DNA from: Natronorubrum thiooxidans
GTDB taxonomy: Archaea > Halobacteriota > Halobacteria > Halobacteriales > Natrialbaceae
DNA length: 64,000 nucleotides
Assembly: GCF_900156475.1 (NCBI RefSeq)
Contig: NZ_FTNR01000004.1
Coordinates: 62,001-126,000 of the forward strand
Direction of reading: 5' to 3'
Positions 1-64,000 of the stretch are shown here, one piece after another; positions within the stretch are counted from its first letter, which is position 1, and each line of letters opens with the position of its first letter. The notes under the pieces are model-generated. The model saw nothing but the letters and a program-made list of their open reading frames with translations, was not told where the DNA came from and did no database searches. The translations under genes were made by a program, and so were the position numbers.

Positions 1-531
1 CTCGGGATCCCAGACGCCGCCTTAGAGACCGCGAGCGTCATCTACCGACGCGCCCTCGAGGAGGACCTGTTGCCCGGCCGATCGATCGAGGGGATGGCGA
101 CGGCCGCGCTGAACGCCGCCGTTCGACAGGCGGGTGTGCCGCGGTCGATCGACGAACTCGCGACCGTCAGCCGGATCGACTACCTCGAAGCGGCCCGAGC
201 CTACCGCTATCTCGTCAGAGAGCTCGAACTGCCGATGGCACCGCCAGATCCACTCGAGTATCTCCCGCGGTATGCCTCGACGCTCGAGATTTCCTCGGAG
301 ACGGAACGACGCGCCCACGAACTGCTCGAGGGGGCGATGGAATCGGGGCTGCACAGCGGCAAACATCCCGTTGGTCTCGCGGCGGCGGCGATCTACGCGG
401 CCGACCGGCTGACGGGCGACGACCTCACGCAGGACGACGTCTCGGATGCCGCCGACGTCAGCAAGGTAACGATCCGCAACCGGTATCAGGAGCTGCTCGA
501 GCACGAACTCGAGGCCCCAGCAGACGACTGA
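1..531 (+). CDS. tfb: Transcription initiation factor IIB (TFB), 3' part
   Basis: The frame is open from base 1, so the gene begins outside the window; 176 residues are visible. They form the C-terminal core of a TFB, the factor that bridges TBP on the TATA box and RNA polymerase. The first cyclin repeat is entered at about LGIPDAALETASVIYRRAL and the second starts near ISSETERRAHELLEGAM. The segment DVSKVTIRNRYQELLE corresponds to the BRE-contacting helix of the second repeat. The N-terminal zinc ribbon and B-finger are off the window. Haloarchaea carry several TFB paralogues and I cannot tell which this is. The GTG/TTG-type internal starts are not used because the conserved frame runs through the edge. 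Confidence 0.93.
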   Translation, partial: LGIPDAALETASVIYRRALEEDLLPGRSIEGMATAALNAAVRQAGVPRSIDELATVSRIDYLEAARAYRYLVRELELPMAPPDPLEYLPRYASTLEISSETERRAHELLEGAMESGLHSGKHPVGLAAAAIYAADRLTGDDLTQDDVSDAADVSKVTIRNRYQELLEHELEAPADD

Positions 532-625
532 CGAGCGAGACACGCACTGCTGTGTTTCGCTACGCGGTTTTTTGTTTCGTGCTCGCTCGATGGTCCGTGA
601 TCGACGTCGTCCCGACAGACGGACG

Positions 626-1843
626 CTATCCACGGCCACCGGCCAACTGTGCCGCTTCCGGCCGAGAACGCAGCCGAAGCATCGCCAGCGTCCCGATCAG
701 CGGCCCGATCGCGAGGGGAACGAACGCCCACTGCCAGCCCACGGCCCGCTGGACGATGGGGATGAGCTGGATCGACCCGATGGTAATGAGAAAACCGATG
801 GCCGTCTGGAGTGTCAGCGCGGAGCCGACGTAGCTGTCGTCGGCGAGTTCCGAGACCGCTGTGGAAAACTGTGCGGAGTCCGCGACGATGAAAAAGCCCC
901 AGATAAGCACGAACGGCGTAATGATCGCCAGCGACGAGCCGTAGACCACGCCGGCAAGCAGACACGCAGCCCCGGAGACGACCATCGACGCGCTCGTGAC
1001 GATCGATCGGCCCACCCGATCCGCGGCCGAGCCGGCGAGCCACGCGCCGACGCCCCCGATCGCGATCGTGCCAAACGCAAGCAGCGCCGCCCATCGCTCG
1101 GGATTCGGCGTCCCACTGGCCTCGAGGCTGGCGAGGAGAAAGACCGGAATCCACGTCCAGACCGCGTACAGCTCCCACATGTGCCCGAAGTAGCCGGTGT
1201 TGGCGAGGGCGACACCGCGATCGGAGACGATCCGGCGAATCGCGCCCGGATCGAAGGGAGCCGTTTCGGGCTGGTTTGGGCCGTCCTCGTAGGCCAATGC
1301 GAGGAGGCCACCGACGGCTGCGATGGCGGCCGTCCCATACAGAACGAGGCGTGGCTGGCCAATCCCGCCGACGGCCCGGAGCAGGTGTGGCGAGGCAGAG
1401 CCGACGGTGAGCGCGCCAACGAGGACGCCGATCGCGAGCCCACGGCCTTTGATGAACCACGAGGCCATCATCTTCATTCCCGTCGGGTAGACGCCGGCGA
1501 GCGCAACGCCGGTGAGAAATCGGAGACCGATCGCCGGGAGCCCGCTCTCGACGACACCGGCGATCAGCGCCGTCGCCGCCGCACCGACGAACGCACTCCC
1601 TGCAAAGAGGTATCGCGGGCGAACGACGTCGGCGATGGTCAGCGAGGCCGACAGCAACGCCCCGACGACGAACCCGAGCTGGACAGCGTTGGTCAGCCAC
1701 GCCGTCTCGGCAGGTGTGAGATCCCACAGATCAGCCAGCTCCGGCCCGACAGCGGTCCCGCTGAACCACAACGTCATCGCGAACAGTTCGGCGATCCCGA
1801 TCAGCACAAGTGTGCGCCACTTGGTACTAGTAACCGCTGCCAT
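626..1843 (-). CDS. MFS transporter, substrate unknown
   Basis: A 405-residue very hydrophobic protein with about 12 membrane segments typical of the major facilitator superfamily. It starts MAAVTSTKWRTLVLIGIAELF, with the signature-like loop YPTGMKMMASWFIKGRGLAIG between TM4 and TM5. The longest frame starts 45 nt earlier at 1888, but a TATA-like TTTATA (minus strand, 1870-1875) lies about 28 nt before the ATG at 1843, so the shorter start fits a nearly leaderless transcript. The residues do not point to one substrate class. It stands alone, converging on the TFB gene. Confidence 0.85.
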   Translation of the reverse strand: MAAVTSTKWRTLVLIGIAELFAMTLWFSGTAVGPELADLWDLTPAETAWLTNAVQLGFVVGALLSASLTIADVVRPRYLFAGSAFVGAAATALIAGVVESGLPAIGLRFLTGVALAGVYPTGMKMMASWFIKGRGLAIGVLVGALTVGSASPHLLRAVGGIGQPRLVLYGTAAIAAVGGLLALAYEDGPNQPETAPFDPGAIRRIVSDRGVALANTGYFGHMWELYAVWTWIPVFLLASLEASGTPNPERWAALLAFGTIAIGGVGAWLAGSAADRVGRSIVTSASMVVSGAACLLAGVVYGSSLAIITPFVLIWGFFIVADSAQFSTAVSELADDSYVGSALTLQTAIGFLITIGSIQLIPIVQRAVGWQWAFVPLAIGPLIGTLAMLRLRSRPEAAQLAGGRG

Positions 1844-1869
1844 TGACGAGACATACAACGGATAGCTGA

Positions 1870-1875
1870 TATAAA
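1870..1875 (-). promoter_or_regulatory. TATA box of the MFS gene
   Basis: On the minus strand this reads TTTATA. It is centred about 28 nt upstream of the ATG at 1843, the spacing expected for a leaderless haloarchaeal transcript. It argues against the upstream in-frame start at 1888, which would lie ahead of the box. Confidence 0.55.
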
Positions 1876-1972
1876 TAGTGTGGCCCACGACTCGAGAGGC
1901 CGTGCTCCGGCCAGGCCCTGCTCGAGTACGGTCAGTACCAATGAGCGGCGGCCAACAGTCGTTGCTCGCCGG

Positions 1973-2512
1973 TTAGGAGAATCGGGCGGCGATGTCCGCC
2001 TCGGTGATGATGCCGACCGTCTCGCCGGCCTCGGTGATCATCACGGCCTTGTAATGCTCGAGGAGGTTGCTGATCTCGTCCAAGGTGGCGTCTTTCGACA
2101 CCGTCGGGAAGCTCTCGCTCATGTGTTCGTCGACGGATTCGTCCCGAGCCTCGGAATCGAGATGTACGAGGTCGCTCTGGCTGATCGAGCCGACGGGGAT
2201 CCCGTCCTGAATGACGGCCAGTTGGGAGTAGGCTTCCTCCTCCATCTTTCGGGCGGCTTCCTTGACGGGATCGTCAGGCGAGACGTTGACGACGGCCTCG
2301 TTCATCAGGTCGTCGGCGCGGACGACGTCGCTTTCGGCCTTCTCGAGTGCGTTGACGATTCGACGGAGCGTCGAGAGTCGCGGATCGACGTCGCCGCCTT
2401 CGATCCGAGCGATCAAGGGCTGGGAGACGTCGGCCGTATCAGCGAGTTCGCTCTGGGTGAGCCCGAGTTCGGTTCGGCGCTGACGGAGATCCGCGGGCGT
2501 CGGGAGTTCCAT
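1973..2512 (-). CDS. Xre-type HTH regulator with CBS domain pair
   Basis: A 179-residue cytosolic protein. Residues about 8-60 form an Xre/Cro helix-turn-helix (RRTELGLTQSELADTADVSQ followed by IARIEGGDVDPRLSTLRRI). Residues about 65-178 form two CBS motifs (VSPDDPVKEAARKMEEEAYS and VSKDATLDEISNLLEHYKAV), a pair that usually binds adenosyl nucleotides. The arrangement suggests a DNA-binding regulator that senses energy charge or a related ligand; the target genes are unknown. A TATA-like TCTATAAC sits about 25 nt upstream. Similar Xre-CBS proteins are widespread in haloarchaea and methanogens. Confidence 0.88.
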   Translation of the reverse strand: MELPTPADLRQRRTELGLTQSELADTADVSQPLIARIEGGDVDPRLSTLRRIVNALEKAESDVVRADDLMNEAVVNVSPDDPVKEAARKMEEEAYSQLAVIQDGIPVGSISQSDLVHLDSEARDESVDEHMSESFPTVSKDATLDEISNLLEHYKAVMITEAGETVGIITEADIAARFS

Positions 2513-2614
2513 ACGCTACAATAACTAAGGGTTATAGAAAATGTTTTGGGTCGATTCCCAGTTCGCCGCTCTGTCTCTCGCAAGCGGGCGTGCCTGCGAC
2601 GGTCCGACGGAAAC

Positions 2615-2968
2615 TCAGTCCTCGTCGGGAACTTCGATGACCTCGACGACCGAAAGCGGGACGTCCCGCAGCGCGCCACCGACTTCGCTCTTTGCGATCC
2701 GGGAGGCGTGTTCCTCGCCGTCGGCGTTGAAGACCTCCATCTCGAGGCCGAGGCCGACGAGTGCGGTGTCGGCCGCAATAAACGCGGAGTCGAAGGGCTC
2801 GCCACAGGCCGGACAGCCCGTCGCCCCGACCTCGACTTCGACGTAGTCCATGTCTTCGCTGTTAAGTCGTTTTCCGGCTTCACTGACGGCGACACCGATC
2901 GCGTCGTCGATCTCGTCGACGTCACGAACCAGCCATGCCGCTTCCATCGCGACGATATAATTGGTCAT
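2615..2968 (-). CDS. DUF555 (UPF0212) family protein
   Basis: A 117-residue soluble acidic protein starting MTNYIVAMEAAWLVRDVDEI, the conserved N-terminus of the archaeal DUF555/UPF0212 family; usual length is about 115 residues. It has a CPACG motif in the middle (VGATGCPACGEPFDSAFIAA) that may hold a metal. The longer frame (to 3085) adds 39 arginine-rich residues with no family character and was rejected. A TATA-like AACTTATGG lies near 3083-3091 on the minus strand, which would leave a leader of roughly 90 nt. Function of the family is unknown. Confidence 0.85.
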   Translation of the reverse strand: MTNYIVAMEAAWLVRDVDEIDDAIGVAVSEAGKRLNSEDMDYVEVEVGATGCPACGEPFDSAFIAADTALVGLGLEMEVFNADGEEHASRIAKSEVGGALRDVPLSVVEVIEVPDED

Positions 2969-3281
2969 ATGTCGTGGTCGGTCCGGGGAACCACCTGTCT
3001 TGCGATTCGTCGCCAGCGTGGAAGCGGCGACTCGAACGTAGATTTGACGCGCCCGCGGTGCGCACGTGAGCCGGATGATGCCCATAAGTTACGAGAATTG
3101 TGCGAGTCGATTGTCACCTGCTTAGTCGGATCTCGCCTCGAGTCCGCCTCGAGTTGTCTCGAGTGTAACCACAGTTTAATCGCATGACTGCGGCGACCTC
3201 GCACCGAGTGAACAACCATTATGAACTGAGGATTTCAGTAATCTTTATATATACCCCTCGTCTGGGCCAGAGTGAACGTCG
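2969..3281. other. Divergent intergenic region, 313 bp
   Basis: Between the DUF555 gene (leftward) and a tiny membrane-protein gene (rightward). I see no convincing reading frame. Three CTCGAG hexamers fall within about 30 bp near 3134-3164, and the right end carries a clear TATA box for the rightward gene. A TATA-like sequence for DUF555 lies near 3083-3091. Confidence 0.6.
3244..3249 (+). promoter_or_regulatory. TATA box of the 56-residue membrane protein gene
   Basis: TTTATA within CTTTATATATACC. It predicts a start of transcription near 3272-3275, about 10 nt before the ATG at 3282. Confidence 0.55.
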
Positions 3282-3452
3282 ATGATATCCCGCGTGTACC
3301 ACGCGACCCTGTTCGCACTGTACCAACTGTGCATTGTGATCGGTATCGCCGCAATGCCACTCGCAATCGCCGCCCGCCAGGCTGGGGTTACCCTGCCAAT
3401 CCACCGCATCCTCGGAAACCTCGAGGAGGCCTACGAGGCCAGCCACACATAA
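3282..3452 (+). CDS. Small membrane protein, 56 residues
   Basis: A short frame starting MISRVYHATLFALYQLCIVI and ending EEAYEASHT. It has one hydrophobic stretch at about residues 9-30 followed by an amphipathic, charged tail, so it is probably a single-pass membrane microprotein. Support comes from the TATA box 33-38 nt upstream, haloarchaeal codon choice with GC at third positions, and a protein-like hydrophobicity pattern that its overlapping frames lack. It lies 149 bp upstream of psmB, which has its own promoter, so a link to the proteasome is unproven. Confidence 0.7.
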   Translation: MISRVYHATLFALYQLCIVIGIAAMPLAIAARQAGVTLPIHRILGNLEEAYEASHT

Positions 3453-3570
3453 TGGGATAACGCACACCGGGATCGAACCACACCAGTTCTGTCGTCGATC
3501 GTACTGCCGGACAGCCGCCGGTCTCTGTATCGGCTCGGAAAGCGGAAACCGCCGTGGTGACCGCCGGTGT

Positions 3571-3576
3571 TTTATA
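3571..3576 (+). promoter_or_regulatory. TATA box of psmB
   Basis: TTTATA centred about 28 nt before the ATG at 3602; it fixes the psmB start and excludes the upstream in-frame start at 3554. Confidence 0.65.
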
Positions 3577-3601
3577 CCGTTCCGGTCGTAACGTTCGATC
3601 A

Positions 3602-4333
3602 ATGCGAGCACCGCAACACAACTCGGATTTCTCCCGTACCGTCGACCAGTTGGCCGACGACCCGAACCCCTACGAGCCCGAAATCGGTTCGATGCCGAAA
3701 AACGATCTCTCGCGTGCCGATCTCGACAACGTCAACAAGACCGGCACGACGACGATCGGTATCTCGACCGCCGACGGCGTCGTCATCGCGACGGACATGC
3801 GCGCCAGCCTCGGCGGCCGCTTCGTCTCGAACAAGAACGTCCAGAAGGTCGAACAGATCCACCCGACCGCTGCGCTGACCCTGGTCGGTAGCGTCGGTGG
3901 TGCCCAGTCGTTCATCTCGAGTCTCCGTGCCGAGGTCAACCTCTATGAGGCCCGTCGCGGCGAAGACATGAACATCGACGCGCTCGCGACGCTCGCCGGG
4001 AACTTCGCCCGCGGTGGTCCGTTCTTCGCCATCAACCCGATTCTGGGCGGCGTCGACGACGAGGGCTCTCACGTCTACAGCATCGACCCAGCCGGCGGCG
4101 TCATGGAAGACGACTACACCGTCACTGGCTCCGGGATGCAACTCGCCTACGGCCATCTCGAGCAGGCCTACGAGGACGACATGTCCAACGAGGAGGCAAA
4201 GACGGTCGCCGCCCGCGGCATCAAATCGGCCGTCGAGCGCGACACTGGCTCCGGGAACGGTGTCTTCCTCTGTGAGATCACCGAGGACGGCGTCGACATC
4301 CACGGCCACCACGACTTCGACGAAGTTCTCTAA
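3602..4333 (+). CDS. psmB: Proteasome beta subunit
   Basis: A 243-residue precursor of the catalytic beta subunit of the archaeal 20S proteasome. An N-terminal propeptide of 48 residues ends at Gly48; autocleavage would expose Thr49 of TTTIGISTADG, the N-terminal nucleophile. The partner residues are visible: the DMRASLGG segment with Asp/Arg near the active site, a Lys in SNKNVQKVEQ (the Lys33 equivalent region), and the SGSG-like loop in TVTGSGMQLAYGHLE. The 48-49 residue propeptide matches the haloferacales enzyme. It degrades substrates fed by PAN ATPases, often SAMPylated proteins. The gene stands alone; the alpha subunit is not in the window. Confidence 0.97.
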   Translation: MRAPQHNSDFSRTVDQLADDPNPYEPEIGSMPKNDLSRADLDNVNKTGTTTIGISTADGVVIATDMRASLGGRFVSNKNVQKVEQIHPTAALTLVGSVGGAQSFISSLRAEVNLYEARRGEDMNIDALATLAGNFARGGPFFAINPILGGVDDEGSHVYSIDPAGGVMEDDYTVTGSGMQLAYGHLEQAYEDDMSNEEAKTVAARGIKSAVERDTGSGNGVFLCEITEDGVDIHGHHDFDEVL

Positions 4334-4462
4334 AGCGGTCGAGCAGTCTTTCGATCAGGCGACTACGAGTGCCCAGCGCTGGCTCTCACAGGCACTGAAC
4401 CAGTATCCGAACTCGAAGTGATGATTGAAATCGTTTTACGACAGTCCCCCCATTGACCGGTA

Positions 4463-5242
4463 ATGGCGCTGCTACTGGAGGAAGGTGTGCGATATCCGTT
4501 CCGGGGCGATCGGCCGATCGATCGCCTCGCTGTCGGTGGACTACTGGGGATCATCACCGCCATCCTGTTCCAGTTCGGAGCGGCTGCGTACCCGTCACTG
4601 CTCTCGGCGCTATTCGTCGGGCTTGCAGCCGTCTTCGGGGTCGCGTTACTCGGCTATCTCCTCCGAGTGTTCGAGACAACTATCGACGGCGACGACAGCC
4701 CACCCACATTTCGACCGGCAGGGACCGTGTTGCGTGAGGGGAGTCGGCTGTGTCTCCTCTCGCTCGGCTATGCCGTCGTGCCACTGGTCGTCATCGCCAT
4801 CACCATCGGCGGGCTGTTACAGGCTCCGTTCTCGCTCGAGTCCGCTGGCTTCATGGGCACGGTACTGTTTTTTGTGGCGTCGACGATCGTGCTGGTCGTC
4901 GTCCTCGCCTTCGGCTACAGCTACCCGGCAGCAGTCGGCCGACTCGCCGATAACGGGACCCTTCGTGGGGCTGTCGATCTCCGGCGTACTCGATCGGTAC
5001 TCGGCCACAGCAGTTACGCCACCGCCTGGCTGTTCGCCTCGCTGGTCGTCATCCCGGGCTGGGCGTTTCTCCTCACGGCGCTCTCGAGTGCAACGCTGTT
5101 CGGCGTCGTCGCCGTGTTCGTGACGTTTTACGCCCACGTGGTCGCTACTCGACTCGTCGCTCGTGGCTATCGAAACGCGACGGCGGGGAGTTACGGAAGA
5201 ACGAGTATGGGAACGAATAGCCGTAAAATCGAAACGGAGTGA
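4463..5242 (+). CDS. DUF4013-type membrane protein
   Basis: A 259-residue integral membrane protein with about six hydrophobic segments, including GGLLGIITAILFQFGAAAYP, LVVIAITIGGLL, VLFFVASTIVLVVVLAFGYS and TAWLFASLVVIPGWAFLLTA. The N-terminus MALLLEEGVRYPFRGD and the central YSYPAAVGRLADNGTLRGAV stretch resemble haloarchaeal DUF4013 proteins. Function unknown. Its TGA stop (5240-5242) directly abuts the stop codon of the convergent ABC ATPase gene (5243-5245), leaving no intergenic base. Confidence 0.75.
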   Translation: MALLLEEGVRYPFRGDRPIDRLAVGGLLGIITAILFQFGAAAYPSLLSALFVGLAAVFGVALLGYLLRVFETTIDGDDSPPTFRPAGTVLREGSRLCLLSLGYAVVPLVVIAITIGGLLQAPFSLESAGFMGTVLFFVASTIVLVVVLAFGYSYPAAVGRLADNGTLRGAVDLRRTRSVLGHSSYATAWLFASLVVIPGWAFLLTALSSATLFGVVAVFVTFYAHVVATRLVARGYRNATAGSYGRTSMGTNSRKIETE

Positions 5243-6385
5243 CTACAGCTGCGGTTCAGGCATCGTCTGCGTGTCGAGAGTCCGGTTTCGAAGCGCGGTG
5301 CCACTGGCACGATCAAAGATGTGGATGGCGTCTTCTGGCACGTGGGCGATCACTGACTGTCCCTCCTCGACATGGTGGAGGCCGTCGATCGTCGCGACGA
5401 ACGTCTCCGTCGAGTCGGCGTCGAACGTGAGATAGACGTTGTTCTCGTTGCCCATCGGTTCGACGACGTCGACGAACGTCTCGTAGCTGTGTGTGTCGTC
5501 CTGGGTCGAGCGGAGCTCGATATCTTCGGGCCGGATCCCGAGCACGAGTTCGTCGTGGTCACCTAGCTCACTCGCCGTCTCGGGTGTGAGGTCGTACGCG
5601 AAGTCGTCGTGGACGAGCGTCTCCCCGTCACGGCTCACGTCGAAGAAGTTCATCGACGGCTCCCCGATGAAGCTGGCAACGAACAGGTTCGCGGGCTCGT
5701 GATAACACTCCAGCGGCGTGCCGACCTGCTGGAGCTGGCCGTCGTTCAAGATGGCGATCTTGTCGGCCATCGTCATCGCCTCGGTCTGGTCGTGGGTGAC
5801 GTAGATCGTCGCGACGCCGAGGTCTTCCTGCAGGCGCTGGAGTTCCGTTCGCATCTGCGCGCGGAGCTTCGCGTCGAGATTCGAGAGCGGTTCGTCGAGC
5901 AGGAATACCTCCGGATCGCGGACGATCGCCCGCCCGAGCGCGACTCGCTGTTGTTGTCCGCCAGAGAGGTCGTCCGGCTTCCGATCCAGCAAGTCGTCGA
6001 TGCCGAGCATCGTTGCAGCGTCTTCGACCGTGGCCGTGATCTCCTCGTCGGGCATTGAGGTCGACTCCTCGAGGCCGAACGACATGTTTTCACGGACAGT
6101 CATATGCGGGTACAGCGCGTACGACTGGAACACCATCGCGATGTCCCGCTCGGCGGGTTTCGCGTCGTTGATCACCGAGCCGTCGAGGCGAATCGCGCCG
6201 TCACTGACGGTTTCCAGCCCCGCGACCATTCGGAGCGTCGTCGATTTGCCACAGCCGGATGGGCCGACGAGAACCAGAAACTCCCCGTCGTCGATCGCTA
6301 GCGATACCTCGTCGACGGCGGTAATCTCGTTCCCGTCGTCTTCTACGAATACTTTGGTTACGTCGTCGAGTTGTAGGTCAGCCAT
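5243..6385 (-). CDS. Sugar ABC transporter ATP-binding protein (MalK/UgpC type)
   Basis: A 380-residue ATPase that powers carbohydrate import. Walker A GPSGCGKST is at 41-49, Q-loop in MVFQSYALYPHMTV near 84-97, signature LSGGQQQR at 140-147, Walker B VFLLDEP at 160-166, and the H-loop in IYVTHDQTEA. The C-terminal third (from about 240) is the TOBE/OB region found in MalK, UgpC and ThuK. It is the last gene of a leftward set of two permeases and a binding lipoprotein, 21 bp after permease 2. The sugar cannot be read from the ATPase; the nearby ThuA and Gfo/Idh genes suggest a disaccharide such as trehalose (inference). Confidence 0.94.
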   Translation of the reverse strand: MADLQLDDVTKVFVEDDGNEITAVDEVSLAIDDGEFLVLVGPSGCGKSTTLRMVAGLETVSDGAIRLDGSVINDAKPAERDIAMVFQSYALYPHMTVRENMSFGLEESTSMPDEEITATVEDAATMLGIDDLLDRKPDDLSGGQQQRVALGRAIVRDPEVFLLDEPLSNLDAKLRAQMRTELQRLQEDLGVATIYVTHDQTEAMTMADKIAILNDGQLQQVGTPLECYHEPANLFVASFIGEPSMNFFDVSRDGETLVHDDFAYDLTPETASELGDHDELVLGIRPEDIELRSTQDDTHSYETFVDVVEPMGNENNVYLTFDADSTETFVATIDGLHHVEEGQSVIAHVPEDAIHIFDRASGTALRNRTLDTQTMPEPQL

Positions 6386-6406
6386 TGTATCTGCCTCTGT
6401 TGTGTG

Positions 6407-7276
6407 TCATAACGTCTGCCCCTTGGCGAACTGTTCGCCGAACAGGATGTAGACCAGAATCGTCGGGAGCGCCGCGATGAACGCTCCGGCCATCTGAACG
6501 CTGTAGTTCGTCGCCATCGACCCCTGGAGTGCGTTCAACTCGAGGGTGACGACGTAGTTCGACCGGTTGCTGAGCAAGACCAGTGCGAACAGGAAATCGT
6601 TCCAGACCTGCGTGAACTGGTAGATCAGCGTCACGGCGAACATCGGCAGCGACAGCGGGAGGACGATCTTCCGGTAGATCCGGGCGAGACTCGCGCCGTC
6701 GAGGCGGGCGGCCTCGATGAGTTCGCTGTCGAGGGTCTGGTAGTACGATCGGAACAGGATCGTACAGATCGGAATCCCGTACGCGATGTGGGTGATCGTC
6801 AGTTCGACCAGTTCACCGCGGGGGTGGACCTGCGAGAGGCCAACCATCGACCAGAACTGTCGCAGCGGGACGAGCACCGCCTGGTATGGAATAAAGACCG
6901 CTGCGAGGAATAACACGAGCACGAACACCTGCCCGCGCCAGTCGACTTTCGTCAGCCCGTAGGCCGTGAGGCTGCCGAACAGGGCCGACAGCACTGCGGC
7001 CGGAATCACCATTGCGAAGCTGTTGACCATCGCAAACGCCAGTTCGCTACCGGCCGTCAGCCAGGGGTCGATCGTAACCCCCTCGATCGGTGGCTGCAGT
7101 GGCGACGTGTTCCGGTACGCCTCCTGAGTCTTGAACGCGGTCGTCAGCCCGCTATACAGCGGCGACAGATACGCGCCGACGAGCGCGAGCAGGGCACCAT
7201 AGAGGGCGACGCGATGCAGTTCGAGTCCGGTCTCCGTGTCGGTCTGCTCGCTTTTGTCGTCCGTTGTCGTTGCCAT
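6407..7276 (-). CDS. Sugar ABC transporter permease (MalG type)
   Basis: A 289-residue inner-membrane permease with six predicted membrane segments and the EAA loop EAARLDGASLARIYRKIVLP that docks on the ATPase. The start MATTTDDKS at 7276 is chosen because its ATG overlaps the TAA stop of the upstream permease by one base (TAATG), a typical coupling arrangement; the longer frame to 7375 adds arginine-rich non-family sequence. It pairs with the 306-residue permease to form the membrane channel of the carbohydrate (CUT1) importer. Confidence 0.92.
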   Translation of the reverse strand: MATTTDDKSEQTDTETGLELHRVALYGALLALVGAYLSPLYSGLTTAFKTQEAYRNTSPLQPPIEGVTIDPWLTAGSELAFAMVNSFAMVIPAAVLSALFGSLTAYGLTKVDWRGQVFVLVLFLAAVFIPYQAVLVPLRQFWSMVGLSQVHPRGELVELTITHIAYGIPICTILFRSYYQTLDSELIEAARLDGASLARIYRKIVLPLSLPMFAVTLIYQFTQVWNDFLFALVLLSNRSNYVVTLELNALQGSMATNYSVQMAGAFIAALPTILVYILFGEQFAKGQTL

Positions 7277-8196
7277 TAGAGTGCACCTCGTTTGTACTGC
7301 GTGTAGGCGTAGGGACCGATGATCGTCAGCGCGAGCGCGAAGAGGACGACGGCGATCGCAGCGCCGTAGGCCCACTCGCTCGAGGAGAACGCCTCACGGT
7401 ACATCGTGACCGCGAGGATGTCCGCCGATCGACCCGGGTTGGTGCCGAACATGACGTAGATGAAGTCGAACGCCTTCAGCGCGAACACCATCAGGACGAC
7501 GGTCGCGCCGACCGTCGACGAACGAAGCTGGGGGATGATGATCCGCCAGTACAGCTTCAGCGTCGACGCGCCGTCGATCCGTGCGGCCTCGTAGTGGTCG
7601 TTCGGAATCGAGCGTAAGCCGGCGAGATAGACGATCATACAGTAGCCGCTGAACTGCCAGATCAGCGCGACGATCACCGCGGCGAGTTTGAATCGCGGAT
7701 CGCCGAGCCAGTCTTGGCTGAGCCAGCCGAGTCCGATACCGTTTAACATCGTATCGATCAGGCCGTTCGAGGCGTACATCCACGACCAGAAGATCGCGGT
7801 GACGACGAACGACAGCGCCATCGGCAGCAGATAGATCGTCCGGAACGTGCTCTCAAAACGGATCTTGCGATCGACGAGCAACGCGAGCCCGAGCCCGACG
7901 ACCAGCGAGACGCCGGTGAAAGCGACGAGCAGCGCAACCGTGTTCCGGAGGGATGCCATAAAGTTCGGATCCGACGGCATTTGTCGATACATTTCCAGCG
8001 TGAAGTTCGTGTAGTCGGGCTGTCCGAGACCGGACCACCCGGTAAACGAAATGATGACGTTCCAGCCGATCGCTCCGTAGACGAACAACAACACGAGCGC
8101 CGTCGCCGGCAGCCAGAACGGCATCGACTCGAAGAAGTCGCTGTCGCTCGCCGACAGCGGATTGAGTCGTTTGATCGAATTTCGTAACGAATCCAT
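7276..8196 (-). CDS. Sugar ABC transporter permease (MalF type)
   Basis: A 306-residue permease with six hydrophobic segments starting at MPFWLPATALVLLFVYGAIG, and the EAA motif YEAARIDGASTLKLYWRIII. It belongs with the CUT1 (di-/oligosaccharide) class. The stop overlaps the start of the next permease by one base, so the two are probably translated together. The 16 bp to the lipoprotein gene upstream also indicates one operon. Confidence 0.92.
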   Translation of the reverse strand: MDSLRNSIKRLNPLSASDSDFFESMPFWLPATALVLLFVYGAIGWNVIISFTGWSGLGQPDYTNFTLEMYRQMPSDPNFMASLRNTVALLVAFTGVSLVVGLGLALLVDRKIRFESTFRTIYLLPMALSFVVTAIFWSWMYASNGLIDTMLNGIGLGWLSQDWLGDPRFKLAAVIVALIWQFSGYCMIVYLAGLRSIPNDHYEAARIDGASTLKLYWRIIIPQLRSSTVGATVVLMVFALKAFDFIYVMFGTNPGRSADILAVTMYREAFSSSEWAYGAAIAVVLFALALTIIGPYAYTQYKRGAL

Positions 8197-8212
8197 AGCT
8201 CAGACAGTGCTG

Positions 8213-9541
8213 TTAGTCGAAGCTGCTGACGAGATCGTCGTACGTCTCGTCGACATCCCAGTTGTCGATGAAGTTGGCGAACGCGCCCTCGACGTCCGTC
8301 TGGATCGATGGGGCCACTGCCAGACCGTGAGTGACCGACGGCGGCTGTTCGGTCGACGCCTCGAAGTCGGCCATCTGATCCTGCAAGAACGGCGTGAACG
8401 CTTCGTCGGAGACGTCCGTACGCGGCGGTATCGAACCCTTGTGTGGATTAAATCGTTCCTGTGCGTCGGTCGTTCCGGCGTACTGCAGGAACCGGACCGT
8501 GGCGTTCGGTGACGGGTTGTGTTTCGGGAAGACGAACGAGTCCATGTTCAGGGCGTACATGCCGTCGGTACCGGGGAACGGAACGTGGTCCCAGTCTTCG
8601 CCGTACTCGAAGTCGTCTTCGCCCTCGTACTGGCCAGCAGCCCAATCGCCCTGATGAAAAAAGGCCGCGTCGCCCGTGTTGATGTAGTCGCTTGCATCGT
8701 CCCAGTCGTTCATCGAGCTCGCATCCTCGTTGAAGTACTCGCTGTACTCGACGACGAGTTCGAGCGACGCACGAATCTCCGACTCGACCGCCTCGAGGTC
8801 GCCCTCGATGAACGAGTCGTAGACGTCCGCACCGTACTCGCCGAGCAGCACCTGTGCCCACAGCTGCATCGTCGACCACGCCGACTGAGTCTGCTGGGCC
8901 ATCCCGACGAAGCCGGCGTCGTCGACGGCTTCCATCGCCTCGAGCAGGTCGCTCGGGCTCTCGAGCGATTCGGGATCGACGTCGGCATCCTCGACGACGT
9001 CGACGTTGTAAAACAGGTTGTTCAGCCGGTGGATGTTGATCGGGACGGCAACGAACTCGCCGTCGGGTCGGGAGACGTCGATCGGGCCGTCGAGATACGC
9101 CTCTCGCATCTCGTCGTTCCAGACGTGGCCGTCGATGTCGTAGAGCAGATCCTCGTCGGTGTACTCGGTGAGTGCCTGCCCAGGCCAGATCTGAAACGTA
9201 CTCGGCGGGTTCTGGTCGACGACGCGGTTCTTGATATCCGTCTCGAGTGCACTTCCAGCGCCGCCGGGCGAGGGCGAGGAGTCGACCTCGATATCGGGGT
9301 ATTCGGCCTCGAAGCCTTCGATGAGCGCTTCGAAAGCCGCTTCCTCGCCACCAGCGGTCCACCAGTGGCCGATTTCGAGTGCCTCGAACTCGTCAGGGTC
9401 GTCCTCGAGCAGTTCATCGAGGTTTCCGGCCTCGCTGCCGCCGCCAAGGCAGCCAGCGAACGCAGCCAGTCCGACAGCACCTGTCGCCTGCAACATAGCT
9501 CTCCGCGATCGACCGCTTCCTGTAGAATTTCTTCGAATCAT
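8213..9541 (-). CDS. Sugar ABC transporter substrate-binding lipoprotein
   Basis: A 442-residue extracytoplasmic sugar-binding protein. The N-terminus has a twin-arginine signal (SRRAMLQATG) and a lipobox LAAFAGC, so it is exported folded by Tat and lipid-anchored at Cys31. The body resembles cluster-B (MalE/UgpB-like) binding proteins with NIHRLNNLFYN and FFHQGDWAAG motifs. ATG 9541 is chosen over the TTG at 9547. A TATA-like TTAATAC lies near 9577-9583 on the minus strand. It is the first gene of the importer operon, usual for the most abundant component. Confidence 0.93.
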   Translation of the reverse strand: MIRRNSTGSGRSRRAMLQATGAVGLAAFAGCLGGGSEAGNLDELLEDDPDEFEALEIGHWWTAGGEEAAFEALIEGFEAEYPDIEVDSSPSPGGAGSALETDIKNRVVDQNPPSTFQIWPGQALTEYTDEDLLYDIDGHVWNDEMREAYLDGPIDVSRPDGEFVAVPINIHRLNNLFYNVDVVEDADVDPESLESPSDLLEAMEAVDDAGFVGMAQQTQSAWSTMQLWAQVLLGEYGADVYDSFIEGDLEAVESEIRASLELVVEYSEYFNEDASSMNDWDDASDYINTGDAAFFHQGDWAAGQYEGEDDFEYGEDWDHVPFPGTDGMYALNMDSFVFPKHNPSPNATVRFLQYAGTTDAQERFNPHKGSIPPRTDVSDEAFTPFLQDQMADFEASTEQPPSVTHGLAVAPSIQTDVEGAFANFIDNWDVDETYDDLVSSFD

Positions 9542-9675
9542 AGTCAACCTTCTATCGTGATATTGAGTAGAAACAGTGTATTAACACCTTTGATACGTAT
9601 TCACACTACAGATAGTGTTGGTAAACATTCAGGTGTCGGTGGATAGCAATGTAAGCCGAGTTATTATTTACGCTT

Positions 9676-9704
9676 TTCCTGAAACTGGTACTCGATTTCA
9701 GGAA
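9676..9704 (-). other. Stem-loop between the dehydrogenase and the binding-protein gene
   Basis: A perfect 9-bp inverted repeat (TTCCTGAAA / TTTCAGGAA) with an 11-nt loop. It lies 97 bp beyond the stop of the Gfo/Idh gene and about 135 bp before the lipoprotein start. It could end the upstream transcript, stabilise a processed operon mRNA, or be a regulator site; the sequence alone does not decide. Confidence 0.45.
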
Positions 9705-9800
9705 GCTATCACTCGCCGGTCTCCGACAGCACTTCGATCGGAACGACTCGTTCCTGTCCCAGCGAGCCACCTCGAGAGTCTGCCCCATCGGTTCGAACCG

Positions 9801-10922
9801 TCAATCCATTCGTGGTCGCTGTTCGACTGCGACGTCGGGCACCTCAAGCGCGGTCGCCTGTCCCGTCTCGCTCGAGCGATAGATGGCGTCGATTACCCGC
9901 TGGACGGTCAACGCCTCCTCGAGGGTGTTCGTCTCGGGTGGCGTCCCCGTCGTAACGGCCTCGAGGAACTGGGTATCCTGTCCGGTGTAGCCGGTCAGCG
10001 ACGAGTCGCCAGTCAGTGTCGAGTCGGCGTAGTGATCACCGCCGGCCGTACCCGTCTCCAGGATCTCGAGGGTGGTGTCACCGATATCGAACTGCGCGCC
10101 ACCCTCTGTGCCGCGCACTCGGAAGTCCATGCTCTCCTCGCGGTTGGTTGCCCACGCGGCCTCGAGCGAGATCGTCTGCCCGTCGGCAGTGCGAATAAAG
10201 GCGCTGACGGAGTCGTCGACCGTGTACGTCTCGCTTTCGGCGTCCCAGTTATCGCCGAAACCGTCCGGGTCGGCGTACTCCTCGTCGTGTCCAAACGTTG
10301 TCCTGGCGACGCCCGACACTTCCGTAATCTCGGGGAAATCCAGCGCGTAGAGGGCGAGATCGAGGGCGTGAACGCCGATATCGAGCAATGCGCCGCCGCC
10401 GGCGAGTTCGGGGTCGGTAAACCACGAGCCGGGGCCGGGAACGCCGCGCCGTCGAACGTAGTTCGCCTCGATGTGGGTGAGCTCGCCGAACCGGCCGCGG
10501 GCGTGGTGCTCATCGAACATCGCCATCGACGCGGCGTGGCGGTTGTGAAAGCCGACCATACAGATGCCGCCCGTTCTGGCTGCCGTCTCGGCGATTCGCT
10601 CGGCACTTTCCAGAGAGTGAGCGAGTGGCTTCTCGACGAGCACATCACAGCCGGCCTCGAGTGCGTCGACGGCGATCGGTTCGTGAAACCGATTGGGTGT
10701 CGTCACGATGACGGCATCGACGTCGTCGTCGGCGACGAGTCCCTCGTGTGTTTCGTAGGTCGCCGCGCCGAACTCGTCGGCAAAGCGCTGGCGTTGTGCT
10801 TCGACGAGGTCGGCACCGGCGACGACGTCAGCGCCGAGGTCCGTGATACTGCGTGCATGGAGATGCCCCATCCCACCGAGGCCAACGATCCCGATACCGA
10901 TTCCGGGTCGGCTCTCGTTCAT
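9801..10922 (-). CDS. Gfo/Idh/MocA-family NAD(P)-dependent sugar dehydrogenase (ThuB-like)
   Basis: A 373-residue oxidoreductase. An N-terminal Rossmann fold is shown by GIGIVGLGGMGHLHARSI (residues 8-25), and the family EKP motif by VLVEKPLAHSLESAERIAE. The C-terminal catalytic domain includes GGGALLDIGVHALDLALYAL, the usual D-x3-H pair. Family members oxidise sugars or inositols; in the rhizobial thu operon the homologue ThuB acts with ThuA on disaccharides to give 3-keto sugars. Here it sits just upstream of the importer and divergent from a ThuA-domain gene, so a similar role is inferred. Confidence 0.9.
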   Translation of the reverse strand: MNESRPGIGIGIVGLGGMGHLHARSITDLGADVVAGADLVEAQRQRFADEFGAATYETHEGLVADDDVDAVIVTTPNRFHEPIAVDALEAGCDVLVEKPLAHSLESAERIAETAARTGGICMVGFHNRHAASMAMFDEHHARGRFGELTHIEANYVRRRGVPGPGSWFTDPELAGGGALLDIGVHALDLALYALDFPEITEVSGVARTTFGHDEEYADPDGFGDNWDAESETYTVDDSVSAFIRTADGQTISLEAAWATNREESMDFRVRGTEGGAQFDIGDTTLEILETGTAGGDHYADSTLTGDSSLTGYTGQDTQFLEAVTTGTPPETNTLEEALTVQRVIDAIYRSSETGQATALEVPDVAVEQRPRMD

Positions 10923-11189
10923 CGAGAAATCACCGATTGTTGGATGAGTACTGTGGACATATCGTGAGAAACCATCGTTTGCGTGCGATCCCAGTCCATA
11001 CGAAGAGGCAGTGGGGAATCAAAATAAGCGTTATGACTGATTAATCTGCACTACTGGCCTGGATTTTACACCATAGCAAAATATGATGGATGTATAGGGT
11101 ATATAATTTGTTGTAATTGTATATTTTAAACTGACAGTCGCAGTCGATTACCAGCCGGGCTAAGGAGTTTGCCCTCGACGACAGGACTA
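10923..11189. promoter_or_regulatory. AT-rich divergent promoter region between thuB-like and thuA-like genes
   Basis: 267 bp with low GC compared with the surrounding genes. It holds several TATA-like stretches on the right half (GTATATAATTTG near 11098-11109 and TATATTTTAAAC near 11129-11140). The ones near 11130 would serve the ThuA gene with a leader of roughly 30 nt; a GATATG near 10960 could serve the leftward gene. No reading frame is convincing. Confidence 0.5.
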
Positions 11190-11897
11190 ATGGTGACAGT
11201 GACGATCTGGAACGAGTTCCGCCACGAACGCGAGGACGAGGCTGCCGCGGCGGTCTACCCGGATGGCATTCACAACACGATCGCGGATGGCCTGGCCGAC
11301 CACGACGGGGCCGACCACGATATCCACACGGCGACACTCGAGGAACCCGACCACGGCCTCACCGAGGACGTCCTCACGGAGACGGACGTCTTGCTGTGGT
11401 GGGGCCACGAGGCCCACGACGAGGTCGATGATGCCGTCGTCGACCGCGTCCACGAACGGGTGCTCGAGGGGATGGGACTCATCGTTCTCCACTCGGGTCA
11501 TTACTCGAAGCCGTTCAAGCGACTCATGGGGACCACCTGTAGCTTACAGTACCGCGAGGACGGCGCGACCGAACGGCTCTGGGTCGTCGATCCCGGCCAT
11601 CCGATCACCGACGGGCTGGACGAGTCGTTCGAGTTGCCCCAAACCGAAATGTACGGCGAGCCCTTCGACGTTCCCGAACCCGACCGGCTGGTGTTCGTCA
11701 GCTGGTTCGAAGGCGGGGAGGTGTTTCGCAGCGGCTGTTGTTACAGACGCGGGAGCGGCCGGATCTTTTATTTCCGGCCGGGCCACGAGACGTATCCGAT
11801 CTACGAGCACGACACCGTCCAGCAAGTGCTTCGAAACGCCGTCGACTGGGCGAGTCCGACCGACGGCTCGCCGCGAACGTTCGGCGAACGAGCGTAA
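11190..11897 (+). CDS. ThuA-domain protein
   Basis: A 235-residue soluble protein of the ThuA (trehalose utilisation) family, a class I glutamine amidotransferase-like fold. It starts [20 protein letters not shown] and contains the family stretches [34 protein letters not shown] and [20 protein letters not shown]. ThuA proteins act with ThuB in forming or processing 3-keto disaccharides. The ATG at 11190 is preferred over the TTG at 11169. The gene is divergent from the ThuB-like dehydrogenase, which supports a joint catabolic role with the ABC importer. Confidence 0.9.
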
Positions 11898-11914
11898 CGG
11901 CGACGAGGTGTCGA

Positions 11915-13201
11915 TTACCCACTTCGCTGCGTATCGACCAGTTCGACGACCACCTCGAGGTCGACCCCGGTCGCTGCCTCGAGTCGCTCGCGCACCACGT
12001 CGGCGAACCCGGACGACTCCCGGTCGCCCGGTGGCCGCTCGACGAGGACGGTGACCTCCGGCTGCCCGCCGGTGTAGACGTCTACGAGTTCGTAGGCGAC
12101 GTCGCTCTCTCGGAACTGCAGGTCGTCGAACGCAGTGTCGGCGCTCATCGCCTCGAGTTCGGTCTTGACGTCGTGTTCGACGGCGGCAGTCTGGTAGGTT
12201 CCGTACGTGACGCCGCCGAGAACGACCGACAGCAGCGCAATTGCCACGAGGAGCACGACGATCCGCGAGCGCAACTGTCCGTAGGCGCGCTGGACACGAT
12301 CCGATCGGTCCGGACGGTAGCCCGAGACCCACAACAGGATCAGTGCGGTGAGGTTGATCGACAAGAGGTTCACGAGAGCGAGCGTGCCCGCGGTGACGAC
12401 TACCATCGGATGCCCCCAGGCGATACCGAGTCCAGCGGTGGCCGCGGGCGGGACGAGGGCGACAGCGATCGCGACACCGACGAGCACCGACCCGACGTTG
12501 CGGGTGAGACTGACGACCCCAGCCACGCCGGAGCCGAGTGCAAGAAAGAGCGCGAGCACGTTCGGCGTGATCCGTTCGGAGATCTGTGGAACGGTCGTGA
12601 TATCGAACCCGGGCGGGAGCAACACCGTCCCCCTGAGCGTCCAGCCGATCGCCGCTGCCGTGGCAACCGAGACGACGAGCCCGGCGACCTGTAAGCTGAC
12701 ACCGCGCGTCGCGAGCCTGTCGTCGTCGACGACGACGCCGACGCTTGCCGCCAGTGCCGGCCCCATCAACGGGGCCACGACCATTGCTCCGATGATCGTT
12801 GCCGCGGAATCGAGCAACAACCCGGCCGTCGCGATGGCCGTACTCACCACGAGCAAAATAAAGTACGTCGATGCGGCGGGTGCGAGATCCGCTGCTCGTG
12901 CCTGCAGTTCCGCTCGAGAGATCCTGGTCCCGACGAACTGGCCGGTCAACTCGCCCGTTCGATTCGAGACGACCGTTTCCGTAGCCGTGACGACCGTGTA
13001 CGAATCCTCATCGAGGCCGGCGGTTCGAAGCGACGAGAGAAACGGCTCGACAGCGGCTGGCGGCACGGGAACCGAGACGAGCGCCTCGAACTCCCCGCGA
13101 CTCGTTTCCTCGGTGACGGCATAATCAAGGCCCGTCGCCGCCGCCGTTTCGAGGACGAGTTCGAGTTCGCCCTGAGGGACGAACACCTGTACGAGACGCA
13201 T
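11915..13201 (-). CDS. DUF389 membrane protein
   Basis: A 428-residue protein of the DUF389 family. Residues 1-115 form a soluble alpha/beta domain (MRLVQVFVPQGELELVLETA), followed by the conserved membrane core with DSAATIIGAMVVAPLMGPAL, GVAIAVALVPPAATAGLGIA and LVNLLSINLTALILLWVSGY. A soluble domain of about 110 residues closes the protein. The family is widespread and not biochemically defined; its polar residues in membrane segments suggest transport. The start at 13201 is set by the conserved MRLVQVFVP and a TATA-like TACTATAT about 28 nt upstream. Confidence 0.88.
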   Translation of the reverse strand: MRLVQVFVPQGELELVLETAAATGLDYAVTEETSRGEFEALVSVPVPPAAVEPFLSSLRTAGLDEDSYTVVTATETVVSNRTGELTGQFVGTRISRAELQARAADLAPAASTYFILLVVSTAIATAGLLLDSAATIIGAMVVAPLMGPALAASVGVVVDDDRLATRGVSLQVAGLVVSVATAAAIGWTLRGTVLLPPGFDITTVPQISERITPNVLALFLALGSGVAGVVSLTRNVGSVLVGVAIAVALVPPAATAGLGIAWGHPMVVVTAGTLALVNLLSINLTALILLWVSGYRPDRSDRVQRAYGQLRSRIVVLLVAIALLSVVLGGVTYGTYQTAAVEHDVKTELEAMSADTAFDDLQFRESDVAYELVDVYTGGQPEVTVLVERPPGDRESSGFADVVRERLEAATGVDLEVVVELVDTQRSG

Positions 13202-13469
13202 ACGCCTGCTACGACGGACACAGACATATAGTAACAACTGACCCGATTTACACACGCATCGCACAGCGGTCGTGCGATGCGGTATGCATTGATGGACAGT
13301 GGCTACTATAGACTGTCGCCACCCATAAAAGAGTGTCAGGACTCCGTGTCAGTGCTTTCGGCCACAGAAAGCCGGGTTGTGCCGACAGTCGACCGCCTCG
13401 TTCGTCGGGCCGTCACCAGCAGCGAGAACTGAGCGCGTCTCCGCCGGAGCACGCACGGCCACAGCGCTG

Positions 13470-14321
13470 TCAGAACTCGTGGCGGCCTTCGTCCGTGATG
13501 GCGCTTTCGAGCAGCGAGACCGGCGTCGCGTCGTAGGCCGGGTTTTCGACGGCGAAGCCGTCGGCGGGTTCGGGCATGACTTCGCTGCCCGTTCGGAACT
13601 CGTTTTCGAAGACGAATCCTTCGCTGACGATTTTCGACGCCGAGCCGAGGACGGTCATCGGGACGTCGAGTTGGCTCGCCGTCGCCGCGATCGGGAACGT
13701 GCCGACACGGTTGTACAGCGTGTCGTCGACGATACAGTCCATGCCGACGACGACGCGGTCACACTCCTCGAGGTAGACGCCGTGTGCGCTGTCGGTGATG
13801 AGCGTGGTCTCGACGGCGTCGATCTCGGCCAGCGAGCGGGCCGTCTTGCGGCCGATATAGCGCGGGCGGGCTTCCGTGATGTAGACGTCGAAGGACTTGC
13901 CGGCCTCGACTGCTTGCTCGATGGCCTCGAGCACCGTCGAGGAGTAGTCGTGTGTCAACAGCGTCGCGCCGTCCTCGAGGTGCTCGACGGCGTTTTCGGC
14001 CGCCAGCCGCTTGCCTGATTCGACTCGCGAAATGACCGTGTCGATCTTCTCTTGTGTGTACTGTTTTGCCTCCTCGACAGTGTCCAGATCGGCGTCGCTG
14101 ACGTCATCGACGACCTCTCTAACTGCGGTCTGCAGCGACGCGTGCGACGGATTTGCCCGCCGCAACACCGTCCCGTTTCGCTCGAGCGACCGAGTGTACT
14201 CCTCGACGGTTGCGAACTCCCGATCGAGCAGTTCCTCGAGCGCCCGTGTCGCGTTTACGGCGATTACCGAGGAGCTGTGCGTCTGCATTTCCTGAATCTC
14301 CTCGACCGTCTCGTCGATCAT
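13470..14321 (-). CDS. eIF2B alpha-like protein (not a typical R15P isomerase)
   Basis: A 283-residue protein of the eIF2B alpha/beta/delta - MtnA - ribose-1,5-bisphosphate isomerase superfamily. An N-terminal helical region is followed by a Rossmann-like domain with LLTHDYSSTVLEAI, YITEARPRYIGRKTA, VGMDCIVDDTLYNRVGTFP and VPMTVLGSASKI. In MtnA and archaeal R15P isomerase the first motif is THC with a catalytic cysteine; here it is THD, closer to the THAYS of eukaryotic eIF2B alpha. The Asp of GMD is kept. It is therefore likely a non-isomerase, regulatory or nucleotide-sensing member (inference). Confidence 0.8.
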   Translation of the reverse strand: MIDETVEEIQEMQTHSSSVIAVNATRALEELLDREFATVEEYTRSLERNGTVLRRANPSHASLQTAVREVVDDVSDADLDTVEEAKQYTQEKIDTVISRVESGKRLAAENAVEHLEDGATLLTHDYSSTVLEAIEQAVEAGKSFDVYITEARPRYIGRKTARSLAEIDAVETTLITDSAHGVYLEECDRVVVGMDCIVDDTLYNRVGTFPIAATASQLDVPMTVLGSASKIVSEGFVFENEFRTGSEVMPEPADGFAVENPAYDATPVSLLESAITDEGRHEF

Positions 14322-14492
14322 ACCTGCATGGATTCCCGTGAGCGCAAAAGGTGTTCCGGGTATCGGCAGTGTTCACGCGCAGTCCGGCGATTCGACCGTG
14401 ACTCCGTGTGTGCCCGTCTGCGAGTCGGCAAACGAGACGCAGTCAGCCCGTTTGCCCGCAGACTTACGTCGCTACACACCCTCTATCCACCG

Positions 14493-14813
14493 ATGACTGT
14501 CACTGTCCGGTACACCTGTCCCCACTGTGGCGCCGTCGTGAGCCTCGAGCGACCGCCGGATCTCGCGGATCGGTCGGTCACGAAACTCACCCAACCGGGC
14601 TGGGAGTACGCGACGCCTGACGACGACGAGCGCGAGTCAGCCGACGGCATCGCCTTCGTCTGTGGCGAAGACGATGTCACCGACCTCGAGGGAACCGAAA
14701 CCGAGGGCTGTGGCCGTCCGTTCTACCTCAACTTCGTCCGATACGAACAGGGCGTCGAATTCGACCCGAATCCGGCGACCTACGGTGGCCCCCGATTCGA
14801 TTTTAACGGGTAG
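14493..14813 (+). CDS. Small zinc-binding protein, 106 residues
   Basis: Starts MTVTVRYTCPHCGAVVSLER. A CPHC pair near residues 9-12 and two later cysteines (FVCGEDD and EGCGRPF) could hold one zinc ion. The rest is acidic and the C-terminus (NPATYGGPRFDFNG) is conserved-looking. It lies 62 bp upstream of the Mrp ATPase gene on the same strand, but the ATPase has its own TATA-like CCCTTTTC, so co-transcription is uncertain. Function unknown. Confidence 0.75.
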   Translation: MTVTVRYTCPHCGAVVSLERPPDLADRSVTKLTQPGWEYATPDDDERESADGIAFVCGEDDVTDLEGTETEGCGRPFYLNFVRYEQGVEFDPNPATYGGPRFDFNG

Positions 14814-14875
14814 CGGTTTCGATCGTAGGCTCCCGCGAACACAACCCTTTTCGACGGCGGGACCTACCTCCGGAC

Positions 14876-15952
14876 ATGGACGAAGCCGCCGTTCGCGACC
14901 GCCTCCGGACGGTCGACGATCCGGAACTCGGCGACGATATCGTGTCGCTCGGACTGGTCAACGACATCACCGTCGACGGCGAACAGGTCGACATCGATCT
15001 CGCACTCGGGGCTCCCTACTCCCCAACGGAGAGTTCGATTGCCGGTGAGATCCGCGAACTGCTCGTAGAGGAGGGGCTCGAGCCTGATCTCTCGGCGAGT
15101 ATTCCGGACCGGGACGACCTCACCAGCGAGGAGCAAGTCCTCCCGAACGTCAAGAACGTTATCGCCGTCTCCTCCGGGAAGGGAGGGGTGGGGAAATCGA
15201 CCGTCGCGGTCAACCTCGCTGCCGGACTCTCACAACTGGGGGCTCGGGTTGGCCTATTCGACGCCGACGTCTACGGGCCGAACGTGCCGCGGATGGTCGA
15301 CGCCGACGAGCCGCCGATGGCGACCGAAGACGAAACGCTCGTGCCGCCCGAAAAGTACGGCGTGAAGCTGATGAGCATGGCGTTCCTGACCGGCAAGGAC
15401 GACCCCGTCATCTGGCGTGGGCCGATGGTCCACAAAATCATCACGCAACTCACCGAGGACGTCGAGTGGGGCCATCTCGACTATCTCATCGTCGATCTGC
15501 CGCCGGGCACGGGCGACACGCAGTTGACGATGCTCCAGACGATGCCCGTCACGGGTGCTGTCATCGTCACGACTCCCCAGGACGTCGCCTTAGACGACGC
15601 ACGAAAGGGCCTCGAGATGTTCGCCGAACACGATACCATCGTCCTCGGCATCGCCGAAAACATGTCGACATTTGCCTGTCCCGACTGCGGCAGCGAACAC
15701 GATATCTTCGATTCCGGCGGCGGCGAGCGGTTCGCCGAGGAACACGAGATGCCGTTTCTCGGCTCGATTCCGCTCGATCCCGTCGTCCGCGAGGGCGGTG
15801 ACGGCGGTGAGCCGACCATCCTCCGAGCGGACAATGACACCGCCGACGCCTTCCGGACGCTCACCCAAAACGTCGCGAACAACACCGGGATCGTTCAGCG
15901 ACGCAACGTCTCTCAGACCAGACGCAACGAAGCCGTTTCGAGCGATCAATAA
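14876..15952 (+). CDS. Mrp/NBP35-type Fe-S cluster carrier ATPase (ApbC)
   Basis: A 358-residue P-loop ATPase. Residues 1-90 form a MIP18/DUF59 domain (VRDRLRTVDDPELGDDIVSL). The ATPase has the deviant Walker A SSGKGGVGKSTVAVNLA, LFDADVYGPNVPRM, and YLIVDLPPGTGDTQLTM. A CPDC motif follows in AENMSTFACPDCGSEHDIF and binds the bridging cluster between two monomers. It inserts or carries iron-sulfur clusters to apoproteins in the cytoplasm. A TATA-like sequence lies about 26 nt before the ATG, so it is probably transcribed alone. Confidence 0.95.
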   Translation: MDEAAVRDRLRTVDDPELGDDIVSLGLVNDITVDGEQVDIDLALGAPYSPTESSIAGEIRELLVEEGLEPDLSASIPDRDDLTSEEQVLPNVKNVIAVSSGKGGVGKSTVAVNLAAGLSQLGARVGLFDADVYGPNVPRMVDADEPPMATEDETLVPPEKYGVKLMSMAFLTGKDDPVIWRGPMVHKIITQLTEDVEWGHLDYLIVDLPPGTGDTQLTMLQTMPVTGAVIVTTPQDVALDDARKGLEMFAEHDTIVLGIAENMSTFACPDCGSEHDIFDSGGGERFAEEHEMPFLGSIPLDPVVREGGDGGEPTILRADNDTADAFRTLTQNVANNTGIVQRRNVSQTRRNEAVSSDQ

Positions 15953-16066
15953 CGAGCGACGTCGACAGACCGCTGTTTTGCCGTCGGTAGCCGCGTCATT
16001 TTTGCGAGCGCACGGCTACACTCGAGTGTGGACGCACATCAACGCTCTCGAGCGAACCCCTACGGC

Positions 16067-16696
16067 ATGGACGAGACGTGTCGGAACTGTCCGGCACTCT
16101 GTGAGACACGAACACAGGTCGTCCACGGCTACGGCGACGTCGGTGCTGATTTCTTATTCGTCGGCGAGCGACCGACCGCCAGCGCGGATGAGACTGGCGT
16201 CCCGTTTGCAGCCACCCCCGGCAGCAAAACGCCAGCAACCGGCGACGACGGCAACACGGGAACGACCCTTCGGCGACTGCTCGAGCGACTCGGCTTCTGT
16301 GATTCGACTTCGCCGATCGACCAGCCCGTCATCGAGAACGCCTATCTGACGAATCTCACGCGCTGTCGCGACCCCGACCGCAAGCCGACCGACGAGGAGA
16401 TCGGTAACTGCGAGCCCTTCCTCAACGCCGAAATCCGGTCGATCAACCCCCACATCCTCGTTCCCGTTGGCGAGCGCGCCCTCGCCGAGCTCGGCGACGA
16501 GTATACGACGATGCCGGCCGAGGAACTCTCGCTGCCAGCCGATCACGGCCGGCGCATCCGTGGCCGCGGGTTCGAACTCGTCCCCATGATCGACCCGCGC
16601 GAGCAGTCCGCCGAGCAAACCCAGGCGTGGCTCGAGGCGTTCGTCGAACTGATGGCCTCGGACTATCGCCAGACGAAAGGACAGCGGGATCGATAA
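16067..16696 (+). CDS. Uracil-DNA glycosylase superfamily protein with altered motif 2
   Basis: A 209-residue protein of the Fe-S uracil-DNA glycosylase group (family 4/5-like). Cysteines in DETCRNCPALCETR and in LTNLTRCRDPDRK ... IGNCEPFLN fit the four-cysteine cluster. Motif 1 is FVGERPTASADETGVPFAAT. The usual motif 2 (a histidine-led HPS/HPA-type loop) is here MIDPREQSAEQ, with Asp where His is expected, so activity on uracil is doubtful. ATG 16067 is preferred over the GTG at 16028 because family members begin just before the first cysteines. Confidence 0.8.
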   Translation: MDETCRNCPALCETRTQVVHGYGDVGADFLFVGERPTASADETGVPFAATPGSKTPATGDDGNTGTTLRRLLERLGFCDSTSPIDQPVIENAYLTNLTRCRDPDRKPTDEEIGNCEPFLNAEIRSINPHILVPVGERALAELGDEYTTMPAEELSLPADHGRRIRGRGFELVPMIDPREQSAEQTQAWLEAFVELMASDYRQTKGQRDR

Positions 16697-16741
16697 CAGC
16701 CGACGCGGCCATCCAACGCGGCCGATCGTCACCGATCGACA

Positions 16742-16981
16742 CTACCAGTACGGGCCTTCGCGCCATCGCTTGGATCGCGCACCAAGCACGATTAGCAGTC
16801 CGACGACGATAGCTGTCACTGCCAACACACCGAGTGTCGAGGCCGCGTATTCGCCAGCCGACTCGAGCACGACGCCGTCGACGAAACTCCAACTTCCGAG
16901 TACCACCAGTCCGACGACGATCAGCGTGCCAAGCAGGCCGACGGAACCGGGTATCGATCGTGTTCCTGATTGCTCGTCCAT
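16742..16981 (-). CDS. Small two-span membrane protein, 79 residues
   Basis: Starts MDEQSGTRSIPGSVGLLGTL. It has hydrophobic spans at about 14-36 and 47-68 and ends in a basic, aromatic tail (ARSKRWREGPYW). The longer open frame on this strand is a shadow of the rightward neighbour. It is divergent from the nucleotidyltransferase-like gene at 17093. Function unknown. Confidence 0.7.
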   Translation of the reverse strand: MDEQSGTRSIPGSVGLLGTLIVVGLVVLGSWSFVDGVVLESAGEYAASTLGVLAVTAIVVGLLIVLGARSKRWREGPYW

Positions 16982-17092
16982 AGCCGACTGCAGACAGCCC
17001 ACCACTATAATTCGTCCGGCGTCCGTTGCCCGATCAGCAGGACCGTCCTCAAAAGCGCCGCGTTCAAGGGTCGCGCAGTCGGAGCACAGTAT

Positions 17093-17866
17093 ATGATCGT
17101 CGTCGTTCCGGTCGACCCGCCTCGAGACGGACTCGTGTTGTCGTCGCTCGTCGAGCAAACGCCCCTGACCGCCGACGACGCGGTCGCCCTCTACGAAGCA
17201 TCGGTCAGCGATGTTTGTCGGGCCGTCGACGCCAGCGGCGGCGAGTTGCTGGTCAACTACCGTGACAAGGACTCCCTCCCCGACCAATTCGCCCACGGCG
17301 ACCCCGAAGCCGAGCTCCGAACGCTCGTTGCCGACGCACTCGACGACCTCGAGACACCAAACACCGACGGCCCACACAGCGACGAGCGTGTCCGGTTCGA
17401 ACGACAGGTCGGCTCGAGTCGCGCTGCGCGCGTCGGTAACACCGTTACCCACCTGCTCGAACGTGAAGACGCAAGTAGCGTGGGCGTCCTCGAGCCGACG
17501 GTTCCGCTGGTCGGCCGGACCCAGATCGACGGCGCGGCGATGTCGATCCGCCGCCACGACGTCGTCCTCGGCCCGTCGTCAGGCGGACAGACGTATCTCG
17601 CAGCGTTTAGTGAACCGATCGATTTCACCGACGCTGACGCAGTGCCCGAGGTTACCACGCTGGCGACTCGCGCGGACGAGGCCGGCCTCGGAATCGGCTT
17701 CGCGCCGATGCTGCCGACCGTGGCGACACCAGCCGGGCTTTGCTCGACGCTTGCGACCCTCGAGGCACGGCGAACCGCCGGCAAGCCGGGAGCCGACGCG
17801 ACGGCTGCCGTCGTCGATGATCTGGGACTTGTCATTGGCGCAGACGGCTCACTCGAGCGAGCGTAA
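17093..17866 (+). CDS. GT-A/nucleotidyltransferase-like protein (DUF2064-type)
   Basis: A 257-residue protein starting MIVVVPVDPPRDGLVLSSLV. The layout resembles the DUF2064 / 2-phospho-lactate guanylyltransferase-like fold: a first strand ending in VDPPRDG, then SVGVLEPTVPLVGRTQIDGA and HDVVLGPSSGGQTYLAAFSE, equivalent to the GP-(x)-GG-YYL segment of TIGR04282 proteins. Whether it transfers a nucleotide or a sugar is unknown, and the lysine/arginine-rich NTP loop of true CofC is not evident. The start is fixed by ATATG at 17091-17095 and absence of family sequence upstream. Confidence 0.65.
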   Translation: MIVVVPVDPPRDGLVLSSLVEQTPLTADDAVALYEASVSDVCRAVDASGGELLVNYRDKDSLPDQFAHGDPEAELRTLVADALDDLETPNTDGPHSDERVRFERQVGSSRAARVGNTVTHLLEREDASSVGVLEPTVPLVGRTQIDGAAMSIRRHDVVLGPSSGGQTYLAAFSEPIDFTDADAVPEVTTLATRADEAGLGIGFAPMLPTVATPAGLCSTLATLEARRTAGKPGADATAAVVDDLGLVIGADGSLERA

Positions 17867-17906
17867 CCGACAACCCTTTTTGACCGGCCGGAAAAGAGGG
17901 CAGTGA

Positions 17907-17990
17907 GGTGGGGTGGCAGAGCGGCCCAACGCGCCTGCCTTGAGAGCAGGTGGCTGTCAAGCCTCATGGGTTCAAATCCCATCCCCACCG
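17907..17990 (+). tRNA. tRNA-Ser(TGA)
   Basis: An 84-nt class II tRNA without encoded CCA. The acceptor stem is GGTGGGG/CCCCACC with discriminator G17990. The anticodon stem is CCTGC/GCAGG with loop CTTGAGA and anticodon TGA at 17941-17943. A long variable arm follows, and the T-arm is ATGGG TTCAAAT CCCAT. No intron is present. Confidence 0.97.
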
Positions 17991-17992
17991 TT

Positions 17993-18022
17993 GCTGTCGC
18001 GAACAAACACGTGAGCGACAGC
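17993..18022 (+). terminator. Stem-loop directly after tRNA-Ser
   Basis: A perfect 8-bp inverted repeat GCTGTCGC/GCGACAGC with a 14-nt loop starts 3 nt after the tRNA. It may mark transcript end or tRNA 3' processing. It lacks a following T-run, so it is not a standard archaeal terminator. Confidence 0.35.
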
Positions 18023-18143
18023 ACCGTCGGTGGGGTTTGAATTGCGGAACGAGCCTCGAGCAGTGCGACAGACCTCTTCGCATCGCTCTCGGCCCGAGTC
18101 AGCACAAAAAAGACGACTCGAGACGGAAGCCGTCGGACCGCGA

Positions 18144-19187
18144 TTACTGGTAGGAGAGTTCGAGCGTGCGAGCGCGCTCGAGGAGGTCCGCGTCGTAGTA
18201 CTCTTCAGTCTGCTCGGGGCGGGTGTCGTCGATCGCTCGGACCTGCAAGATCGTGTTGCGGAAGACCTTGAACGTGGCTTCGTCGACCATCTGGCCGTCG
18301 AGGGTGACCGCGCCGGTCCCCTCCGCTTTGGCCTCGTTGAAGCGCTCGATCTTGCTCACGTCACGCTCGAGTTCCTCGGCCGTCGGCATGTGGATCGTGT
18401 TCGCCTGAATCGTCTGTTTGGGATACAGCGACCACGAGCCGTCGAGGCCGAGGTGAGCTTCGTGTTCGACCTGATCCGCGTAGGCGTCGGCGTTGTAGTA
18501 GGTCAGGCCAGCGCGCTCTTTGAACAGGTCGTCGAACGGACCACCGATCGAGAGCAGGTCGCCAGCGCTGGCTTCGTTCGACAGCTCCTCGAGGAGCGCA
18601 TCCCAGCGTGGGCGACCGTCGCCGAGGTCTCGAGCGCCGAGTTCGGCGGCGTAGTCGACGGGACCGAAGACGAGCGCGGTGAGTCGCGAGTCCTCGCCGA
18701 ACTTCGAAATCTCGTGGAGATCCGAGCGAGCACGACCGGTCTCGATGATGATCGAGAGCTTGATCGAGCCGTCAGCGTAGCCGTGTTCGGCCTCGGCTTC
18801 GGCGACAGCTTCGGCGGCGCGTTTGACGTCCTCGATGCGGCCGACCTTAGGGACGACGACGCCGTCGATCTCGTCGCCGATCTCACCGACGAGCTGGTCG
18901 ATCTGTTCGCGACCGCGGTCGCGGAAGGAGGCGTCCTCGTAGCTCCACTCGACGCGGGGCCAGATCTCGCCAGCGAAGTCGTGCTCGGGGACGAGTTCGA
19001 TCGTGTTCTCGAGCCCCTCGTCTTTCATATTCGGCGCGGTCCCGTCTTCCATGTCGGGGACGAGCCAGTCGGGGGCCTGAAAGCCCTCGGCCTCGAGGCC
19101 CGAGCGGAGATATTTCGCCGAGTCGTCTTTTGGAACGGCGGCTGGTGCGGTCTGGAAGGTTCGGCAGAGTCGGATGTCGTCAGTCAT
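18144..19187 (-). CDS. CitE-type beta-methylmalyl-CoA / malyl-CoA lyase
   Basis: A 347-residue TIM-barrel lyase of the HpcH/CitE family. Key stretches are WLVPDMEDGTAPNMKDEG, GVVVPKVGRIEDVKRAAE and KLSIIIETGRARSDLHEI, which carry the metal-binding Glu/Asp and CoA-contact residues. In haloarchaea this enzyme splits beta-methylmalyl-CoA to propionyl-CoA and glyoxylate, the carbon-carbon cleavage of the methylaspartate cycle. It is the last gene of the leftward mam-mal-mch operon, 48 bp after mch. Malyl-CoA activity is possible in the same family. Confidence 0.9.
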   Translation of the reverse strand: MTDDIRLCRTFQTAPAAVPKDDSAKYLRSGLEAEGFQAPDWLVPDMEDGTAPNMKDEGLENTIELVPEHDFAGEIWPRVEWSYEDASFRDRGREQIDQLVGEIGDEIDGVVVPKVGRIEDVKRAAEAVAEAEAEHGYADGSIKLSIIIETGRARSDLHEISKFGEDSRLTALVFGPVDYAAELGARDLGDGRPRWDALLEELSNEASAGDLLSIGGPFDDLFKERAGLTYYNADAYADQVEHEAHLGLDGSWSLYPKQTIQANTIHMPTAEELERDVSKIERFNEAKAEGTGAVTLDGQMVDEATFKVFRNTILQVRAIDDTRPEQTEEYYDADLLERARTLELSYQ

Positions 19188-19235
19188 GTCTGTGAATTCG
19201 TAGTTGTCTGCGTGCGTTTATGATGTTCGATCGTG

Positions 19236-20297
19236 TTAGTTAGGACGCTTTCGAATTTCGGCTGTGCGTGTTCCCGAATAGACAGGTTCGTCGTCCTGAT
19301 TGAACGCGATGTGTTCGAAGGTGACGGTGCCTGCCTGCTCGCTCGAGGCATCGTCTTCGGCCGAGAGCACGCGCGTAAAGGCGTAGACGGTGTCACCCAC
19401 GGCGACGAACGTGTGGAACGATTCGTCGTCGAAGCCGACCTCGCGCCAGGTCTGTTCGTCCGAGCGAGCGTGACCCAGCGCCGTCGAGCGGGTGACGTCG
19501 CCGTAGGTGACGATGTCGCCGGATGGCGAATCGCTCATCACGTCGACGTTGTGGTGTTGTTTGGCCGTATTGAGCGTCGACAGTGGAAGTTGGGCGACGG
19601 TGACGTCGTCCTGCGTGCGACCGCGTTCGTGGCGGTAGGCGACGGCTGCGTTTTCGCCGTCGGCTTTCGCGAGTGCCGCCTGAAAGTCCTCGAAGTAGCC
19701 ACCGTCGGGCGTGATGAACTCCTCGGGAAGGTCGGGTTCGTCCTCCTCCTCGGCGGCTGCCGCGCCGCTGCCGTCAGTCGCGACGGGCTCGCGACGCGGG
19801 ATCATGTTCGTCCGCTCGTACGAACAGAGTACGTCGCCGGTTTCGGCGTCTTTTCCGCGAGTGCGCCAGCTAACGATGCCGTACTCGGGTCGGGAACTCG
19901 AGGTCGCCGTGTTGACGACTTCGCTTTCGACGTGGAGTTCGGTCCCCGCATACACTGGCGCTTCAGGGAAACGAACGTCCGTTCGGCCGAGGAAGTAGCC
20001 GCCTTTCTCACTCAGATCCTCGACGGTGATACCCAGCGTCGCCGCCGTCAGGTAGTCCGGGTGGATCGGTGGCTCGTCGTAGCCACGAGCCTCGGCGGCG
20101 TCGGTTCGCCAGTAGGCTGGGTCGTGGTTGAGCGTCTGGCCCATCCACTGTTCGTTGCCGAACTGGGTGAGCGTGAGGCCGGGGTCGTGTTCGATGACGT
20201 CGCCGTCGGCGAAGTCCTCGAAGCAGTTGCCCTTCTCTTTGGTTTCGACCTGTTCGAGTGCCTGTGCAAACGTGTCGGGGTCGGTCCAATCAGTCAT
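19236..20297 (-). CDS. mch: Mesaconyl-CoA hydratase (MaoC family)
   Basis: A 353-residue double-hotdog protein of the MaoC type. The N-terminal half has GNCFEDFADGDVIEHDPGLT and GQTLNHDPAYWRTD with the Asp/His of the hydratase motif, and the C-terminal half GDIVTYGDVTRSTALGHARS. It hydrates mesaconyl-C1-CoA to beta-methylmalyl-CoA in the methylaspartate cycle. Its start overlaps the end of mal by 8 bp, so the two are probably translated together. Confidence 0.93.
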   Translation of the reverse strand: MTDWTDPDTFAQALEQVETKEKGNCFEDFADGDVIEHDPGLTLTQFGNEQWMGQTLNHDPAYWRTDAAEARGYDEPPIHPDYLTAATLGITVEDLSEKGGYFLGRTDVRFPEAPVYAGTELHVESEVVNTATSSSRPEYGIVSWRTRGKDAETGDVLCSYERTNMIPRREPVATDGSGAAAAEEEDEPDLPEEFITPDGGYFEDFQAALAKADGENAAVAYRHERGRTQDDVTVAQLPLSTLNTAKQHHNVDVMSDSPSGDIVTYGDVTRSTALGHARSDEQTWREVGFDDESFHTFVAVGDTVYAFTRVLSAEDDASSEQAGTVTFEHIAFNQDDEPVYSGTRTAEIRKRPN

Positions 20298-21573
20298 CTG
20301 CAGTGATTTCGTCGGTGTCGGCGTCGGTCGTCTGCTGTTCGCGTTTACGGCGAGCGATCGTCCGTCGCATCTCGTTTTCGACGATCATGTAGCCCTCGTC
20401 GAAGCCCATGCCGGGCTTTGCGAGTGTCTGTGCAGCGTTCGTCGCGAGCGCGACGTGGGCGCAGGCACGCGCGGAGGTTTCCGTTTCGTTGCAGGTCCCG
20501 CCGAGATAGGCGCGGGTGTCGGTCCCCTCGCAGTAACGAACCGCCTGTCCGCTCCGGTGAATGCCACCGAGGTCGGGAGTTTTGATCTGCACGAGGTCGG
20601 CTGCGCCGGCGTCGACGAACGCTTGGACGTCCTCGAAGGTGTTACACCACTCGTCGGCGACGATGTCGACGTCGACACCGGCCGCTTCGAGTCCGTCGCG
20701 AAGTTCGACCATCGCTGCGATCTGGTCTTCGCGGTTGCCAACGTCCATCGGCCCCTCGATCTGGATCGGGTACGGCGCGGCGGCCTCCTCTAAGGCGGCG
20801 AAGTAGTCGACCACTTCCTCGCGATCGTAGGGGGCCCCGAAAATCTCGCCGATCATGCCGTAGACGTCAATGTGGAATCGGGGATCGTAGCCCTCCGGAC
20901 CGAGTTCCTGAGAGCGTTCGGTGAGCCACTCGACGTACTCGAGTAAGGTTTCGCCGTTTTCGCCGATCTTCTCGACGCTGTTGATCAGCGCGTGGGGCAG
21001 GACTGGGACGCCCTTGACGAACATCTTCTCGGTGTTGTTATACCGGTCGTCGCCGGACTGGCCGAAGACGGGCACCGGCTCCGTTGCGGGCTCGGTACCG
21101 AGTGCGTCGGCCATCACGTCCGTCTGCGTCGTCTTCTCGGCTTCGGCGGCGGCGGCGAGCAGCGCCTGCGAGACGCCGTAGCGGATCGCCGTGTGCAGGC
21201 GGTCGCCCTCGACTGCCATCTCCTCGAGCGTCTCTGCGTTGTCGAGGAACTCGGTCGCATCGCGGCCGACGAGTGCGTCGGCGACCGGCCCCTCGATGAC
21301 GGGGGCGTACTCCTCGGCTTTGAACAGTGGGTCGCGGCCGCCAGCACCGGAGTACTGAACGGCAGCACAGTCACCGCGGACGACGGTGCCGTCCTCGAGT
21401 TCGATGTCGACGATGATCGACTCGCCGGCCTGGCGAATCTCGTCGAAGCCGTCGGTGACGGGCTCGCCCACATAGGTGAAGCCGTCGTGTTCGGCACCTT
21501 GCTTGATCGCGCGCTGGTCGTCGAAAAAGAACCCGGAGTAGCCGGGCGTTGCGTATATACCTGTAATATTCAT
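20290..21573 (-). CDS. mal: Methylaspartate ammonia-lyase
   Basis: A 427-residue enolase-superfamily enzyme that removes ammonia from (2S,3S)-3-methylaspartate to give mesaconate. The active-site His194 (VLPHALINSVEKIG) and Lys331 (DLVQIKTPDLGGIHR) fall at the same numbers as in the clostridial enzyme. Metal ligands are present in HIDVYGMIGEIFG, IQIEGPMDVGN (Glu273) and DIVADEWCNT (Asp307). The ATG overlaps the end of mamB by 4 bp. It acts on the product of glutamate mutase encoded just upstream. Confidence 0.97.
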   Translation of the reverse strand: MNITGIYATPGYSGFFFDDQRAIKQGAEHDGFTYVGEPVTDGFDEIRQAGESIIVDIELEDGTVVRGDCAAVQYSGAGGRDPLFKAEEYAPVIEGPVADALVGRDATEFLDNAETLEEMAVEGDRLHTAIRYGVSQALLAAAAEAEKTTQTDVMADALGTEPATEPVPVFGQSGDDRYNNTEKMFVKGVPVLPHALINSVEKIGENGETLLEYVEWLTERSQELGPEGYDPRFHIDVYGMIGEIFGAPYDREEVVDYFAALEEAAAPYPIQIEGPMDVGNREDQIAAMVELRDGLEAAGVDVDIVADEWCNTFEDVQAFVDAGAADLVQIKTPDLGGIHRSGQAVRYCEGTDTRAYLGGTCNETETSARACAHVALATNAAQTLAKPGMGFDEGYMIVENEMRRTIARRKREQQTTDADTDEITADD

Positions 21574-23009
21574 AGTTTCACGTCACCCTGCGGGCGACCG
21601 ATGAGTTTGCCGTCGCTGATCGCGTCGACGTCGTCTGCAACCATTCGGAACGACTGTTCCCGGCCCTCGGTGTCGGCACGCTGGGACAGTCGGGCCTTGT
21701 GGATCTCTTTGATATCGTCGTCCATCTCGAGGTCGGCCCACTCGAAAATGCGGACGCGACCGTCGTCGTCTCGAGCCGGTAACACGGCCCCTTTTGCACT
21801 GTCGCTGGGTGCAAAGGGAACGTCGAGTGCGCCGGAGTCGAAGGCCTTGAGCGTCCCCTGAACGACGTCGCCGTCGCCGTGCTCGAAGATGGTGTCCATC
21901 AGACACCGGGTCTCGCGCTCGATGAGGTCCTGTTCTTCCTCGATGCCATCGATATCGATTTTCTGCTCGATGGCCATGTCGATAACCTGGCGTGTGGTGC
22001 GCAGGCCAGCGGAGTTTGCCTCCATCGTTGGAACCCCCTGGAACTCCTGTGGGGACTTGGTGATGACCTTGTCCGGCTTGGCGATGGCGGCAGTCATCCC
22101 GCCGAAGCTGATCACGCCGTTGGCGCGAGCTTCGTCCGGCGGGAACCCGCCCATCCACTCGTGGAAGACCGTCGTGACGACGACCTCGTCGGGCAGGTAC
22201 TCGTTGCCCAGCTTTTTGAGCGCGTGCAGGGCCGCGACGTCCTGGACGACGTTACCGACCTGTCCGTAGCCGAGGGTGATCGAACGCACGCCCTGTGTGG
22301 CCGCGAGTTTCCCCTCGACCAGCATGACCGCGATCGCAATCGATGGTGGGACGAGCGTCCCCGTAAGCGGGCCGAACGGCTCGCGGTTAATGCGGACACC
22401 GCGTTCGGTGTAGGCCCCCGCCAACCGATCGACGAACTGCCACTTCTCGATGGTCTCCTCGAGTCCGTGGCGTTTCGTGTAGGGGATGTTGTACGAAATC
22501 GGACCGCCTTCGAAGCTCTGGAAGCCGCCCGCGAAGGTGATCGCCGCCAGCAGCCGGGCGTCCGGCGTGCCGTGGCGAACTTCTATCGGCGCGTCGACTG
22601 CGTCGATCAGCTTCCGACAGCCGTCGACACCGTGGTTGACGGCCGGGAAGCCGTTCAAGGTGTCATCGCCCGTCTCGCGGGCTTTATCGAGGCCCTGCTG
22701 GGCTTTCTCGTACTCGTTGTCTCGCGTGTACGAGTCGATCGTCGTCGGGAGGAGGTCTGCCTGCCCTTCTTCATGAAGATATCTCAGGAGCTCGATCTGG
22801 TCGTCGAGTCGGGGAACACCGGCTCGAGGCTGCAAGAGTGGCTTGTCGGCCGACTCGAGGACGTCCGCAAATCGCTTGTGGTCGGGCAGCGATTCGTGGT
22901 ACTCAATGGCTTCCTCGAAGTCGACGGCTTCGCCGGTGTGCCAGTTAGACCGAATCTCCTCGTCAATACGCCGTAGCTCGTCGGAGGGAATACGTTCGTC
23001 TCGTATCAT
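21570..23009 (-). CDS. mamB: Glutamate mutase, epsilon (catalytic) subunit
   Basis: A 479-residue TIM-barrel subunit of coenzyme B12-dependent glutamate mutase, which rearranges glutamate to 3-methylaspartate. Recognisable stretches are LPDHKRFADVLESADKPLLQPRAG split near residues 55-78, GPISYNIPYTKRHGLEETIE, and GYGQVGNVVQDVAALHALKK. Length fits the GlmE family. Its ATG (23007-23009) directly abuts the mamA stop, and its end overlaps mal by 4 bp, so the operon is tightly coupled. Confidence 0.96.
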   Translation of the reverse strand: MIRDERIPSDELRRIDEEIRSNWHTGEAVDFEEAIEYHESLPDHKRFADVLESADKPLLQPRAGVPRLDDQIELLRYLHEEGQADLLPTTIDSYTRDNEYEKAQQGLDKARETGDDTLNGFPAVNHGVDGCRKLIDAVDAPIEVRHGTPDARLLAAITFAGGFQSFEGGPISYNIPYTKRHGLEETIEKWQFVDRLAGAYTERGVRINREPFGPLTGTLVPPSIAIAVMLVEGKLAATQGVRSITLGYGQVGNVVQDVAALHALKKLGNEYLPDEVVVTTVFHEWMGGFPPDEARANGVISFGGMTAAIAKPDKVITKSPQEFQGVPTMEANSAGLRTTRQVIDMAIEQKIDIDGIEEEQDLIERETRCLMDTIFEHGDGDVVQGTLKAFDSGALDVPFAPSDSAKGAVLPARDDDGRVRIFEWADLEMDDDIKEIHKARLSQRADTEGREQSFRMVADDVDAISDGKLIGRPQGDVKL

Positions 23010-23450
23010 CTAGGAACTGATAGTAGCGCGTTCCGACTCGGTCGGTGTAATCTGTAGGTCCTGTCGAAGCGCTTCGATCGCCTCTTCGGAATCAGTCTCG
23101 GAGTCGAAGACACGGTCAAAGCCGAGCTCCCGAAACGTCTTGCGGGTCTGCTCGAAATCGTCCTGGCCGACGGCGAGGTTGCCACCAATATAGGTGACTG
23201 CGTCGACGCCTGCTGCCTCGAGAACCTGGTGAAATCCCTGGCAGTCCTGCTCGGCGTGGCCGTAGAGCGAGGAGACCAGGACGGCGTCGGCGTCGTGGTC
23301 TACAGCGGCCTCGGCGAACTCCTGCTGGGAGGTCTGGACACCGAGGTTAACAACGTCAAAGCCTGCTGCACTGAAGGCCTGCTCTAGGATTGTGATTCCA
23401 ACGACGTGAGCATCGGAGCCGATCACGCCGAGGACGACCGTTTGGGACAT
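23010..23450 (-). CDS. mamA: Glutamate mutase, sigma (B12-binding) subunit
   Basis: A 146-residue Rossmann-like B12-binding subunit. The D-x-H-x2-G motif is Asp13-Ala-His15-Val-Val-Gly18, where His15 would be the lower cobalt ligand; SSLYGH and IGGNL complete the family signature. It pairs with MamB to form the mutase. The start MSQTVVLGV at 23450 is chosen because a TATA box TTTATAA lies at 23477-23483 on the minus strand, about 28 nt upstream. The frame to 23477 would run into the box. First gene of the operon. Confidence 0.96.
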   Translation of the reverse strand: MSQTVVLGVIGSDAHVVGITILEQAFSAAGFDVVNLGVQTSQQEFAEAAVDHDADAVLVSSLYGHAEQDCQGFHQVLEAAGVDAVTYIGGNLAVGQDDFEQTRKTFRELGFDRVFDSETDSEEAIEALRQDLQITPTESERATISS

Positions 23451-23476
23451 CGTATGCAGAACCATGAGGAACACCA

Positions 23477-23483
23477 TTATAAA
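23477..23483 (-). promoter_or_regulatory. TATA box of the mamA-mamB-mal-mch-citE operon
   Basis: Minus-strand TTTATAA, about 28 nt before the mamA ATG. The divergent mct gene starts at 23603, so the 152 bp between them must also hold its promoter and any shared operator. Repeated ATGATC/GATCAT hexamers at 23488-23510 and 23556-23563 are possible regulator contacts. Confidence 0.6.
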
Positions 23484-23602
23484 CCTAATGATCTTCCATG
23501 ATCATACTCCTTAAACATCCTAACAGCGTCCCTATGGTACGATCTAACAAAGTACATGATCGATGGTAAGGGTTTAGGTACTGGTATCGCAAGGGCCCTT
23601 AC

Positions 23603-24775
23603 ATGGGAGCCCTTTCGAATCTCCGTGTGCTCGATCTGACCCAGGTGCTTGCTGGGCCGTACTGTACGATGTTACTTGCGGACATGGGCGCAGATGTCGT
23701 CAAAATCGAGCGCCCGGGTGGTGACCTCATCCGATCGAACCCACCGTTTGTCGACGACGCCGAGGAGGAAGCCTACGGCGGCTACTTCCAGAGTGTCAAC
23801 CGTGGGAAAAAGAGCATCGAACTCGACTTTGGCGACGAGGAGGACCGCGCGGACTTCCTCTCGCTTGTCGAAGAGGCCGACATCGTCGTCGAGAATTACC
23901 GTGCGGGCACGATGGAAAAATATGATCTCGGCTACGAGACACTGACCGAGTACAACCCCGACCTCATCTACTCCTCGATCCGTGGCTTCGGTGACCCGCG
24001 TACGGGCGAGACGGACCGACAGGGCCAGCCCTCCTTCGACCTCATCGCCCAGGCACTCGGGGGCGTCATGGAGATTACGGGCCAGGAAGACGGCCCACCG
24101 ACGAAAACCGGGCCCGGCGTCGGCGACCTCTTTACCGCGACGCTGAACTGTATCGGCATTCTGGCGGCGGTCAACCACCGCGCCCAGACCGGCGAGGGCC
24201 AGTACGTCGACACCGGGATGTACGACTCGATGCTCAGCTTCACTGAACGCGCGATCTACCAGCAGTCCTACACCGGTGAGGCCCCCACCCGACAGGGCAA
24301 CTCCCACCCGACGCTGTTCCCCTATGACGCCTTCGAAACCGCGGACGGCTACACCGTTATCGCCGCCTTCGGCACCAACCATTGGAAGGAGGTCTGTGCA
24401 GCGATGGGCCGGGAGGAGTTGGCTGAGGAGTACCCCACTGCGTCCGACCGCCTCGAACACCGTGAGGCCCTGCGCGAGGAGATGGCTGCCTGGACGGCCG
24501 AGTTGACCAACGACGAACTCATCGATACCCTCGAGGGCCGCGTCCCCGTCGCCCCGGTCCAGACCACCGAGGAGATCTTCGAAGACCCACACGTTCACGC
24601 ACGGGACATGCTCGTGTCGGTCGAACAGCCGGGTGCCGACCATGAGGTCGAGATCGCCGGCAACCCAATCAAAATGACCAAGACGTCACCCGAACCCCGC
24701 GGTCGCGCCCCGCTGCTCGACGAACACCGCGAGGAAGTGCTGGGCGAGGAGACCGAGACGACGGCAGACGACTAA
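23603..24775 (+). CDS. mct: Class III CoA-transferase of the methylaspartate cycle (succinyl-CoA:mesaconate CoA-transferase)
   Basis: A 390-residue CaiB/BaiF-family CoA-transferase. The N-terminal CoA-binding stretch is RVLDLTQVLAGPYCTMLLAD followed by GADVVKIERPGGD; the nucleophilic aspartate is probably Asp146 in QGQPSFDLIAQALGG. In haloarchaea the mct product transfers CoA from succinyl-CoA to mesaconate, giving the substrate of Mch. The assignment rests on the divergent position next to mamA plus family; class III transferases are not distinguishable by motif alone. Confidence 0.9.
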   Translation: MGALSNLRVLDLTQVLAGPYCTMLLADMGADVVKIERPGGDLIRSNPPFVDDAEEEAYGGYFQSVNRGKKSIELDFGDEEDRADFLSLVEEADIVVENYRAGTMEKYDLGYETLTEYNPDLIYSSIRGFGDPRTGETDRQGQPSFDLIAQALGGVMEITGQEDGPPTKTGPGVGDLFTATLNCIGILAAVNHRAQTGEGQYVDTGMYDSMLSFTERAIYQQSYTGEAPTRQGNSHPTLFPYDAFETADGYTVIAAFGTNHWKEVCAAMGREELAEEYPTASDRLEHREALREEMAAWTAELTNDELIDTLEGRVPVAPVQTTEEIFEDPHVHARDMLVSVEQPGADHEVEIAGNPIKMTKTSPEPRGRAPLLDEHREEVLGEETETTADD

Positions 24776-24888
24776 GTCAGGCCACTTGGCGAGGCTTAGA
24801 CTGTCGGCCAACCGTCAGTGAGCGGCCGACCACGAGACGGTGACGAGCGGTAAGTGCTTCGAGTCCTAGCCCGACCGACAGCTCCGGG

Positions 24889-25056
24889 CTACTCCAACTC
24901 GAGGGCGTCGGGTGGGGCGTGACAGCCACAGGGGGAGACGATGGCCTCGGTCGGCCCGACCACAGTTACCATCCGCATCCGCGAGCCACACATTGAACAG
25001 CGCGGCCACGGTGACTCGTCGCCGTCGTCGGCCTCGAGGTCGTGGGTCACGTCCAT
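24889..25056 (-). CDS. Zinc-ribbon microprotein, 55 residues
   Basis: Starts MDVTHDLEADDGDESPWPRC. Two cysteine pairs, CSMCGSRM and SPCGCHAPP, fit a small treble-clef or ribbon holding one zinc. The tail is acidic (DALELE). Longer frames to 25107 or 25111 add unrelated residues. It belongs to the large set of small CxxC proteins of haloarchaea, mostly uncharacterised and often regulatory. It converges on the mct gene. Confidence 0.65.
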   Translation of the reverse strand: MDVTHDLEADDGDESPWPRCSMCGSRMRMVTVVGPTEAIVSPCGCHAPPDALELE

Positions 25057-25531
25057 CGATCCCCCAACTCGAGATGGCGCGTGCCAGTGGGTCGTCGCTC
25101 GAGGCAAACAAGCCGTCGTACAGGATGCGGAAGTCCCGATGGAAGCGGTCTAATCATAGCGATGTGTTCACGCGGTAGGTAGCGAGGGTCGTCGGCCGAT
25201 TCTGGACGGCCGCCGATTGAGACGGATGGAAACGCGACCACTCGAGTGGGTGCTTCGATACGACAACCCCACCGGAGTGCGAGTTTCGTTCAGTATATTC
25301 ACCTACAATAATATATATCTGACGGTGATTAGTGATGCTAATTTTTGTGTGAGATTCGCGTCGTGTCGGGCCGTCGAAATGGGTTTCGAGAGGGAAACGA
25401 GAGCGCACTGTGTGACAGGATCGCATTCACTCATCGCCACCCAGTGTTGCCTGACGTGCCGATAGTAGCACATCATTAACCATTATATCAATATCGAAAT
25501 TATTTAACGGAGTCACATAGAAGCCGACTGT
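25057..25531. other. Intergenic region, 475 bp, no convincing gene
   Basis: The left third is GC-rich, while 25300-25350 and 25470-25510 are AT-rich (CAATAATATATATCTG and ATTAACCATTATATC). Frames at 25217-25465 (+) and 25154-25426 (-) exist but have unbalanced, non-acidic compositions and no clear start signals. The right end carries AAATTATTTAAC (25496-25507), a TATA region about 28-30 nt before the next gene. Confidence 0.55.
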
Positions 25532-25903
25532 ATGACTCGAGAACGAGTGACGGCGGAGCAGCCGATTCGAAACTGGAACGACGTGTTCACAGCCGTCTCA
25601 GCTGAGCCGCGCCGTCAGCTTGTGGTCTCGCTGTCGGAGCAGCCAGCAGACGACCCCGTTTCGCTGCCGGAAAGCGCGACGAACCCCGCCATCTGCAGCG
25701 ATTCAGACACGCTTCGACGCGAACTCTATCACCGCCATCTGCCACTGTTGGCCGACATGGCGTTTGTCGAGTGGGACACCGAACCGCTGGTTGCGACTCG
25801 AGGCCCGCGATTTGAGGAGATTGCCGTGGTGGTCGACAGCTTACACGCGAACGCGGGCGAGCTCCCGGAGTCGTTACTCGAGGGCTGTCACTGGATCCGG
25901 TGA
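25532..25903 (+). CDS. Winged-helix-like small regulator
   Basis: A 123-residue protein. The pattern NDVFTAVSAEPRRQLVVSLS, then SDTLRRELYHRHLPLLADMAF and VEWDTEPLVATRGPRFEEIA resembles haloarchaeal ArsR/DUF7344-type winged helices: a helix ending in RRQL, a recognition region with YHRHLPLL, and a beta wing. No sensor domain is present. The ATG is about 30 nt after AT-rich TATA-like sequence. Targets unknown. Confidence 0.7.
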   Translation: MTRERVTAEQPIRNWNDVFTAVSAEPRRQLVVSLSEQPADDPVSLPESATNPAICSDSDTLRRELYHRHLPLLADMAFVEWDTEPLVATRGPRFEEIAVVVDSLHANAGELPESLLEGCHWIR

Positions 25904-25982
25904 CGACTCCCACGAATTTGTGTGAGCAATCGGAGCACTGACCGTCGGTGCACATCCGATCGCACGCCGGGAGCGAAAAACG

Positions 25983-26135
25983 CTATTCAGTCTCGAGATC
26001 GTCGGGCAACTGGTCGACGCCGCGCGCCTGAAGTACCTGCCGGACGTGAAAATCCTTCTCCGCGGGATCGGTTTCCGCCAATGCTTTCTCGAGATGAGCC
26101 GTGCATTCGGGACTGAGTCGCCTGTTCGAAGCCAT
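25983..26135 (-). CDS. Short acidic protein, 50 residues
   Basis: Starts MASNRRLSPECTAHLEKALA and ends DQLPDDLETE. It is predicted mostly helical, with haloarchaeal codon bias and an acidic tail typical of real haloarchaeal proteins. It is divergent from the DUF5785-like gene at 26277. Function unknown. It is too short for routine gene callers with a 60-residue cut-off. Confidence 0.65.
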   Translation of the reverse strand: MASNRRLSPECTAHLEKALAETDPAEKDFHVRQVLQARGVDQLPDDLETE

Positions 26136-26276
26136 CTATCTCGGGGGTTTTATGTCGAGTAGCAAAAATCTGGTTGCTCTCGTCGCCCCGATCGAACGTC
26201 GCCGACTCGACGCGTCACACCCCTGAGGCGACGGCGGAGAGTAACCCTTTTGCGGGACCCCCACACACGATTCTGT

Positions 26277-26597
26277 ATGGACTGGCCACACGATCCCGAT
26301 GGAGAGCAAGGAAGCGATGGGATGCGACGGTTTGATATGCGAATTATCGCCGACAAAGTCGACGAAGAGGAGGATTTCCCGCTGAATCGCGACGAGTTCG
26401 TCGCTGAACACGGTGACGACCCGATCCGAATCAACTACAAAAAAGTCGTGCCGATGAGCGAGATCTTCGACTACATCGATGTCGAGGAGTTCGAGACGAT
26501 CCTCGACATGCACAAAGCAGTCGGTGCGGCGATGCGAGCTGGTGACTTCTGGGACTACCACCCACAGGGTGCCAACCCCAAGAAGAAACACGCCTAA
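26277..26597 (+). CDS. DUF5785-type conserved haloarchaeal protein
   Basis: A 106-residue soluble acidic protein starting MDWPHDPDGEQGSDGMRRFD. It contains DFPLNRDEFVAEHGDDPIRI and MSEIFDYIDVEEFETILDMH, and a lysine-rich end NPKKKHA. It looks like the haloarchaeal DUF5785 family; the family name is from memory. The start is supported by CCCTTTTG about 28 nt upstream. No known function. Confidence 0.75.
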   Translation: MDWPHDPDGEQGSDGMRRFDMRIIADKVDEEEDFPLNRDEFVAEHGDDPIRINYKKVVPMSEIFDYIDVEEFETILDMHKAVGAAMRAGDFWDYHPQGANPKKKHA

Positions 26598-26666
26598 CTG
26601 CTGGGCGGGGCTGCTGTCACTGTGTGGCGCATCCGCGGGCGGGTCGCGGTTGCACCAGTAAATTGC

Positions 26667-26678
26667 TACAGCAGACCG
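26667..26678 (+). repeat. Solo copy of the palindrome arm found at 39.6 kb
   Basis: TACAGCAGACCG here matches the right arm (TATAGCAGACCG, 39652-39663) and, inverted, the left arm (CGGACTGCTGTA) of the palindrome at 39586-39666 with one difference each. It lies between the DUF5785-like gene and the GTP cyclohydrolase gene. Confidence 0.3.
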
Positions 26679-26790
26679 CACGACAGCAGTTCGTGTGAGT
26701 TGTCGTCGATTACCGATCGCGTTTTCTTGGCCCATAACGAATCTGGATTACGTATCACTTATACGACGGCGTTCAAAAGAATCGATCACC

Positions 26791-27552
26791 GTGACTAATA
26801 CGCAGGTTACGCTCTTTCAGATCGACAACTACGGGCCGTGGACGGTGACACCGGAGCCACGCAGGGAAGCAGACCTCCAGACGCTGCAGTCCCGACTCTA
26901 TGCCGACATCTCCCAATTCGTCGGCAACCGTGATGGCTACGTCTTCTTCACTCGCTTCGACAACATGGTCGCCGTCACGAACGGCTGCTCGTTCGACGAC
27001 CACGCACTCCTCCAGGAGTCCGTCGGCAACCGCTACCCCGTAACGCTCAGCATCGGTGTTGCGACCGGCACGAATCCCGTCCAGGCGCTTGCCGATGCGA
27101 CAGCACGCGTCCAGGACGCCGGCAGCGCACAGGACAAAACCCGCCGTGAGTGTCTCGAGGGCCGAGTGATCGACGACGTCCACCGAACCGACGCGGACAT
27201 CCAGATCGCGCATTTCGATGTGATCAACGCGACTGGCCAGTATACCGACGAACTCAACGCCTTCGATACGTTCATCGAGATCGAGCAGGGCTATGCCGAG
27301 CTCATGCGCCACATGCGCTATGCCCACGACAGCCTCTCCTTTTTTGTCGGCGGCGACAACATCATCGTCGTCTGCCCGGATCTCGAGGAGGCCGACTACG
27401 AGGAGGCGATCTATCACGTCGAGGAGGCCGTCGACGTCGAACTCCAGGTCGGGGTCGGTCGTGGCAAAAGCGCACACGACGCTGGCTTCGCGGCAAAACA
27501 CGCCCTCGAGACCTGTCGTGCCGACGGCACCCGCGTCGAACTCGAGTGGTAA
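26791..27552 (+). CDS. gch3: GTP cyclohydrolase III
   Basis: A 253-residue enzyme that opens GTP to 2-amino-5-formylamino-6-ribosylamino-4(3H)-pyrimidinone 5'-phosphate, the archaeal entry to riboflavin and F420 chromophore synthesis. The N-terminus VTNTQVTLFQIDNYGPWTVT and the two tandem halves with DGYVFFTRFDNMVAVTNGC and LSFFVGGDNIIVVCPDL are the family's duplicated ferredoxin-like (cyclase-like) fold; the GGDN loop binds metal and GTP. The GTG at 26791 is preferred because the upstream frame lacks family sequence and a TTATA element lies about 30 nt before it. Confidence 0.93.
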   Translation: MTNTQVTLFQIDNYGPWTVTPEPRREADLQTLQSRLYADISQFVGNRDGYVFFTRFDNMVAVTNGCSFDDHALLQESVGNRYPVTLSIGVATGTNPVQALADATARVQDAGSAQDKTRRECLEGRVIDDVHRTDADIQIAHFDVINATGQYTDELNAFDTFIEIEQGYAELMRHMRYAHDSLSFFVGGDNIIVVCPDLEEADYEEAIYHVEEAVDVELQVGVGRGKSAHDAGFAAKHALETCRADGTRVELEW

Positions 27553-27644
27553 CTGCCTCGAGACAGAAGCTAAAGGTCTTCGTGACGGATTTGCTTAAAT
27601 GTAGCGGGGGTAGCTTTTAGCCCATCTATGGCAATAGTTAACAT

Positions 27645-28256
27645 ATGGAATCGGAACTGTCCGTCAGGGATATCCTGACGACCGAATACGTCGGCGTCAG
27701 CGAGTCAGACACCGTTCGTGGCGCAGTCGAGCTTATGCGCGAAGACCGTGCGAGTTGCGTGCTCGTCGTCCGCGGGAGCGAGCCAGTCGGCATCATGACC
27801 GAGTGGGACGTTCTCGGCGTCGTCGCCGACGACCACGAACCGGGCGAGACGACAGTCGGAGACGTGATGACCACACCCGTCATCACGTTCGGTCCCGATC
27901 GGTCGCTTACCGACGCCGCCAGTACGATGGCTCGCGAAAACATCCGTAACGTCGTGGTCGAAAGCGACGACGGTGTGATGGGGCTGGTGACCCAGCGAGA
28001 CGTCATCGCCGCCGCGGGATCGTTCCAGGCCACGATGACGCCGACGCGGTCGGGCAACCCCACGCTCGAGGGGGAGCGATCGACCGACGACCGGTCCGCT
28101 CAGTCGAACACCGCCTCCGGCAACGAACTCGAGCCGGTGCGTTCCAACGGCGATGAGTACTCGACACAGGGAATCTGTGAGGCCTGTGGCTCGCTTTCGG
28201 ACTCGCTGTGGGATGCGAACGGACAGCTGGTCTGTGCGGATTGTCGAACGGTGTGA
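27645..28256 (+). CDS. CBS-pair protein with C-terminal zinc ribbon
   Basis: A 203-residue protein. Residues 1-130 hold two CBS motifs (SVRDILTTEYVGVSESDTVR and TVGDVMTTPVITFGPDRSLT). A polar linker of about 35 residues follows, then a zinc ribbon GICEACGSLSDSL ... LVCADCRTV at 173-203. CBS pairs bind adenosine nucleotides or SAM; the ribbon probably contacts protein or nucleic acid. The TATA-like TAGCTTTTAG is about 28 nt before the ATG. Confidence 0.85.
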   Translation: MESELSVRDILTTEYVGVSESDTVRGAVELMREDRASCVLVVRGSEPVGIMTEWDVLGVVADDHEPGETTVGDVMTTPVITFGPDRSLTDAASTMARENIRNVVVESDDGVMGLVTQRDVIAAAGSFQATMTPTRSGNPTLEGERSTDDRSAQSNTASGNELEPVRSNGDEYSTQGICEACGSLSDSLWDANGQLVCADCRTV

Positions 28257-28401
28257 TCGACTGCTTGCGACCAGACCAGTGGCTGTGTCGGCCGGTAGCC
28301 ATCCCGAGACGGCCGGCACATAATTGGGCTATGATACCGATCACCGATGGCGATATCTCCGATAGAAAGACCTTTCGGGTGGCGCGGTGGACTGGTCGAT
28401 A

Positions 28402-29628
28402 ATGACCGATACCCTCGACGACCTCGACGTCGAAGGGACCACCGTCGGCGTCCGCATCGACGTCAATAGCCCCATTGGTGATGACGGCATGCTGGCCGAC
28501 GATGCCCGACTACGCGCCCACGTTGACACCCTTTCGGAACTGATCGAGCGCGGCGGCCGGGTCGCCGTCCTCGCCCATCAGGGCCGTCCCGGTGGCGATG
28601 AGTTCGTCTCCCTCGAGTCACACGCCGAGCGACTCTCGAAACTGCTCGACCATCCAATCGACTACGTCGATGCCACGTTCAGCCACGCCGCCCGCGAGGC
28701 CGTCACGGCGCTGGAAAACGGCGACTGCGTCGTGCTCGAGAACACGCGCTTTTACAGCGAGGAGTACATGGAGTTCGAACCCGAACGAGCCGCGCAAACG
28801 CATCTCGTGACGGGGCTGGCACCGGTACTCGACGCCTACGTCAACGACGCCTTCGCCGCGGCACACCGCTCACAGCCCTCGCTGGTCGGCTTTCCGACCG
28901 TCTTACCCGGCTACGCCGGCCGTGTAATGGAGTCCGAACTCGACACGCTCGGATCGATCGAGGAGACACCCGAACCACGAGTCTATGTCCTCGGCGGAGC
29001 GAAGGTCTCCGACTCGATCGACGTCGCCTGGAGCGTCTTAGAGAAGGGGCTGGCAGATCACGTCCTCACCGCGGGCGTCGTCGGCAACGTCTTTCTCATC
29101 GCCGATGGCGTCGACCTCGGCGATGCGAGTTCCGATTTCATCTACGATCAGGGCTACTGGGACGAGATCGACCGTGCTGCCGACCTGCTCGATGCCTACG
29201 GCGAGCGGGTCGCCCTCCCGCGTGACGTCGCCGTCGAACGCGACGGGCAGCGACACGAAATCGGCGTCAACGCCTTACCACCACAGGACGCCGAGGCCGC
29301 CATGGATATCGGGAGTTCGACGCTGTCGTACTACCAGCGCCTGCTTGAGGACGCAGGGACGGTTATTCTCAACGGCCCGGCCGGCGTCTTCGAGGACGAG
29401 GCCTTCGAGAAGGGAACACGACGGCTCTACAACGCGGCGACGGACGTCGAGATGAGTATCGTCGGCGGTGGTGACACTGCATCGGCCCTCCGACAACTTG
29501 GCGTCGAGGGCTTTTCGCACGTGAGCACCGGCGGCGGTGCCGCGTTACGGATGCTCACCGCGGAGCCGCTTCCTGCCGTGACGGCGCTCGAAAATGGACC
29601 GACACAACAACAGCCAGCCGACGATTGA
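28402..29628 (+). CDS. pgk: Phosphoglycerate kinase
   Basis: A 408-residue glycolytic and gluconeogenic enzyme interconverting 1,3-bisphosphoglycerate and 3-phosphoglycerate. The N-domain shows VRIDVNSPIGDD (the RVD-N motif), LAHQGRPGGDEFVSLESH and LENTRFYSEEYME. The C-domain shows VYVLGGAKVSDSIDVAW, LNGPAGVFEDEAFEKGT and IVGGGDTASALRQLGVEG for ATP. The ATG at 28402 is chosen over 28387 by family N-terminus. The last 35 bp overlap the start of a GNAT gene in another frame. Confidence 0.97.
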   Translation: MTDTLDDLDVEGTTVGVRIDVNSPIGDDGMLADDARLRAHVDTLSELIERGGRVAVLAHQGRPGGDEFVSLESHAERLSKLLDHPIDYVDATFSHAAREAVTALENGDCVVLENTRFYSEEYMEFEPERAAQTHLVTGLAPVLDAYVNDAFAAAHRSQPSLVGFPTVLPGYAGRVMESELDTLGSIEETPEPRVYVLGGAKVSDSIDVAWSVLEKGLADHVLTAGVVGNVFLIADGVDLGDASSDFIYDQGYWDEIDRAADLLDAYGERVALPRDVAVERDGQRHEIGVNALPPQDAEAAMDIGSSTLSYYQRLLEDAGTVILNGPAGVFEDEAFEKGTRRLYNAATDVEMSIVGGGDTASALRQLGVEGFSHVSTGGGAALRMLTAEPLPAVTALENGPTQQQPADD

Positions 29629-30118
29629 GTACGCATCACAAGCCGACATCGACGCGGTCGCGGATCACTGGGTTCGCCTCGCCCGTGACCAGCGTGCGTA
29701 CGGCTCGTTCGTCCGCGCCGACGACAACCGGGAGACGATGTGCGAGATCCTCGCGGCCCACCAGGTCAACGACAGCCTGCTCGTTGCCCGTATCGACGAC
29801 CGTCCCGTCGGGTTTGCGTCGTTTACCGTCGAACACGGCTCGCTCGAACTTGATGCCACCCGCGGCCACCTGTCGAATCTCTACGTCGACCCTGCCTTTC
29901 GCGACCACGGGATCGGCACCGCGTTGCTCGAAGCCGTCGAGGACGCGCTGGTCGACCGGGGGGTCGAGGTACTGCTCCTCGAGGTAATGGCCGACAACGA
30001 GGACGCACGGCGGTTTTACGACCGGCACGGGTACGACGAGTTCCGAGTGACAATGCAGCGCTCACTCGAGGGCGAGGACTCATCGGAAAACGATACACAT
30101 TCAAAGGAGGACCGCTAA
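29594..30118 (+). CDS. GNAT-family N-acetyltransferase
   Basis: A 174-residue acetyl-CoA-dependent acetyltransferase. Motif A is GHLSNLYVDPAFRDHGIGTA, where RDHGIGTA forms the pyrophosphate loop, and motif B is ADNEDARRFYDRHGYDEF. The substrate (small amine, protein N-terminus) is unknown. The ATG lies inside the 3' end of pgk (35-bp overlap, different frame), suggesting coupled translation. A hydrophilic acidic tail (EDSSENDTHSKEDR) ends 11 bp before tRNA-Thr. Confidence 0.85.
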   Translation: MDRHNNSQPTIEYASQADIDAVADHWVRLARDQRAYGSFVRADDNRETMCEILAAHQVNDSLLVARIDDRPVGFASFTVEHGSLELDATRGHLSNLYVDPAFRDHGIGTALLEAVEDALVDRGVEVLLLEVMADNEDARRFYDRHGYDEFRVTMQRSLEGEDSSENDTHSKEDR

Positions 30119-30129
30119 CTGGAAACTGC

Positions 30130-30203
30130 GCCAGGGGAGCATGGGTGGTTCATGCACTCGACTTGTAATCGAGACTCCCGGGGTTCAAATCCCTGCCCTG
30201 GCT
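30130..30203 (+). tRNA. tRNA-Thr(TGT)
   Basis: A 74-nt tRNA without encoded CCA. The acceptor stem is GCCAGGG/CCCTGGC with discriminator T30203. The anticodon stem is CTCGA/TCGAG with loop CTTGTAA, anticodon TGT at 30164-30166, and a T-arm with GGTTCAAATCC. A T-run follows at 30203-30206. No intron. Confidence 0.97.
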
Positions 30204-30450
30204 TTTCTATTCGCGAACGGATCTGTGCGAGTGAAAACCAGACTGGGGAGGTTCTCCTGTAGTAGTTGACTGTCCAGCGATTGGCTCGATAGTCGCCACT
30301 GGTAGGATTTCGATCCGATTTGAAGACGAGGGGCGATGTCTCAGAGTGAGAACGCCATTCGTGGCAACGATTGGTGTTCTGCCCCCGTCCTTCGGGTGAA
30401 CGTGATGGACCCTGATAATTCTATATCCAAAGCATGTTGGGCCGGCCGTG

Positions 30451-31545
30451 CTACAGCTCGAGCGAGTCCGCGCTGTCGGGGTCGATACCGGGATCCATGA
30501 CGTCCCATAACGGGTCGACAGTGACCGTCCCATTGCTCGTGATCACCCAGGGGATGAGTTGACAGGTGTGACAACGTCCGCTGTCGATGGAGAGTGTCGC
30601 CGTATCCGACGCGCCCGAGATCTCGCTCACACCGAGGAGCCGATCGGCCTGGCTGAGCCGCCAGACGACGCGCTCGAGGGTTCCGTCCGGGTCGCTGACG
30701 TCGATCTCGAGGGTCGTTCCCTCGGGACTGATCTCGAGGGGGCCTGGCGCCGGTCGCGCAGCGTCGATGGTGGGCGATTCGAGTCCCGTCGGCGTGACGG
30801 TGATCGTCCAGTTCGCTCGGTACTGCTCGCCGTCGACGTCGATGCCAGCGACCACCTCGTAGGTCGCGTTAGTCTCGTCAGTTCCGTCAGTCTCGTCAGT
30901 CCCGAACGTTTCCTGCCAGTAGTGGGCGTCCTGTTCGACGTAGTAGATCCCTTGCCACGGAGCTGCCAGCGTGTCACCGACGGTCTCCCCGTCGATCCAC
31001 CAAGTGGTCGTCTGGAATGCGTCTGGATCGACAGCCCCGACTTCGAAGTGGACCGTTGTCTCCGGCTGGACGGCCAGTTCGGGATCGGGAAACTGCAGTT
31101 CGGGATCCAGTTCGTCGGTCGCACGGAGCCGAACGGTGCGTTCGTCCGCGTCACCGTTAGCTTCGACCCGAACCGTCACCGTGTCGGCTTCCGGGACGGG
31201 TTCGGTCCGATAGCTCGCGGAAAACGGGCGTTCCGTCTCGCCGGGGTCGACGGTCAACGTGATATTCCCTGCGGGCTCGCCGTCGACGGTGTACTCGATG
31301 GTCGGGCGGATCGACTGCTCGGTCGGGTTCTCGACCTCGACGCTCCACTCGAGTAATGCACCCCCAGTGATCGTCTCGGGGAGTTCGACGATACGGACCG
31401 AAACTGGTGTGTCCTCGCAATCAGTCGGCTCAGTGTCGGCTGTCTCGGCGTCTCCTGGCTCGTTCTCGAGTGTCGCGGTTCCGATGTGCGCTGCCGGGAC
31501 GATACTGCCAGCCAGAACCCCGTTCAAAATCGTTCGTCTGTTCAC
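30451..31545 (-). CDS. Secreted protein with Tat-like signal, unknown function
   Basis: A 364-residue predicted exported protein. The N-terminus MNRRTILNGVLAGSIVPAAH has twin arginines and a hydrophobic core but no lipobox. The body is beta-rich with Ig-like or CARDB-like spacing (VEVENPTEQSIRPTIEYTVD and RPFSASYRTEPVPEADTVTV), a Trp-rich central part (TTTWWIDGE, HYWQETFG) and a late CHTC motif. A short repeated run TDETDGTDET near residues 215-225 is encoded by an imperfect GTCAGT-CTC repeat. Possibly a cell-surface binding protein; no family is recognised with certainty. Confidence 0.75.
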   Translation of the reverse strand: MNRRTILNGVLAGSIVPAAHIGTATLENEPGDAETADTEPTDCEDTPVSVRIVELPETITGGALLEWSVEVENPTEQSIRPTIEYTVDGEPAGNITLTVDPGETERPFSASYRTEPVPEADTVTVRVEANGDADERTVRLRATDELDPELQFPDPELAVQPETTVHFEVGAVDPDAFQTTTWWIDGETVGDTLAAPWQGIYYVEQDAHYWQETFGTDETDGTDETNATYEVVAGIDVDGEQYRANWTITVTPTGLESPTIDAARPAPGPLEISPEGTTLEIDVSDPDGTLERVVWRLSQADRLLGVSEISGASDTATLSIDSGRCHTCQLIPWVITSNGTVTVDPLWDVMDPGIDPDSADSLEL

Positions 31546-31783
31546 GGATCTGCCCTCATATCGGTTCCCAACCCGAAATCACGGCATAAGTGCGTGCTAC
31601 CGTTGTACTGGCAAATCGGACATTTGAACCAGGTGATCACCCCTGGCTCTTCGATGGTTGTGCTTACTGAATTGTTGTCCGTGCGTAACGCGGCGGGCAC
31701 CGGCCGGCCACCAGACGCCCAGATGATGAGCCATTCGGCCGAAAGAGCCGATAAAACGGGCGGGGAAACGGCGTTCGGTCAGC

Positions 31784-32410
31784 CTACTCGTCACGAGTCT
31801 CGATTCGGGCCTTGCCCGAAAGCGCGTCGACGTGAACCTGGACAGGCCTGGTGTCGGTCTCGAGGGCGACGATCCAGACGGCGCTGATTCGCTGCGGTTC
31901 CTCGACGACCGTGAGGGCGTCCGACTCGCCGCTCTCGGCGTCGGCTGTGAGGGCGTCTCGAGCGATCCGTTCGGCGTCCTCGGCGTCGTCGATCCGGATC
32001 TCGTCGGTCAGACGCACGGTCACGACCGGCACGTCGGCCATGCGGACGACGCGTTCGGTGACGCTCCCGACCAGCACCCGGTCGAGGCCGGTTCGGCCCT
32101 GTGTTCCCATCACGATCAGGTCGATATCGTGGTCCGCGGCGTACTCGAGGATTGCCTCGTGTGGGACTCCCTGTTCGACCCCCGTCGTGGCTTCGATACC
32201 GTCTCGGGCAGCTTCGGCCGCGACTCGCTCGACAGCACGGTGGGCAGCAGGCGTCGCTGCTTCGTTCTGGAGGGTACCGAGTGGTCCCTCCGGCACGATC
32301 GAGAGGGCGTGAATCGTCGCCTCGAATCGATTCGCGATCGTCAGGCCGTGCATAATCGACTGGCGGGTCCCGTCGCTCCCGTCCGTGGGAATGAGAACGT
32401 CCTGATACAT
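31784..32410 (-). CDS. UspA-type universal stress protein with C-terminal extension
   Basis: A 208-residue protein. Residues 1-140 are a universal stress domain: MYQDVLIPTDGSDGTRQSIM and the ATP-binding GTQGRTGLDRVLVGSVTERV. Residues about 150-208 form an extra piece (TVVEEPQRISAVWIVALETD then VQVHVDALSGKA) whose pattern looks PepSY-like. The ATG at 32410 is the conserved start; the longer frame was rejected. The ATP-binding motif suggests a nucleotide-binding UspA rather than the non-binding type. Confidence 0.88.
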   Translation of the reverse strand: MYQDVLIPTDGSDGTRQSIMHGLTIANRFEATIHALSIVPEGPLGTLQNEAATPAAHRAVERVAAEAARDGIEATTGVEQGVPHEAILEYAADHDIDLIVMGTQGRTGLDRVLVGSVTERVVRMADVPVVTVRLTDEIRIDDAEDAERIARDALTADAESGESDALTVVEEPQRISAVWIVALETDTRPVQVHVDALSGKARIETRDE

Positions 32411-32579
32411 TATCACGGGGTTAGGAGCACGGACGTAATAGACTGCCGGCCACGGCTGTGTATGGACGGCCTCGAGCGGCTGGAACGGCACGTTTCAGAT
32501 TTCCTCACTCCGAAACGGGGCAATCTCGATACCCTTTGGCAACCCTTTTTACGGTACATGAAAACGTATGCCACGGAGT

Positions 32580-34160
32580 ATGGCAAATCTTGTCACTAAT
32601 CTCGCGGCCGCCGTCGAAGAGCACGGCGAGAATACCGCGATCGGATATCAGGGGACTGAAACGAGCTACGAGGAGTTCTGGGGTCAAATCGGTGCCTTTG
32701 CCACCGCACTCGCAGACCGCGGTGTCGGAGCCGACGACCGGGTCGCGATCTATCTCCCGAACGTCCCGCCGTTTCTGATCGCGTTCCACGGCACGCTTCG
32801 GGCCGGCGGGGTCGTCGTCCCGATGAACCCACAGTACAAAGCCCGTGAGATCGGTCATCTGCTCGGCGATAGCGGGGCCACGGTGGTCGTGACGCTGGCA
32901 GACCTCGTCCCGTTCGTCAGGGCGGTACAGGACGAAACCAGCGTCGAACACGTCGTCAGCGTCGGCGGCGACGTCGACGGTGCAACCGCGTTCGAGGACT
33001 TCCTCGAGCCCGGCGATCCCGACATCCTCGAGCGGGCCGACGACGACGTGGCGGTCCAGCCGTACACGTCGGGGACGACGGGCCAGCCGAAGGGCGTCCA
33101 GCTCACCCACAAGAACCTCGCGTCGAACACCCAATCCGCAGCGGAGCTCATTCCCGACGGGATCCGACCGGACGACAAACAACTCGGCGTCCTTCCGCTG
33201 TTTCACATCTACGGGATGACCGTCGTAATGAACGCGACGCTGTTCAGCGGCGGGGCCTTCTACCCAATGGCCTCGTGGGACGCACAGGAGGCCGTCTCGC
33301 TCATCGAGGACGAGGAACTGACGCTGATGCATGGCGTGCCGGCGATGTACAACGACGTGATCAACCAGCCCAACGCCGAGGCGTTCGACCTCTCCTCGCT
33401 GCGGTTGTGTGGTGTCGGCGGTGCCGGCATCCCTGTCGAGGTACTGCGTCGGTTCGAAGAACTGTACGAGCCGACAGTCTACGAAGGCTACGGGCTGACC
33501 GAGACGAGCCCGGTGACACACTTCAACAGCCCCATCAAGGGCCGCCGCGTCGGCAGCATCGGCAAGCCCGTCCCCGGCGTCGACTCGAGAGTCGTCGACA
33601 GGGACTTCGAGGACGTCCCACCGGTCGAGGACGGCCCAGTCGACGAGGACGAAGCTGATCTCGACGCGATTACCGGCGAGATCGTCGTCAGCGGCCCCAA
33701 CGTCATGAAAGGCTACTACGGGCTGCCCGACGCAAACGAGGAGGTGTTCACCGACGCCGACGGCAAAACCTGGTTCCACACGGGCGATCTGGGCTATCGC
33801 GACGAGGACGGCTTCTTTTACGTCGTCGATCGCGAGAAACACATGATCGTCACGGGCGGCTACAATGTCTACCCACGGGAGGTCGAGGAGTTGCTCTTCG
33901 AACACGAGGCCGTCGCCGACGCCGCCGTCGCCGGGATTCCCGACGAACGCCGCGGCGAGACCGTCAAAGCGTTCGTCGTTCCCACGCCAGACGCCGATGT
34001 CACCGAAGCCGAACTCAAAGAGTACTGCCTGACGAATCTCGCCGAGTACAAACACCCACGGGAGATCGAGTTCGTCGAGGAACTTCCACGGACGACGACC
34101 GGTAAAGTCCAGAAGTTCAAGCTCCGCGAGCAGGACACACCGGAATCGGAGGCAGAGTGA
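32580..34160 (+). CDS. Acyl-CoA synthetase (AMP-forming)
   Basis: A 526-residue ligase activating a carboxylic acid, probably a fatty acid, to its CoA thioester. The AMP/P-loop motif is YTSGTTGQPKGVQLTHKN, followed by YEGYGLTETSPVTHF, GDLGYRDEDGFFYVVDR (the hinge Asp/Arg) and the catalytic-lysine motif PRTTTGKVQKFKLRE. ATG 32580 is favoured over 32568 because CTTTTTAC at 32544-32551 is about 30 nt upstream of it. It is coupled to the enoyl-CoA hydratase gene, so a fatty-acid degradation role is likely. Confidence 0.93.
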   Translation: MANLVTNLAAAVEEHGENTAIGYQGTETSYEEFWGQIGAFATALADRGVGADDRVAIYLPNVPPFLIAFHGTLRAGGVVVPMNPQYKAREIGHLLGDSGATVVVTLADLVPFVRAVQDETSVEHVVSVGGDVDGATAFEDFLEPGDPDILERADDDVAVQPYTSGTTGQPKGVQLTHKNLASNTQSAAELIPDGIRPDDKQLGVLPLFHIYGMTVVMNATLFSGGAFYPMASWDAQEAVSLIEDEELTLMHGVPAMYNDVINQPNAEAFDLSSLRLCGVGGAGIPVEVLRRFEELYEPTVYEGYGLTETSPVTHFNSPIKGRRVGSIGKPVPGVDSRVVDRDFEDVPPVEDGPVDEDEADLDAITGEIVVSGPNVMKGYYGLPDANEEVFTDADGKTWFHTGDLGYRDEDGFFYVVDREKHMIVTGGYNVYPREVEELLFEHEAVADAAVAGIPDERRGETVKAFVVPTPDADVTEAELKEYCLTNLAEYKHPREIEFVEELPRTTTGKVQKFKLREQDTPESEAE

Positions 34161-34960
34161 TGGCGCTCGGCGAGGCAGTCCAACTCGAGATCGATGCGGA
34201 CGGTCCGGCGACGATCACGCTCGATCAGCCGGACCGGCGCAACGCCCTTTCGGAGGCGATCAGCACCGGCATCTCGGAGGCCCTCGACGAGATCGAGGGC
34301 AGCGACGCCCGCTGTGTCCTCCTCGAGGGCTCGGGCGGCTCGTTTTCCGCCGGCGGCGACATCGAACGGATGGTCGAGGGGATCCAGAACGACGTCCCGA
34401 TCGACGAGCGTGTGCGCGCCCTCGAGCGGTCGACGAACGAGCTGATCGGCCGGCTCGTCTCGTTTCCGATTCCGACGATTGCGCTCGTCGACGGGGCTGC
34501 CGTCGGCGCTGGTGCGAATCTCGCGCTCGCGTGTGACATGCAACTGGCGAGCGAACGGGCCGCGTTCGGCTTCGTGTTCCGACAGGTCGGGCTGAGCGTC
34601 GACGCCGGCACGTCCTACCTGCTCCCGCGCGTCGTCGGCGAGAACGTCGCCAAGGAACTCGTCCTCACGGGCGACATTATCGGGGCCGACCAAGCACACG
34701 AGCTCGGTCTCGTCAATCACGTCTACGACACAGACGAGTTCGACGAGGCCGTCGAGACGTTCGTCGAGAAGATCGTTGCCGGCCCGCCGGTCGCGTTACG
34801 CCATGCCAACCGACTGCTCGGCGAGGGCCTCGAGAAATCACTCGAGCAGGCGTTGACCGACGAAGCGGTCGCACAGGGCATCGCGTTCGACACCGACGAT
34901 CACGAGGAGGGCGTGACCGCCTTCCTCGAGGATCGCGAACCCGAGTTCAAGGGACGCTAA
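34160..34960 (+). CDS. Enoyl-CoA hydratase/isomerase (crotonase) family protein
   Basis: A 266-residue crotonase-fold protein. The oxyanion-hole segments are LLEGSGGSFSAGGDIERMVE and LVDGAAVGAGANLALACDMQ, and VFRQVGLSVDAGTSYLLPRV follows; the first catalytic Glu of classical hydratases is not obvious, so isomerase or another crotonase reaction is possible. The ATG overlaps the ligase stop by one base (TGATG), indicating translational coupling and a shared acyl-CoA pathway. Confidence 0.9.
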   Translation: MALGEAVQLEIDADGPATITLDQPDRRNALSEAISTGISEALDEIEGSDARCVLLEGSGGSFSAGGDIERMVEGIQNDVPIDERVRALERSTNELIGRLVSFPIPTIALVDGAAVGAGANLALACDMQLASERAAFGFVFRQVGLSVDAGTSYLLPRVVGENVAKELVLTGDIIGADQAHELGLVNHVYDTDEFDEAVETFVEKIVAGPPVALRHANRLLGEGLEKSLEQALTDEAVAQGIAFDTDDHEEGVTAFLEDREPEFKGR

Positions 34961-35026
34961 CGTCGGCCACAGTCCGCTGAGACAAGCGACGACCGGCGAC
35001 GAGGAGCCGACTCGAGCGCGAGTTGC

Positions 35027-35482
35027 TTATTCTGTGTGGGTGACTCCCGTCCCGAGCGAGCACAGCGTCGACACTCGCGCGTTTTCCTTGATTTCGAGCC
35101 CGCCGTCGGCGACCGACAACGGGAGCAGCGGCAGGTGATCTCGGACCTGCATCGAGGGATGGGAACCACCACGAGCGAGCAGTTCGTTGCGCGGCTGGAG
35201 CTGTAAGGGCTCGTCGAGTCCAGTCAGGAACTCGTTGTGCTGGATGACGTATTGGCCACCTTCGAGATGCCACCAGCCGAACTCGTCGTCGGGGTTGTGG
35301 AGGTCGGTCGCGACCGGCTCGAGGTCGGCGTCCTCGAGTTCGTCGCCGCCGAAATCCAGCCGGCCGGGGGCGGCGACCTCGTACACCGCGCTGACGGTTA
35401 GATCGATGCCGTGGTCGTGGATCTGTGTCGGTTCGTACACGAGGTTGTCGACAGCGTCGGCGAGTGGGTTTTCGGCAGACAT
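35027..35482 (-). CDS. dCTP deaminase/dUTPase-like protein lacking the usual active-site motif
   Basis: A 151-residue protein. From about residue 75 the order WWHLEGGQYVIQHNEFLTGL, LQLQPRNELLARGGSHPSM and VADGGLEIKENARVSTL follows the trimeric dCTP deaminase/dUTPase jelly roll. In true enzymes the second block reads G-R-S-S-x-x-R-x-G; here it is RNELLARGG, so the serine is lost, although Arg and Gly remain. It may be a regulatory or structural homologue. The start at 35482 (MSAENPLADAVDN) follows homologue-like character; the longer frame is arginine-rich. Confidence 0.6.
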   Translation of the reverse strand: MSAENPLADAVDNLVYEPTQIHDHGIDLTVSAVYEVAAPGRLDFGGDELEDADLEPVATDLHNPDDEFGWWHLEGGQYVIQHNEFLTGLDEPLQLQPRNELLARGGSHPSMQVRDHLPLLPLSVADGGLEIKENARVSTLCSLGTGVTHTE

Positions 35483-35630
35483 TTCGGTTGGCTTGACGGT
35501 TTCGAGCGGCAAAAACGTGTCTTCGCGAACGCGGGAGCGGGAAAGACGGCGGGCGACCGACACACGGACCCAGACGAGTCAGGCGACCGAACGGATACAC
35601 ATATGCATCGCCGACGCGACGGCACGCACA

Positions 35631-36473
35631 ATGGCACAGCCACAGCTCGAGGCCATCCGTGTCCATCCGATCAAGTCCGTCGATGGGGTGTCGGTCACCG
35701 AAGCCGAGATCGTCGAGAACGGCGGCCTGTCGTGGGACCGACGGTACGCGATCGTCGAACAGTCGCCGGAGACGACGACAGGGACCGGGCCGGGCGGTCG
35801 GTACGTCAACGGGAAACGGGAGCGCCGAGTCCACGACCTCGAGGCGACGTACGATCTCGACCGCGAGACGGTCACCGTCGGCGAACGTGACGGCGACACA
35901 CGCCACACGTACCACCTCGAGCTGGACCGGGACGGTCTCACCTCGTGGCTCTCGGACTTCTTTGGCTATCCGGTCGATCTCGTCCGTGACGACGAGGGCG
36001 GGTTTCCGGACGACACGGACGCCTCGGGGCCGACAGTGATCAGTACGGGGACACTCGAAGACGTCGCCTCGTGGTACGACGGAATCGACGCCGGCGAGAT
36101 GTGTCGTCGGCTGCGTCCGAATCTCGTCCTCGATGCACCTGCGTTCTGGGAGGATCACCTCTACGAGGCACCCGGACGGGTCATCCCCTTCGAGATTGGG
36201 TCAGCGATGCTGTACGGCGTCAACCCGTGTCAGCGGTGTGTCGTTCCGACCCGCGATCCCGATACTGGCGAGCCGACCAACGGATTTCGAGAGACGTTCG
36301 TCGAACGACGGGCGGCGACGCTTCCCGAGTGGGCGAGCAAGGACTGGTTCGATCACTACTTTCGGCTGATGGTCAACACACGCGTGCCCGACGCTTCGTG
36401 GGGGGCGACGCTCGCCGTCGGCGACCCCGTTACCGTCGGCGAGTCGACGATCGATCCGGAACCGGCCGACTGA
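35631..36473 (+). CDS. MOSC-domain protein (YcbX/mARC-like)
   Basis: A 280-residue protein with an N-terminal MOSC beta-barrel domain (LEAIRVHPIKSVDGVSVTEA, NGGLSWDRRYAIVE) and a MOSC domain holding the molybdenum-cofactor cysteine in YGVNPCQRCVVPTRDPDTGE. Relatives (YcbX, mARC) reduce N-hydroxylated compounds with Moco. Electron donors are not nearby. The ATG at 35631 is the family-like start. Confidence 0.88.
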   Translation: MAQPQLEAIRVHPIKSVDGVSVTEAEIVENGGLSWDRRYAIVEQSPETTTGTGPGGRYVNGKRERRVHDLEATYDLDRETVTVGERDGDTRHTYHLELDRDGLTSWLSDFFGYPVDLVRDDEGGFPDDTDASGPTVISTGTLEDVASWYDGIDAGEMCRRLRPNLVLDAPAFWEDHLYEAPGRVIPFEIGSAMLYGVNPCQRCVVPTRDPDTGEPTNGFRETFVERRAATLPEWASKDWFDHYFRLMVNTRVPDASWGATLAVGDPVTVGESTIDPEPAD

Positions 36474-36574
36474 TCCCAAGCGGGCCCGCCATGAAGCCCT
36501 CACGACCGCGGCTGATTTTCAGTTCTGGTACTCACGGGTAAAACGCAAAGAGGGCGCTCCGGCTTTCGGTTGGC

Positions 36575-39295
36575 ATGAACTACGGTCTCGACATCGGGCC
36601 GGACGCGATCCGGGTCGCTATCGACACGCCAGACGGGGTGATCCTCGAGTCGGCACCGGCCCGTGCCACACCGGCCGACGCGGAGACGGGGTCGGCGAGA
36701 GGCATCGACGCGGAACCCGGCGAACCGCTGCTCTCGAACGGTGTGCTGACTGCGGACAGCGACGTCGAGCCGGCGCTCGAGGCACGCCTCCAGGACGTTC
36801 TCGATCTCGACGACGCGAGCGACGGGCAGCTCTGTTATACCACGCCTGGAACACTGGTCGACGCGGCCGAACCGACCGACGCTCGACGTGATGCCGTCGG
36901 TGCGGTTCTCGCCGATCGCGGACTCGATGTGACACCGATCCACAGCGGGTTCGCCGTCGTCTACGACCAGTTCGCCGACGACAACTACACTGGCCTCGGC
37001 GTCCGTCTCGGCCCACAGACGACCAGCGTCGCACTGGCGTACTACGGCGTGCCTGCGGTGGCGTTTTCGCTTGCGAAAGGCAGCGACTGGGTCGTCGACC
37101 GGGCCGCCGACGACACGGATCACGAGCAGGCAGCGGTCGCGTCCGCGCTCGAGGCGTTCGCGCTCGACCCCGACGCGGCGACGGACGAGGTCGAGGCCGC
37201 ACTCACGACGGCGTTCGACGCACTGATCGGCGACCTCGCCGACGCGCTCGAGCGCGAAGCCGGGTCGGCTGATATCCAGCGAGGGTTGGCCGTGCCGCTT
37301 GCCGTCGCGGGACCGGACGCGGTCGAGGGCCTCGAATACCTTCTCGCCGGCCGCGTCGATAGCACACTCCCGATCTCGGTCCGCGATCCGCGACGCGCCG
37401 ACGAGCCGGCCGCAGGCGCTGCCAGAGGGGCGCTCGCGGCTGCGAAAGACGGCGTCGAAGCCCACGAGGCCGTGACGTGGTCGCCGGCTGACGCGGACGA
37501 CGGCGACGGAACCGATGGCACTGTGACAGTGACCAAGCCGACCGGCGAGACGACACTGACGTTCGACGACGCGCTCGATGGCGGAGCCGATGCGGACCGC
37601 GCTCGCGCGGACGACGCGATCGAGCAGTTATTCGATCGGCTCGCCGACCGAGACGACGAGATCCAGTCGATCCGGGCCGATCTCGAATCGGCGGTCGACG
37701 ATCTCGACGAACTCGATGCGCGGACGGCCAGCGCCGACGTAGTCGCGGCCCTCGAAGGCGACCTCGAGCGGATCGCCGAGGAACTGCGCGATCTCGAAGC
37801 CGAAAGCGCGCGCCATGCGAGCAAGCAAACGGTTTCGACCCTCGAAGGCAATCTCGAGACACTTTCGACCGCGTTCGACGGGGTCGAAGACGACGTCGGC
37901 GACCTCGAGTCAGCGTTGGAAGACGAATTCGACACGCTCGAGGCGATGATCGAAACCCTCGAGACGACGACGGCGGACGAGCGAGCGGCACTCGACGACC
38001 GAATCAGTGACCTCGTGGACGATCTCGACGGCGTTTCCGACTGCACTGACACGCTCGACGATCTCCTCGAGGCGCTTCGAACCGAGGTGGAGTCCCTCGA
38101 AACGACGACCGCATCGGCAGCCGACCTCGACGCCGTGACAGAAACCGTCTCGCGGCTCGACGACGACCTCGACACCGTTGGCGAAGACGTCGCTCGACTC
38201 GGGTCGCGATCTGATGGACTTGCCGGCCGGCTCGAGGAACAAGCGACTCGGATCGGCAGCGTCGCCGATCGACTCACGGCCCGCGCTGAGCAGGCCGACG
38301 AGAAACGGGCACAGCTCGAAGACGGCCTCGAGACGGTCGAAACGAGTTTCAAGGACGAACTCGGGACCGTCGAACGCGACCTCGAAACGATTACTGAACG
38401 GCTTGGCGATCTCGACGGGCGGATCGCCGAACTCGGTGGCGAACTCGAGACGACCGCCACTGCCCTCGAGGCTACCGGCGAGCGACTCGGCTCGACGGAG
38501 GATCGCGTGGGGGCGCTTGACGAGGCGCTAACCGACGTCCGCGAGCGTCTTCATGACCGAACCGACGATCTCGACGCCCGTCTCAAGACTGCTCGAGAGA
38601 CGATCACGACCCTCGAGGAAACGGCCGCTGACGACGCGCGGGTAGCCGCCGTCGAAGACGACCTGACAACGGTCGAGACGGTGGTGGCTGATCTGGAAGA
38701 CGACGTTTCGGCCGTCTCGGAAACCGTGGAAACGCTCGAGGAGCGGACGGCCCCAGTAGAGGCGGTCGAGGACCTCGAAACAGATCTCGACGGAGTCGAC
38801 GATGATATCGATTCCCTGACCGACAGCGTGCGCGCGCTCGAGGAGCGCGTCGACGAGACGATGATCGATCTTGAGGCCCGACTCGAGGACGCTACCGAAA
38901 CGATCGACGACGAGGTGACAGCGCTCGAGTGCCGTCTCGAGCGCACGGTCGAGGAAAGCGTCGACGACCTCGCGGCGACGCTCGACAGGGCTGACGATTC
39001 GACCGAAGCGCAGCTGTCGGCGATCGAGACCCGCGTCAGCGATCTCGAGTCCGCGATCGAGACTGACCGAGCGGACGACTTCGAAGCGATTCGAACCGAT
39101 CTCGAGACCGTACAGGATCAGATCGAGACGGATGCCGCTCCAGCTCTCGGCACGCAACTCGCCGCTGGTGGAGGCGGTGCCGGTGTCGTTGCAGGGAGCG
39201 TCGCTGCGCTTACCGGCGAGGCGACCGTCGGAATCGCCGCGGTCGTCGTCGGGGTGGTCCTGATCGCTGCGGTGATCGTTCGTGAGCACTCATAG
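36575..39295 (+). CDS. Actin/FtsA/Hsp70-like domain fused to a long coiled coil and a C-terminal membrane anchor
   Basis: A 906-residue acidic protein. Residues 1-290 follow the ASKHA (actin/Hsp70/FtsA) order: a phosphate-1-like MNYGLDIGPDAIRVAIDTPD, a phosphate-2-like GLGVRLGPQTTSVALAYYG near 140, KGSDWVVDRAA, and an adenosine-like LAVAGPDAVEGLEYLLAGR near 240 followed by AAGAARGALAAAKDG. The motif glycines and acids are partly altered, so ATP hydrolysis is uncertain. Residues 345-858 are almost continuous heptad-like coiled coil (LETTTASAADLDAVTETVSR style). Residues 860-902 form one or two membrane spans (AAVVVGVVLIAAVIV) before REHS. The build suggests a membrane-tethered filament or scaffold. 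No homologue name is recognised. The gene stands alone. Confidence 0.8.
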   Translation: MNYGLDIGPDAIRVAIDTPDGVILESAPARATPADAETGSARGIDAEPGEPLLSNGVLTADSDVEPALEARLQDVLDLDDASDGQLCYTTPGTLVDAAEPTDARRDAVGAVLADRGLDVTPIHSGFAVVYDQFADDNYTGLGVRLGPQTTSVALAYYGVPAVAFSLAKGSDWVVDRAADDTDHEQAAVASALEAFALDPDAATDEVEAALTTAFDALIGDLADALEREAGSADIQRGLAVPLAVAGPDAVEGLEYLLAGRVDSTLPISVRDPRRADEPAAGAARGALAAAKDGVEAHEAVTWSPADADDGDGTDGTVTVTKPTGETTLTFDDALDGGADADRARADDAIEQLFDRLADRDDEIQSIRADLESAVDDLDELDARTASADVVAALEGDLERIAEELRDLEAESARHASKQTVSTLEGNLETLSTAFDGVEDDVGDLESALEDEFDTLEAMIETLETTTADERAALDDRISDLVDDLDGVSDCTDTLDDLLEALRTEVESLETTTASAADLDAVTETVSRLDDDLDTVGEDVARLGSRSDGLAGRLEEQATRIGSVADRLTARAEQADEKRAQLEDGLETVETSFKDELGTVERDLETITERLGDLDGRIAELGGELETTATALEATGERLGSTEDRVGALDEALTDVRERLHDRTDDLDARLKTARETITTLEETAADDARVAAVEDDLTTVETVVADLEDDVSAVSETVETLEERTAPVEAVEDLETDLDGVDDDIDSLTDSVRALEERVDETMIDLEARLEDATETIDDEVTALECRLERTVEESVDDLAATLDRADDSTEAQLSAIETRVSDLESAIETDRADDFEAIRTDLETVQDQIETDAAPALGTQLAAGGGGAGVVAGSVAALTGEATVGIAAVVVGVVLIAAVIVREHS

Positions 39296-39385
39296 ACACG
39301 GGAGCGCCGCTCGAGCGTCGGTCTCGAGGGCTCGACGCGGCAATCGTACCGCCGAACGAAGCATTGAGACGCGCCGACGACTCGA

Positions 39386-39517
39386 CTACTCCCGGATCAA
39401 CTCAACGTTTCGCATCTCGCCCCCGCAGCGCCGGCAGCTACCGAGGAGTGCGTCCGCGACCGTCTCTCGGCGGCCACAGACGACACACTCGTACTCGAGT
39501 GGTTCTACAACAGACAT
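39386..39517 (-). CDS. Rubrerythrin-like zinc microprotein, 43 residues
   Basis: Starts MSVVEPLEYECVVCGRRETV and continues ALLGSCRRCGGEMRNVELIR. The C-x2-C ... C-x2-C-GG spacing matches the short rubredoxin/rubrerythrin-like knuckle proteins annotated in haloarchaea. It binds zinc or iron; function unknown. A second member of the same kind lies at 41697-41837. Too short for normal ORF cut-offs. Confidence 0.75.
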   Translation of the reverse strand: MSVVEPLEYECVVCGRRETVADALLGSCRRCGGEMRNVELIRE

Positions 39518-39585
39518 GTTCGTAGGTATGTAACGAGGTGTGTTAACTCTTTTCATGGTAAAACGCGACTACGGGCGCGGCTGTG

Positions 39586-39666
39586 ATACGGACTGCTGTA
39601 GTCAATTACCGCCGATCACCGACCCGTCTCTGGTGATCGGCGGTAAATCGGTATAGCAGACCGTAT
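39586..39666. repeat. Large near-perfect palindrome, 81 bp
   Basis: The core is a perfect 14-bp inverted repeat TACCGCCGATCACC (39607-39620) / GGTGATCGGCGGTA (39632-39645) with an 11-bp centre. Outer arms ATACGGACTGCTGTA (39586-39600) and TATAGCAGACCGTAT (39652-39666) pair with few mismatches. It lies 24 bp beyond the stop of the MFS gene. It could be a miniature inverted-repeat element, a very strong terminator or a cruciform. Confidence 0.75.
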
Positions 39667-39690
39667 GAGTGTGTCGAGCGTACCGCCGAG

Positions 39691-40956
39691 CTACTCGAGG
39701 AACCAGAGCACGACACCGAGTCCTGTCGCGGCGACGATCGCGGCCGCGAGCAACCAGAATGCAGCCCGGAAGCCGGCTGTTTCCGACAGCGTGCCGACGA
39801 TCGCGGGTGCGACCGCGCCTGCACCCATCAACATCGTTCTGACCACCCCGAGTCCACCGCCGGCGACGTCATCAGGAATCGTCGACATCAGGTACGCCCC
39901 CCGCACGGGTCGAAAGCCGTGTGCACCGATTCCGACGGCGACGAGTGCGGCGCCAAGGACAATCGGACCGACCGAGCCGGTCAGTGAAATAAACGCGATG
40001 AGCGCGAGCGAGGCGAGGCCCAACGTCGCGACGATTATCGGGAGTCGGCCGATCCGATCGCTGAGGTCGCCTGTGACGAGTTGAACCAGACTCGCAAGGA
40101 AGAGCGCGCTGTAGAGGACGCCCGCGACCGCATCCGTCAGACCGGCCGCCTGTGTAAGGTAGAGCGGGGCAAACGCAACGAATCCGTTGTACGTGAAGGA
40201 AAATAGGATCGTCAGGAGGGCAAACACCGAGAATCGCCAGTCTCGAAAGAGCGTGACGTACTGGCCAACGCCGACGGTTGTCGCTGCGGTCGGCGCGGCG
40301 TCACCTTCGGATTCGCTCGGCAAGCGTCGGGAGACCCGGGTTCGGAACACCACGGCGAGGCCGAGCCCGGCGAGACCGGCGAACAGGAAGATGAGCCGCC
40401 AGCTATCGCCAAGCGCAAACGAAACGCCCGCGACGACGACGATCGCAGCGGGTGCGACCACGCCGCCAAAAGCCCCGAACGTATCGAGAACCCCGAGCGC
40501 CCGACCAGTCCGGGACGGATACGCTCGAGACAACAGCCGGACGGCGACGGTCTTATGCGCTCCGGTTCCAGCACCCATGACGAGCATCGCTCCGACGAGG
40601 ACGAGAAACGGGGAGTCGAAGACGAGCGCGAGCGCCGCGAGCGCCGCGACGAGCGCACCGGCAGTAATGACGACGATTGAACCGAGTCGGTCGGCCAGCA
40701 CGCCCGAGGGGAACTGCATCGCGGCATAGACGAGCATAAATCCGGAGAACGCCGTTCCGAGGACCGCGTTTGAAACGCCGTAGCTCGCCTGAAACGAGCC
40801 GAACAACGGCGGAAACGCGTACCGCAAAAACTTCCCGAGAAACCAGATCGCCGCCGTCACCACGAGCACGTCGTACTGTGCGACCTTGCTGGCCGCCTCT
40901 CGAATCGACGCCTCGTTCACGTTCGCCAGTAGGTCAGTGGCCGGATGAATACTCAC
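39691..40956 (-). CDS. MFS transporter
   Basis: A 12-span transporter of the major facilitator superfamily with the A-motif GVLADRLGSIVVITAG after TM2 and its repeat GDLSDRIGRLPIIVATLG after TM8, plus AYPSRTGRALGVLDTFGAFG. With the GTG at 40956 it has 421 residues; the frame stays open to a GTG at 41046 (451 residues) that is about 25 nt after a weak TATA-like CAATATG, so the longer form cannot be excluded. Substrate unknown, the fold being close to sugar-phosphate or drug carriers. Confidence 0.85.
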   Translation of the reverse strand: MSIHPATDLLANVNEASIREAASKVAQYDVLVVTAAIWFLGKFLRYAFPPLFGSFQASYGVSNAVLGTAFSGFMLVYAAMQFPSGVLADRLGSIVVITAGALVAALAALALVFDSPFLVLVGAMLVMGAGTGAHKTVAVRLLSRAYPSRTGRALGVLDTFGAFGGVVAPAAIVVVAGVSFALGDSWRLIFLFAGLAGLGLAVVFRTRVSRRLPSESEGDAAPTAATTVGVGQYVTLFRDWRFSVFALLTILFSFTYNGFVAFAPLYLTQAAGLTDAVAGVLYSALFLASLVQLVTGDLSDRIGRLPIIVATLGLASLALIAFISLTGSVGPIVLGAALVAVGIGAHGFRPVRGAYLMSTIPDDVAGGGLGVVRTMLMGAGAVAPAIVGTLSETAGFRAAFWLLAAAIVAATGLGVVLWFLE

Positions 40957-41155
40957 CGATTCGAGACTCGAGTACGCCCAGAAGTCGACACCGACGCGCG
41001 GCCGAACGCCGCTGACCCTGCGCTCGGGCGGACACCGAATCCACACCTTATCTGAGAGGGAAGCGCCTCATATTGATGTGATTAACCACCATATGGTTGT
41101 ACTAGTTCTTAACCGATCAACATTATATGGGTGTCGATGCCAGAATACGGTACCG

Positions 41156-41338
41156 ATGGCAGTGAACACCACCACGAATTGGAACGATCTCACCAGCTGT
41201 CCGTTCTGTGGGGACGAACTCGCCTCGCCCGGTGCCGGATTCATCGATCACATCGACAGCAGCGCCAACTGTGAAGACGGGTTCGAACAGTGGCGAGCGA
41301 ACATCGCCGGCGACCTCGCCGGCGAATGGTCCGGTTAG
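41156..41338 (+). CDS. Small zinc-finger protein, 60 residues
   Basis: Starts MAVNTTTNWNDLTSCPFCGD. The pattern C-x2-C ... H-x-DSSANC (CPFCGDELASPGAGFIDHID, then C) fits a C2HC finger. An amphipathic end (GFEQWRANIAGDL) follows. A TATA box TTATATG (41123-41129) about 28 nt upstream of the ATG supports this start over the frame opening at 41078. Function unknown; one of many such haloarchaeal proteins. Confidence 0.75.
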   Translation: MAVNTTTNWNDLTSCPFCGDELASPGAGFIDHIDSSANCEDGFEQWRANIAGDLAGEWSG

Positions 41339-41696
41339 AGACGGCCCGTGGCGATCTGTTGGCGACACCTGCCTCGCACCCGGCCGCTTTTTCTTGACGA
41401 ATTCGGTATCGTGCCGTATCGCTGGCATCAGTCAGCATCGTTGTCGCTTTCGGACCCGTCCGAGTCTTCGTCAACCGTGTCCAGCGTGTGCTGGTCGTCG
41501 TATCATCGAGTCCGACCGACGATCATCGAAGGTGGCCGTGGCTGACCGTTCCCCGTAGCGGATCTGGGGCACGAGTTATCACCGCAAAACTGAGCGAACG
41601 TCCAAAATATTATCAGATATAGGGCTATATGTCGTCAGAGTCGTGCTAGACTAATACCAACGCAACTCTTTTTATGTTGTATGTTAGCAAACAACT
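41339..41696. other. Intergenic region, 358 bp, with a possible gene remnant
   Basis: No complete gene is seen. On the minus strand 41428-41502 reads DDQHTLDTVDEDSDGSESDN and ends AD, a tail typical of haloarchaeal acidic proteins, but a stop codon precedes it and no start is available; this may be the remains of a decayed gene or chance. The right 130 bp are AT-rich (CCAAAATATTATCAG) and end in the TATA box of the next small gene. Confidence 0.45.
41669..41675 (+). promoter_or_regulatory. TATA box of the zinc microprotein at 41697
   Basis: TTTTTAT centred about 25 nt before the ATG at 41697, giving a leaderless transcript and supporting this very short gene. Confidence 0.55.
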
Positions 41697-41837
41697 ATGG
41701 TTCACAACGATCCATACACACCGACCCGATCGTACTACGAATGCATCGACTGTGGGCATCGAGAAGTAGCCGATTCGGTCGCGTTCTGTCCGAACTGCGG
41801 CGGTCACACGACGAATATCGCAGTCGCTCGAGAGTGA
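41697..41837 (+). CDS. Rubrerythrin-like zinc microprotein, 46 residues
   Basis: Starts MVHNDPYTPTRSYYECIDCG and ends AFCPNCGGHTTNIAVARE. The YECxxC...CPxCGG order is that of rubrerythrin-like domain proteins in haloarchaea, with both metal knuckles intact. TATA-to-ATG distance is about 25 nt. Related to 39386-39517 on the opposite strand. Function unknown; likely zinc or iron binding. Confidence 0.8.
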   Translation: MVHNDPYTPTRSYYECIDCGHREVADSVAFCPNCGGHTTNIAVARE

Positions 41838-41864
41838 CGACCGGCGAGAACGCTGCAACCCTCC

Positions 41865-42332
41865 TCAGTCGAAGTCCGGGAGATCCTCCGGCGGTTCGTA
41901 CTCGGCTTCCCAGTCGATGTAGTCGTCTTTGAGTACCTCTGAAACGATCTGTCCGAACTCGGTCAGTTCGGCGTTGATCGAGGAAACGGTCCCCCACGTA
42001 TCGAGTTCGGGGTGATACGCTCGAGTCTGCCAGTCCTCCGGAATGCCGGGGGCGTGATAGCCGACGCGGTCGGCGAAGTCGTCCCAAAAGAAGTCAAATT
42101 CGGCGAAGAGGTCGAGATCGCGGGCGATGTCGTACGCTCGCTCCTCGAGGTCGGCATCGGCAAGCCACAGTTCGAACGCTTCCTCCCAGGCACCGTCTTC
42201 GAGGAACGCCTGGAGGTCCTCACGGCGGTAATCGATCTCGCTACCATCGCCGCTGATCGTCGCGTCCTCGTACTCGTTCGGATCGACGAACTCCAGTTCC
42301 GGCGGCGCAGGGGGTTCGACCTCGAGTGTCAT
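41865..42332 (-). CDS. Conserved acidic protein, 155 residues
   Basis: Starts MTLEVEPPAPPELEFVDPNE. It is soluble, highly acidic and aromatic (EEAFELWLADADLEERAYDI, LFAEFDFFWDDFADRVGYHA) and ends EPPEDLPDFD. No family is recognised. The start at 42332 is supported by a TATA-like TTCTTATG about 27 nt upstream; the longer frame starts at 42359. Low pI and orderly helices suggest a real cytosolic protein. Confidence 0.75.
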   Translation of the reverse strand: MTLEVEPPAPPELEFVDPNEYEDATISGDGSEIDYRREDLQAFLEDGAWEEAFELWLADADLEERAYDIARDLDLFAEFDFFWDDFADRVGYHAPGIPEDWQTRAYHPELDTWGTVSSINAELTEFGQIVSEVLKDDYIDWEAEYEPPEDLPDFD

Positions 42333-42475
42333 GATCGGGGATACGACCGGTTTGGGCATAAGAATTCCTTCCCCGGAACGGCTCGCACTCGAGTGAGCCG
42401 ACAGTCGACCCGTCTGTGACGTCCTGCGTGTGGCCGATCCCTACAGTTATTCCGTTTCAGTGTCAACACGTAGTC

Positions 42476-42865
42476 ATGGGCAGCGAGAGCGGCGGAAGGA
42501 ACTACAGTCTCACGGAGATCTTCGCGATCAAGTTCGTCCTCGCCGACATCCTGATCATCGCCGTGTTGCTGTTGGCCGGACCGCTGTATGCGCTCGCGAT
42601 CACGGCGCTGCTCGTAGGTAGCGTCTTTCTCGTCTGGTATCTCACTCAGCGCGTCGATCGTGTCGACCCCGACGACGAGACGGCCGTCTCGAGTCGAACA
42701 GCGTCCGAACGCGATCCCGTCACGAAACTCCAGAAGCGGTATGCGGCCGGCGAACTCTCCGATGCCGAGTTCGAAGCCAAACTCGAGCGACTGATCGATG
42801 CCGATGAGCGGGCCGACGCCGCCGGTGTCGACACGGCGGAGTTGGAACTCGAGCGCTCGGAGTGA
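42476..42865 (+). CDS. Two-span membrane protein with SHOCT domain
   Basis: A 129-residue protein. Residues 18-58 form two membrane spans (FAIKFVLADILIIAVLLLAG and LAITALLVGSVFLVWYLTQR). Residues about 80-108 are a SHOCT domain (DPVTKLQKRYAAGELSDAEF then EAKLERL), a short helical oligomerisation module at protein C-termini. Many haloarchaea have such proteins; roles are unknown. Confidence 0.85.
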   Translation: MGSESGGRNYSLTEIFAIKFVLADILIIAVLLLAGPLYALAITALLVGSVFLVWYLTQRVDRVDPDDETAVSSRTASERDPVTKLQKRYAAGELSDAEFEAKLERLIDADERADAAGVDTAELELERSE

Positions 42866-42934
42866 CCGTCGGCTGCCGACGGCCGAGTTCCCCGAACCCA
42901 ACACTCAATCGACAGCCAGCCCTAGCAATGCATA

Positions 42935-43714
42935 ATGACTCACTACGAGGCGGCGATCCTCGACGTCGACGGCACCATTATCCGGGGCGAAGAGTTGCTC
43001 CCGAACGTCACCAACGGCCTCTACGCCCTCGAGGACGCCGGCATCGACCGACTGCTGTTCTCGAACAATCCGACACGCGGCAGCGATCACTACGGGGAGC
43101 GACTCGAGCCACACGGAATCACGATCGACCCTGAAACTGTGCTTACCTCGGCGACCGTCTCGGCGGCATATCTCGCGACGACTCATCCCGGTGCGACGGT
43201 CTACCTCGTCGGCAGCGAGCGACTCGAGGCGATCCTCAGAGACGCAGCCATCGAGGTGACCGACGATCCCGAGGGTGCCGACGTCGTCCTCGGCTCGTTC
43301 GACAAGAACTTCTCGTACGGCGGGCTCTGGGGCGCATTGCGCGCCCTCGAGGGCGACGTTCCGTTCTACGGCACCGACCCCGATGCGACGATTCCGATCG
43401 ACGACGGGGAGATCCCCGGCACTGGAGCGATCCTCGCCGCAATGGAAGCCGTCGCCGGACGAGAACCCGACGCGATCCTCGGCAAACCCTCGTCGATCGC
43501 CGCCACGGCCGCGATGGATCGTCTCGAGGCCGATCCCGAACGAACACTGGTGGTCGGCGATCGGCTCGACACCGATATCCAACTGGGGAATCGGGCCGGG
43601 ATGACGACCGCGCTTGTTCGGACCGGCGTCACGGATCAGGCTGCACTCGAGGGCGCAGCCGTCCAACCCGACTACGTCCTCGATTCGCTTGCCGACGTCG
43701 AAACGCTGCTGTAG
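42935..43714 (+). CDS. HAD-IIA family phosphatase (NagD-like)
   Basis: A 259-residue phosphohydrolase. HAD motif I is AAILDVDGTIIRGEELL (nucleophile Asp in DVDGT), motif II is LLFSNNPTRGSDHYGE, motif III LGKPSSIAATAAMD, motif IV VVGDRLDTDIQLGNRAGMTT. The C2b cap identifies class IIA, whose members remove phosphate from sugar phosphates, nucleotides or phosphoglycolate. The substrate is not evident from neighbours. Confidence 0.93.
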   Translation: MTHYEAAILDVDGTIIRGEELLPNVTNGLYALEDAGIDRLLFSNNPTRGSDHYGERLEPHGITIDPETVLTSATVSAAYLATTHPGATVYLVGSERLEAILRDAAIEVTDDPEGADVVLGSFDKNFSYGGLWGALRALEGDVPFYGTDPDATIPIDDGEIPGTGAILAAMEAVAGREPDAILGKPSSIAATAAMDRLEADPERTLVVGDRLDTDIQLGNRAGMTTALVRTGVTDQAALEGAAVQPDYVLDSLADVETLL

Positions 43715-43830
43715 CCGAGACGTGCTCGAAGGCCGGGACGGCGGATAGGGGGGGCTGTTCGAGATTGTCACCACTGCATATTGTGGGTATGAGAGACATA
43801 TTTATGCGTAACAGTCACGATAGTCGAAAC

Positions 43831-44082
43831 ATGGAACTTGGCAACACGAAATCCCGCATCAAACACGTCTTGCTTCGAGCGCGATACGCGGCAATCGGTG
43901 CTGCGGTCGGGGCCGCACTCGGGGCCGTATTCAGTCGAAACGCTGCGAGTACTGGCGGTGCGATCGGTGCACTGGTCGGTGCGACGGTCGCAGACACTCG
44001 TGACACCGCGAGTTCGGTCCTCGAAGAGGCCAAAGAAAAAGAGATCTTCCCCCTCTCAAACGGCGACGAAGAGCACCGCTGA
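43831..44082 (+). CDS. Glycine-zipper protein, 83 residues
   Basis: Starts MELGNTKSRIKHVLLRARYA. A central Gly/Ala zipper (AAIGAAVGAALGAVFSR and GGAIGALVGATVADT) is likely to pack in the membrane as a helical hairpin; the tail is charged (EEAKEKEIFPLSNGDEEHR). The TATA-like TTTATG (43801-43806) is about 28 nt upstream. Function unknown. Confidence 0.7.
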   Translation: MELGNTKSRIKHVLLRARYAAIGAAVGAALGAVFSRNAASTGGAIGALVGATVADTRDTASSVLEEAKEKEIFPLSNGDEEHR

Positions 44083-44224
44083 ATTCCGAAAGCGACAACA
44101 ATTTCTCGATATGTTGACACACTTCGCCATCAAGGACGTGGTGTCGCTACTCTGTCGGTCGGGGTTGGTGACTGGTGCCGTATAGTCCGATACTGGTAAA
44201 AGTCCACGTCGAGTTGAATCGCTA

Positions 44225-45994
44225 ATGAGCGATGCAGGCGACGCCGGCGTGCCGGAGCCCCCGGAGCCACCAACGGACCAGGGTTCCATCCACGTTCTCG
44301 GGACGGCACACGTCTCGCAGGCGAGCGTCGACGACGTACACGAAACGATCGACCGTGAAGACCCGGACGTCGTCGCCGTCGAACTCGACGAGGGTCGATA
44401 CCGCCAGATGCAGGGTGGAACTCCGGAGGACATCGAGGCGAAAGACCTCCTCTCGGGAAACACCGTCTTTCAGTTTCTGGCCTACTGGATGCTTTCCTAC
44501 GTCCAGTCACGGCTCGGGGAGAAGTTCGACATCGAACCCGGGTCGGACATGCGTGCGGCAATCGAAGCCGCCGAACGCAACGAAAGCGGCGTTGCACTCG
44601 TCGATCGCGACATCCAGGTCACGATCCAGCGGTTCTGGCGTCGGCTTTCCGTTACCGAGAAACTGAAAATGGTCGGCGGGCTCGCCCTCGGGGTTACCGA
44701 TCCTCGAACCATCGGATTGGCCTTCGGTGCCGCTGGTGGACTCTTCGTCGGACTCGTTTTCGCCGCGTTTCTCGCCCCACTGCTGGGACTTGGCGACCTC
44801 TTCTTGCTCGGTGTCACCGGCGCGACATCGCTTCAGTACGTCGGCGGTGCCGTCGGCGGTGCCATCGGCGGTGCACTCATCGGCCTGCTCTTTTTACCTT
44901 CCCTCGAGGCGGCCGGCGAATCGACTGGCGGGCTTCTCGATGGGGTCTCGATACGGATACTCGCGGGCGTGGCGATCGGGATCAGTGGCTGTCTCGCGCT
45001 CGTTGCAACCGGAACCTTCGTCGGCCCGTTCTCGGCGAGTACCTTCGAAAGTGCCGGCGTCTACGCGATTCGAGGGACAGTCGGGATTCTCGCTGGGCTC
45101 GGAGTTGGCGTCGGCATCGGTGGACTCGTTGGCCTCGTCCTCGATGCCGGTGGCAGCGACGTCGAGGATATCGACGAAATAGACATCGAGGAGATGACCG
45201 ACGGCGACGTCGTCGCCGCGATGATGGAGGAGTTTCGCCGGTTCAGCCCCCGCGGCGCAAACGCTCTGATCGACGAGCGTGACGCCTACATCGCCAACCA
45301 TCTCCACGACCTTCGCGAGCAGGGGTACGACGTCGTCGCCGTCGTCGGTGCCGGACACAAAGCCGGGATCGAACGCCATCTCGCGAACCCGTCGGGAATT
45401 CCCACCCTCGAGTCGCTTACGGGGACGGCCTCCAAACGACGGTTCTCGCCGCTGAAAATCGTCGGCTATCTGGTTATGATCGGCTTCCTCGGCTTTTTTT
45501 TCCTGCTGATTATGGCCGGTGTCCAAGACCTCTTTTTGCTCCAGCTGTTTGCGGCGTGGTTCCTGTTCAACGGCTTTTTCGCGTTCACGCTCGCCAGACT
45601 CGCCGGCGCACGCTGGACCAGTGCGGGCGTCGGCGGCGCAATCGCGTGGCTGACCAGTATCAATCCGCTGTTGGCCCCTGGCTGGTTCGCCGGCTACGTT
45701 GAGCTCAGACACCGCCCCGTCAACATTCGGGATATCCAGACGTTGAACGAAATCGTCGGCGACACCGACCGACCTGTCGGGGAAGCGATGTCCGAGATGT
45801 TCGAGGTGCCGTTGTTCCGGCTCATCATGATCGTTGCACTGACCAACATCGGGAGCCTGATCGCGACCCTGCTGTTCCCGATCGTGGTGTTGCCGTGGCT
45901 GGCCCCCGAAATCGGCGGTGTCAACGCCCTGTTCGCCGAACTCCTCAGCGGCGCTGAAAACACCCTCGAGTTGCTCAGAGGGCTCCTGACATGA
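44225..45994 (+). CDS. TraB-family membrane protein
   Basis: A 589-residue protein. The N-terminal half holds the TraB/GumN (Tiki-like) domain: SIHVLGTAHVSQASVDDVHE, VVAVELDEGRYRQMQG, ALVDRDIQVTIQRFWRRL and a late block ANHLHDLREQGYDVVAVVGA. An inserted glycine-rich membrane region (GAAGGLFVGLVFAAFLAPLL and others) and several C-terminal spans follow. Related Tiki proteins are membrane metalloproteases; the archaeal members are uncharacterised. The stop overlaps the next gene by 4 bp, an M50 protease, suggesting a joint role. Confidence 0.88.
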   Translation: MSDAGDAGVPEPPEPPTDQGSIHVLGTAHVSQASVDDVHETIDREDPDVVAVELDEGRYRQMQGGTPEDIEAKDLLSGNTVFQFLAYWMLSYVQSRLGEKFDIEPGSDMRAAIEAAERNESGVALVDRDIQVTIQRFWRRLSVTEKLKMVGGLALGVTDPRTIGLAFGAAGGLFVGLVFAAFLAPLLGLGDLFLLGVTGATSLQYVGGAVGGAIGGALIGLLFLPSLEAAGESTGGLLDGVSIRILAGVAIGISGCLALVATGTFVGPFSASTFESAGVYAIRGTVGILAGLGVGVGIGGLVGLVLDAGGSDVEDIDEIDIEEMTDGDVVAAMMEEFRRFSPRGANALIDERDAYIANHLHDLREQGYDVVAVVGAGHKAGIERHLANPSGIPTLESLTGTASKRRFSPLKIVGYLVMIGFLGFFFLLIMAGVQDLFLLQLFAAWFLFNGFFAFTLARLAGARWTSAGVGGAIAWLTSINPLLAPGWFAGYVELRHRPVNIRDIQTLNEIVGDTDRPVGEAMSEMFEVPLFRLIMIVALTNIGSLIATLLFPIVVLPWLAPEIGGVNALFAELLSGAENTLELLRGLLT

Positions 45995-46647
45995 GCACTC
46001 GAACACGGCAACGGTCGAGCGCGGAGCTGAGTTTCAGCGACAAGGAACTGTTCGACCTCGCGCTGGCGTGGATCACGCTCTCGGTCGCGTTCGCGCTGTT
46101 GCTCGCCCCGATCCATGTTGGAGGCGCAACCATCGGTACCTTCGTGCTGATGGTCGGCTTGAGCTTCGTGACTGTCGGCGTCGCCTTCCTGTTACACGAA
46201 CTCGCGCACAAGGTCGTTGCAGTCGAGTACGGCCAGCTCGCGGAGTTCCGTGCCGACTACCAGATGCTGTTTCTGGCGATCATGAGCGCCCTCGTCGGCT
46301 TCCTTTTCGCCGCGCCCGGCGCGGTCTACCACCGCGGTCGGATCACCGAACGGGAGAACGGCCACATCGCGATCGCCGGGCCGGTGACGAATATCCTGCT
46401 CGCGCTCCTGTTTCTTCCGCTGTTGCTGTTCAGCGGGCTGCCCGGAATCGCCGGATTTCTGGGTGTAATCGGACACATGGGTGTCCTCATCAACCTCTTC
46501 CTTGCTGCGTTCAACATGATTCCGTTCGGTCCACTCGACGGCAAGTCGGTGCTCGGATGGAGCAAGCCGGCCTTCGGTGCCGTCTTCGGCATCGGCTTGG
46601 GTCTGCTCGCAGGATTCATCTGGATCTTTGGGATCTGGCCGTGGTGA
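45991..46647 (+). CDS. M50 site-2-type membrane zinc metalloprotease
   Basis: A 218-residue intramembrane protease. The zinc site is H69-E70-L-A-H73 (FLLHELAHKVVAVEYG), and the third ligand is the Asp of NMIPFGPLDGKSVLGW. At least four membrane spans; no PDZ domain. Members cut membrane-bound regulators. Its ATG overlaps the TraB stop by 4 bp (ATGA), so both are probably made together. It ends 108 bp before purM. Confidence 0.9.
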   Translation: MSTRTRQRSSAELSFSDKELFDLALAWITLSVAFALLLAPIHVGGATIGTFVLMVGLSFVTVGVAFLLHELAHKVVAVEYGQLAEFRADYQMLFLAIMSALVGFLFAAPGAVYHRGRITERENGHIAIAGPVTNILLALLFLPLLLFSGLPGIAGFLGVIGHMGVLINLFLAAFNMIPFGPLDGKSVLGWSKPAFGAVFGIGLGLLAGFIWIFGIWPW

Positions 46648-46755
46648 GCAGCCACCAGAACGCACGTCCGGGGCACTGTCTCGAGCCCCCTCTTACCGGG
46701 TAGCCTGGACCGCCGGACCGGTGATCTTTTGCTCACCCCGAGAGGTCGTTCAGAC

Positions 46756-47751
46756 ATGACCGATCCAGCGGCCGATGACACTGCGGCGGACCGACTCACC
46801 TACGCCGACACCGGCGTCGACATCGAAGCCAGCGAAGACGCAACAGCAGCGCTGCTCGAGGCCTTCGGCAGCGACCTGACGACCGAGTACGCGGGCCTGA
46901 TCGACATCGGCGACCGCTATCTCGCCCTGGCGACCGACGGCGTCGGCACGAAACTCATGGTCGCGGAAGCGATCGAGGACTTCTCGACGATCGGCATCGA
47001 CTGTATCGCGATGAACGTCAACGACCTCGTCGCCGCGGGCGTCGAACCCGTCGCCTTCGTCGACTACCTCGCGATCGACGAACCCGACGACAACCTCACC
47101 AACGAGATCGGCGAGGGGCTCGCCGTCGGCTTAGAAGAATCCGGGATGACCCTTCTCGGTGGCGAGACGGCTGTCATGCCCGACGTCATCAACGGCTTTG
47201 ACCTCGCGGGCACCTGTGCCGGCCTCGCCGGTAAAGACGAGATCCTCGAGGGCAACGCCCAAGTTGGCGACGTCCTCGTCGGCTTCGCCTCGAACGGGAT
47301 CCACTCGAACGGGCTGACACTCGCCCGCGAGGCCGTCACGCGCAACCACGAGTACACCGACGCGTTCCCACACGATGACGAGCGCACGATCGGTGAGGAA
47401 CTGCTGCGGCCGACGCGACTCTACACGGACTTACTCGAGCCGATGCGCGACCACGGCGTCCGGGCGGCGGCCCACATCACGGGCGGTGGCTGGACGAACC
47501 TGCTTCGGATGGGCGACAACCAGTACGTCATCGAGGACCCGTTCCCGGCCCAGCCGGTTTTCGAGTTCGTTCAGACGGAAGGGAAGGTCACCGATGAGGA
47601 GATGCACCGGACGTTCAATATGGGTACCGGCTTCGTCGTCGCCGTCCCCGAGGATCGGGCCGACGACCTCGTCGCCGAGACGGACGGGCAGGTTATCGGC
47701 CGCGTCGAAGAGGGCGAGTCGGTCGAGATCCGCGACCTCTCGTTGACCTGA
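46756..47751 (+). CDS. purM: Phosphoribosylformylglycinamidine cyclo-ligase (AIR synthetase)
   Basis: A 331-residue enzyme for step five of purine synthesis, closing FGAM to AIR with ATP. The family start is RLTYADTGVDIEASEDATAA, and nucleotide-binding blocks are DGVGTKLMVAEAIEDFSTIG, IAMNVNDLVAAGVEPVAFVD, LLGGETAVMPDVI and GFASNGIHSNGLTLAR. The ATG at 46756 (MTDPAADD) is chosen over 46729 on family length. Not linked to other pur genes here. Confidence 0.97.
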   Translation: MTDPAADDTAADRLTYADTGVDIEASEDATAALLEAFGSDLTTEYAGLIDIGDRYLALATDGVGTKLMVAEAIEDFSTIGIDCIAMNVNDLVAAGVEPVAFVDYLAIDEPDDNLTNEIGEGLAVGLEESGMTLLGGETAVMPDVINGFDLAGTCAGLAGKDEILEGNAQVGDVLVGFASNGIHSNGLTLAREAVTRNHEYTDAFPHDDERTIGEELLRPTRLYTDLLEPMRDHGVRAAAHITGGGWTNLLRMGDNQYVIEDPFPAQPVFEFVQTEGKVTDEEMHRTFNMGTGFVVAVPEDRADDLVAETDGQVIGRVEEGESVEIRDLSLT

Positions 47752-47848
47752 GACCGACGCGTCTCAGTTGCGACAGGAGCCACTGCTCGTCATTTTTAGA
47801 GCACAATGCTGGCAGCCGTTTTAGGCCAGTGGCAACCGTATCCACGAT

Positions 47849-48241
47849 ATGAGCGACACACGAGAACCAACGCAGTCACCGATTCCGGTGCGAACGGCTG
47901 CGTTCGCTGCTGGACTGGGGGCCTGGATCCTCTGGTCAGGCGTCATCCTGACGGGAACCGGGTTGATCATCGCGACCAACGTCGTTGCAGGGGCACTGAT
48001 CGCGCTCTTTGCCGCGTACACTGCGGGCTGGCCCGACGGCGGGCGACTGCCGGCGATTGCTGCGCCGCTGCTCGTGGCTCTCCTCGGGGTGTTGGTCATC
48101 GTGGCCCCGTTTGTCCTCGAGGTGACCATCCAGCGAGTCCTCTGGAGTAACGTCATTTCTGGGCTTCTGGTCGTGTTGCTGGCCGTTGGCAGCGTCTACG
48201 GGAGCTGGCAGTTGGCCCAATCGTCGGGAACCGGTGTCTGA
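47849..48241 (+). CDS. Four-span membrane protein (SPW-repeat-like)
   Basis: A 130-residue protein with four hydrophobic segments, RTAAFAAGLGAWILWSGVIL, IATNVVAGALIALFAAYTAG, LPAIAAPLLVALLGVLVIVA and SNVISGLLVVLLAVGSVYGS. The duplicated pattern of two-span units with Asn-Val(Ile)-x-Ala(Ser)-Gly resembles SPW-repeat proteins. A TATA-like TTTTAGG is about 27 nt upstream. Function unknown. Confidence 0.75.
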   Translation: MSDTREPTQSPIPVRTAAFAAGLGAWILWSGVILTGTGLIIATNVVAGALIALFAAYTAGWPDGGRLPAIAAPLLVALLGVLVIVAPFVLEVTIQRVLWSNVISGLLVVLLAVGSVYGSWQLAQSSGTGV

Positions 48242-48331
48242 GCCTGTCGATCCGAGACCGGTGGCCATCACGACAGGGGGTCGACCGATCGAGTGGTGAA
48301 TTATATACCCACTGGTCGCGTACCCGTCTCG

Positions 48332-48631
48332 ATGACTCCCCACATCCCTACTCGGACTGACGACCACAAGCGGGGCCGCGTTCCAGTCCAGACGCGTCTC
48401 GAGGAGACGACGGTGCGTCTCGAGCAGGCAGAGTCCCAGTTACGGGACGTGGTGGCTCGACTGGACCAGACCGAGTCCACGCTGCAGTTGCTTGAACGGA
48501 CGGTACATGCCGTTGCTCGGCAGTCGGATGTCTCGATCGGCGGTCCGTGTAATCGCTGTGAGCAGAGCTATCTCCTGATCGTCGATGGGATAATGCAGTG
48601 TCCGACGTGTGGCTACCGACGATCGATCTGA
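48332..48631 (+). CDS. Coiled-coil and zinc-ribbon protein, 99 residues
   Basis: Residues about 18-58 form a coiled coil (RLEETTVRLEQAESQLRDVV) and residues 73-99 a zinc ribbon (CNRCEQSYLLIVDGIMQCPT then CGYRR). The TATA box TTATATA (48301-48307) is about 28 nt before ATG 48332; the GTG at 48293 would lie ahead of it. Likely a dimeric metal-binding protein of unknown role. Confidence 0.75.
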   Translation: MTPHIPTRTDDHKRGRVPVQTRLEETTVRLEQAESQLRDVVARLDQTESTLQLLERTVHAVARQSDVSIGGPCNRCEQSYLLIVDGIMQCPTCGYRRSI

Positions 48632-48761
48632 GGTGGCGGCGGCTGGGCTGGTGGAGTATCTCGCAAGTCGCCTCATAGCGATGAAAAACCGATTCTGGCA
48701 GTCCTGCATTCCCTGTCGACCAAGTTCCAGAACCCGGTCGGTTAAATATTTGGTCACATGA

Positions 48762-48769
48762 GTTTTATA
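48762..48769 (+). promoter_or_regulatory. TATA box of the 47-residue ORF at 48791
   Basis: GTTTTATA centred about 25 nt before the ATG at 48791. Confidence 0.4.
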
Positions 48770-48790
48770 GCTTTTTGAGAGTAGCTAGCA

Positions 48791-48934
48791 ATGAGAATCC
48801 GTGCGGCGATGTTCTGGTGTTGGTTGAGTGTGTGTCTCGAGCAGGCGACAGCCTGCTGTGGCCGAGATATCGTATACGTGTCGCTGACTGTTCTCGCTGT
48901 CGAACTGATCAGTGACCGCTACGTTCTGACTTGA
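48791..48934 (+). CDS. Possible Cys/Trp-containing microprotein, 47 residues
   Basis: Starts MRIRAAMFWCWLSVCLEQAT, has a CC pair (ACCGRD), and ends LAVELISDRYVLT. The frame is short and not acidic, so by composition it is weak. It is supported by a TATA box exactly at leaderless distance and by lying in an otherwise empty 384-bp gap. It could instead be the promoter of an RNA. Confidence 0.35.
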   Translation: MRIRAAMFWCWLSVCLEQATACCGRDIVYVSLTVLAVELISDRYVLT

Positions 48935-49015
48935 TAGAGAGTCACCCAAACTGGGTGGCGGGAAAGGCTACCGGAAACCCAACGGGTCTATACGTCTTTG
49001 TGGTGGGTGTTCCTG

Positions 49016-49705
49016 ATGACGACAGTCGTCGAACTCGAGATTCCGGCTGACCGACTTGGGGCCGCTCGGACGTTTGATCGGGTACCGACGTTCGAGTGCC
49101 AGATCGGTGGGATGATCGGTGATTCACCCCCGCTGGTCTGGACGGCCGGTCCGGATATCGAAACCGTTCGCGAGGCACTTGAGGCGGATCCGTCGGTCGA
49201 CGTGATCGCGAGTTTAACCGACGGCGAACGGGAACAGCGGACTGTCGATGCAGATGATCGCGACCGCTGGCTGTTCCGACTCGAGTTTGGGGATGGCCTC
49301 AAGTTGTTCCAGCAGATCGTTGCGGAAAACGATGGGGCGATTCTGGCAGCGAGCGGCGAGAGCGGCACGTGGACAGTCAAACTGCTCTTTCACGAACGGG
49401 CGTCGCTCTCGGAGTGTTACTCGCTGTTCGAACAGTACGACTTTGACGTGGAGGTCACGCGGCTTGCTGGAACGAACGATTTTGCGAGTGCACAGACGCC
49501 GCTGACCGAGACACAGTACGAGACGATCTGTAAGGCTCACGAACTCGGTTACTTCGATATCCCTCGACAGATCACGCTCAAGGAACTCGCTGCGGAACTC
49601 GACGTCTCACACCAGGCGCTTTCGGAACGGCTCCGTCGATGTCACGCCGCCCTTGTCAGTGCCGAGTTGACCGATCGGATGACACCAGCGGCGATCGATC
49701 CGTAG
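49016..49705 (+). CDS. Bacterio-opsin activator-like HTH regulator
   Basis: A 229-residue regulator. Residues 1-155 are a BAT-type sensor region (TVVELEIPADRLGAARTFDR, WLFRLEFGDGLKLFQQIVAE). Residues about 165-225 are the HTH_10 domain (LTETQYETICKAHELGYFDI and ITLKELAAELDVSHQALSER). Such proteins regulate small gene sets in haloarchaea; this one lacks extra PAS/GAF or response-regulator parts. A TATA-like TCTATACG is about 27 nt before the ATG. Confidence 0.9.
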   Translation: MTTVVELEIPADRLGAARTFDRVPTFECQIGGMIGDSPPLVWTAGPDIETVREALEADPSVDVIASLTDGEREQRTVDADDRDRWLFRLEFGDGLKLFQQIVAENDGAILAASGESGTWTVKLLFHERASLSECYSLFEQYDFDVEVTRLAGTNDFASAQTPLTETQYETICKAHELGYFDIPRQITLKELAAELDVSHQALSERLRRCHAALVSAELTDRMTPAAIDP

Positions 49706-50128
49706 CGAGACGGACTCGGTACTGAGCAGCAAACGGGGAATCCTGTCGAACGACACGATTTCGGAGGGTACCACAAGAATACTCTTTGGCATTCAAATTT
49801 TTATCGGCATAGTTTGATGAATAGGCAATTATACACACAATAACAGCGTATCTACCGCAAGAGATAGCTTTATTATTGGATAGTACAAACCCAATGTTGT
49901 CGGTGTGGTAGCCGACCCCGCGACGGAGTACCGAGTCAACCAGTACGCGCCGCTCGCTCGTATGAAAGTACTGTGGTCACTCGTGGCTGTGTGGCCACAC
50001 AGAAACTCCGGCGACCGTTTCCCACGGTCCACCTCTACTTTCGACACCGAGGTTACACCGAGAGTGATCGATTCGATGAGCAGAATCACCAAGCTACTTA
50101 CCTGTTCTCTACGGCGATAATACCGACG
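49706..50128. other. AT-rich intergenic region with a perfect palindrome, 423 bp
   Basis: The stretch 49780-49890 is strongly AT-rich for this genome, with several TATA-like elements (AATTTTTATCGG, GCTTTATTATTGG). A frame at 49905-50120 exists but is basic and not protein-like. The palindrome CTGTGTGGCCACACAG is at 49987-50002. The region leads to the winged-helix membrane protein gene and may hold a regulated promoter or an unannotated RNA. Confidence 0.5.
49987..50002. promoter_or_regulatory. Perfect 16-bp palindrome, candidate operator
   Basis: CTGTGTGGCCACACAG reads identically on both strands. It lies 127 bp upstream of the gene at 50129 inside a non-coding, AT-rich region, which is unusual for a GC-rich perfect repeat and fits a dimeric regulator site. 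Confidence 0.4.
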
Positions 50129-50695
50129 ATGGTGAGTCTCACGTCCCAACGCCCAGAGATCGATAGTCAGTCCGCGTCTCGGGACACCGAGACGGCCGAT
50201 CATCAAGACCCGCTCGAGCCGGACGATATCTACCACCTCCTTCAGACCCGTCGCCGGCGCGACGTGCTTCGATATTTACACGCCGCCGATGGCCGGGTCC
50301 GACTGCGTGAACTCGCCGAGCAGATCGCTGCCTGGGAAGCGGAGACGACCGTCGAAAACCTGACTTCGAGTCAGCGCCAGCGCGTCTACATCTCGCTGTA
50401 CCAGACACATCTCCCGAAACTCGACACGCACGGGATCATCGAGTACGACAAGGATCGAGGCACGATCGAGCCGACGTCGCGTGTTTCCGAACTCGTTCCG
50501 TATCTGACCGGCCTCGAGACGTCGACCGACCGCGATCCATGGCCTCGCCGGTATGCGGGAGCTGTGGGGTGTTGTGGGCTGATCGTCGGAGCGATCGCGG
50601 GCGGACTCGTCTCGATCCCGTGGGTCGTCGCTGCGGTGAGCATCACCGTCGTTTTCACGCTGGTGACGACTCTTCATGCTTATTCTGTCCAGTAA
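50129..50695 (+). CDS. Winged-helix (DUF7344-type) protein with membrane anchor
   Basis: A 188-residue protein. Residues 28-125 look like a haloarchaeal winged helix: DPLEPDDIYHLLQTRRRRDV then LRYLHAADGRVRLRELAEQI, ISLYQTHLPKLDTHGIIEYD and a beta wing KDRGTIEPTS. Two C-terminal membrane spans (GAVGCCGLIVGAIAGGLVSI and VVAAVSITVVFTLVTTLHAY) anchor it. Membrane-anchored winged helices of this kind are common in haloarchaea. Target unknown. Confidence 0.82.
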   Translation: MVSLTSQRPEIDSQSASRDTETADHQDPLEPDDIYHLLQTRRRRDVLRYLHAADGRVRLRELAEQIAAWEAETTVENLTSSQRQRVYISLYQTHLPKLDTHGIIEYDKDRGTIEPTSRVSELVPYLTGLETSTDRDPWPRRYAGAVGCCGLIVGAIAGGLVSIPWVVAAVSITVVFTLVTTLHAYSVQ

Positions 50696-50750
50696 GCTCA
50701 TCTCGGTCTCGAGGAGACGCGACGAGAACACGGCGACAGTGCGACGACCG

Positions 50751-51206
50751 TCAATCGGCGCGGGAGAGTGGGGTCGCCGTGTTCGAGTCGTGGGCGTGTG
50801 CGTCAAGCGCCCGATGGGCGTAGAAGGCGACCGAGAAGTCCTGTGGGCTGGGAATCGCACAGGCGAGCCACCCGATCCCGACCGTCGTCACGATCGGTGA
50901 CTCGGCTGGGACGATGCCACTTGCACCCAACCCGAAGACGGGAACCGCGAGGGCGAGTGGCGCGAGCGCAGCAACTCGGAGGACCATGGCCGACTCTCGG
51001 CCGGTCGGGTGCGGCTGGACGACAGCCCACGGACAGCTCGTCAAAAGCCCGACGATGCCGTCGGTTCGTCCAGGAGCGTAGGTCACGGTGTAGTCGACGC
51101 TGGCGAGGGTCAAGACCAGCGCGTGTGCACACTCGTGAGCCACCAGGCCAATGACGACCGTCAGGACGAGGAGACTGCCAGCAACAACCACATTCGTTCC
51201 AATCAT
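50751..51206 (-). CDS. Minimal HExxH membrane protein (M50-like)
   Basis: A 151-residue hydrophobic protein. A first span carries the zinc motif H24-E25-C-A-H28 (VIGLVAHECAHALVLTLASV). A later ACAIPSPQDFSVAFYAH has an Asp in the position of the third ligand of site-2 proteases (P-x-P-x-D). At about four spans it is much shorter than usual M50 enzymes. Either a minimal protease or a zinc-binding relative. It converges on the winged-helix gene and is divergent from the GTPase gene. Confidence 0.7.
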   Translation of the reverse strand: MIGTNVVVAGSLLVLTVVIGLVAHECAHALVLTLASVDYTVTYAPGRTDGIVGLLTSCPWAVVQPHPTGRESAMVLRVAALAPLALAVPVFGLGASGIVPAESPIVTTVGIGWLACAIPSPQDFSVAFYAHRALDAHAHDSNTATPLSRAD

Positions 51207-51496
51207 GGCGATGCGTCAGACGGCCACCGGTCGGCGTGCTCCTGTGGGGCCATCCCACGCACTTGGTGTGAGGGAGTGGGGCCGCAAACCCATCCGGATT
51301 CATTTGTTCGAGTATTAATTACAGCCACACTGCTGGCCAACGCGTGCTGTATCGACCGCTTGCGACCACGAATGGGTCTCTCCCGGCCGAGATCGGGTGC
51401 GACGACCGAACGCAGCCCGCACGGTCGATGCGATCACGGAGTTCCTCGAGCGCGGGAATCGAAAGACAGTTTGAACGGACGATGCTACGGGGAGGC

Positions 51497-52678
51497 ATGC
51501 TTTCGATCGCGCTTGCCGGAAAGCCAAACGCCGGCAAGTCCACGTTTTACACCGCGGCGACGATGGCGGAGGTCGACGTCGCCAACTACCCCTTTACGAC
51601 TATCGACGCGAACCGGGGCGTCAGCTACGTTCGAACCGAGTGTCCCTGCCTCGAGCGCGAGGAGCGCTGTAACGCCGACAACTGCGAGGACGGCAAGCGC
51701 TACGTCCCGATCGAACTGTTAGACGTCGCGGGGCTCGTTCCCGGAGCCCATGAGGGGAAAGGTCTCGGCAACCAGTTCCTCGACGAACTCACCAATGCGG
51801 ACGTGATCATCAACGTCATCGACGCCTCCGGCGGCACGAACGAGAAGGGCGAACCCGTCGACATCGGCGCACATGACCCACTCGAGGACATCGACTTCGT
51901 CGAAGAGGAGATGGACCTCTGGCTGGCGGGCATCGTCGAGAACAACTGGGAGTCCGTCGAGCGCAAGTCTCGCTCGCCCGATTTCGACATCGACGAGGTG
52001 CTTGCGGACATGCTCTCGGGCTTTGGCGCGTCGCCGACCCAGATCGCGATCGTCCTGCGAGATCTCGACTACCCCGACGACCCCATCCAGTGGGAGGACC
52101 ACCACCGCGAGGCGCTCGCCCGTGACGTCCGTCAGCGCACCAAACCAATCGTCGTCGCGGCGAACAAGATCGACATCGCGCCCCAGGAGAACGTCGAAAA
52201 ACTGCTCGACCTTGACAAACCCGTCATCCCCACCACCGCGGAAGGCGAACTTGCGCTTCGCCGGGCCGCAGAAAACGGCCTCGTCAACTACGACCCCGGC
52301 GACGAGGACCTCGAGATCGACGATAGCGTCACTGACGCCCAGCGGGAGGCCCTCGAGGGACTCGCAGAAACGATGGCCGACCACGGCGGCACGGGCGTCC
52401 AGTCCGCGCTTGATTACGCCGTCTACGACCTGCTCGAGCACATCACCGCGTACCCGGTCGAGGACGCCTCGAAGTGGTCGGATGGCAGCGGGAACGTCCT
52501 CCCCGACGCCTTCCTCTTGCCCGACGGCTCGACGCCCGTCGATCTCGCCTACACCGTCCACTCCGACATCGGCGACGGCTATCTCCACGCCGTTAACGCG
52601 AAGTCGAGTCGAGAGGTCAGCGACAGTTACGAACTCGAGGAGGGTGACGTGATCAAGATCGTTTCGACGGCTTCCTGA
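51497..52678 (+). CDS. OLA1/YchF-like archaeal GTPase (Obg family, TGS domain)
   Basis: A 393-residue translation-associated GTPase. G1 is ALAGKPNAGKSTFYTAAT, G3 is LLDVAGLVPGAHEGKGLGNQ, and G4 is the ANKID motif (VAANKIDIAP). A C-terminal TGS domain ends in YELEEGDVIKIVSTAS. Archaea have this in place of bacterial YchF; it likely acts on ribosomes. The start at 51497 gives the conserved MLSIALAGKPNAGKS. The frame to 51344 is not family sequence. Confidence 0.95.
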   Translation: MLSIALAGKPNAGKSTFYTAATMAEVDVANYPFTTIDANRGVSYVRTECPCLEREERCNADNCEDGKRYVPIELLDVAGLVPGAHEGKGLGNQFLDELTNADVIINVIDASGGTNEKGEPVDIGAHDPLEDIDFVEEEMDLWLAGIVENNWESVERKSRSPDFDIDEVLADMLSGFGASPTQIAIVLRDLDYPDDPIQWEDHHREALARDVRQRTKPIVVAANKIDIAPQENVEKLLDLDKPVIPTTAEGELALRRAAENGLVNYDPGDEDLEIDDSVTDAQREALEGLAETMADHGGTGVQSALDYAVYDLLEHITAYPVEDASKWSDGSGNVLPDAFLLPDGSTPVDLAYTVHSDIGDGYLHAVNAKSSREVSDSYELEEGDVIKIVSTAS

Positions 52679-52743
52679 CACCGACGACGGAGCAGTCGGC
52701 TACTGAGAGACAGTCTGTGTTTGATCGCCAATGACCTCGTGCT

Positions 52744-53604
52744 TCAGATGAGCGGAGCCAGCGGCTCGAACCAGACCGCGGCGACGAGGACGGCCAGAAA
52801 CACGTACGAGCCCCGAATGAGCAACATCGTCGCGATTTCGGGCGTGGCTCGCCGGGCGACAAACCCGACCGCGGCAAAGGCGAGCGCCGCGAGCATCGCC
52901 GTCGGGGGAAAGACGCGAGCGATCGCGAGGGCGACGACGGCGAGCAACGCGGCTCCCATCATCCCGTAGGCGATCGCGTGCGCCCGTCGCGGCCCGACCA
53001 CTACGGCGACGGTTCGTTTCTGGATCGAACGATCGTAGTCGTAATCCTGTGCGTCGTCGATGACTTTGATCCCCGAGAGGAGCACGAGGAAGACGAGCGC
53101 AAACCCGAGCGGGACAGCGGTGAGCGTCTCGGCCTGGACGTAGAACCCGCCGACGAGCGAGAGCGCGATGCCCAATGGGTAGCCCACCGTCGCCGTCACG
53201 GGGTGCATATCGAGCTGAGGTGCGTGATGGTAGGCAATCACCCACGTCGGCAGCGCTAGTGCGGCTGCGACCCAGTCGACGAGGACGAACAAGAGGAGAC
53301 AACACAGCGCGAATGTCGCCGTCGAGAGTGCGAGTGCGACTCGACAGCCGCGTTCGGTCAGCGGATGGTCGTCGTCCTCGCCACGGATGTGGAAGTCCAC
53401 GTAGCCGTCTTTGACGTGGGCGGTGTAGACCGCCGCGAACATCGCGACGACGTGGACCGCTGCAAGCGTTGCCTCGAGGTGCCCCGCCAGAATCGCCCCG
53501 AACAGCGACGCTGCAAGCGGCGGCGTCATAAACACGGGATGGACCTGCGACCAGAACGCCCGCGCGGTCGCGTCGATACCGTGGTCAGCTCTCGCGAGGG
53601 CCAT
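52744..53604 (-). CDS. UbiA-family prenyltransferase
   Basis: A 286-residue membrane enzyme with about eight spans that attaches a polyprenyl chain to an acceptor. The Asp-rich motifs are AHVKDGYVDFHIRGED and SGIKVIDDAQDYDYDRSIQK. It probably acts in quinone, heme or lipid synthesis; the acceptor is unknown. The start at 53604 is set by family length. It is divergent from the TPP enzyme gene. Confidence 0.9.
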   Translation of the reverse strand: MALARADHGIDATARAFWSQVHPVFMTPPLAASLFGAILAGHLEATLAAVHVVAMFAAVYTAHVKDGYVDFHIRGEDDDHPLTERGCRVALALSTATFALCCLLLFVLVDWVAAALALPTWVIAYHHAPQLDMHPVTATVGYPLGIALSLVGGFYVQAETLTAVPLGFALVFLVLLSGIKVIDDAQDYDYDRSIQKRTVAVVVGPRRAHAIAYGMMGAALLAVVALAIARVFPPTAMLAALAFAAVGFVARRATPEIATMLLIRGSYVFLAVLVAAVWFEPLAPLI

Positions 53605-53734
53605 GCCTCGAGCGACAACGAACTGAAATATAATACCCTGCCCGGTATGGCACTCGATGCAATCGGCAGCCGACGATCGCGGGTCGTTCTCCGAAACACA
53701 CAGGTTGATGTGTGGTCCCGTACCACAGTCTGCC

Positions 53735-55426
53735 ATGACAGCAGCATATACCGGTGCTGATCTCTTCACTGACGCACTCGAGTCCTACGGCGTCGACTAC
53801 GTCTTCGGCAATCCGGGGACGACGGAGTTACCGATCATCGAATCGATCGGCACGAGCGACCTCGAGTACGTCCTCGGATTGCACGAGGACATCGCAGTCG
53901 GGATGGCCTCGGGCTACGCCCAGACGCGACGCTATCATGCCCACCATGACGACTCGATCACGCCTGCCGGCGTGGTAAACCTCCATATTGCGCCGGGGCT
54001 GGCCCACGGGCTCGGAAACCTTTATGCTGCCAAGATCACCGGCGCGCCGCTGGTCGTCACGGCGGGCAACCACAGCACCGATTTCCGCCACGAAGAACCG
54101 ATTCTGAGCGGCGAGCTCGCCGGGATGGCCGAGCAGTTCTGCAAGTGGTCCGACGAGGTGTTGGACGTCGCCGCGTTGCCGACGATGCTCCGGCGGGCGT
54201 TCCGCGTCGCGATGACGCCGCCGACCGGGCCCGTCTTCCTCGGCCTCCCGTTGGACGTCATGCTGGCCGAAACCGACGCCGAGCCCGAACGCCTCGGCCC
54301 GATACCGAACGCCGGCAGCGGCGACCCCGCCCAACTCGAGCACGCTGCCGACCTGCTGGTCGAGGCCGACAACCCGGTGCTGGTCGTCGGCGACCACGTC
54401 GCACGGTCGGGGGCAGCGGCGGTTGACGCGGCGGTCGACCTCGCGGAAGCGACCGGCGCTCGTGTCCACGGCGAAATCCTCGCCTCCGAGGTCGACTTCC
54501 CCACCGACCACGACCAGTGGGTGTCCTACATCCCGCCGAACGAGGACCTCGCCAGGACGTTGCTCGACACCGACACGGTCGTCTTCGCCGGCTGTTCGAC
54601 CAACACGACGCTGACCCGCCACGAGGAGGCGCTGGTCGACTCGTCGACGACCTGCATCCATCTCAGCGACGACGACTGGCAGGTCGGCAAGAACCAGCCC
54701 GCCGATGCAGCCATCGTGGGTGATCCTGGCCTGATCTTTCAGGGGCTGCTCGAGCGCGTCCAAGAGCGCATATCCGACACGACCGTCGAAGAACGCCTCG
54801 AGCACGTCGACGCGGTCAAAGCGATGGCCGAACCGAAGCTGTCCGAGATGGGGATGGGCGACGCCGAGGACGATCCTCGAGCGTCGAAAGCCGAACTGGT
54901 CGACGCGATGGAGCGCGTGGCCGGCGACGCGTCCGTCGTTGATGAGGGGATCACCTCGAAGTACGCGATGCTCGCCCGCTGGGACCTCGCACCCGAGCAG
55001 TACATTTCGAACAAGGGTGGTGGCCTCGGCTACGGGCTTCCCGCATCCGTGGGTGCAGCCATCGCCGAAGGCCAGCGCGACGAGCCCCGTGATGTCGTCG
55101 GCTTCATCGGCGACGGCTCGTATCTCTACTATCCCCACTCGATCTACAGCGCGGCCCGCCACGACGTCGATCTAACGGTCGTTATTTCGGACAACCGCAA
55201 CTACCGCATCCTGAAGGACAACACGCTGAAGCTCATGGGTGGCGCGGAGGACGACTACGCGTTCACCGGCATCGACTTCGAGCCGGCCGTCGACTTCGTC
55301 CAGAACGCAAAGAGCCACGGTGCTCGAGCCGAGCGCGTGGAATCGCCCGACGAGATCGAAGGGACACTCGAGGAAGCACTGGCGCATGAAGGCGTCGACG
55401 TGCTCGACGTGTTGGTCCACGACTGA
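53735..55426 (+). CDS. Thiamine-diphosphate enzyme (acetolactate synthase/benzoylformate decarboxylase-like)
   Basis: A 563-residue protein with three domains. The N-terminal PYR domain has the cofactor-activating Glu51 in VLGLHEDIAVGMASGYAQT; the central domain follows; the C-terminal PP domain has the ThDP motif VVGFIGDGSYLYYPHSIYSA with DNRNYRILK. Overall it fits acetolactate synthase large subunit-like and benzoylformate decarboxylase-like enzymes, without a nearby small subunit, so a 2-oxoacid decarboxylase is more likely than true AHAS. The ATG at 53735 is the conserved start. Confidence 0.9.
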   Translation: MTAAYTGADLFTDALESYGVDYVFGNPGTTELPIIESIGTSDLEYVLGLHEDIAVGMASGYAQTRRYHAHHDDSITPAGVVNLHIAPGLAHGLGNLYAAKITGAPLVVTAGNHSTDFRHEEPILSGELAGMAEQFCKWSDEVLDVAALPTMLRRAFRVAMTPPTGPVFLGLPLDVMLAETDAEPERLGPIPNAGSGDPAQLEHAADLLVEADNPVLVVGDHVARSGAAAVDAAVDLAEATGARVHGEILASEVDFPTDHDQWVSYIPPNEDLARTLLDTDTVVFAGCSTNTTLTRHEEALVDSSTTCIHLSDDDWQVGKNQPADAAIVGDPGLIFQGLLERVQERISDTTVEERLEHVDAVKAMAEPKLSEMGMGDAEDDPRASKAELVDAMERVAGDASVVDEGITSKYAMLARWDLAPEQYISNKGGGLGYGLPASVGAAIAEGQRDEPRDVVGFIGDGSYLYYPHSIYSAARHDVDLTVVISDNRNYRILKDNTLKLMGGAEDDYAFTGIDFEPAVDFVQNAKSHGARAERVESPDEIEGTLEEALAHEGVDVLDVLVHD

Positions 55427-55730
55427 CTCGAGCGGATCGGTGGTCGCCGCCGGCAGCGAAAACTGACGTCCGGTTGGTCTCGTCGCTATCGACCGTCGCT
55501 ACATACGCGCTGTCGAAATCGGTCAGTTATTGTTAACCAGCCGATAGGATGATGATCCATGAGGTGGTAGCGAACACTCCACCCGCTATGGCGAGTGTGT
55601 CCGCTTATCGACCGCTTGTACTCCCGTCAGCTACCGATGACGTGCAGCGCCATACTGAGTGGTGGGCACGTACGGGAAGTACGCTCGCCGAGAGAGTTAC
55701 CTGCTCGAGCGGATTCGAGAATATTCACCA
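55427..55730. other. Intergenic region, 304 bp
   Basis: Between the TPP enzyme and a Tat-exported protein. A 61-residue frame (55549-55734) lacks acidic character and runs into the next gene's start, so I do not call it. A TATA-like GTTATTGTTAACC lies near 55526-55538, too far from the next ATG for a leaderless start. Confidence 0.5.
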
Positions 55731-56678
55731 ATGACACGAAAGCACACCCGAGAGCGAACGCCGGACGCCGACCGGTTCACGTTCGGGAGGCGTCAGTTCG
55801 TCAGGGCCGTGGCTGCGACCGGCGCGGTCATCGGAACGAGTGGGCTGGCGAGTGCCGCCGCCGATGACTTTCCCCCGGCCGACACGACCGTGTGGGGAGA
55901 GCCCGTCACCCTCGGTAACGGTGAGGCGAAGACGTTCACAACGGTTACGCGACCGGGGGTCCCGAAGTGTTACGGGCTCTTTCTGGAGCGGGCCGCACTC
56001 GAGGGGCTCCCGTCGGCCGCCGAACTCGCGAGTTCCGGCGACGACGCCTACACGGACAAATATGGTTCGAACGGTGCGTCGGCGATCATCCACCACAAGT
56101 GGTCCCTGGAGTTTTTCCTTCCGTTCCCGGAGCCGGACGCGACGCCGTTTACGTTCCTTGGGCTGAACTGGAACCCAACCGGTCACCCGCCGGACAGCGT
56201 CTGGACGGAACCACACTTCGACGTTCACTTCCACATGCTGCCGACCGAGACTGTCGACGCCATCTCCGGGCCGGCCGCGCCAACGTACGACCTTCCGGCC
56301 AGATACATTCCCGAGGGATACACTCGAGACCCGGTCGTAGACGAGCGGGTCATCACCGACATGGGCGAACACATGGTCGACCCAACCGTGCCCGAGATGA
56401 ACGGTGGGACGTTTACGAACACGCTCATCTGGGGTACCTCCGACCCGGACGGTGACGGCACTGCGGAGCCGACGTTCGTCGAACCGATGCTCACCCGGGC
56501 GTATCTCCGGGCGCACTCCGAAACCGATCGGCGAACCATCGCGCAACCCGAAACGTACGCCAGAGCCGGCCGCTATCCGACGACATACGCGGTTCGTGAC
56601 CTCCCAGCGCGGGATGCGATCGCCGTTACCATCGAGAGCTTCGAGCAATTCCACGGAGACGACGACAGTAGTCACTGA
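55731..56678 (+). CDS. Tat-exported protein (TTHB210-like domain)
   Basis: A 315-residue protein exported by Tat: FGRRQFVRAVAATGAVIGTS then GLASAAA, with twin arginines, a hydrophobic core and an Ala-rich cleavage site, and no lipobox. The mature part has DTTVWGEPVTLGNGEAKTFT, YGLFLERAALEGLP and HFDVHFHMLP, resembling TTHB210-like/DUF5602 domains as I recall them. The H-x-DVHFHM cluster could bind metal. Surface or secreted; function unknown. Confidence 0.75.
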   Translation: MTRKHTRERTPDADRFTFGRRQFVRAVAATGAVIGTSGLASAAADDFPPADTTVWGEPVTLGNGEAKTFTTVTRPGVPKCYGLFLERAALEGLPSAAELASSGDDAYTDKYGSNGASAIIHHKWSLEFFLPFPEPDATPFTFLGLNWNPTGHPPDSVWTEPHFDVHFHMLPTETVDAISGPAAPTYDLPARYIPEGYTRDPVVDERVITDMGEHMVDPTVPEMNGGTFTNTLIWGTSDPDGDGTAEPTFVEPMLTRAYLRAHSETDRRTIAQPETYARAGRYPTTYAVRDLPARDAIAVTIESFEQFHGDDDSSH

Positions 56679-56783
56679 CCGTCACTGCGTCCCGTCGCGG
56701 GCAGTACGAACCCGACGACAGAACGAGTGTGCTGTCGATAGCGGCTGCCACTCGAAGACGTCGGTTACGGCTCGCAGGCGCTC

Positions 56784-58247
56784 TCAACGGTCGCTGTGGT
56801 GACGTTCGTCCTCCGTCGCCTCGAGCGCGCTGTCCTCACGAACCCGCTCACCCTGTGCCGTCTCGGGGAAGATCTTCCCCGGATTCAACGTCCCCGTCGG
56901 GTCGAGTGCGCGTTTGATCCGGCGCATCGTTTCGACTGCGCCAGCACCGTGTTCAGCCTCGAGATATTCGCGTTTGCCCTGCCCGACGCCGTGTTCGCCG
57001 GTCGCTGTACCGCCCAACTCGAGCGCCTGTTTGACGACTGCCGCGTAGAGTTCCTCGCCACGCTCGACCATCGCTGTGTCGTCCGGATCGACGAGGACGG
57101 AGTAGTGGAGGTTGCCGTCACCAGCGTGGCCGAAACAGGGGACGAGCAGGTCGGACTCCTCCCCGAGCCGTTTCGCTTCGTGGACGATCTCGGGGTAGGA
57201 ACTGATCGGCACCGTCACGTCGCCGGGATGGAGCGATTCGAGATCGGGATCGTAGCGCTCGACTGCGTAGGCCAGTTCGCGACGCGCTCGCCAGAGGGCG
57301 TCCATCTCGGCGTCGTCGTCGCTCATCTCGAAGCGAGCGACGTCGTGGTCCTCGAAGATCGTCCGACAGAGGTCGATCTCCTCGTCGACGCCGTGGTTGG
57401 CGTGGAACTCGAGGAAGACCATCGGCGCGTCCGGCAGGTCAGTGCCGAGATACGCGTTGGCCATCCGGGCGCTCAACCCGTCGACGAGTTCGATCCGGGC
57501 GACGTCGACGTCCGTCCGAACCGTATCGAAGACGGCCTCGGCGGCGTCGTCGAGCGTCTCGAAGATGGCTCGTCCGCCGCGGATCTGCTGTGGACGGCCT
57601 GCCAGTTCCAGCGTTGCCTCGGTGACGACCGCGAGCGTGCCCTCGCTGCCGACAATGATGTCGGTCAGGTTGTAGCCACTCGAGGTTTTGACTGCTCTCG
57701 AGCCCGTCTGGATGATGGTGCCGTCAGCGAGGACCGCCTCGAGGCCGAGTACCCAGTCGGCAACCTCGCCGTATCTGACGGTTTTCATCCCGCTGGCGTC
57801 GGTGGCGATCATCCCACCAACCGTGGAGATATCGCCCGAAGACGGCAGTGGCGGGAAGGAGAGGCCGTCGGGGGCGATGTACTCGTCGACGGCCGACCCG
57901 ATGATCCCGGGGCCGACATCGATCTGGAAGTCGTCGGGTCGGTAGTCGACGACGTCATCCATCCGGGTTAGATCGAGGCTGATCCCGCCGTCGGCCGGCA
58001 CGGCGTTCCCCTCGAGGCCGGTACCTGCCGCGTAGGGCGTGACGGGAACGCCGCGGTCGGTCGCCGCGGCGAGAACGGCCGATACGTCGGCCGTAGATTC
58101 GGGCCAGACCACTGCGTCGGGCTGGACGCCTTCGCCGCGCTGTTCTGCGCCCCAGTCGGCGGCGTGTGCGTCGCGCCGACTCTCTGCGATCGAGCACTGG
58201 TCGTCCTCGAGGTCGAGTGCCTCGAGAAACGAACAATCGTGTGTCAT
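56784..58247 (-). CDS. FAD-linked oxidase (GlcD / D-lactate dehydrogenase type)
   Basis: A 487-residue flavoprotein. The FAD-binding PCMH domain has PYAAGTGLEGNAVPADGGIS, then SSGDISTVGGMIATDASGMK and SSGYNLTDIIVGSEGTLAVV. The C-terminal domain ends with the metal/substrate histidines in CFGHAGDGNLHYSVLVD and GGTATGEHGVGQGKREYLE. It oxidises a 2-hydroxy acid such as D-lactate or glycolate. The ATG at 58247 starts MTHDCSFLEALDLEDD. No GlcE/GlcF partner is adjacent. Confidence 0.92.
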   Translation of the reverse strand: MTHDCSFLEALDLEDDQCSIAESRRDAHAADWGAEQRGEGVQPDAVVWPESTADVSAVLAAATDRGVPVTPYAAGTGLEGNAVPADGGISLDLTRMDDVVDYRPDDFQIDVGPGIIGSAVDEYIAPDGLSFPPLPSSGDISTVGGMIATDASGMKTVRYGEVADWVLGLEAVLADGTIIQTGSRAVKTSSGYNLTDIIVGSEGTLAVVTEATLELAGRPQQIRGGRAIFETLDDAAEAVFDTVRTDVDVARIELVDGLSARMANAYLGTDLPDAPMVFLEFHANHGVDEEIDLCRTIFEDHDVARFEMSDDDAEMDALWRARRELAYAVERYDPDLESLHPGDVTVPISSYPEIVHEAKRLGEESDLLVPCFGHAGDGNLHYSVLVDPDDTAMVERGEELYAAVVKQALELGGTATGEHGVGQGKREYLEAEHGAGAVETMRRIKRALDPTGTLNPGKIFPETAQGERVREDSALEATEDERHHSDR

Positions 58248-58419
58248 ACGCCCACGTTGGCGGCGTTCGGTATCAACGTTTTCCACGTCTCGGCTCGCCC
58301 TCGAGGTACCACCGTCGAACGAACCGAGTCGCGAATCGACCGTCGCCGAAGGCGACGAGCCGCGACTGATCGCCAGCCGCCATCCAACAGTTACGGGACT
58401 CGCCGTCGTACCCCCACCA

Positions 58420-58746
58420 ATGACTGACGACTCGCCCCCAGCGGCAGCCGACGACAACGAAAGCGGGGTCGCCAGGCAGGCCCGACAGCTCCACCACCAG
58501 CTCGAGGCGACCGCCGAGTTGCCTATCGACCGGGAGGCGAACCGCTGGCTCGGTGAAGCCGAAGCAATCGCCGCAGACGCCGCGACGAGCGACCTCGAGG
58601 ACGCGACAGTTCGCGAGCGCGTCGCGACGGTACAAGACCTGCTCGCGGAGATCGACGACACCGGCCACGACGAGGCCGACGACCACCTCGAGGCGGCGAA
58701 ACGGATCTGTCGGGCGATCCTCGAGTCCCCGGCCGACGAGCAGTGA
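58420..58746 (+). CDS. Small helical acidic protein, 108 residues
   Basis: Starts MTDDSPPAAADDNESGVARQ. It is helical and acidic (HHQLEATAELPIDREANRWL then GEAEAIAADAATSDLEDATV), with no metal site or membrane span. It is divergent from the flavoprotein gene. No family recognised; the composition fits a genuine haloarchaeal protein. Confidence 0.7.
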   Translation: MTDDSPPAAADDNESGVARQARQLHHQLEATAELPIDREANRWLGEAEAIAADAATSDLEDATVRERVATVQDLLAEIDDTGHDEADDHLEAAKRICRAILESPADEQ

Positions 58747-58856
58747 CGGCGCTCGATCGCACTCGGGGCGCGCTTCTCGAGACCGCTACACTTTATGGGA
58801 GTGGCTGACGCGGTAGCTGATGATGCACAACAGTCACACGAACCGACAGTCACCAC

Positions 58857-58861
58857 GGAGG
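58857..58861 (+). promoter_or_regulatory. Shine-Dalgarno site deciding a GTG start
   Basis: GGAGG, 8 nt before the GTG at 58870. Leadered transcripts with this strong a site are the minority here, so it is good evidence for the shorter oxidoreductase. Confidence 0.6.
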
Positions 58862-58869
58862 GAGCACGC

Positions 58870-59877
58870 GTGAACGCCGAACTGGACCTGCTGGTGAGTC
58901 TCAACGATTACGAGACCCCACAGGACGTCGCCGATCGAGCTGTTCAGGCCGAAGAGATGGGATTCGACCGGATCACCGTCGGCGAGACGACCGGCTGGAA
59001 CATCGTGCCGCCGTTGACGCTCGCCGCGGATCGCACGGACGACCTCGGTATCTCCAACGACGTCATCTCGCCGTTCGGCCGCTCGCCGGCGATGCTCGCC
59101 CAGACGGCGCTGACGCTCCACGACGCCTCCGACGGCCGGTTTCGGCTCGGGCTCGGGCCGAGTTCGCCCGCGATCACCGAACGCTGGCACGGGAAGCCCT
59201 TCGAGCGCCCGCTGCGTCGCACCCGCGAAGCCGTCGAGATCATCCGTGCGGTCTACGAAACCGGCTCGCCGGCCTACGAAGGCGAGATCTTCGATATCGC
59301 CGGCCTCAACTACGAACGCGACGTGCCCGAGAGCCCACCACCGATCGACATCGCAACCCTCGGGCCGAAAGCGACCGAGATGGCTGGCCGCTTCGGCGAC
59401 GGCTGGGCACCCCAGATGTTCACGAAAAATGGCCTCGAGGATCGCCTCGAGGATCTAACTCGTGGGGCCGACCTCGCGGATAAGTTGCTCGAGGACCTGC
59501 GCGTCGCGCCGATCGTCCGTGGCATCGCAAGCGAAGATCGCGAGGCCGCACGCGAGAAAGCCCGCTCGACGATCGCGTTCATGCTCGGTGCCTACGGTCC
59601 CTACTACGGCGATTCAGTTGCCGATCAGGGGTATCCCGAGGTCGTTTCTGAGATCCGAGACGCGTGGGGCGAGCGCGATACTGACGCGATGGCTTCCGCC
59701 CTGCCCGATACCGTGCTCGACGAACTGGCGCCCGCGGGAACGCCCGACGAGGTACGGGAGTGGGTCGCCGACTACGCCGCCCTCGACGGTGTCGACGCCA
59801 TCCGCGTCGGCTTCGTCGACGGGCTGACCGAAGCCGAAACGGAGACGACGATGGACGCGGTCAGCGAACTGGTGTAA
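58870..59877 (+). CDS. F420-type luciferase-like oxidoreductase
   Basis: A 335-residue TIM-barrel oxidoreductase of the bacterial-luciferase/Mer type. Recognisable parts are AVQAEEMGFDRITVGETTGW, ISNDVISPFGRSPAMLAQTA, GRFRLGLGPSSPAITERWHG and ATLGPKATEMAGRFGDGWAP. It probably uses coenzyme F420. The GTG at 58870 is chosen because a GGAGG ribosome site lies at 58857-58861, 8 nt before it; the frame's ATG at 58795 lies inside the TATA-like CTTTATGG. The substrate is unknown; it resembles the NP1902A group of haloarchaea. Confidence 0.9.
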   Translation: MNAELDLLVSLNDYETPQDVADRAVQAEEMGFDRITVGETTGWNIVPPLTLAADRTDDLGISNDVISPFGRSPAMLAQTALTLHDASDGRFRLGLGPSSPAITERWHGKPFERPLRRTREAVEIIRAVYETGSPAYEGEIFDIAGLNYERDVPESPPPIDIATLGPKATEMAGRFGDGWAPQMFTKNGLEDRLEDLTRGADLADKLLEDLRVAPIVRGIASEDREAAREKARSTIAFMLGAYGPYYGDSVADQGYPEVVSEIRDAWGERDTDAMASALPDTVLDELAPAGTPDEVREWVADYAALDGVDAIRVGFVDGLTEAETETTMDAVSELV

Positions 59878-59904
59878 CGGGCACACTCGCCATCGCCGTT
59901 CCCC

Positions 59905-60162
59905 TCACCCTTCTCCTTCGGACTGGTACGGTTCTCCGACGGCGTTTCGGGGAAGCAGGTTGAACACCTCCGTTTCCAGATCGTCCACCGACTCGAAGGA
60001 GTCGCCGTTCGAGTCTGCGATGATGTCACCGAGGTTCACCTCTCCCTCGGCGAGGATTAGTGTCACGTCGTCACACTGATCGACAGCTGCGGTCTGCGAA
60101 ATCGGGTAGTCGAGTTCCTCGAGCACCGTCTCGAGGGCATTGAGCTTGACAGCTTGTGCCAT
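59905..60162 (-). CDS. DUF5789-type small acidic protein, 85 residues
   Basis: Starts MAQAVKLNALETVLEELDYP and contains VTLILAEGEVNLGDIIAD, with an acidic end. It looks like the haloarchaeal DUF5789 family (name from memory), which is common and uncharacterised. It converges on the oxidoreductase gene with a 27-bp gap. Confidence 0.75.
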   Translation of the reverse strand: MAQAVKLNALETVLEELDYPISQTAAVDQCDDVTLILAEGEVNLGDIIADSNGDSFESVDDLETEVFNLLPRNAVGEPYQSEGEG

Positions 60163-60285
60163 AGGACAGCCACGACTGCCGTCGGCTTAGCGGTATGGAT
60201 GAGTCAGATTTCGGGATCGTCGTGACGGCTCTCGATCGGAAGTCGAACCACTCGATTCGACGCTCACCTGCAGTACTCGGCCGTC

Positions 60286-61251
60286 TTAGGGCACGATGAC
60301 AAGCTTCCCGAGGAAGCTGTCGCTCATCACGTCACGCTGGGCTTGTCCAGCCTCCTCGAGGTCGTACGTTCGCGCGAGCTCGACCGAGAGCGCGTCCGTC
60401 GCCATGAGATGGCCGACACCCCGCAGCGGGACGCGCAGATCCGGCGTGTTGAACATACTCATGAACTGGTAGCTGACGTCTTTCGACCGAGCGGCCCCAT
60501 CGTTCGTAAACGCCGGATCAGGACTGTTCTCGCCGATACCGACGACGCGGGCTCCCGTCGCGGCGACGTCTGCATCGAACTGGAGGTAGTCGTCCAGCCG
60601 GTGGTCGAGGATCGCGTCGACACCGCCGTCACTGGCCTCGAGCGTGGCCTCGGCGAGGTCGTCGCGCGCGTAGTCGAGGACGGTTTCGGCACCAAGGGCC
60701 TCGAGGTCGTCGTGATAGTCCTCGGCGGCGGTGGTGAGCACGCGGGCACTGACCGCAGCCCCGATCTGGACGGCAGCGTGGCCGACGCCGCCGGAGCCGC
60801 CGTGGACGAGACAGTACTCGGCGGGATCGAGAGCCGCGTGGTCGACCAGCGCGCGCCAGGCGGTGACGGCGACGACGCCCGCCGCGCCAGCCTCAGTCAG
60901 GTCCGCATCGTCGGGCAGGTGGACGACGCGGTCGGTCGGAATCGTCGCGTACTCGGCGTAGGCTCCTTGCGCCGAGGCGTTGCCGATGCCAGTGCCGAAA
61001 ACGCGGTCGCCTTCCTCGAACGCCGTGACGGCCGCGCCAGTTTCCGCGACGACGCCAGCGACGTCGACGCCCGGCGTGAAGGGGACCGAAACCGGTTCGT
61101 AGGAGCCGTCCCGGAAGTAGGTGTCGACGGGATTGACCCCTGCTGTGGCCACCTCGACGAGCAACTCGTCGCTGTCGGGCTCGGGTCGATCGATCTCGTC
61201 TACCTGCAGTACATCCGCGTCGCCGTGTTCGTGAAGGCGTACAGCTCGCAT
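60286..61251 (-). CDS. Quinone oxidoreductase-like MDR enzyme
   Basis: A 321-residue medium-chain reductase without zinc cysteines, so of the zeta-crystallin/QOR type using NADPH. It starts MRAVRLHEHGDADVLQVDEI; the catalytic domain has ATAGVNPVDTYFRDG and VPFTPGVDVAGVVAETGAAV; the Rossmann motif is CLVHGGSGGVGHAAVQIGAA. The ATG at 61251 is the family start. Probable one-electron quinone or enal reduction; the substrate is unknown. Confidence 0.92.
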   Translation of the reverse strand: MRAVRLHEHGDADVLQVDEIDRPEPDSDELLVEVATAGVNPVDTYFRDGSYEPVSVPFTPGVDVAGVVAETGAAVTAFEEGDRVFGTGIGNASAQGAYAEYATIPTDRVVHLPDDADLTEAGAAGVVAVTAWRALVDHAALDPAEYCLVHGGSGGVGHAAVQIGAAVSARVLTTAAEDYHDDLEALGAETVLDYARDDLAEATLEASDGGVDAILDHRLDDYLQFDADVAATGARVVGIGENSPDPAFTNDGAARSKDVSYQFMSMFNTPDLRVPLRGVGHLMATDALSVELARTYDLEEAGQAQRDVMSDSFLGKLVIVP

Positions 61252-61316
61252 GACGTTCGAGCACACGCCACAGAACGGTATAAGCGTACAGTTCCGCGCC
61301 GCTTGCCGGACCCATG

Positions 61317-61466
61317 TTACCTGTCGTCCGACTCGTCGGTGTCGTGATTCTCAGCTGATCGGTTTGCGCTCCACCAGTCGATTGCGAGCCAGGGAAGCGA
61401 GAGAGTGACAAGCCCCGCGATAACCGCGAGTGCGAACACCAGCGATTCAATGAGACTCTCGGCCAT
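61317..61466 (-). CDS. Single-span membrane microprotein, 49 residues
   Basis: Starts MAESLIESLVFALAVIAGLV. One hydrophobic span (residues 8-28) is followed by WLAIDWWSANR and an acidic tail HDTDESDDR, with the positive-negative balance of a membrane peptide. A TATA-like ATTTTTAG is centred 28 nt upstream (61490-61498), a leaderless arrangement. Function unknown; not callable with a 60-residue cut-off. Confidence 0.7.
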   Translation of the reverse strand: MAESLIESLVFALAVIAGLVTLSLPWLAIDWWSANRSAENHDTDESDDR

Positions 61467-61525
61467 ATCCGACTCGACGTGTTCGATTCGCTAAAAATCA
61501 CCACCCGGTTCGGTCGTGCTCAAGT

Positions 61526-62647
61526 CTATCGCACGGCCTGTGTCGCCTCGTCGATGATCTCGAGCGCCTCTTTCAACTCGTCCATCCCCGTCGCATACGA
61601 GAGTCGGGCATAGCCCTCGCCGTTCGCGCCGAAGGCGTCACCGGGCACGACAACGACACCTCGCTCGAGCACCTCCGCACACCAGCCCTCGGGCACTTTC
61701 GGCATGACGTAGAACGCCCCCTCGGGTTTCGGGACCTCGAGGCCGGCGTCCTCGAGGCCGTCGAGCACGACGTCGCGACGCTGCTCGAAGGCGTCGACCA
61801 TCTCGGCGACGGGCTCCTGTGGCCCCGTCAGCGCGGCTTCGGCGGCGTACTGTGCGGGCGCGGAGGCACAGGCCTGTCCATACTGGTGGACCCGCAGCAT
61901 CCGTTCGATGCGGCGGTTCGAGCCGGCGACCCAGCCGAGTCGCCAGCCAGTCATCGAGTAGGTTTTCGAGCAGGCGCTGACGACGACGACGTTGTCCGTC
62001 TCGGCGAACTCGAGTGGCGAGCGATGTGTCCCCTCGAAGACGATGTGTTCGTACACCTCATCCGAGAGACAGAGCACGTCGTGTTCGTCGGCGATGCGGG
62101 CGAACTCGCGCATGTCGTCCTCGCTCTGGACGGCTCCGGTTGGATTGGCGGGGCTGTTGACGACGAAGACGGCGGTGTCGTCCGTAATGGCTTCCTCGAC
62201 GGTGGTGGGATCGAGCGTCAGGTCCTCACGCAGCGGGACGGGTTTTGGTGTTCCGTCGGCGATTTTGGTCAGCGCGTCGTAGGAAACAAAGCCCGGATCA
62301 GGGAAGATCACTTCCTCGCCCGGATCGACGTGGGCCTGGAGGACGAGATGCAGCGCCTCGCTGCCTCCCGAGGTTGCGATCATGTCTTCGGGATCGATTT
62401 CGAGGCCGTAGTCACGGTCGTACTTCGCCGAAATCGCTTCGCGAAGGCTGCGTGTCCCCTTGTTCGAGGTGTAGGCGTCGGTCAGGCCGGATTCGATCGC
62501 CTCGATCGCACCGCGGCGGGCGTGGGCGGGCGTTGGAAAATCCGGTTGGCCGATGCCGAGGTTGATTGCGTCATCGCCTGCGGCCTCGAACACTTTCCGA
62601 ATGCCGCTGATCGATACCTGCTCGACTCGATGTGCGAACTCAGTCAT
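61526..62647 (-). CDS. PLP-dependent aminotransferase (aspartate-type, class I)
   Basis: A 373-residue fold-type I aminotransferase. The start MTEFAHRVEQVSISGIRKVF is typical of archaeal AspC/AlaT-like enzymes. Substrate and cofactor elements are NLGIGQPDFPTPAHARRG, the Asn-Pro motif FVVNSPANPTGAVQS, SDEVYEHIVFEG, and the PLP lysine K228 in ACSKTYSMTGWRLGW. The amino acid pair is not evident; aspartate or alanine are likely. The frame to 62881 was rejected as non-family sequence. Confidence 0.93.
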   Translation of the reverse strand: MTEFAHRVEQVSISGIRKVFEAAGDDAINLGIGQPDFPTPAHARRGAIEAIESGLTDAYTSNKGTRSLREAISAKYDRDYGLEIDPEDMIATSGGSEALHLVLQAHVDPGEEVIFPDPGFVSYDALTKIADGTPKPVPLREDLTLDPTTVEEAITDDTAVFVVNSPANPTGAVQSEDDMREFARIADEHDVLCLSDEVYEHIVFEGTHRSPLEFAETDNVVVVSACSKTYSMTGWRLGWVAGSNRRIERMLRVHQYGQACASAPAQYAAEAALTGPQEPVAEMVDAFEQRRDVVLDGLEDAGLEVPKPEGAFYVMPKVPEGWCAEVLERGVVVVPGDAFGANGEGYARLSYATGMDELKEALEIIDEATQAVR

Positions 62648-62792
62648 GCCTAAACCGGGGTCGGCGACCCCGATAACTCTTGATGTGTGAGCATTCGATC
62701 CAGTGTTCGATCGTTCTCGTTTCGTGACGTTCTTGTCTACAGAACTGAACGTGGCGAAACCACTATACAGCCGCCAACGCAGTACTCTGGTA

Positions 62793-63446
62793 ATGACATA
62801 CTCTCGACGACGCCTTCTCGCTGCCGGTGCAACTGGAACGCTCGCGTTGACGGCTGGCTGTCTCGATTTCGTTCGTGGCACCGGTCCGCTCGAACTCGAG
62901 GCCGAACGAGTTGCCCCGACCGACGAGGCGCTCGCCGAAACCGGCTACGGCGAACGGGAGATCTCGGATAGATCGCTCGAGGAGACGGTCGAACTCGGTG
63001 TCGAACGCGACGTTCGAGCAACGATCTGGACCTCGGTGTACGCAAAGGAGATCGAGTACCAGGGACATACCCACGAGGGAAGCGTCTTCGCTGCCGTCTC
63101 GATCCCGGACTTCTCGGTGCTCGGTTACTCGGCCAATCCGATCGCCAACATGGACAACGAGGACCTCCTCGAGGAGTTCATGAGCGAACTCGAGGGCGAC
63201 CGCTCGATCGAGAACGTCACCCACCAGGAGTCGTTCGACCTCGAGATCCTCGGCGAAGGGCGGGACGTCGACGTCTTCGAGGGCGAACGCGAGCTCGAGG
63301 GCGAATCGGTCGACGTCGAAATCGTGCTCTCCTCGTTCAGTCACGACGACGACATCATCGTCTTGTTGGGCAGTTATCCCGCCCCGATGGCCGAGGAGTC
63401 GGCAAACACCGAGATCCTGATGGAGTCCGCCGAACACCCCGTCTGA
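62793..63446 (+). CDS. Tat lipoprotein (DUF6517-like)
   Basis: A 217-residue exported lipoprotein. The signal is SRRRLLAAGATGTLALTAGC: twin arginines then lipobox LTAGC with the lipidated Cys. The mature part is acidic and beta-rich (TIWTSVYAKEIEYQGHTHEG, AAVSIPDFSVLGYSANPIAN). It resembles haloarchaeal DUF6517 lipoproteins as I remember them. Surface located, no known function. The ATG at 62793 is the only one that keeps the signal intact. Confidence 0.85.
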   Translation: MTYSRRRLLAAGATGTLALTAGCLDFVRGTGPLELEAERVAPTDEALAETGYGEREISDRSLEETVELGVERDVRATIWTSVYAKEIEYQGHTHEGSVFAAVSIPDFSVLGYSANPIANMDNEDLLEEFMSELEGDRSIENVTHQESFDLEILGEGRDVDVFEGERELEGESVDVEIVLSSFSHDDDIIVLLGSYPAPMAEESANTEILMESAEHPV

Positions 63447-63570
63447 GCGGTCTCGAGTCGCGAATTGTCTGACGACCTCTTGTGGCTGTCGCTCGCTGTC
63501 TCTCGTCTCAGTCGTCGCTACTCGACTCGAGAGCGGCCGAAAAATCGATCTGCGAGGCGTCGAGGGCGAG

Positions 63571-64000
63571 TTAGTAGAACTCGCGGACGAGGTCCATCGC
63601 GTCGTCGGGTGCGCCGTCTGGAATCTCGGACATGTTCTCGGTGACGCCGTGTTGTTCGTGGTACGGGACGGAGGTTTCGTCCTGGTACATCACGCCCTGA
63701 TACTCCTTGTCGCTGTCGAGGATGACCTCTTTGGCGGCCTCGTAGTCGGTTGGGTCGTGGCCCTCTTCCTCGAGGTCGACGAGGTTGTCGCGGAAGTAGT
63801 CGTAGGTGTCGACGTCGTTGAACGTGACACACGGGCTGAAGACGTTCACGAAGCCGAAGCCGTCGTGTTCGACAGCCTTCTGGACGATTTCCTGGTGACG
63901 CAGTGCGTCGGAGGCAAACGACTGCGCAATAAAGGATGCCCCGGATGCGAGCGCGAGCGCGAGCGGGTTGACCGGCGGCTGTTTCGATCCTTCGGGGGTC
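63571..64000 (-). CDS. 2-oxoacid:ferredoxin oxidoreductase, beta subunit (C-terminal part)
   Basis: The frame is open to the window edge, leaving about 143 visible residues at the C-terminus. It reads TPEGSKQPPVNPLALALASG, then ASFIAQSFASDALRHQEIVQ and FGFVNVFSPCVTFNDVDTYD, ending DAMDLVREFY. These are typical of the TPP-binding beta subunit of haloarchaeal 2-oxoacid:ferredoxin oxidoreductases; I recall the SPCVTFNDVDTYDYF block from the 2-oxoglutarate (KorB) enzyme rather than the pyruvate one, but the visible part cannot prove it. It yields acyl-CoA and reduced ferredoxin. The upstream part and the alpha subunit are outside the window. Confidence 0.88.
   Translation of the reverse strand, partial: TPEGSKQPPVNPLALALASGASFIAQSFASDALRHQEIVQKAVEHDGFGFVNVFSPCVTFNDVDTYDYFRDNLVDLEEEGHDPTDYEAAKEVILDSDKEYQGVMYQDETSVPYHEQHGVTENMSEIPDGAPDDAMDLVREFY

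Follow-up and report, generated by a model that had tools for sequence, protein, structure and literature searches.

A second, long volactin of haloarchaea joins an actin-like head to a coiled-coil rod and a predicted membrane hairpin

One open reading frame in the 64,000-nucleotide stretch of Natronorubrum thiooxidans DNA analysed here (hereafter the window) raises the question of what an actin-like domain, a long coiled coil and a hydrophobic tail might be doing together in a single haloarchaeal protein. The initial annotation knew of no named archaeal cytoskeletal protein of this build, however the full 906-aa frame matches the Pfam family Volactin (PF25216) with an E-value of 1.1e-90, and judged by its sequence it is a second, fused volactin paralogue and no unnamed lineage. 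We are confident of this family assignment and of the anatomy of the protein, hereafter the long volactin, whose features are as follows.

36514..36553, forward strand: conserved upstream element, core TTTTCANNTCTGGTAYT, which begins 59 nt before the ATG
36575..39295, forward strand: long volactin gene encoding 906 aa, with the stop codon inside the coordinates; orthologues found
36575..37459, forward strand: volactin-family actin-like head, residues 1-295 (Pfam PF25216, E 1.6e-94 over residues 1-300)
36584..36601, forward strand: phosphate-1 motif GLDIGP, residues 4-9, with P in place of the T of DxGT
36944..36946, forward strand: S124 at the connect-1 position, aligned with Glu in all short volactins and with the Glu of IDEPMA in Caulobacter MreB
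36998..37027, forward strand: phosphate-2 motif GVRLGPQTTS, residues 142-151; GxG loop lost in the alignment
37295..37330, forward strand: adenosine motif region, residues 241-252; one residue fewer than in short volactin in the alignment
37460..37594, forward strand: acidic linker, residues 296-340, Gly/Asp-rich and without periodicity
37595..39148, forward strand: predicted coiled-coil rod, residues 341-858, from heptad periodicity against shuffles and coiled-coil family matches
39158..39217, forward strand: hydrophobic segment 1 of the predicted hairpin, residues 862-881, with AGGGGAGVVAG, the most conserved part of the tail
39227..39280, forward strand: hydrophobic segment 2 of the predicted hairpin, residues 885-902, followed by REHS, from hydropathy and tail comparison

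The head scores 304.8 bits against PF25216, whose gathering cut-off is 35; the best stretch places residues 44-290 on profile positions 72-321, and a second stretch spans the start of the protein. When the head was scanned alone against Pfam, Volactin was the sole family at E ≤ 1, and the FtsA, MreB and Hsp70 family profiles gave no match at that threshold. This match (E 1.6e-94) bears out the actin-like N-terminal domain that had been predicted, and the sequence blocks then singled out, GLDIGPDAIRVAI, GLGVRLGPQTTSVAL and AGPDAVEGLEYLL, correspond to three motifs of an actin-fold family, namely phosphate-1, phosphate-2 and adenosine. Volactin itself, VolA of Haloferax volcanii (HVO_2015), has a head of the same Pfam family with the same motif order, and an ordinary 360-aa volactin with about 33% identity to the long head is also encoded in the same genome, on another contig. 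Volactin is a single domain of about 325-400 aa with a connect-1 Glu, a phosphate-2 GxG loop and a DUF7139 neighbour, none of which holds for the long volactin, whereas the latter adds, in its 906 aa, a rod and a membrane hairpin that volactin lacks. The short volactins examined, at about 325-400 aa, agree with the initial annotation that volactin has no such tail.

Support for the actin fold of the head is indirect. A profile that combines short and long volactins picks out the structures of FtsA and of an actin-family protein (E 2e-4 and 6e-4), and a PDB search with the long heads alone returned no match. Fold searching with a head model built from three sequences (pLDDT 40, pTM 0.42) gave best matches that are mostly ASKHA proteins (PilM, Hsp70, FtsA, MreB and ParM), in line with the fold first suggested, but at TM-scores of about 0.3 from this pLDDT-40 model. 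Taken together, the profile links and the fold matches of a poor model support an actin fold, although not decisively.

The active site separates the two forms of volactin. The glutamate of the volactin INEG/IDEG motif aligns with the Glu of IDEPMA in Caulobacter MreB, which we take to be the catalytic connect-1 position. This residue is kept in 58 of 58 distinct short volactins, other orders of the phylum included, and in all 12 short heads of the alignment, whereas it is absent from every one of 83 long heads (78 aligned and five read by eye). Across the 78 aligned heads its place is taken by Lys (31), Arg (21), Thr (17), Ser (5), Gln (3) or Ala (1), and by Arg or Pro in the five long heads from outside the Natrialbaceae (loci L165-L169; genomes G137, G172, G158, G138 and G145). 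The phosphate-2 loop has lost its second Gly in 74 and its first Gly in 38 of the 78, and the adenosine loop is one residue short in all of them. Because the connect-1 Glu is lost, the phosphate-2 loop decayed and the adenosine loop shortened, ATP hydrolysis by the long head is unlikely. ATP binding without hydrolysis had been proposed at the outset; the altered residues fit the loss of hydrolysis, but since the phosphate-2 glycine loop is decayed in nearly all heads besides the loss of the Glu, even nucleotide binding is in doubt. Having S124 instead of Glu, the long form is best seen as a divergent paralogue and not as the VolA orthologue.

Volactin matches, one or more per genome, occur in 116 of 117 Natrialbaceae genomes. 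The long form, scored by counting those matches listed whose open frames span 649-1564 aa, is present in 84 of the 117 and missing from 33, and all 84 genes keep the architecture and are free of internal stops. It is a conserved paralogue of volactin with one copy per genome, and a short volactin accompanies it in nearly all genomes that have it. Confinement of the long form to Natrialbaceae was considered and dropped, as five genomes of two further haloarchaeal families encode divergent long volactins of 780-909 aa with a rod and a C-terminal hairpin; elsewhere in the order volactins are nearly all short, and the short form reaches other orders of the phylum. One genome (G239; contigs C3, C4 and C5) carries two short volactin copies of equal score, together with fragments.

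Placed in one tree, 78 long and 12 short heads fall into two separate classes with full support, and the split persists (100/98) when deep short heads and the five further long ones are added. Midpoint rooting was used and a number of the branches are long; one old duplication followed by losses would be the simplest reading of this tree, if not a proved one. Long heads diverge much faster, showing 38-54% identity to the head in the window between genera, as against 91-95% for short volactins; the residues kept in both classes show that the long head is under constraint.

Behind the head, hydrophobic periodicity was assessed by a simple Fourier test against shuffled sequences, not by a dedicated coiled-coil program. 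All 63-residue sub-windows starting at residues 379-652 have a period of 3.5-3.67 residues above shuffles (p ≤ 0.003), most of the flanking ones are likewise periodic, and 96% of those between head and tail reach p < 0.05; across 18 relatives, heptad-type periodicity is found in 82-100% of such sub-windows. Proline makes up 0.7% of the segment tested. The central coiled coil described in the initial annotation was confirmed by this periodicity, but it begins near residues 316-341 and not directly after residue 290. Many unrelated coiled-coil families match the rod with modest scores, as is usual among coiled coils, and SMC (66.8 against 729 bits), the crescentin rod (25.9 against 100) and EzrA (23.5 against 39.6) all fall below their family cut-offs. 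The rod sequence itself is poorly conserved, and in the 18 relatives, one of which is cut by a contig end, head and tail are separated by 331 to 925 residues. An origin of rod length by internal tandem duplication was rejected, since the repeats found are short and have the 60-85% similarity expected of heptads. If the rod formed one continuous helix of about 520-560 residues, at 0.15 nm per residue, it would be about 80 nm long.

The last 45 residues are hydrophobic, with a peak Kyte-Doolittle value of 2.98, and form two segments parted by TGEAT. Hydropathy and comparison of the tails reveal a conserved, C-terminal two-segment hydrophobic hairpin, which upholds the earlier interpretation of this region as a membrane anchor. 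The tail profile lies at the extreme C-terminus in 73 of 80 ORFs, the other 7 having a diverged hydrophobic ending or being cut by a contig end, and in relatives a basic residue usually lies close to the end of the tail. In the five long volactins outside Natrialbaceae the hairpin sequence differs and is unlike the AGGGGAG motif. A search with the tail in eight genomes gave a single weak match (E 1e-3) to an unrelated protein of genome G013, which we read as composition and set aside.

The long volactin gene lies between a gene for a MOSC-domain protein on its 5' side and a convergent MFS transporter gene on its 3' side, as identified by a Pfam scan of the window. Synteny comparison indicates that its neighbours are kept mainly inside the genus and found no conserved neighbour gene as a possible partner; neither this comparison nor the Pfam scan found division, pilus or archaellum genes linked to it. 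The core of the ~40-bp upstream element was found in 64 of 80 long-volactin loci, a count in which the search pattern itself enforces conservation of the core positions; conservation extends to positions that the pattern leaves free, but not to the sequence further upstream. The element has one match in the whole window and one per genome in the five genomes scanned, always before the long volactin. Viral contigs held no relative of the long volactin at the sensitivity used, and plasmids only four partial volactin-like matches, 30-31% identical (H1-H4; on large plasmids of Haloarcula and Natrinema), and mobility of the gene is thus not evident.

The short volactin has a neighbour of its own. 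A DUF7139 gene lies directly upstream of it at 49 of 53 loci (L002, with DUF7139 at 2569-3474 on the reverse strand, and most among L022-L032, L129-L154 and L194-L208). It encodes a protein with about four hydrophobic segments and a charged tail, which is a candidate membrane partner of volactin, and a search of the long-volactin loci gave no DUF7139 relative. Neither neighbouring locus number is mentioned in the main text of the paper on Haloferax volactin. At one locus (L170, genome G037), a 153-aa ORF from ~2165 runs in frame from the start of a DUF7139-like protein into the end of a volactin; it is apparently a deletion remnant, and no other volactin match was found in this genome.

We posit, at a probability of roughly 45%, that the long volactin is a volactin paralogue impaired in hydrolysis and tethered to the membrane, and that it anchors or caps filaments of volactin. 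The hairpin would be inserted in the cytoplasmic membrane so that both of its ends face the cell interior, and the rod would dimerise and keep the cytoplasmic head tens of nanometres off the membrane. The head, poor at ATP hydrolysis, would retain the volactin shape and join the end or side of ordinary volactin filaments of the same cell, and the protein as a whole would act as a non-cycling tether or cap fixing these filaments to the membrane. Volactin filaments have been reported to be dynamic and to touch the membrane by their tips through factors that are unknown (PMC10869688), which makes a tether or cap attractive. The conservation of the hydrophobic tail while rod length varies is what a tether would be expected to display, and as DUF7139 adjoins only the short volactin while the hairpin is found in the long one, the long form looks as though it brought along a membrane link of its own.

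The tether or cap role nevertheless remains tentative. Volactin is reported to be the sole identified actin homologue of Haloferax volcanii (PMC7617734), and we place the tether reading below even odds because Haloferax manages without a long form; since volactin tips are anchored there without it, and 33 of the 117 Natrialbaceae genomes lack it, the long volactin can be no general anchor. The fast divergence of the long heads (38-54% against 91-95%) would also be unexpected if the head had to fit volactin closely, and the lack of a conserved partner gene nearby argues in the same direction. No evidence was found for the segregation scaffold that the initial annotation had also considered.

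Other explanations draw on the same observations. Conservation as a single gene preceded by an element of its own, and a head at ~33% identity to volactin that forms a separate clade, could point to an independent membrane-attached cytoskeleton, in which the heads would self-polymerise slowly or without hydrolysis and the rods would set the distance to the membrane, apart from volactin; with the phosphate loops and the connect-1 Glu lost, however, nucleotide-driven polymerisation is unlikely, and we regard this explanation as rather improbable. We give a similarly low rating to an FtsA- or PilM-like adaptor, whose head would be a platform for a division, archaellum, pilus or signalling machine positioned by rod and hairpin. 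Decay of the active site is compatible with such a platform, PilM and FtsA are among the best fold matches of the head and the volactin profile matches a solved FtsA structure, but those fold matches come from a weak model (pLDDT 40, TM-scores of about 0.3), and no gene for a division, pilus or archaellum machine is linked to the long volactin.

The rod might instead do the work, as in an intermediate-filament-like or spacer protein with a vestigial or regulatory head: it makes up more than half of the protein, its length is highly variable and the active site has decayed. Every family having the long form nonetheless keeps a complete head with many invariant positions, while the rod sequence is poorly conserved, and we consider this quite unlikely. 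Spurious long ORFs are common in high-GC DNA, and a decayed active site could likewise suggest a chance ORF or a decaying pseudogene; conservation refutes this, given 84 Natrialbaceae genomes without internal stops, a conserved tail and the upstream element, and its probability is negligible.

Several known systems share features with the long volactin. Salactin of Halobacterium salinarum is a haloarchaeal filament protein with the actin fold that is probable for the long head too; it is described as having a disordered N-terminal tail and as being most similar to MamK and MreB, and the description includes neither a coiled coil nor a membrane hairpin (PMC10746226). MreB also has the actin fold that is probable for the long head, and its Caulobacter homologue served as the reference for active-site positions, but it consists of a single domain, its EP and DxGGGT motifs have been lost from the long volactin, and its family gave no Pfam match here. 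FtsA and PilM, bacterial membrane-linked actin-fold adaptors, have weak fold and profile similarity to the long head, however they possess no rod, and the head has no FtsA-family domain match; FtsA attaches to the membrane by a short amphipathic helix. Crescentin, EzrA and SMC-like proteins have a long coiled coil, and EzrA is also membrane-anchored, but they carry no actin-like head and match the rod only, below cut-offs. Among the papers covered by a literature search that mention volactin, the original volactin paper alone also mentions coiled coils and haloarchaea, and no description of the head-rod-hairpin architecture appeared among the titles and abstract openings covered, which include few subscription journals, so that prior notice is possible.

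The long volactin is a concrete candidate for the membrane-binding factor of volactin in one large haloarchaeal group, and the product of the DUF7139 gene beside ordinary volactin is a second candidate. More speculatively, many haloarchaea may have a two-actin system, in which a dynamic, hydrolysing volactin would be capped or tethered by a non-hydrolysing, membrane-anchored long volactin through a coiled-coil spacer of species-specific length. If so, these cells would possess a dedicated actin-to-membrane linker derived from an actin, and we know of no other described cytoskeleton in which such a linker is made from actin itself. The long volactins also offer a natural series of rods differing in length.

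Follow-up and report, generated by a model that had tools for sequence, protein, structure and literature searches.

A palindromic miniature mobile element in Natronorubrum thiooxidans and its insertions at stop codons

The palindrome in the window and its surroundings

The window analysed here is the whole 64,000-nucleotide stretch of the Natronorubrum thiooxidans genome (contig NZ_FTNR01000004.1 of assembly GCF_900156475.1, positions 62,001 to 126,000), in which a long palindrome lies between a gene for an MFS transporter and a small gene encoding a protein with CxxC pairs. Further to the left, positions 36575–39295 encode a 906-residue protein whose residues 44–290 match Volactin, an archaeal actin (Pfam, E 1.1e-90), and whose long region after this domain matches many coiled-coil families. 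A stretch just before the small gene is kept in two relatives that do not carry the element. The features of the locus are listed below with the evidence for each; bit scores are those of R1, a covariance model built from 50 copies of the element.

26604–26680, no strand assigned: second, decayed copy of the element (R1, 44.6 and 44.5 bits on the two strands, E 2.8e-9)
39386–39517, minus strand: small gene for a protein with CxxC pairs (43 aa; Pfam DUF7129, E 3.4e-9), with the element in its upstream region
39584–39586, no strand assigned: left copy of the target duplication, TGA (sequence; 3-bp duplication found family-wide)
39587–39665, plus strand: window copy of the palindromic miniature element (MITE), 79 bp (R1, 98.4 bits; aligned with 49 other copies)
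39587–39600, plus strand: left terminal repeat, TACGGACTGCTGTA (inverted-repeat search, copy alignment)
39606–39620, plus strand: left arm of the inner stem, 15 bp, perfect (inverted-repeat search, fold)
39621–39631, no strand assigned: loop of 11 nt, inverted relative to the arms in four other copies of the same genome (copy alignment)
39632–39646, plus strand: right arm of the inner stem (inverted-repeat search, fold)
39652–39665, minus strand: right terminal repeat, reading TACGGTCTGCTATA on that strand (inverted-repeat search, copy alignment)
39666–39668, no strand assigned: right copy of the target duplication, TGA (sequence; 3-bp duplication found family-wide)
39691–41046, minus strand: MFS transporter gene (Pfam MFS_1)

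The long palindrome reported at 39586–39666 in the preliminary description was confirmed, with arms of 35 nt (39586–39620 and 39632–39666) that are 83% complementary and separated by 11 nt. The centre of 11 nt given there stands, but the perfect inner stem, TTACCGCCGATCACC, comprises 15 bp and not 14 bp. From the ends inwards the element consists of its terminal repeats, TACGGACTGCTGTA / TATAGCAGACCGTA, followed on both sides by unpaired bases, and of the inner stem and the loop. As RNA, the palindrome folds with a computed energy of -49.4 kcal/mol, compared with -22.8 ± 3.05 kcal/mol in 200 shuffled sequences (z -8.7), none of which was equally stable. The outer arm described as recurring singly at 26667–26678 is indeed present at that place; it is not solitary, but forms the right end of the second, decayed copy, which begins 6 bp past the TAA stop of the gene at 26337–26597. 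With up to one mismatch the arm has four matches in the window, against 0.63 expected. The TAG stop of the MFS gene is placed 22 bp from the right copy of the target duplication, and the insertion in the window is therefore not one into a stop codon.

Dispersed copies, target duplications and unoccupied sites

The palindrome is far from unique in the genome, since the exact 12-mer arm occurs 65 times, compared with two occurrences of a reversed control. Searching the 4.21-Mb genome (62 contigs) at the DNA level yielded at least 67 matches on both strands with 40 of 90 candidates scored, and R1 gave 148 matches on both strands that correspond to 97 distinct places, a lower bound because 150 of 3440 first-look candidates were scored. 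These copies are short (65–95 bp, with 84 of the 97 at 78–81 bp) and carry no transposase gene. Forty-five of them measure exactly 80 bp; their median pairwise identity, computed without re-orienting or aligning them, is 61%, and no two are identical, which gives the impression of an old family that has diversified in this genome. Two interior types with the same ends could be distinguished in the alignment, and in four copies (L009 1507–1585, L022 1505–1583, L028 1503–1580 and L047 1499–1577) the loop is inverted relative to the arms, which suggests a hairpin-mediated inversion or an exchange between arms. One near-tandem pair, a few bases apart, was also seen (L126, G000 C42:155880–156052).

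The flanks, which read approximately GWCTSAGWC, carry an exact 3-bp duplication at offset 0 in 60 of the 97 copies, compared with 0–3 of 97 at each of 12 shifted offsets; the remaining 37 copies have no exact duplication. The duplicated triplet is TGA or TCA in 59 of the 60. Of the 66 copies flanked by TNA at either end, 60 have the same middle base in both triplets and one has complementary bases, which identifies a direct repeat, that is a target duplication, and excludes a palindromic extension of the element. Outside this genome, an exact duplication flanks 31 of the 32 best copies of the same taxonomic family and 25 of 26 copies drawn from three other families (six genomes).

Unoccupied sites were searched by comparing the element-removed flanks of 12 loci of the genome with 10 Natronorubrum genomes (its own included). 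All 12 loci gave a match across the junction in some relative, the window's own site aligning poorly: relatives G155 and G156 do not have the element there, and alignment fails over the few bases of the site. Twenty relative stretches, chosen from the matching rows, were then fetched and aligned. Seventeen of the alignments fall at 11 loci where the element sits in a stop codon, and they show the same single triplet in 12 cases, another stop codon in three and neither in two; by locus, the same triplet is present once in at least one relative at nine of the 11, and another stop stands there at two. At C22:123499 and C43:100588 the alignment is good on the gene side only. Mobility can also be followed in genome G115, where two elements of the same build but with different terminal repeats (TACTGCCGGCTGTA and TACTGGTGGCTATA) are nested in copies of another family and flanked by TAA at either end (L274, L275). 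Three copies in G107, and likewise three in G115, are identical to one another letter for letter and differ in their flanks, which indicates that movement in these two genomes has been fairly recent. Terminal inverted repeats, target duplications and dispersed copies with unoccupied sites in relatives are the marks of a MITE, and the guess of a miniature mobile element made in the preliminary description proved right.

The fold is maintained in the aligned copies. Standard pairs occupy 88.8% of the cells in 50 copies, against 80.6% in shuffled controls, sliding the pairing partner destroys the pairing, and the outer helix is paired in 90% of the cells. Both sides of a pair have changed in 91 cells (29.2 ± 4.4 in shuffles), although the number of pairs with such a change, 14 of 28, does not go beyond the shuffles (54 of 500 as high). 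Terminal repeats found in other families differ in sequence and are still self-complementary: TACGGTCGGTTGTA in G115, TACGGATTATTGTA in G107 and G085, TACGGACTGTTGTA in G102, and TAATGATTACTCTC or TAGTGATTACTCTC in G137. Palindrome and length are thus retained although the sequence differs, with the caution that the uniform size in other families is partly owed to discovery because a model of 80 positions favours that length.

At E ≤ 1e-4, R1 was found in 43 of 61 genomes of the same taxonomic family (own genome included) and in 22 of its 29 genera, the count per genome being in many cases a minimum, at or near the 76 candidates scored. Over the whole class it was found in 47 of 116 genomes from five families, and copies from four of these were inspected. 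Natronorubrum bangense and N. sulfidifaciens are among the carriers, as are plasmids of Natronorubrum, Natrinema and Natronococcus (five records). No match was obtained in the phage collection, and no exact match of the two repeats in IMG/VR. In one region (G013:C1:710300-715300, L281) a stretch of about 4 kb between ordinary genes is crowded with several copies whose ends are related.

Insertions at stop codons

Genes were called with a home-made finder that scores codons and had been trained on the window. The predicted stop codon of a gene is the duplicated triplet itself in 50 of the 97 copies of the genome (38 of the 60 with exact duplication); the same holds for 19 of the 32 best copies found elsewhere in the family and for 12 of 26 taken from other families. 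Only one of the 97 lies inside a predicted gene, which has a weak gene score. When the element and the right-hand triplet were removed before gene calling the count was 43 of 92, a treatment that can cost imperfectly duplicated sites their stop. Public annotation agrees for two of five plasmid copies, the other three being intergenic. On a plasmid of N. bangense the annotated gene of a cation:proton antiporter ends with the TGA duplication, and on a plasmid of Natrinema thermotolerans the stop of tpiA is TAA, the duplication reading TTA on the opposite strand. In NZ_CP031306.1 (50000–99999, L267) an element begins 13 bp past an aldehyde dehydrogenase gene; this 827-kb "plasmid" of N. bangense bears housekeeping-type genes such as gatB.

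Where the duplicated triplet stands in frame as the stop, it must have preceded the insertion. With a TGA stop as target, the upstream gene retains a stop of its own after the duplication and its protein is unchanged. The codon before the stop tends to GAC in the 50 stop-codon copies (G in 37, A in 30, C in 37). An artefact of genes truncated by the element was considered and rejected, as orthologues confirm the position of the stop at all 11 loci.

A conserved regulatory hairpin or terminator, spread by selection and not by transposition, would likewise present a very stable fold directly after many genes and paired changes that preserve it, and a published survey places a peak of perfect inverted repeats 50–80 bp after archaeal stop codons (PMC13155455). 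Target duplications, unoccupied sites and nested copies speak against such an origin, as does the orientation relative to the gene, which is random (24 same, 26 opposite). The strong hairpin terminator guessed at in the preliminary description found no backing, with no enrichment of T-tracts: TTTT follows within 80 nt downstream in 14% of the 50 stop-codon copies and in 23% of 214 other gene ends, so that an intrinsic terminator of the bacterial type was rejected. For the regulator-binding array also guessed at in that description, no indication was seen. Rfam gave two nearby matches, both far below the gathering score and neither on the element. Spread by selection is accordingly very improbable as an explanation. 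The transposed copies may have a role as 3'-UTR hairpins.

We are confident that the element is a non-autonomous MITE of about 80 bp, nearly all of it palindrome, that would be moved in trans and has about half of its copies in stop codons. A transposase supplied in trans would cut a short palindromic target close to GWCTSAGWC, with a stagger of 3 bases as the duplication implies, and the inserted element is left with T[G/C]A on both sides. Insertions inside predicted genes are almost absent, and the preferred target coincides with GAC-TGA, a common gene end in haloarchaea. The protein-sparing duplication, perhaps together with a real preference for the site, would be the reason why about half of the copies found lie exactly in stops, where they would put an RNA hairpin directly after the gene.

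How much of this bias is due to targeting was evaluated from the available sites. The 97 segments of the genome (some overlapping) contain TSA triplets at 168 TGA stops, at 1734 intergenic places and at 5375 places in genes, and stops amount, unweighted, to 9% of the non-coding triplets. When sites were weighted with the flanking motif, learned from the non-stop copies only (22 with exact duplication), the expected share of stops rose to 35% over all non-coding sites, or 25% without the occupied ones; with intergenic sites restricted to those within 200, 100, 60 and 30 nt of a gene 3' end it reached 42%, 51%, 60% and 72%, respectively. The observed share is 63% (38 of 60). Insertion could therefore be blind to genes, copies in coding and 5' regions being lost and GAC-TGA merely matching the target, and the chances that survivorship and this coincidence account for the whole bias appear evenly balanced. 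The closer-range expectations and the flanking motif shared by non-stop copies favour it, and stops missed among the 22 copies behind the motif would raise the expected shares further. It is opposed by the excess of the observed share over expectations of 25% (p ~4e-10) and 30% (p ~1e-7), and by the 19 of 92 insertions located more than 200 nt from a 3' end, which indicate that the element can use sites remote from genes. Loss of harmful insertions and the match to GAC-TGA explain a large part of the stop bias, perhaps most of it.

For a transposon that duplicates 3 bp a stop codon is a nearly perfect safe haven, because the duplicated triplet restores the stop. Were insertion truly biased towards stops, this would help to explain how many copies persist in compact, gene-dense archaeal genomes, and would offer a testable example of proteome composition, with acidic proteins ending in GAC-TGA, shaping the choice of target. 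The positions of the copies suggest that in each carrier genome the 3' UTRs of dozens of mRNAs open with the same mobile hairpin, a point of consequence for annotating genes, for terminator searches and for work on 3' ends.

The putative mobilising transposase and comparison with known systems

None of 21 PF01609 loci in the genome, nor of 30 out of 53 such loci in G115, G107 and G017, has the ends of the element, and those PF01609 insertion sequences (IS) whose ends were clear differed in their termini and were flanked by duplications 8–10 bp long. No pair of exact repeats at IS distance was present in the genome or in G115. In the latter, 53 exact hits of the terminal repeat resolve into 21 pairs of 78–79 bp, two nested pairs of 160 bp and seven singles; no IS was seen around the six singles examined with about 5 kb on each side, and the seventh coincides with a model match. 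Among the matches listed for G138 and G013, three inverted pairs 2.9–3.8 kb apart are separate copies with ordinary genes between them, in which no transposase was evident by eye, and no terminal-repeat pair at IS distance was seen in G025, G046, G024 and G023. Finally, 66 non-acidic, transposase-like candidates near copies, judged by eye from their first 60 residues, were mostly membrane and housekeeping proteins, with none recognised as a transposase. As no partner was found, we infer a transposase acting in trans, encoded either by an IS with weaker similarity at its ends or by a solitary gene.

The first of these options, an ordinary MITE of an IS5/IS1031-like IS that has the same terminal repeats and is absent, decayed or divergent at its ends in the genomes examined, has in our judgement about an even chance of being correct. 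The terminal repeats, the fixed 3-bp TNA duplication and the palindromic CTNAG target are the traces expected of it, the genomes are drafts or samples, and a MITE may share just a few terminal bases with its parent, as stated in PMC3119063. Against it are the resolution of the G115 hits into pairs of MITE length, nested pairs and singles without an IS, the differing termini and longer duplications of the PF01609 elements, and the variation of the terminal repeats by lineage.

That variation, combined with a constant architecture, is what would be left by a solitary chromosomal transposase devoid of terminal repeats of its own, acting in trans and co-evolving with the element in each lineage as in REPINs. 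The identical copies in G115 without any flanked partner agree with it, and so does the distribution among genera, as the element is absent from all sampled members of g6 (2/2), g7 (3/3), g9 (3/3) and g11 (3/3) and has many copies in g13 (3/3) and g29 (2/2); genera g18, g28 and g5 are mixed, which does not fit. No candidate gene was found near the copies or at the repeats searched above, and the 3-bp target duplication departs from the behaviour of RAYTs, the HUH-type transposases of REPINs, which are not known to duplicate their target. A solitary gene of this kind is a tentative and somewhat doubtful option. Rather unlikely still is the broadest extension of it, an archaeal system spanning the class, whose solitary transposase, inherited with the host, would maintain lineage-specific palindromes and direct them into self-repairing stop codons, so that dozens of genes per genome gain a mobile 3'-UTR hairpin and keep their protein.

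The MITE reading itself can be set against known systems on several sides. The IS1031 group of the IS5 family and PIF/Harbinger elements make a 3-bp duplication of the TNA type, which is shared by the family described here, but no such transposase is linked to its ends. REPINs and REP sequences are palindromic, extragenic, lineage-specific and of high copy number, and are possibly moved by an unlinked transposase (RAYT). In these traits the family is like them; it is unlike them in its terminal repeats and in its 3-bp target duplication, which REPINs are not known to have. REPINs are the subject of PMC3116915, and the 3-bp duplication of PIF/Harbinger elements is also given in PMC2213677.

Within Haloarchaea, the SMRs of Haloquadratum walsbyi, such as the 80-bp HqIRS41, are similar in being about 80–110 bp long, in having ends unrelated to known transposons and in being frequent in a haloarchaeon. 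In their published description (PMC3119063) they are reported as lacking a target duplication and as inserting into other mobile elements, while the present family duplicates TNA and sits at gene ends; the two are set apart here by description and not by sequence. A search of open PMC papers, with ISfinder and the subscription literature outside its scope, gave no stop-codon-associated haloarchaeal MITE in the titles or the beginnings of abstracts among the matches listed. Prokaryotic MITEs in general, as characterised in PMC10969869, are short and non-coding, have terminal inverted repeats and direct target duplications, and occur in many, mostly intergenic copies, all of which holds for the present family; it differs from them in that no parent IS was found, in a palindrome of about 79–80 bp that takes up nearly the whole element (copies inspected in four families) and in the placement of about half of the copies in stops. 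The element is thus a MITE without a known parent, set apart by its near-whole palindrome, steady size, class-wide spread and stop-codon habit.
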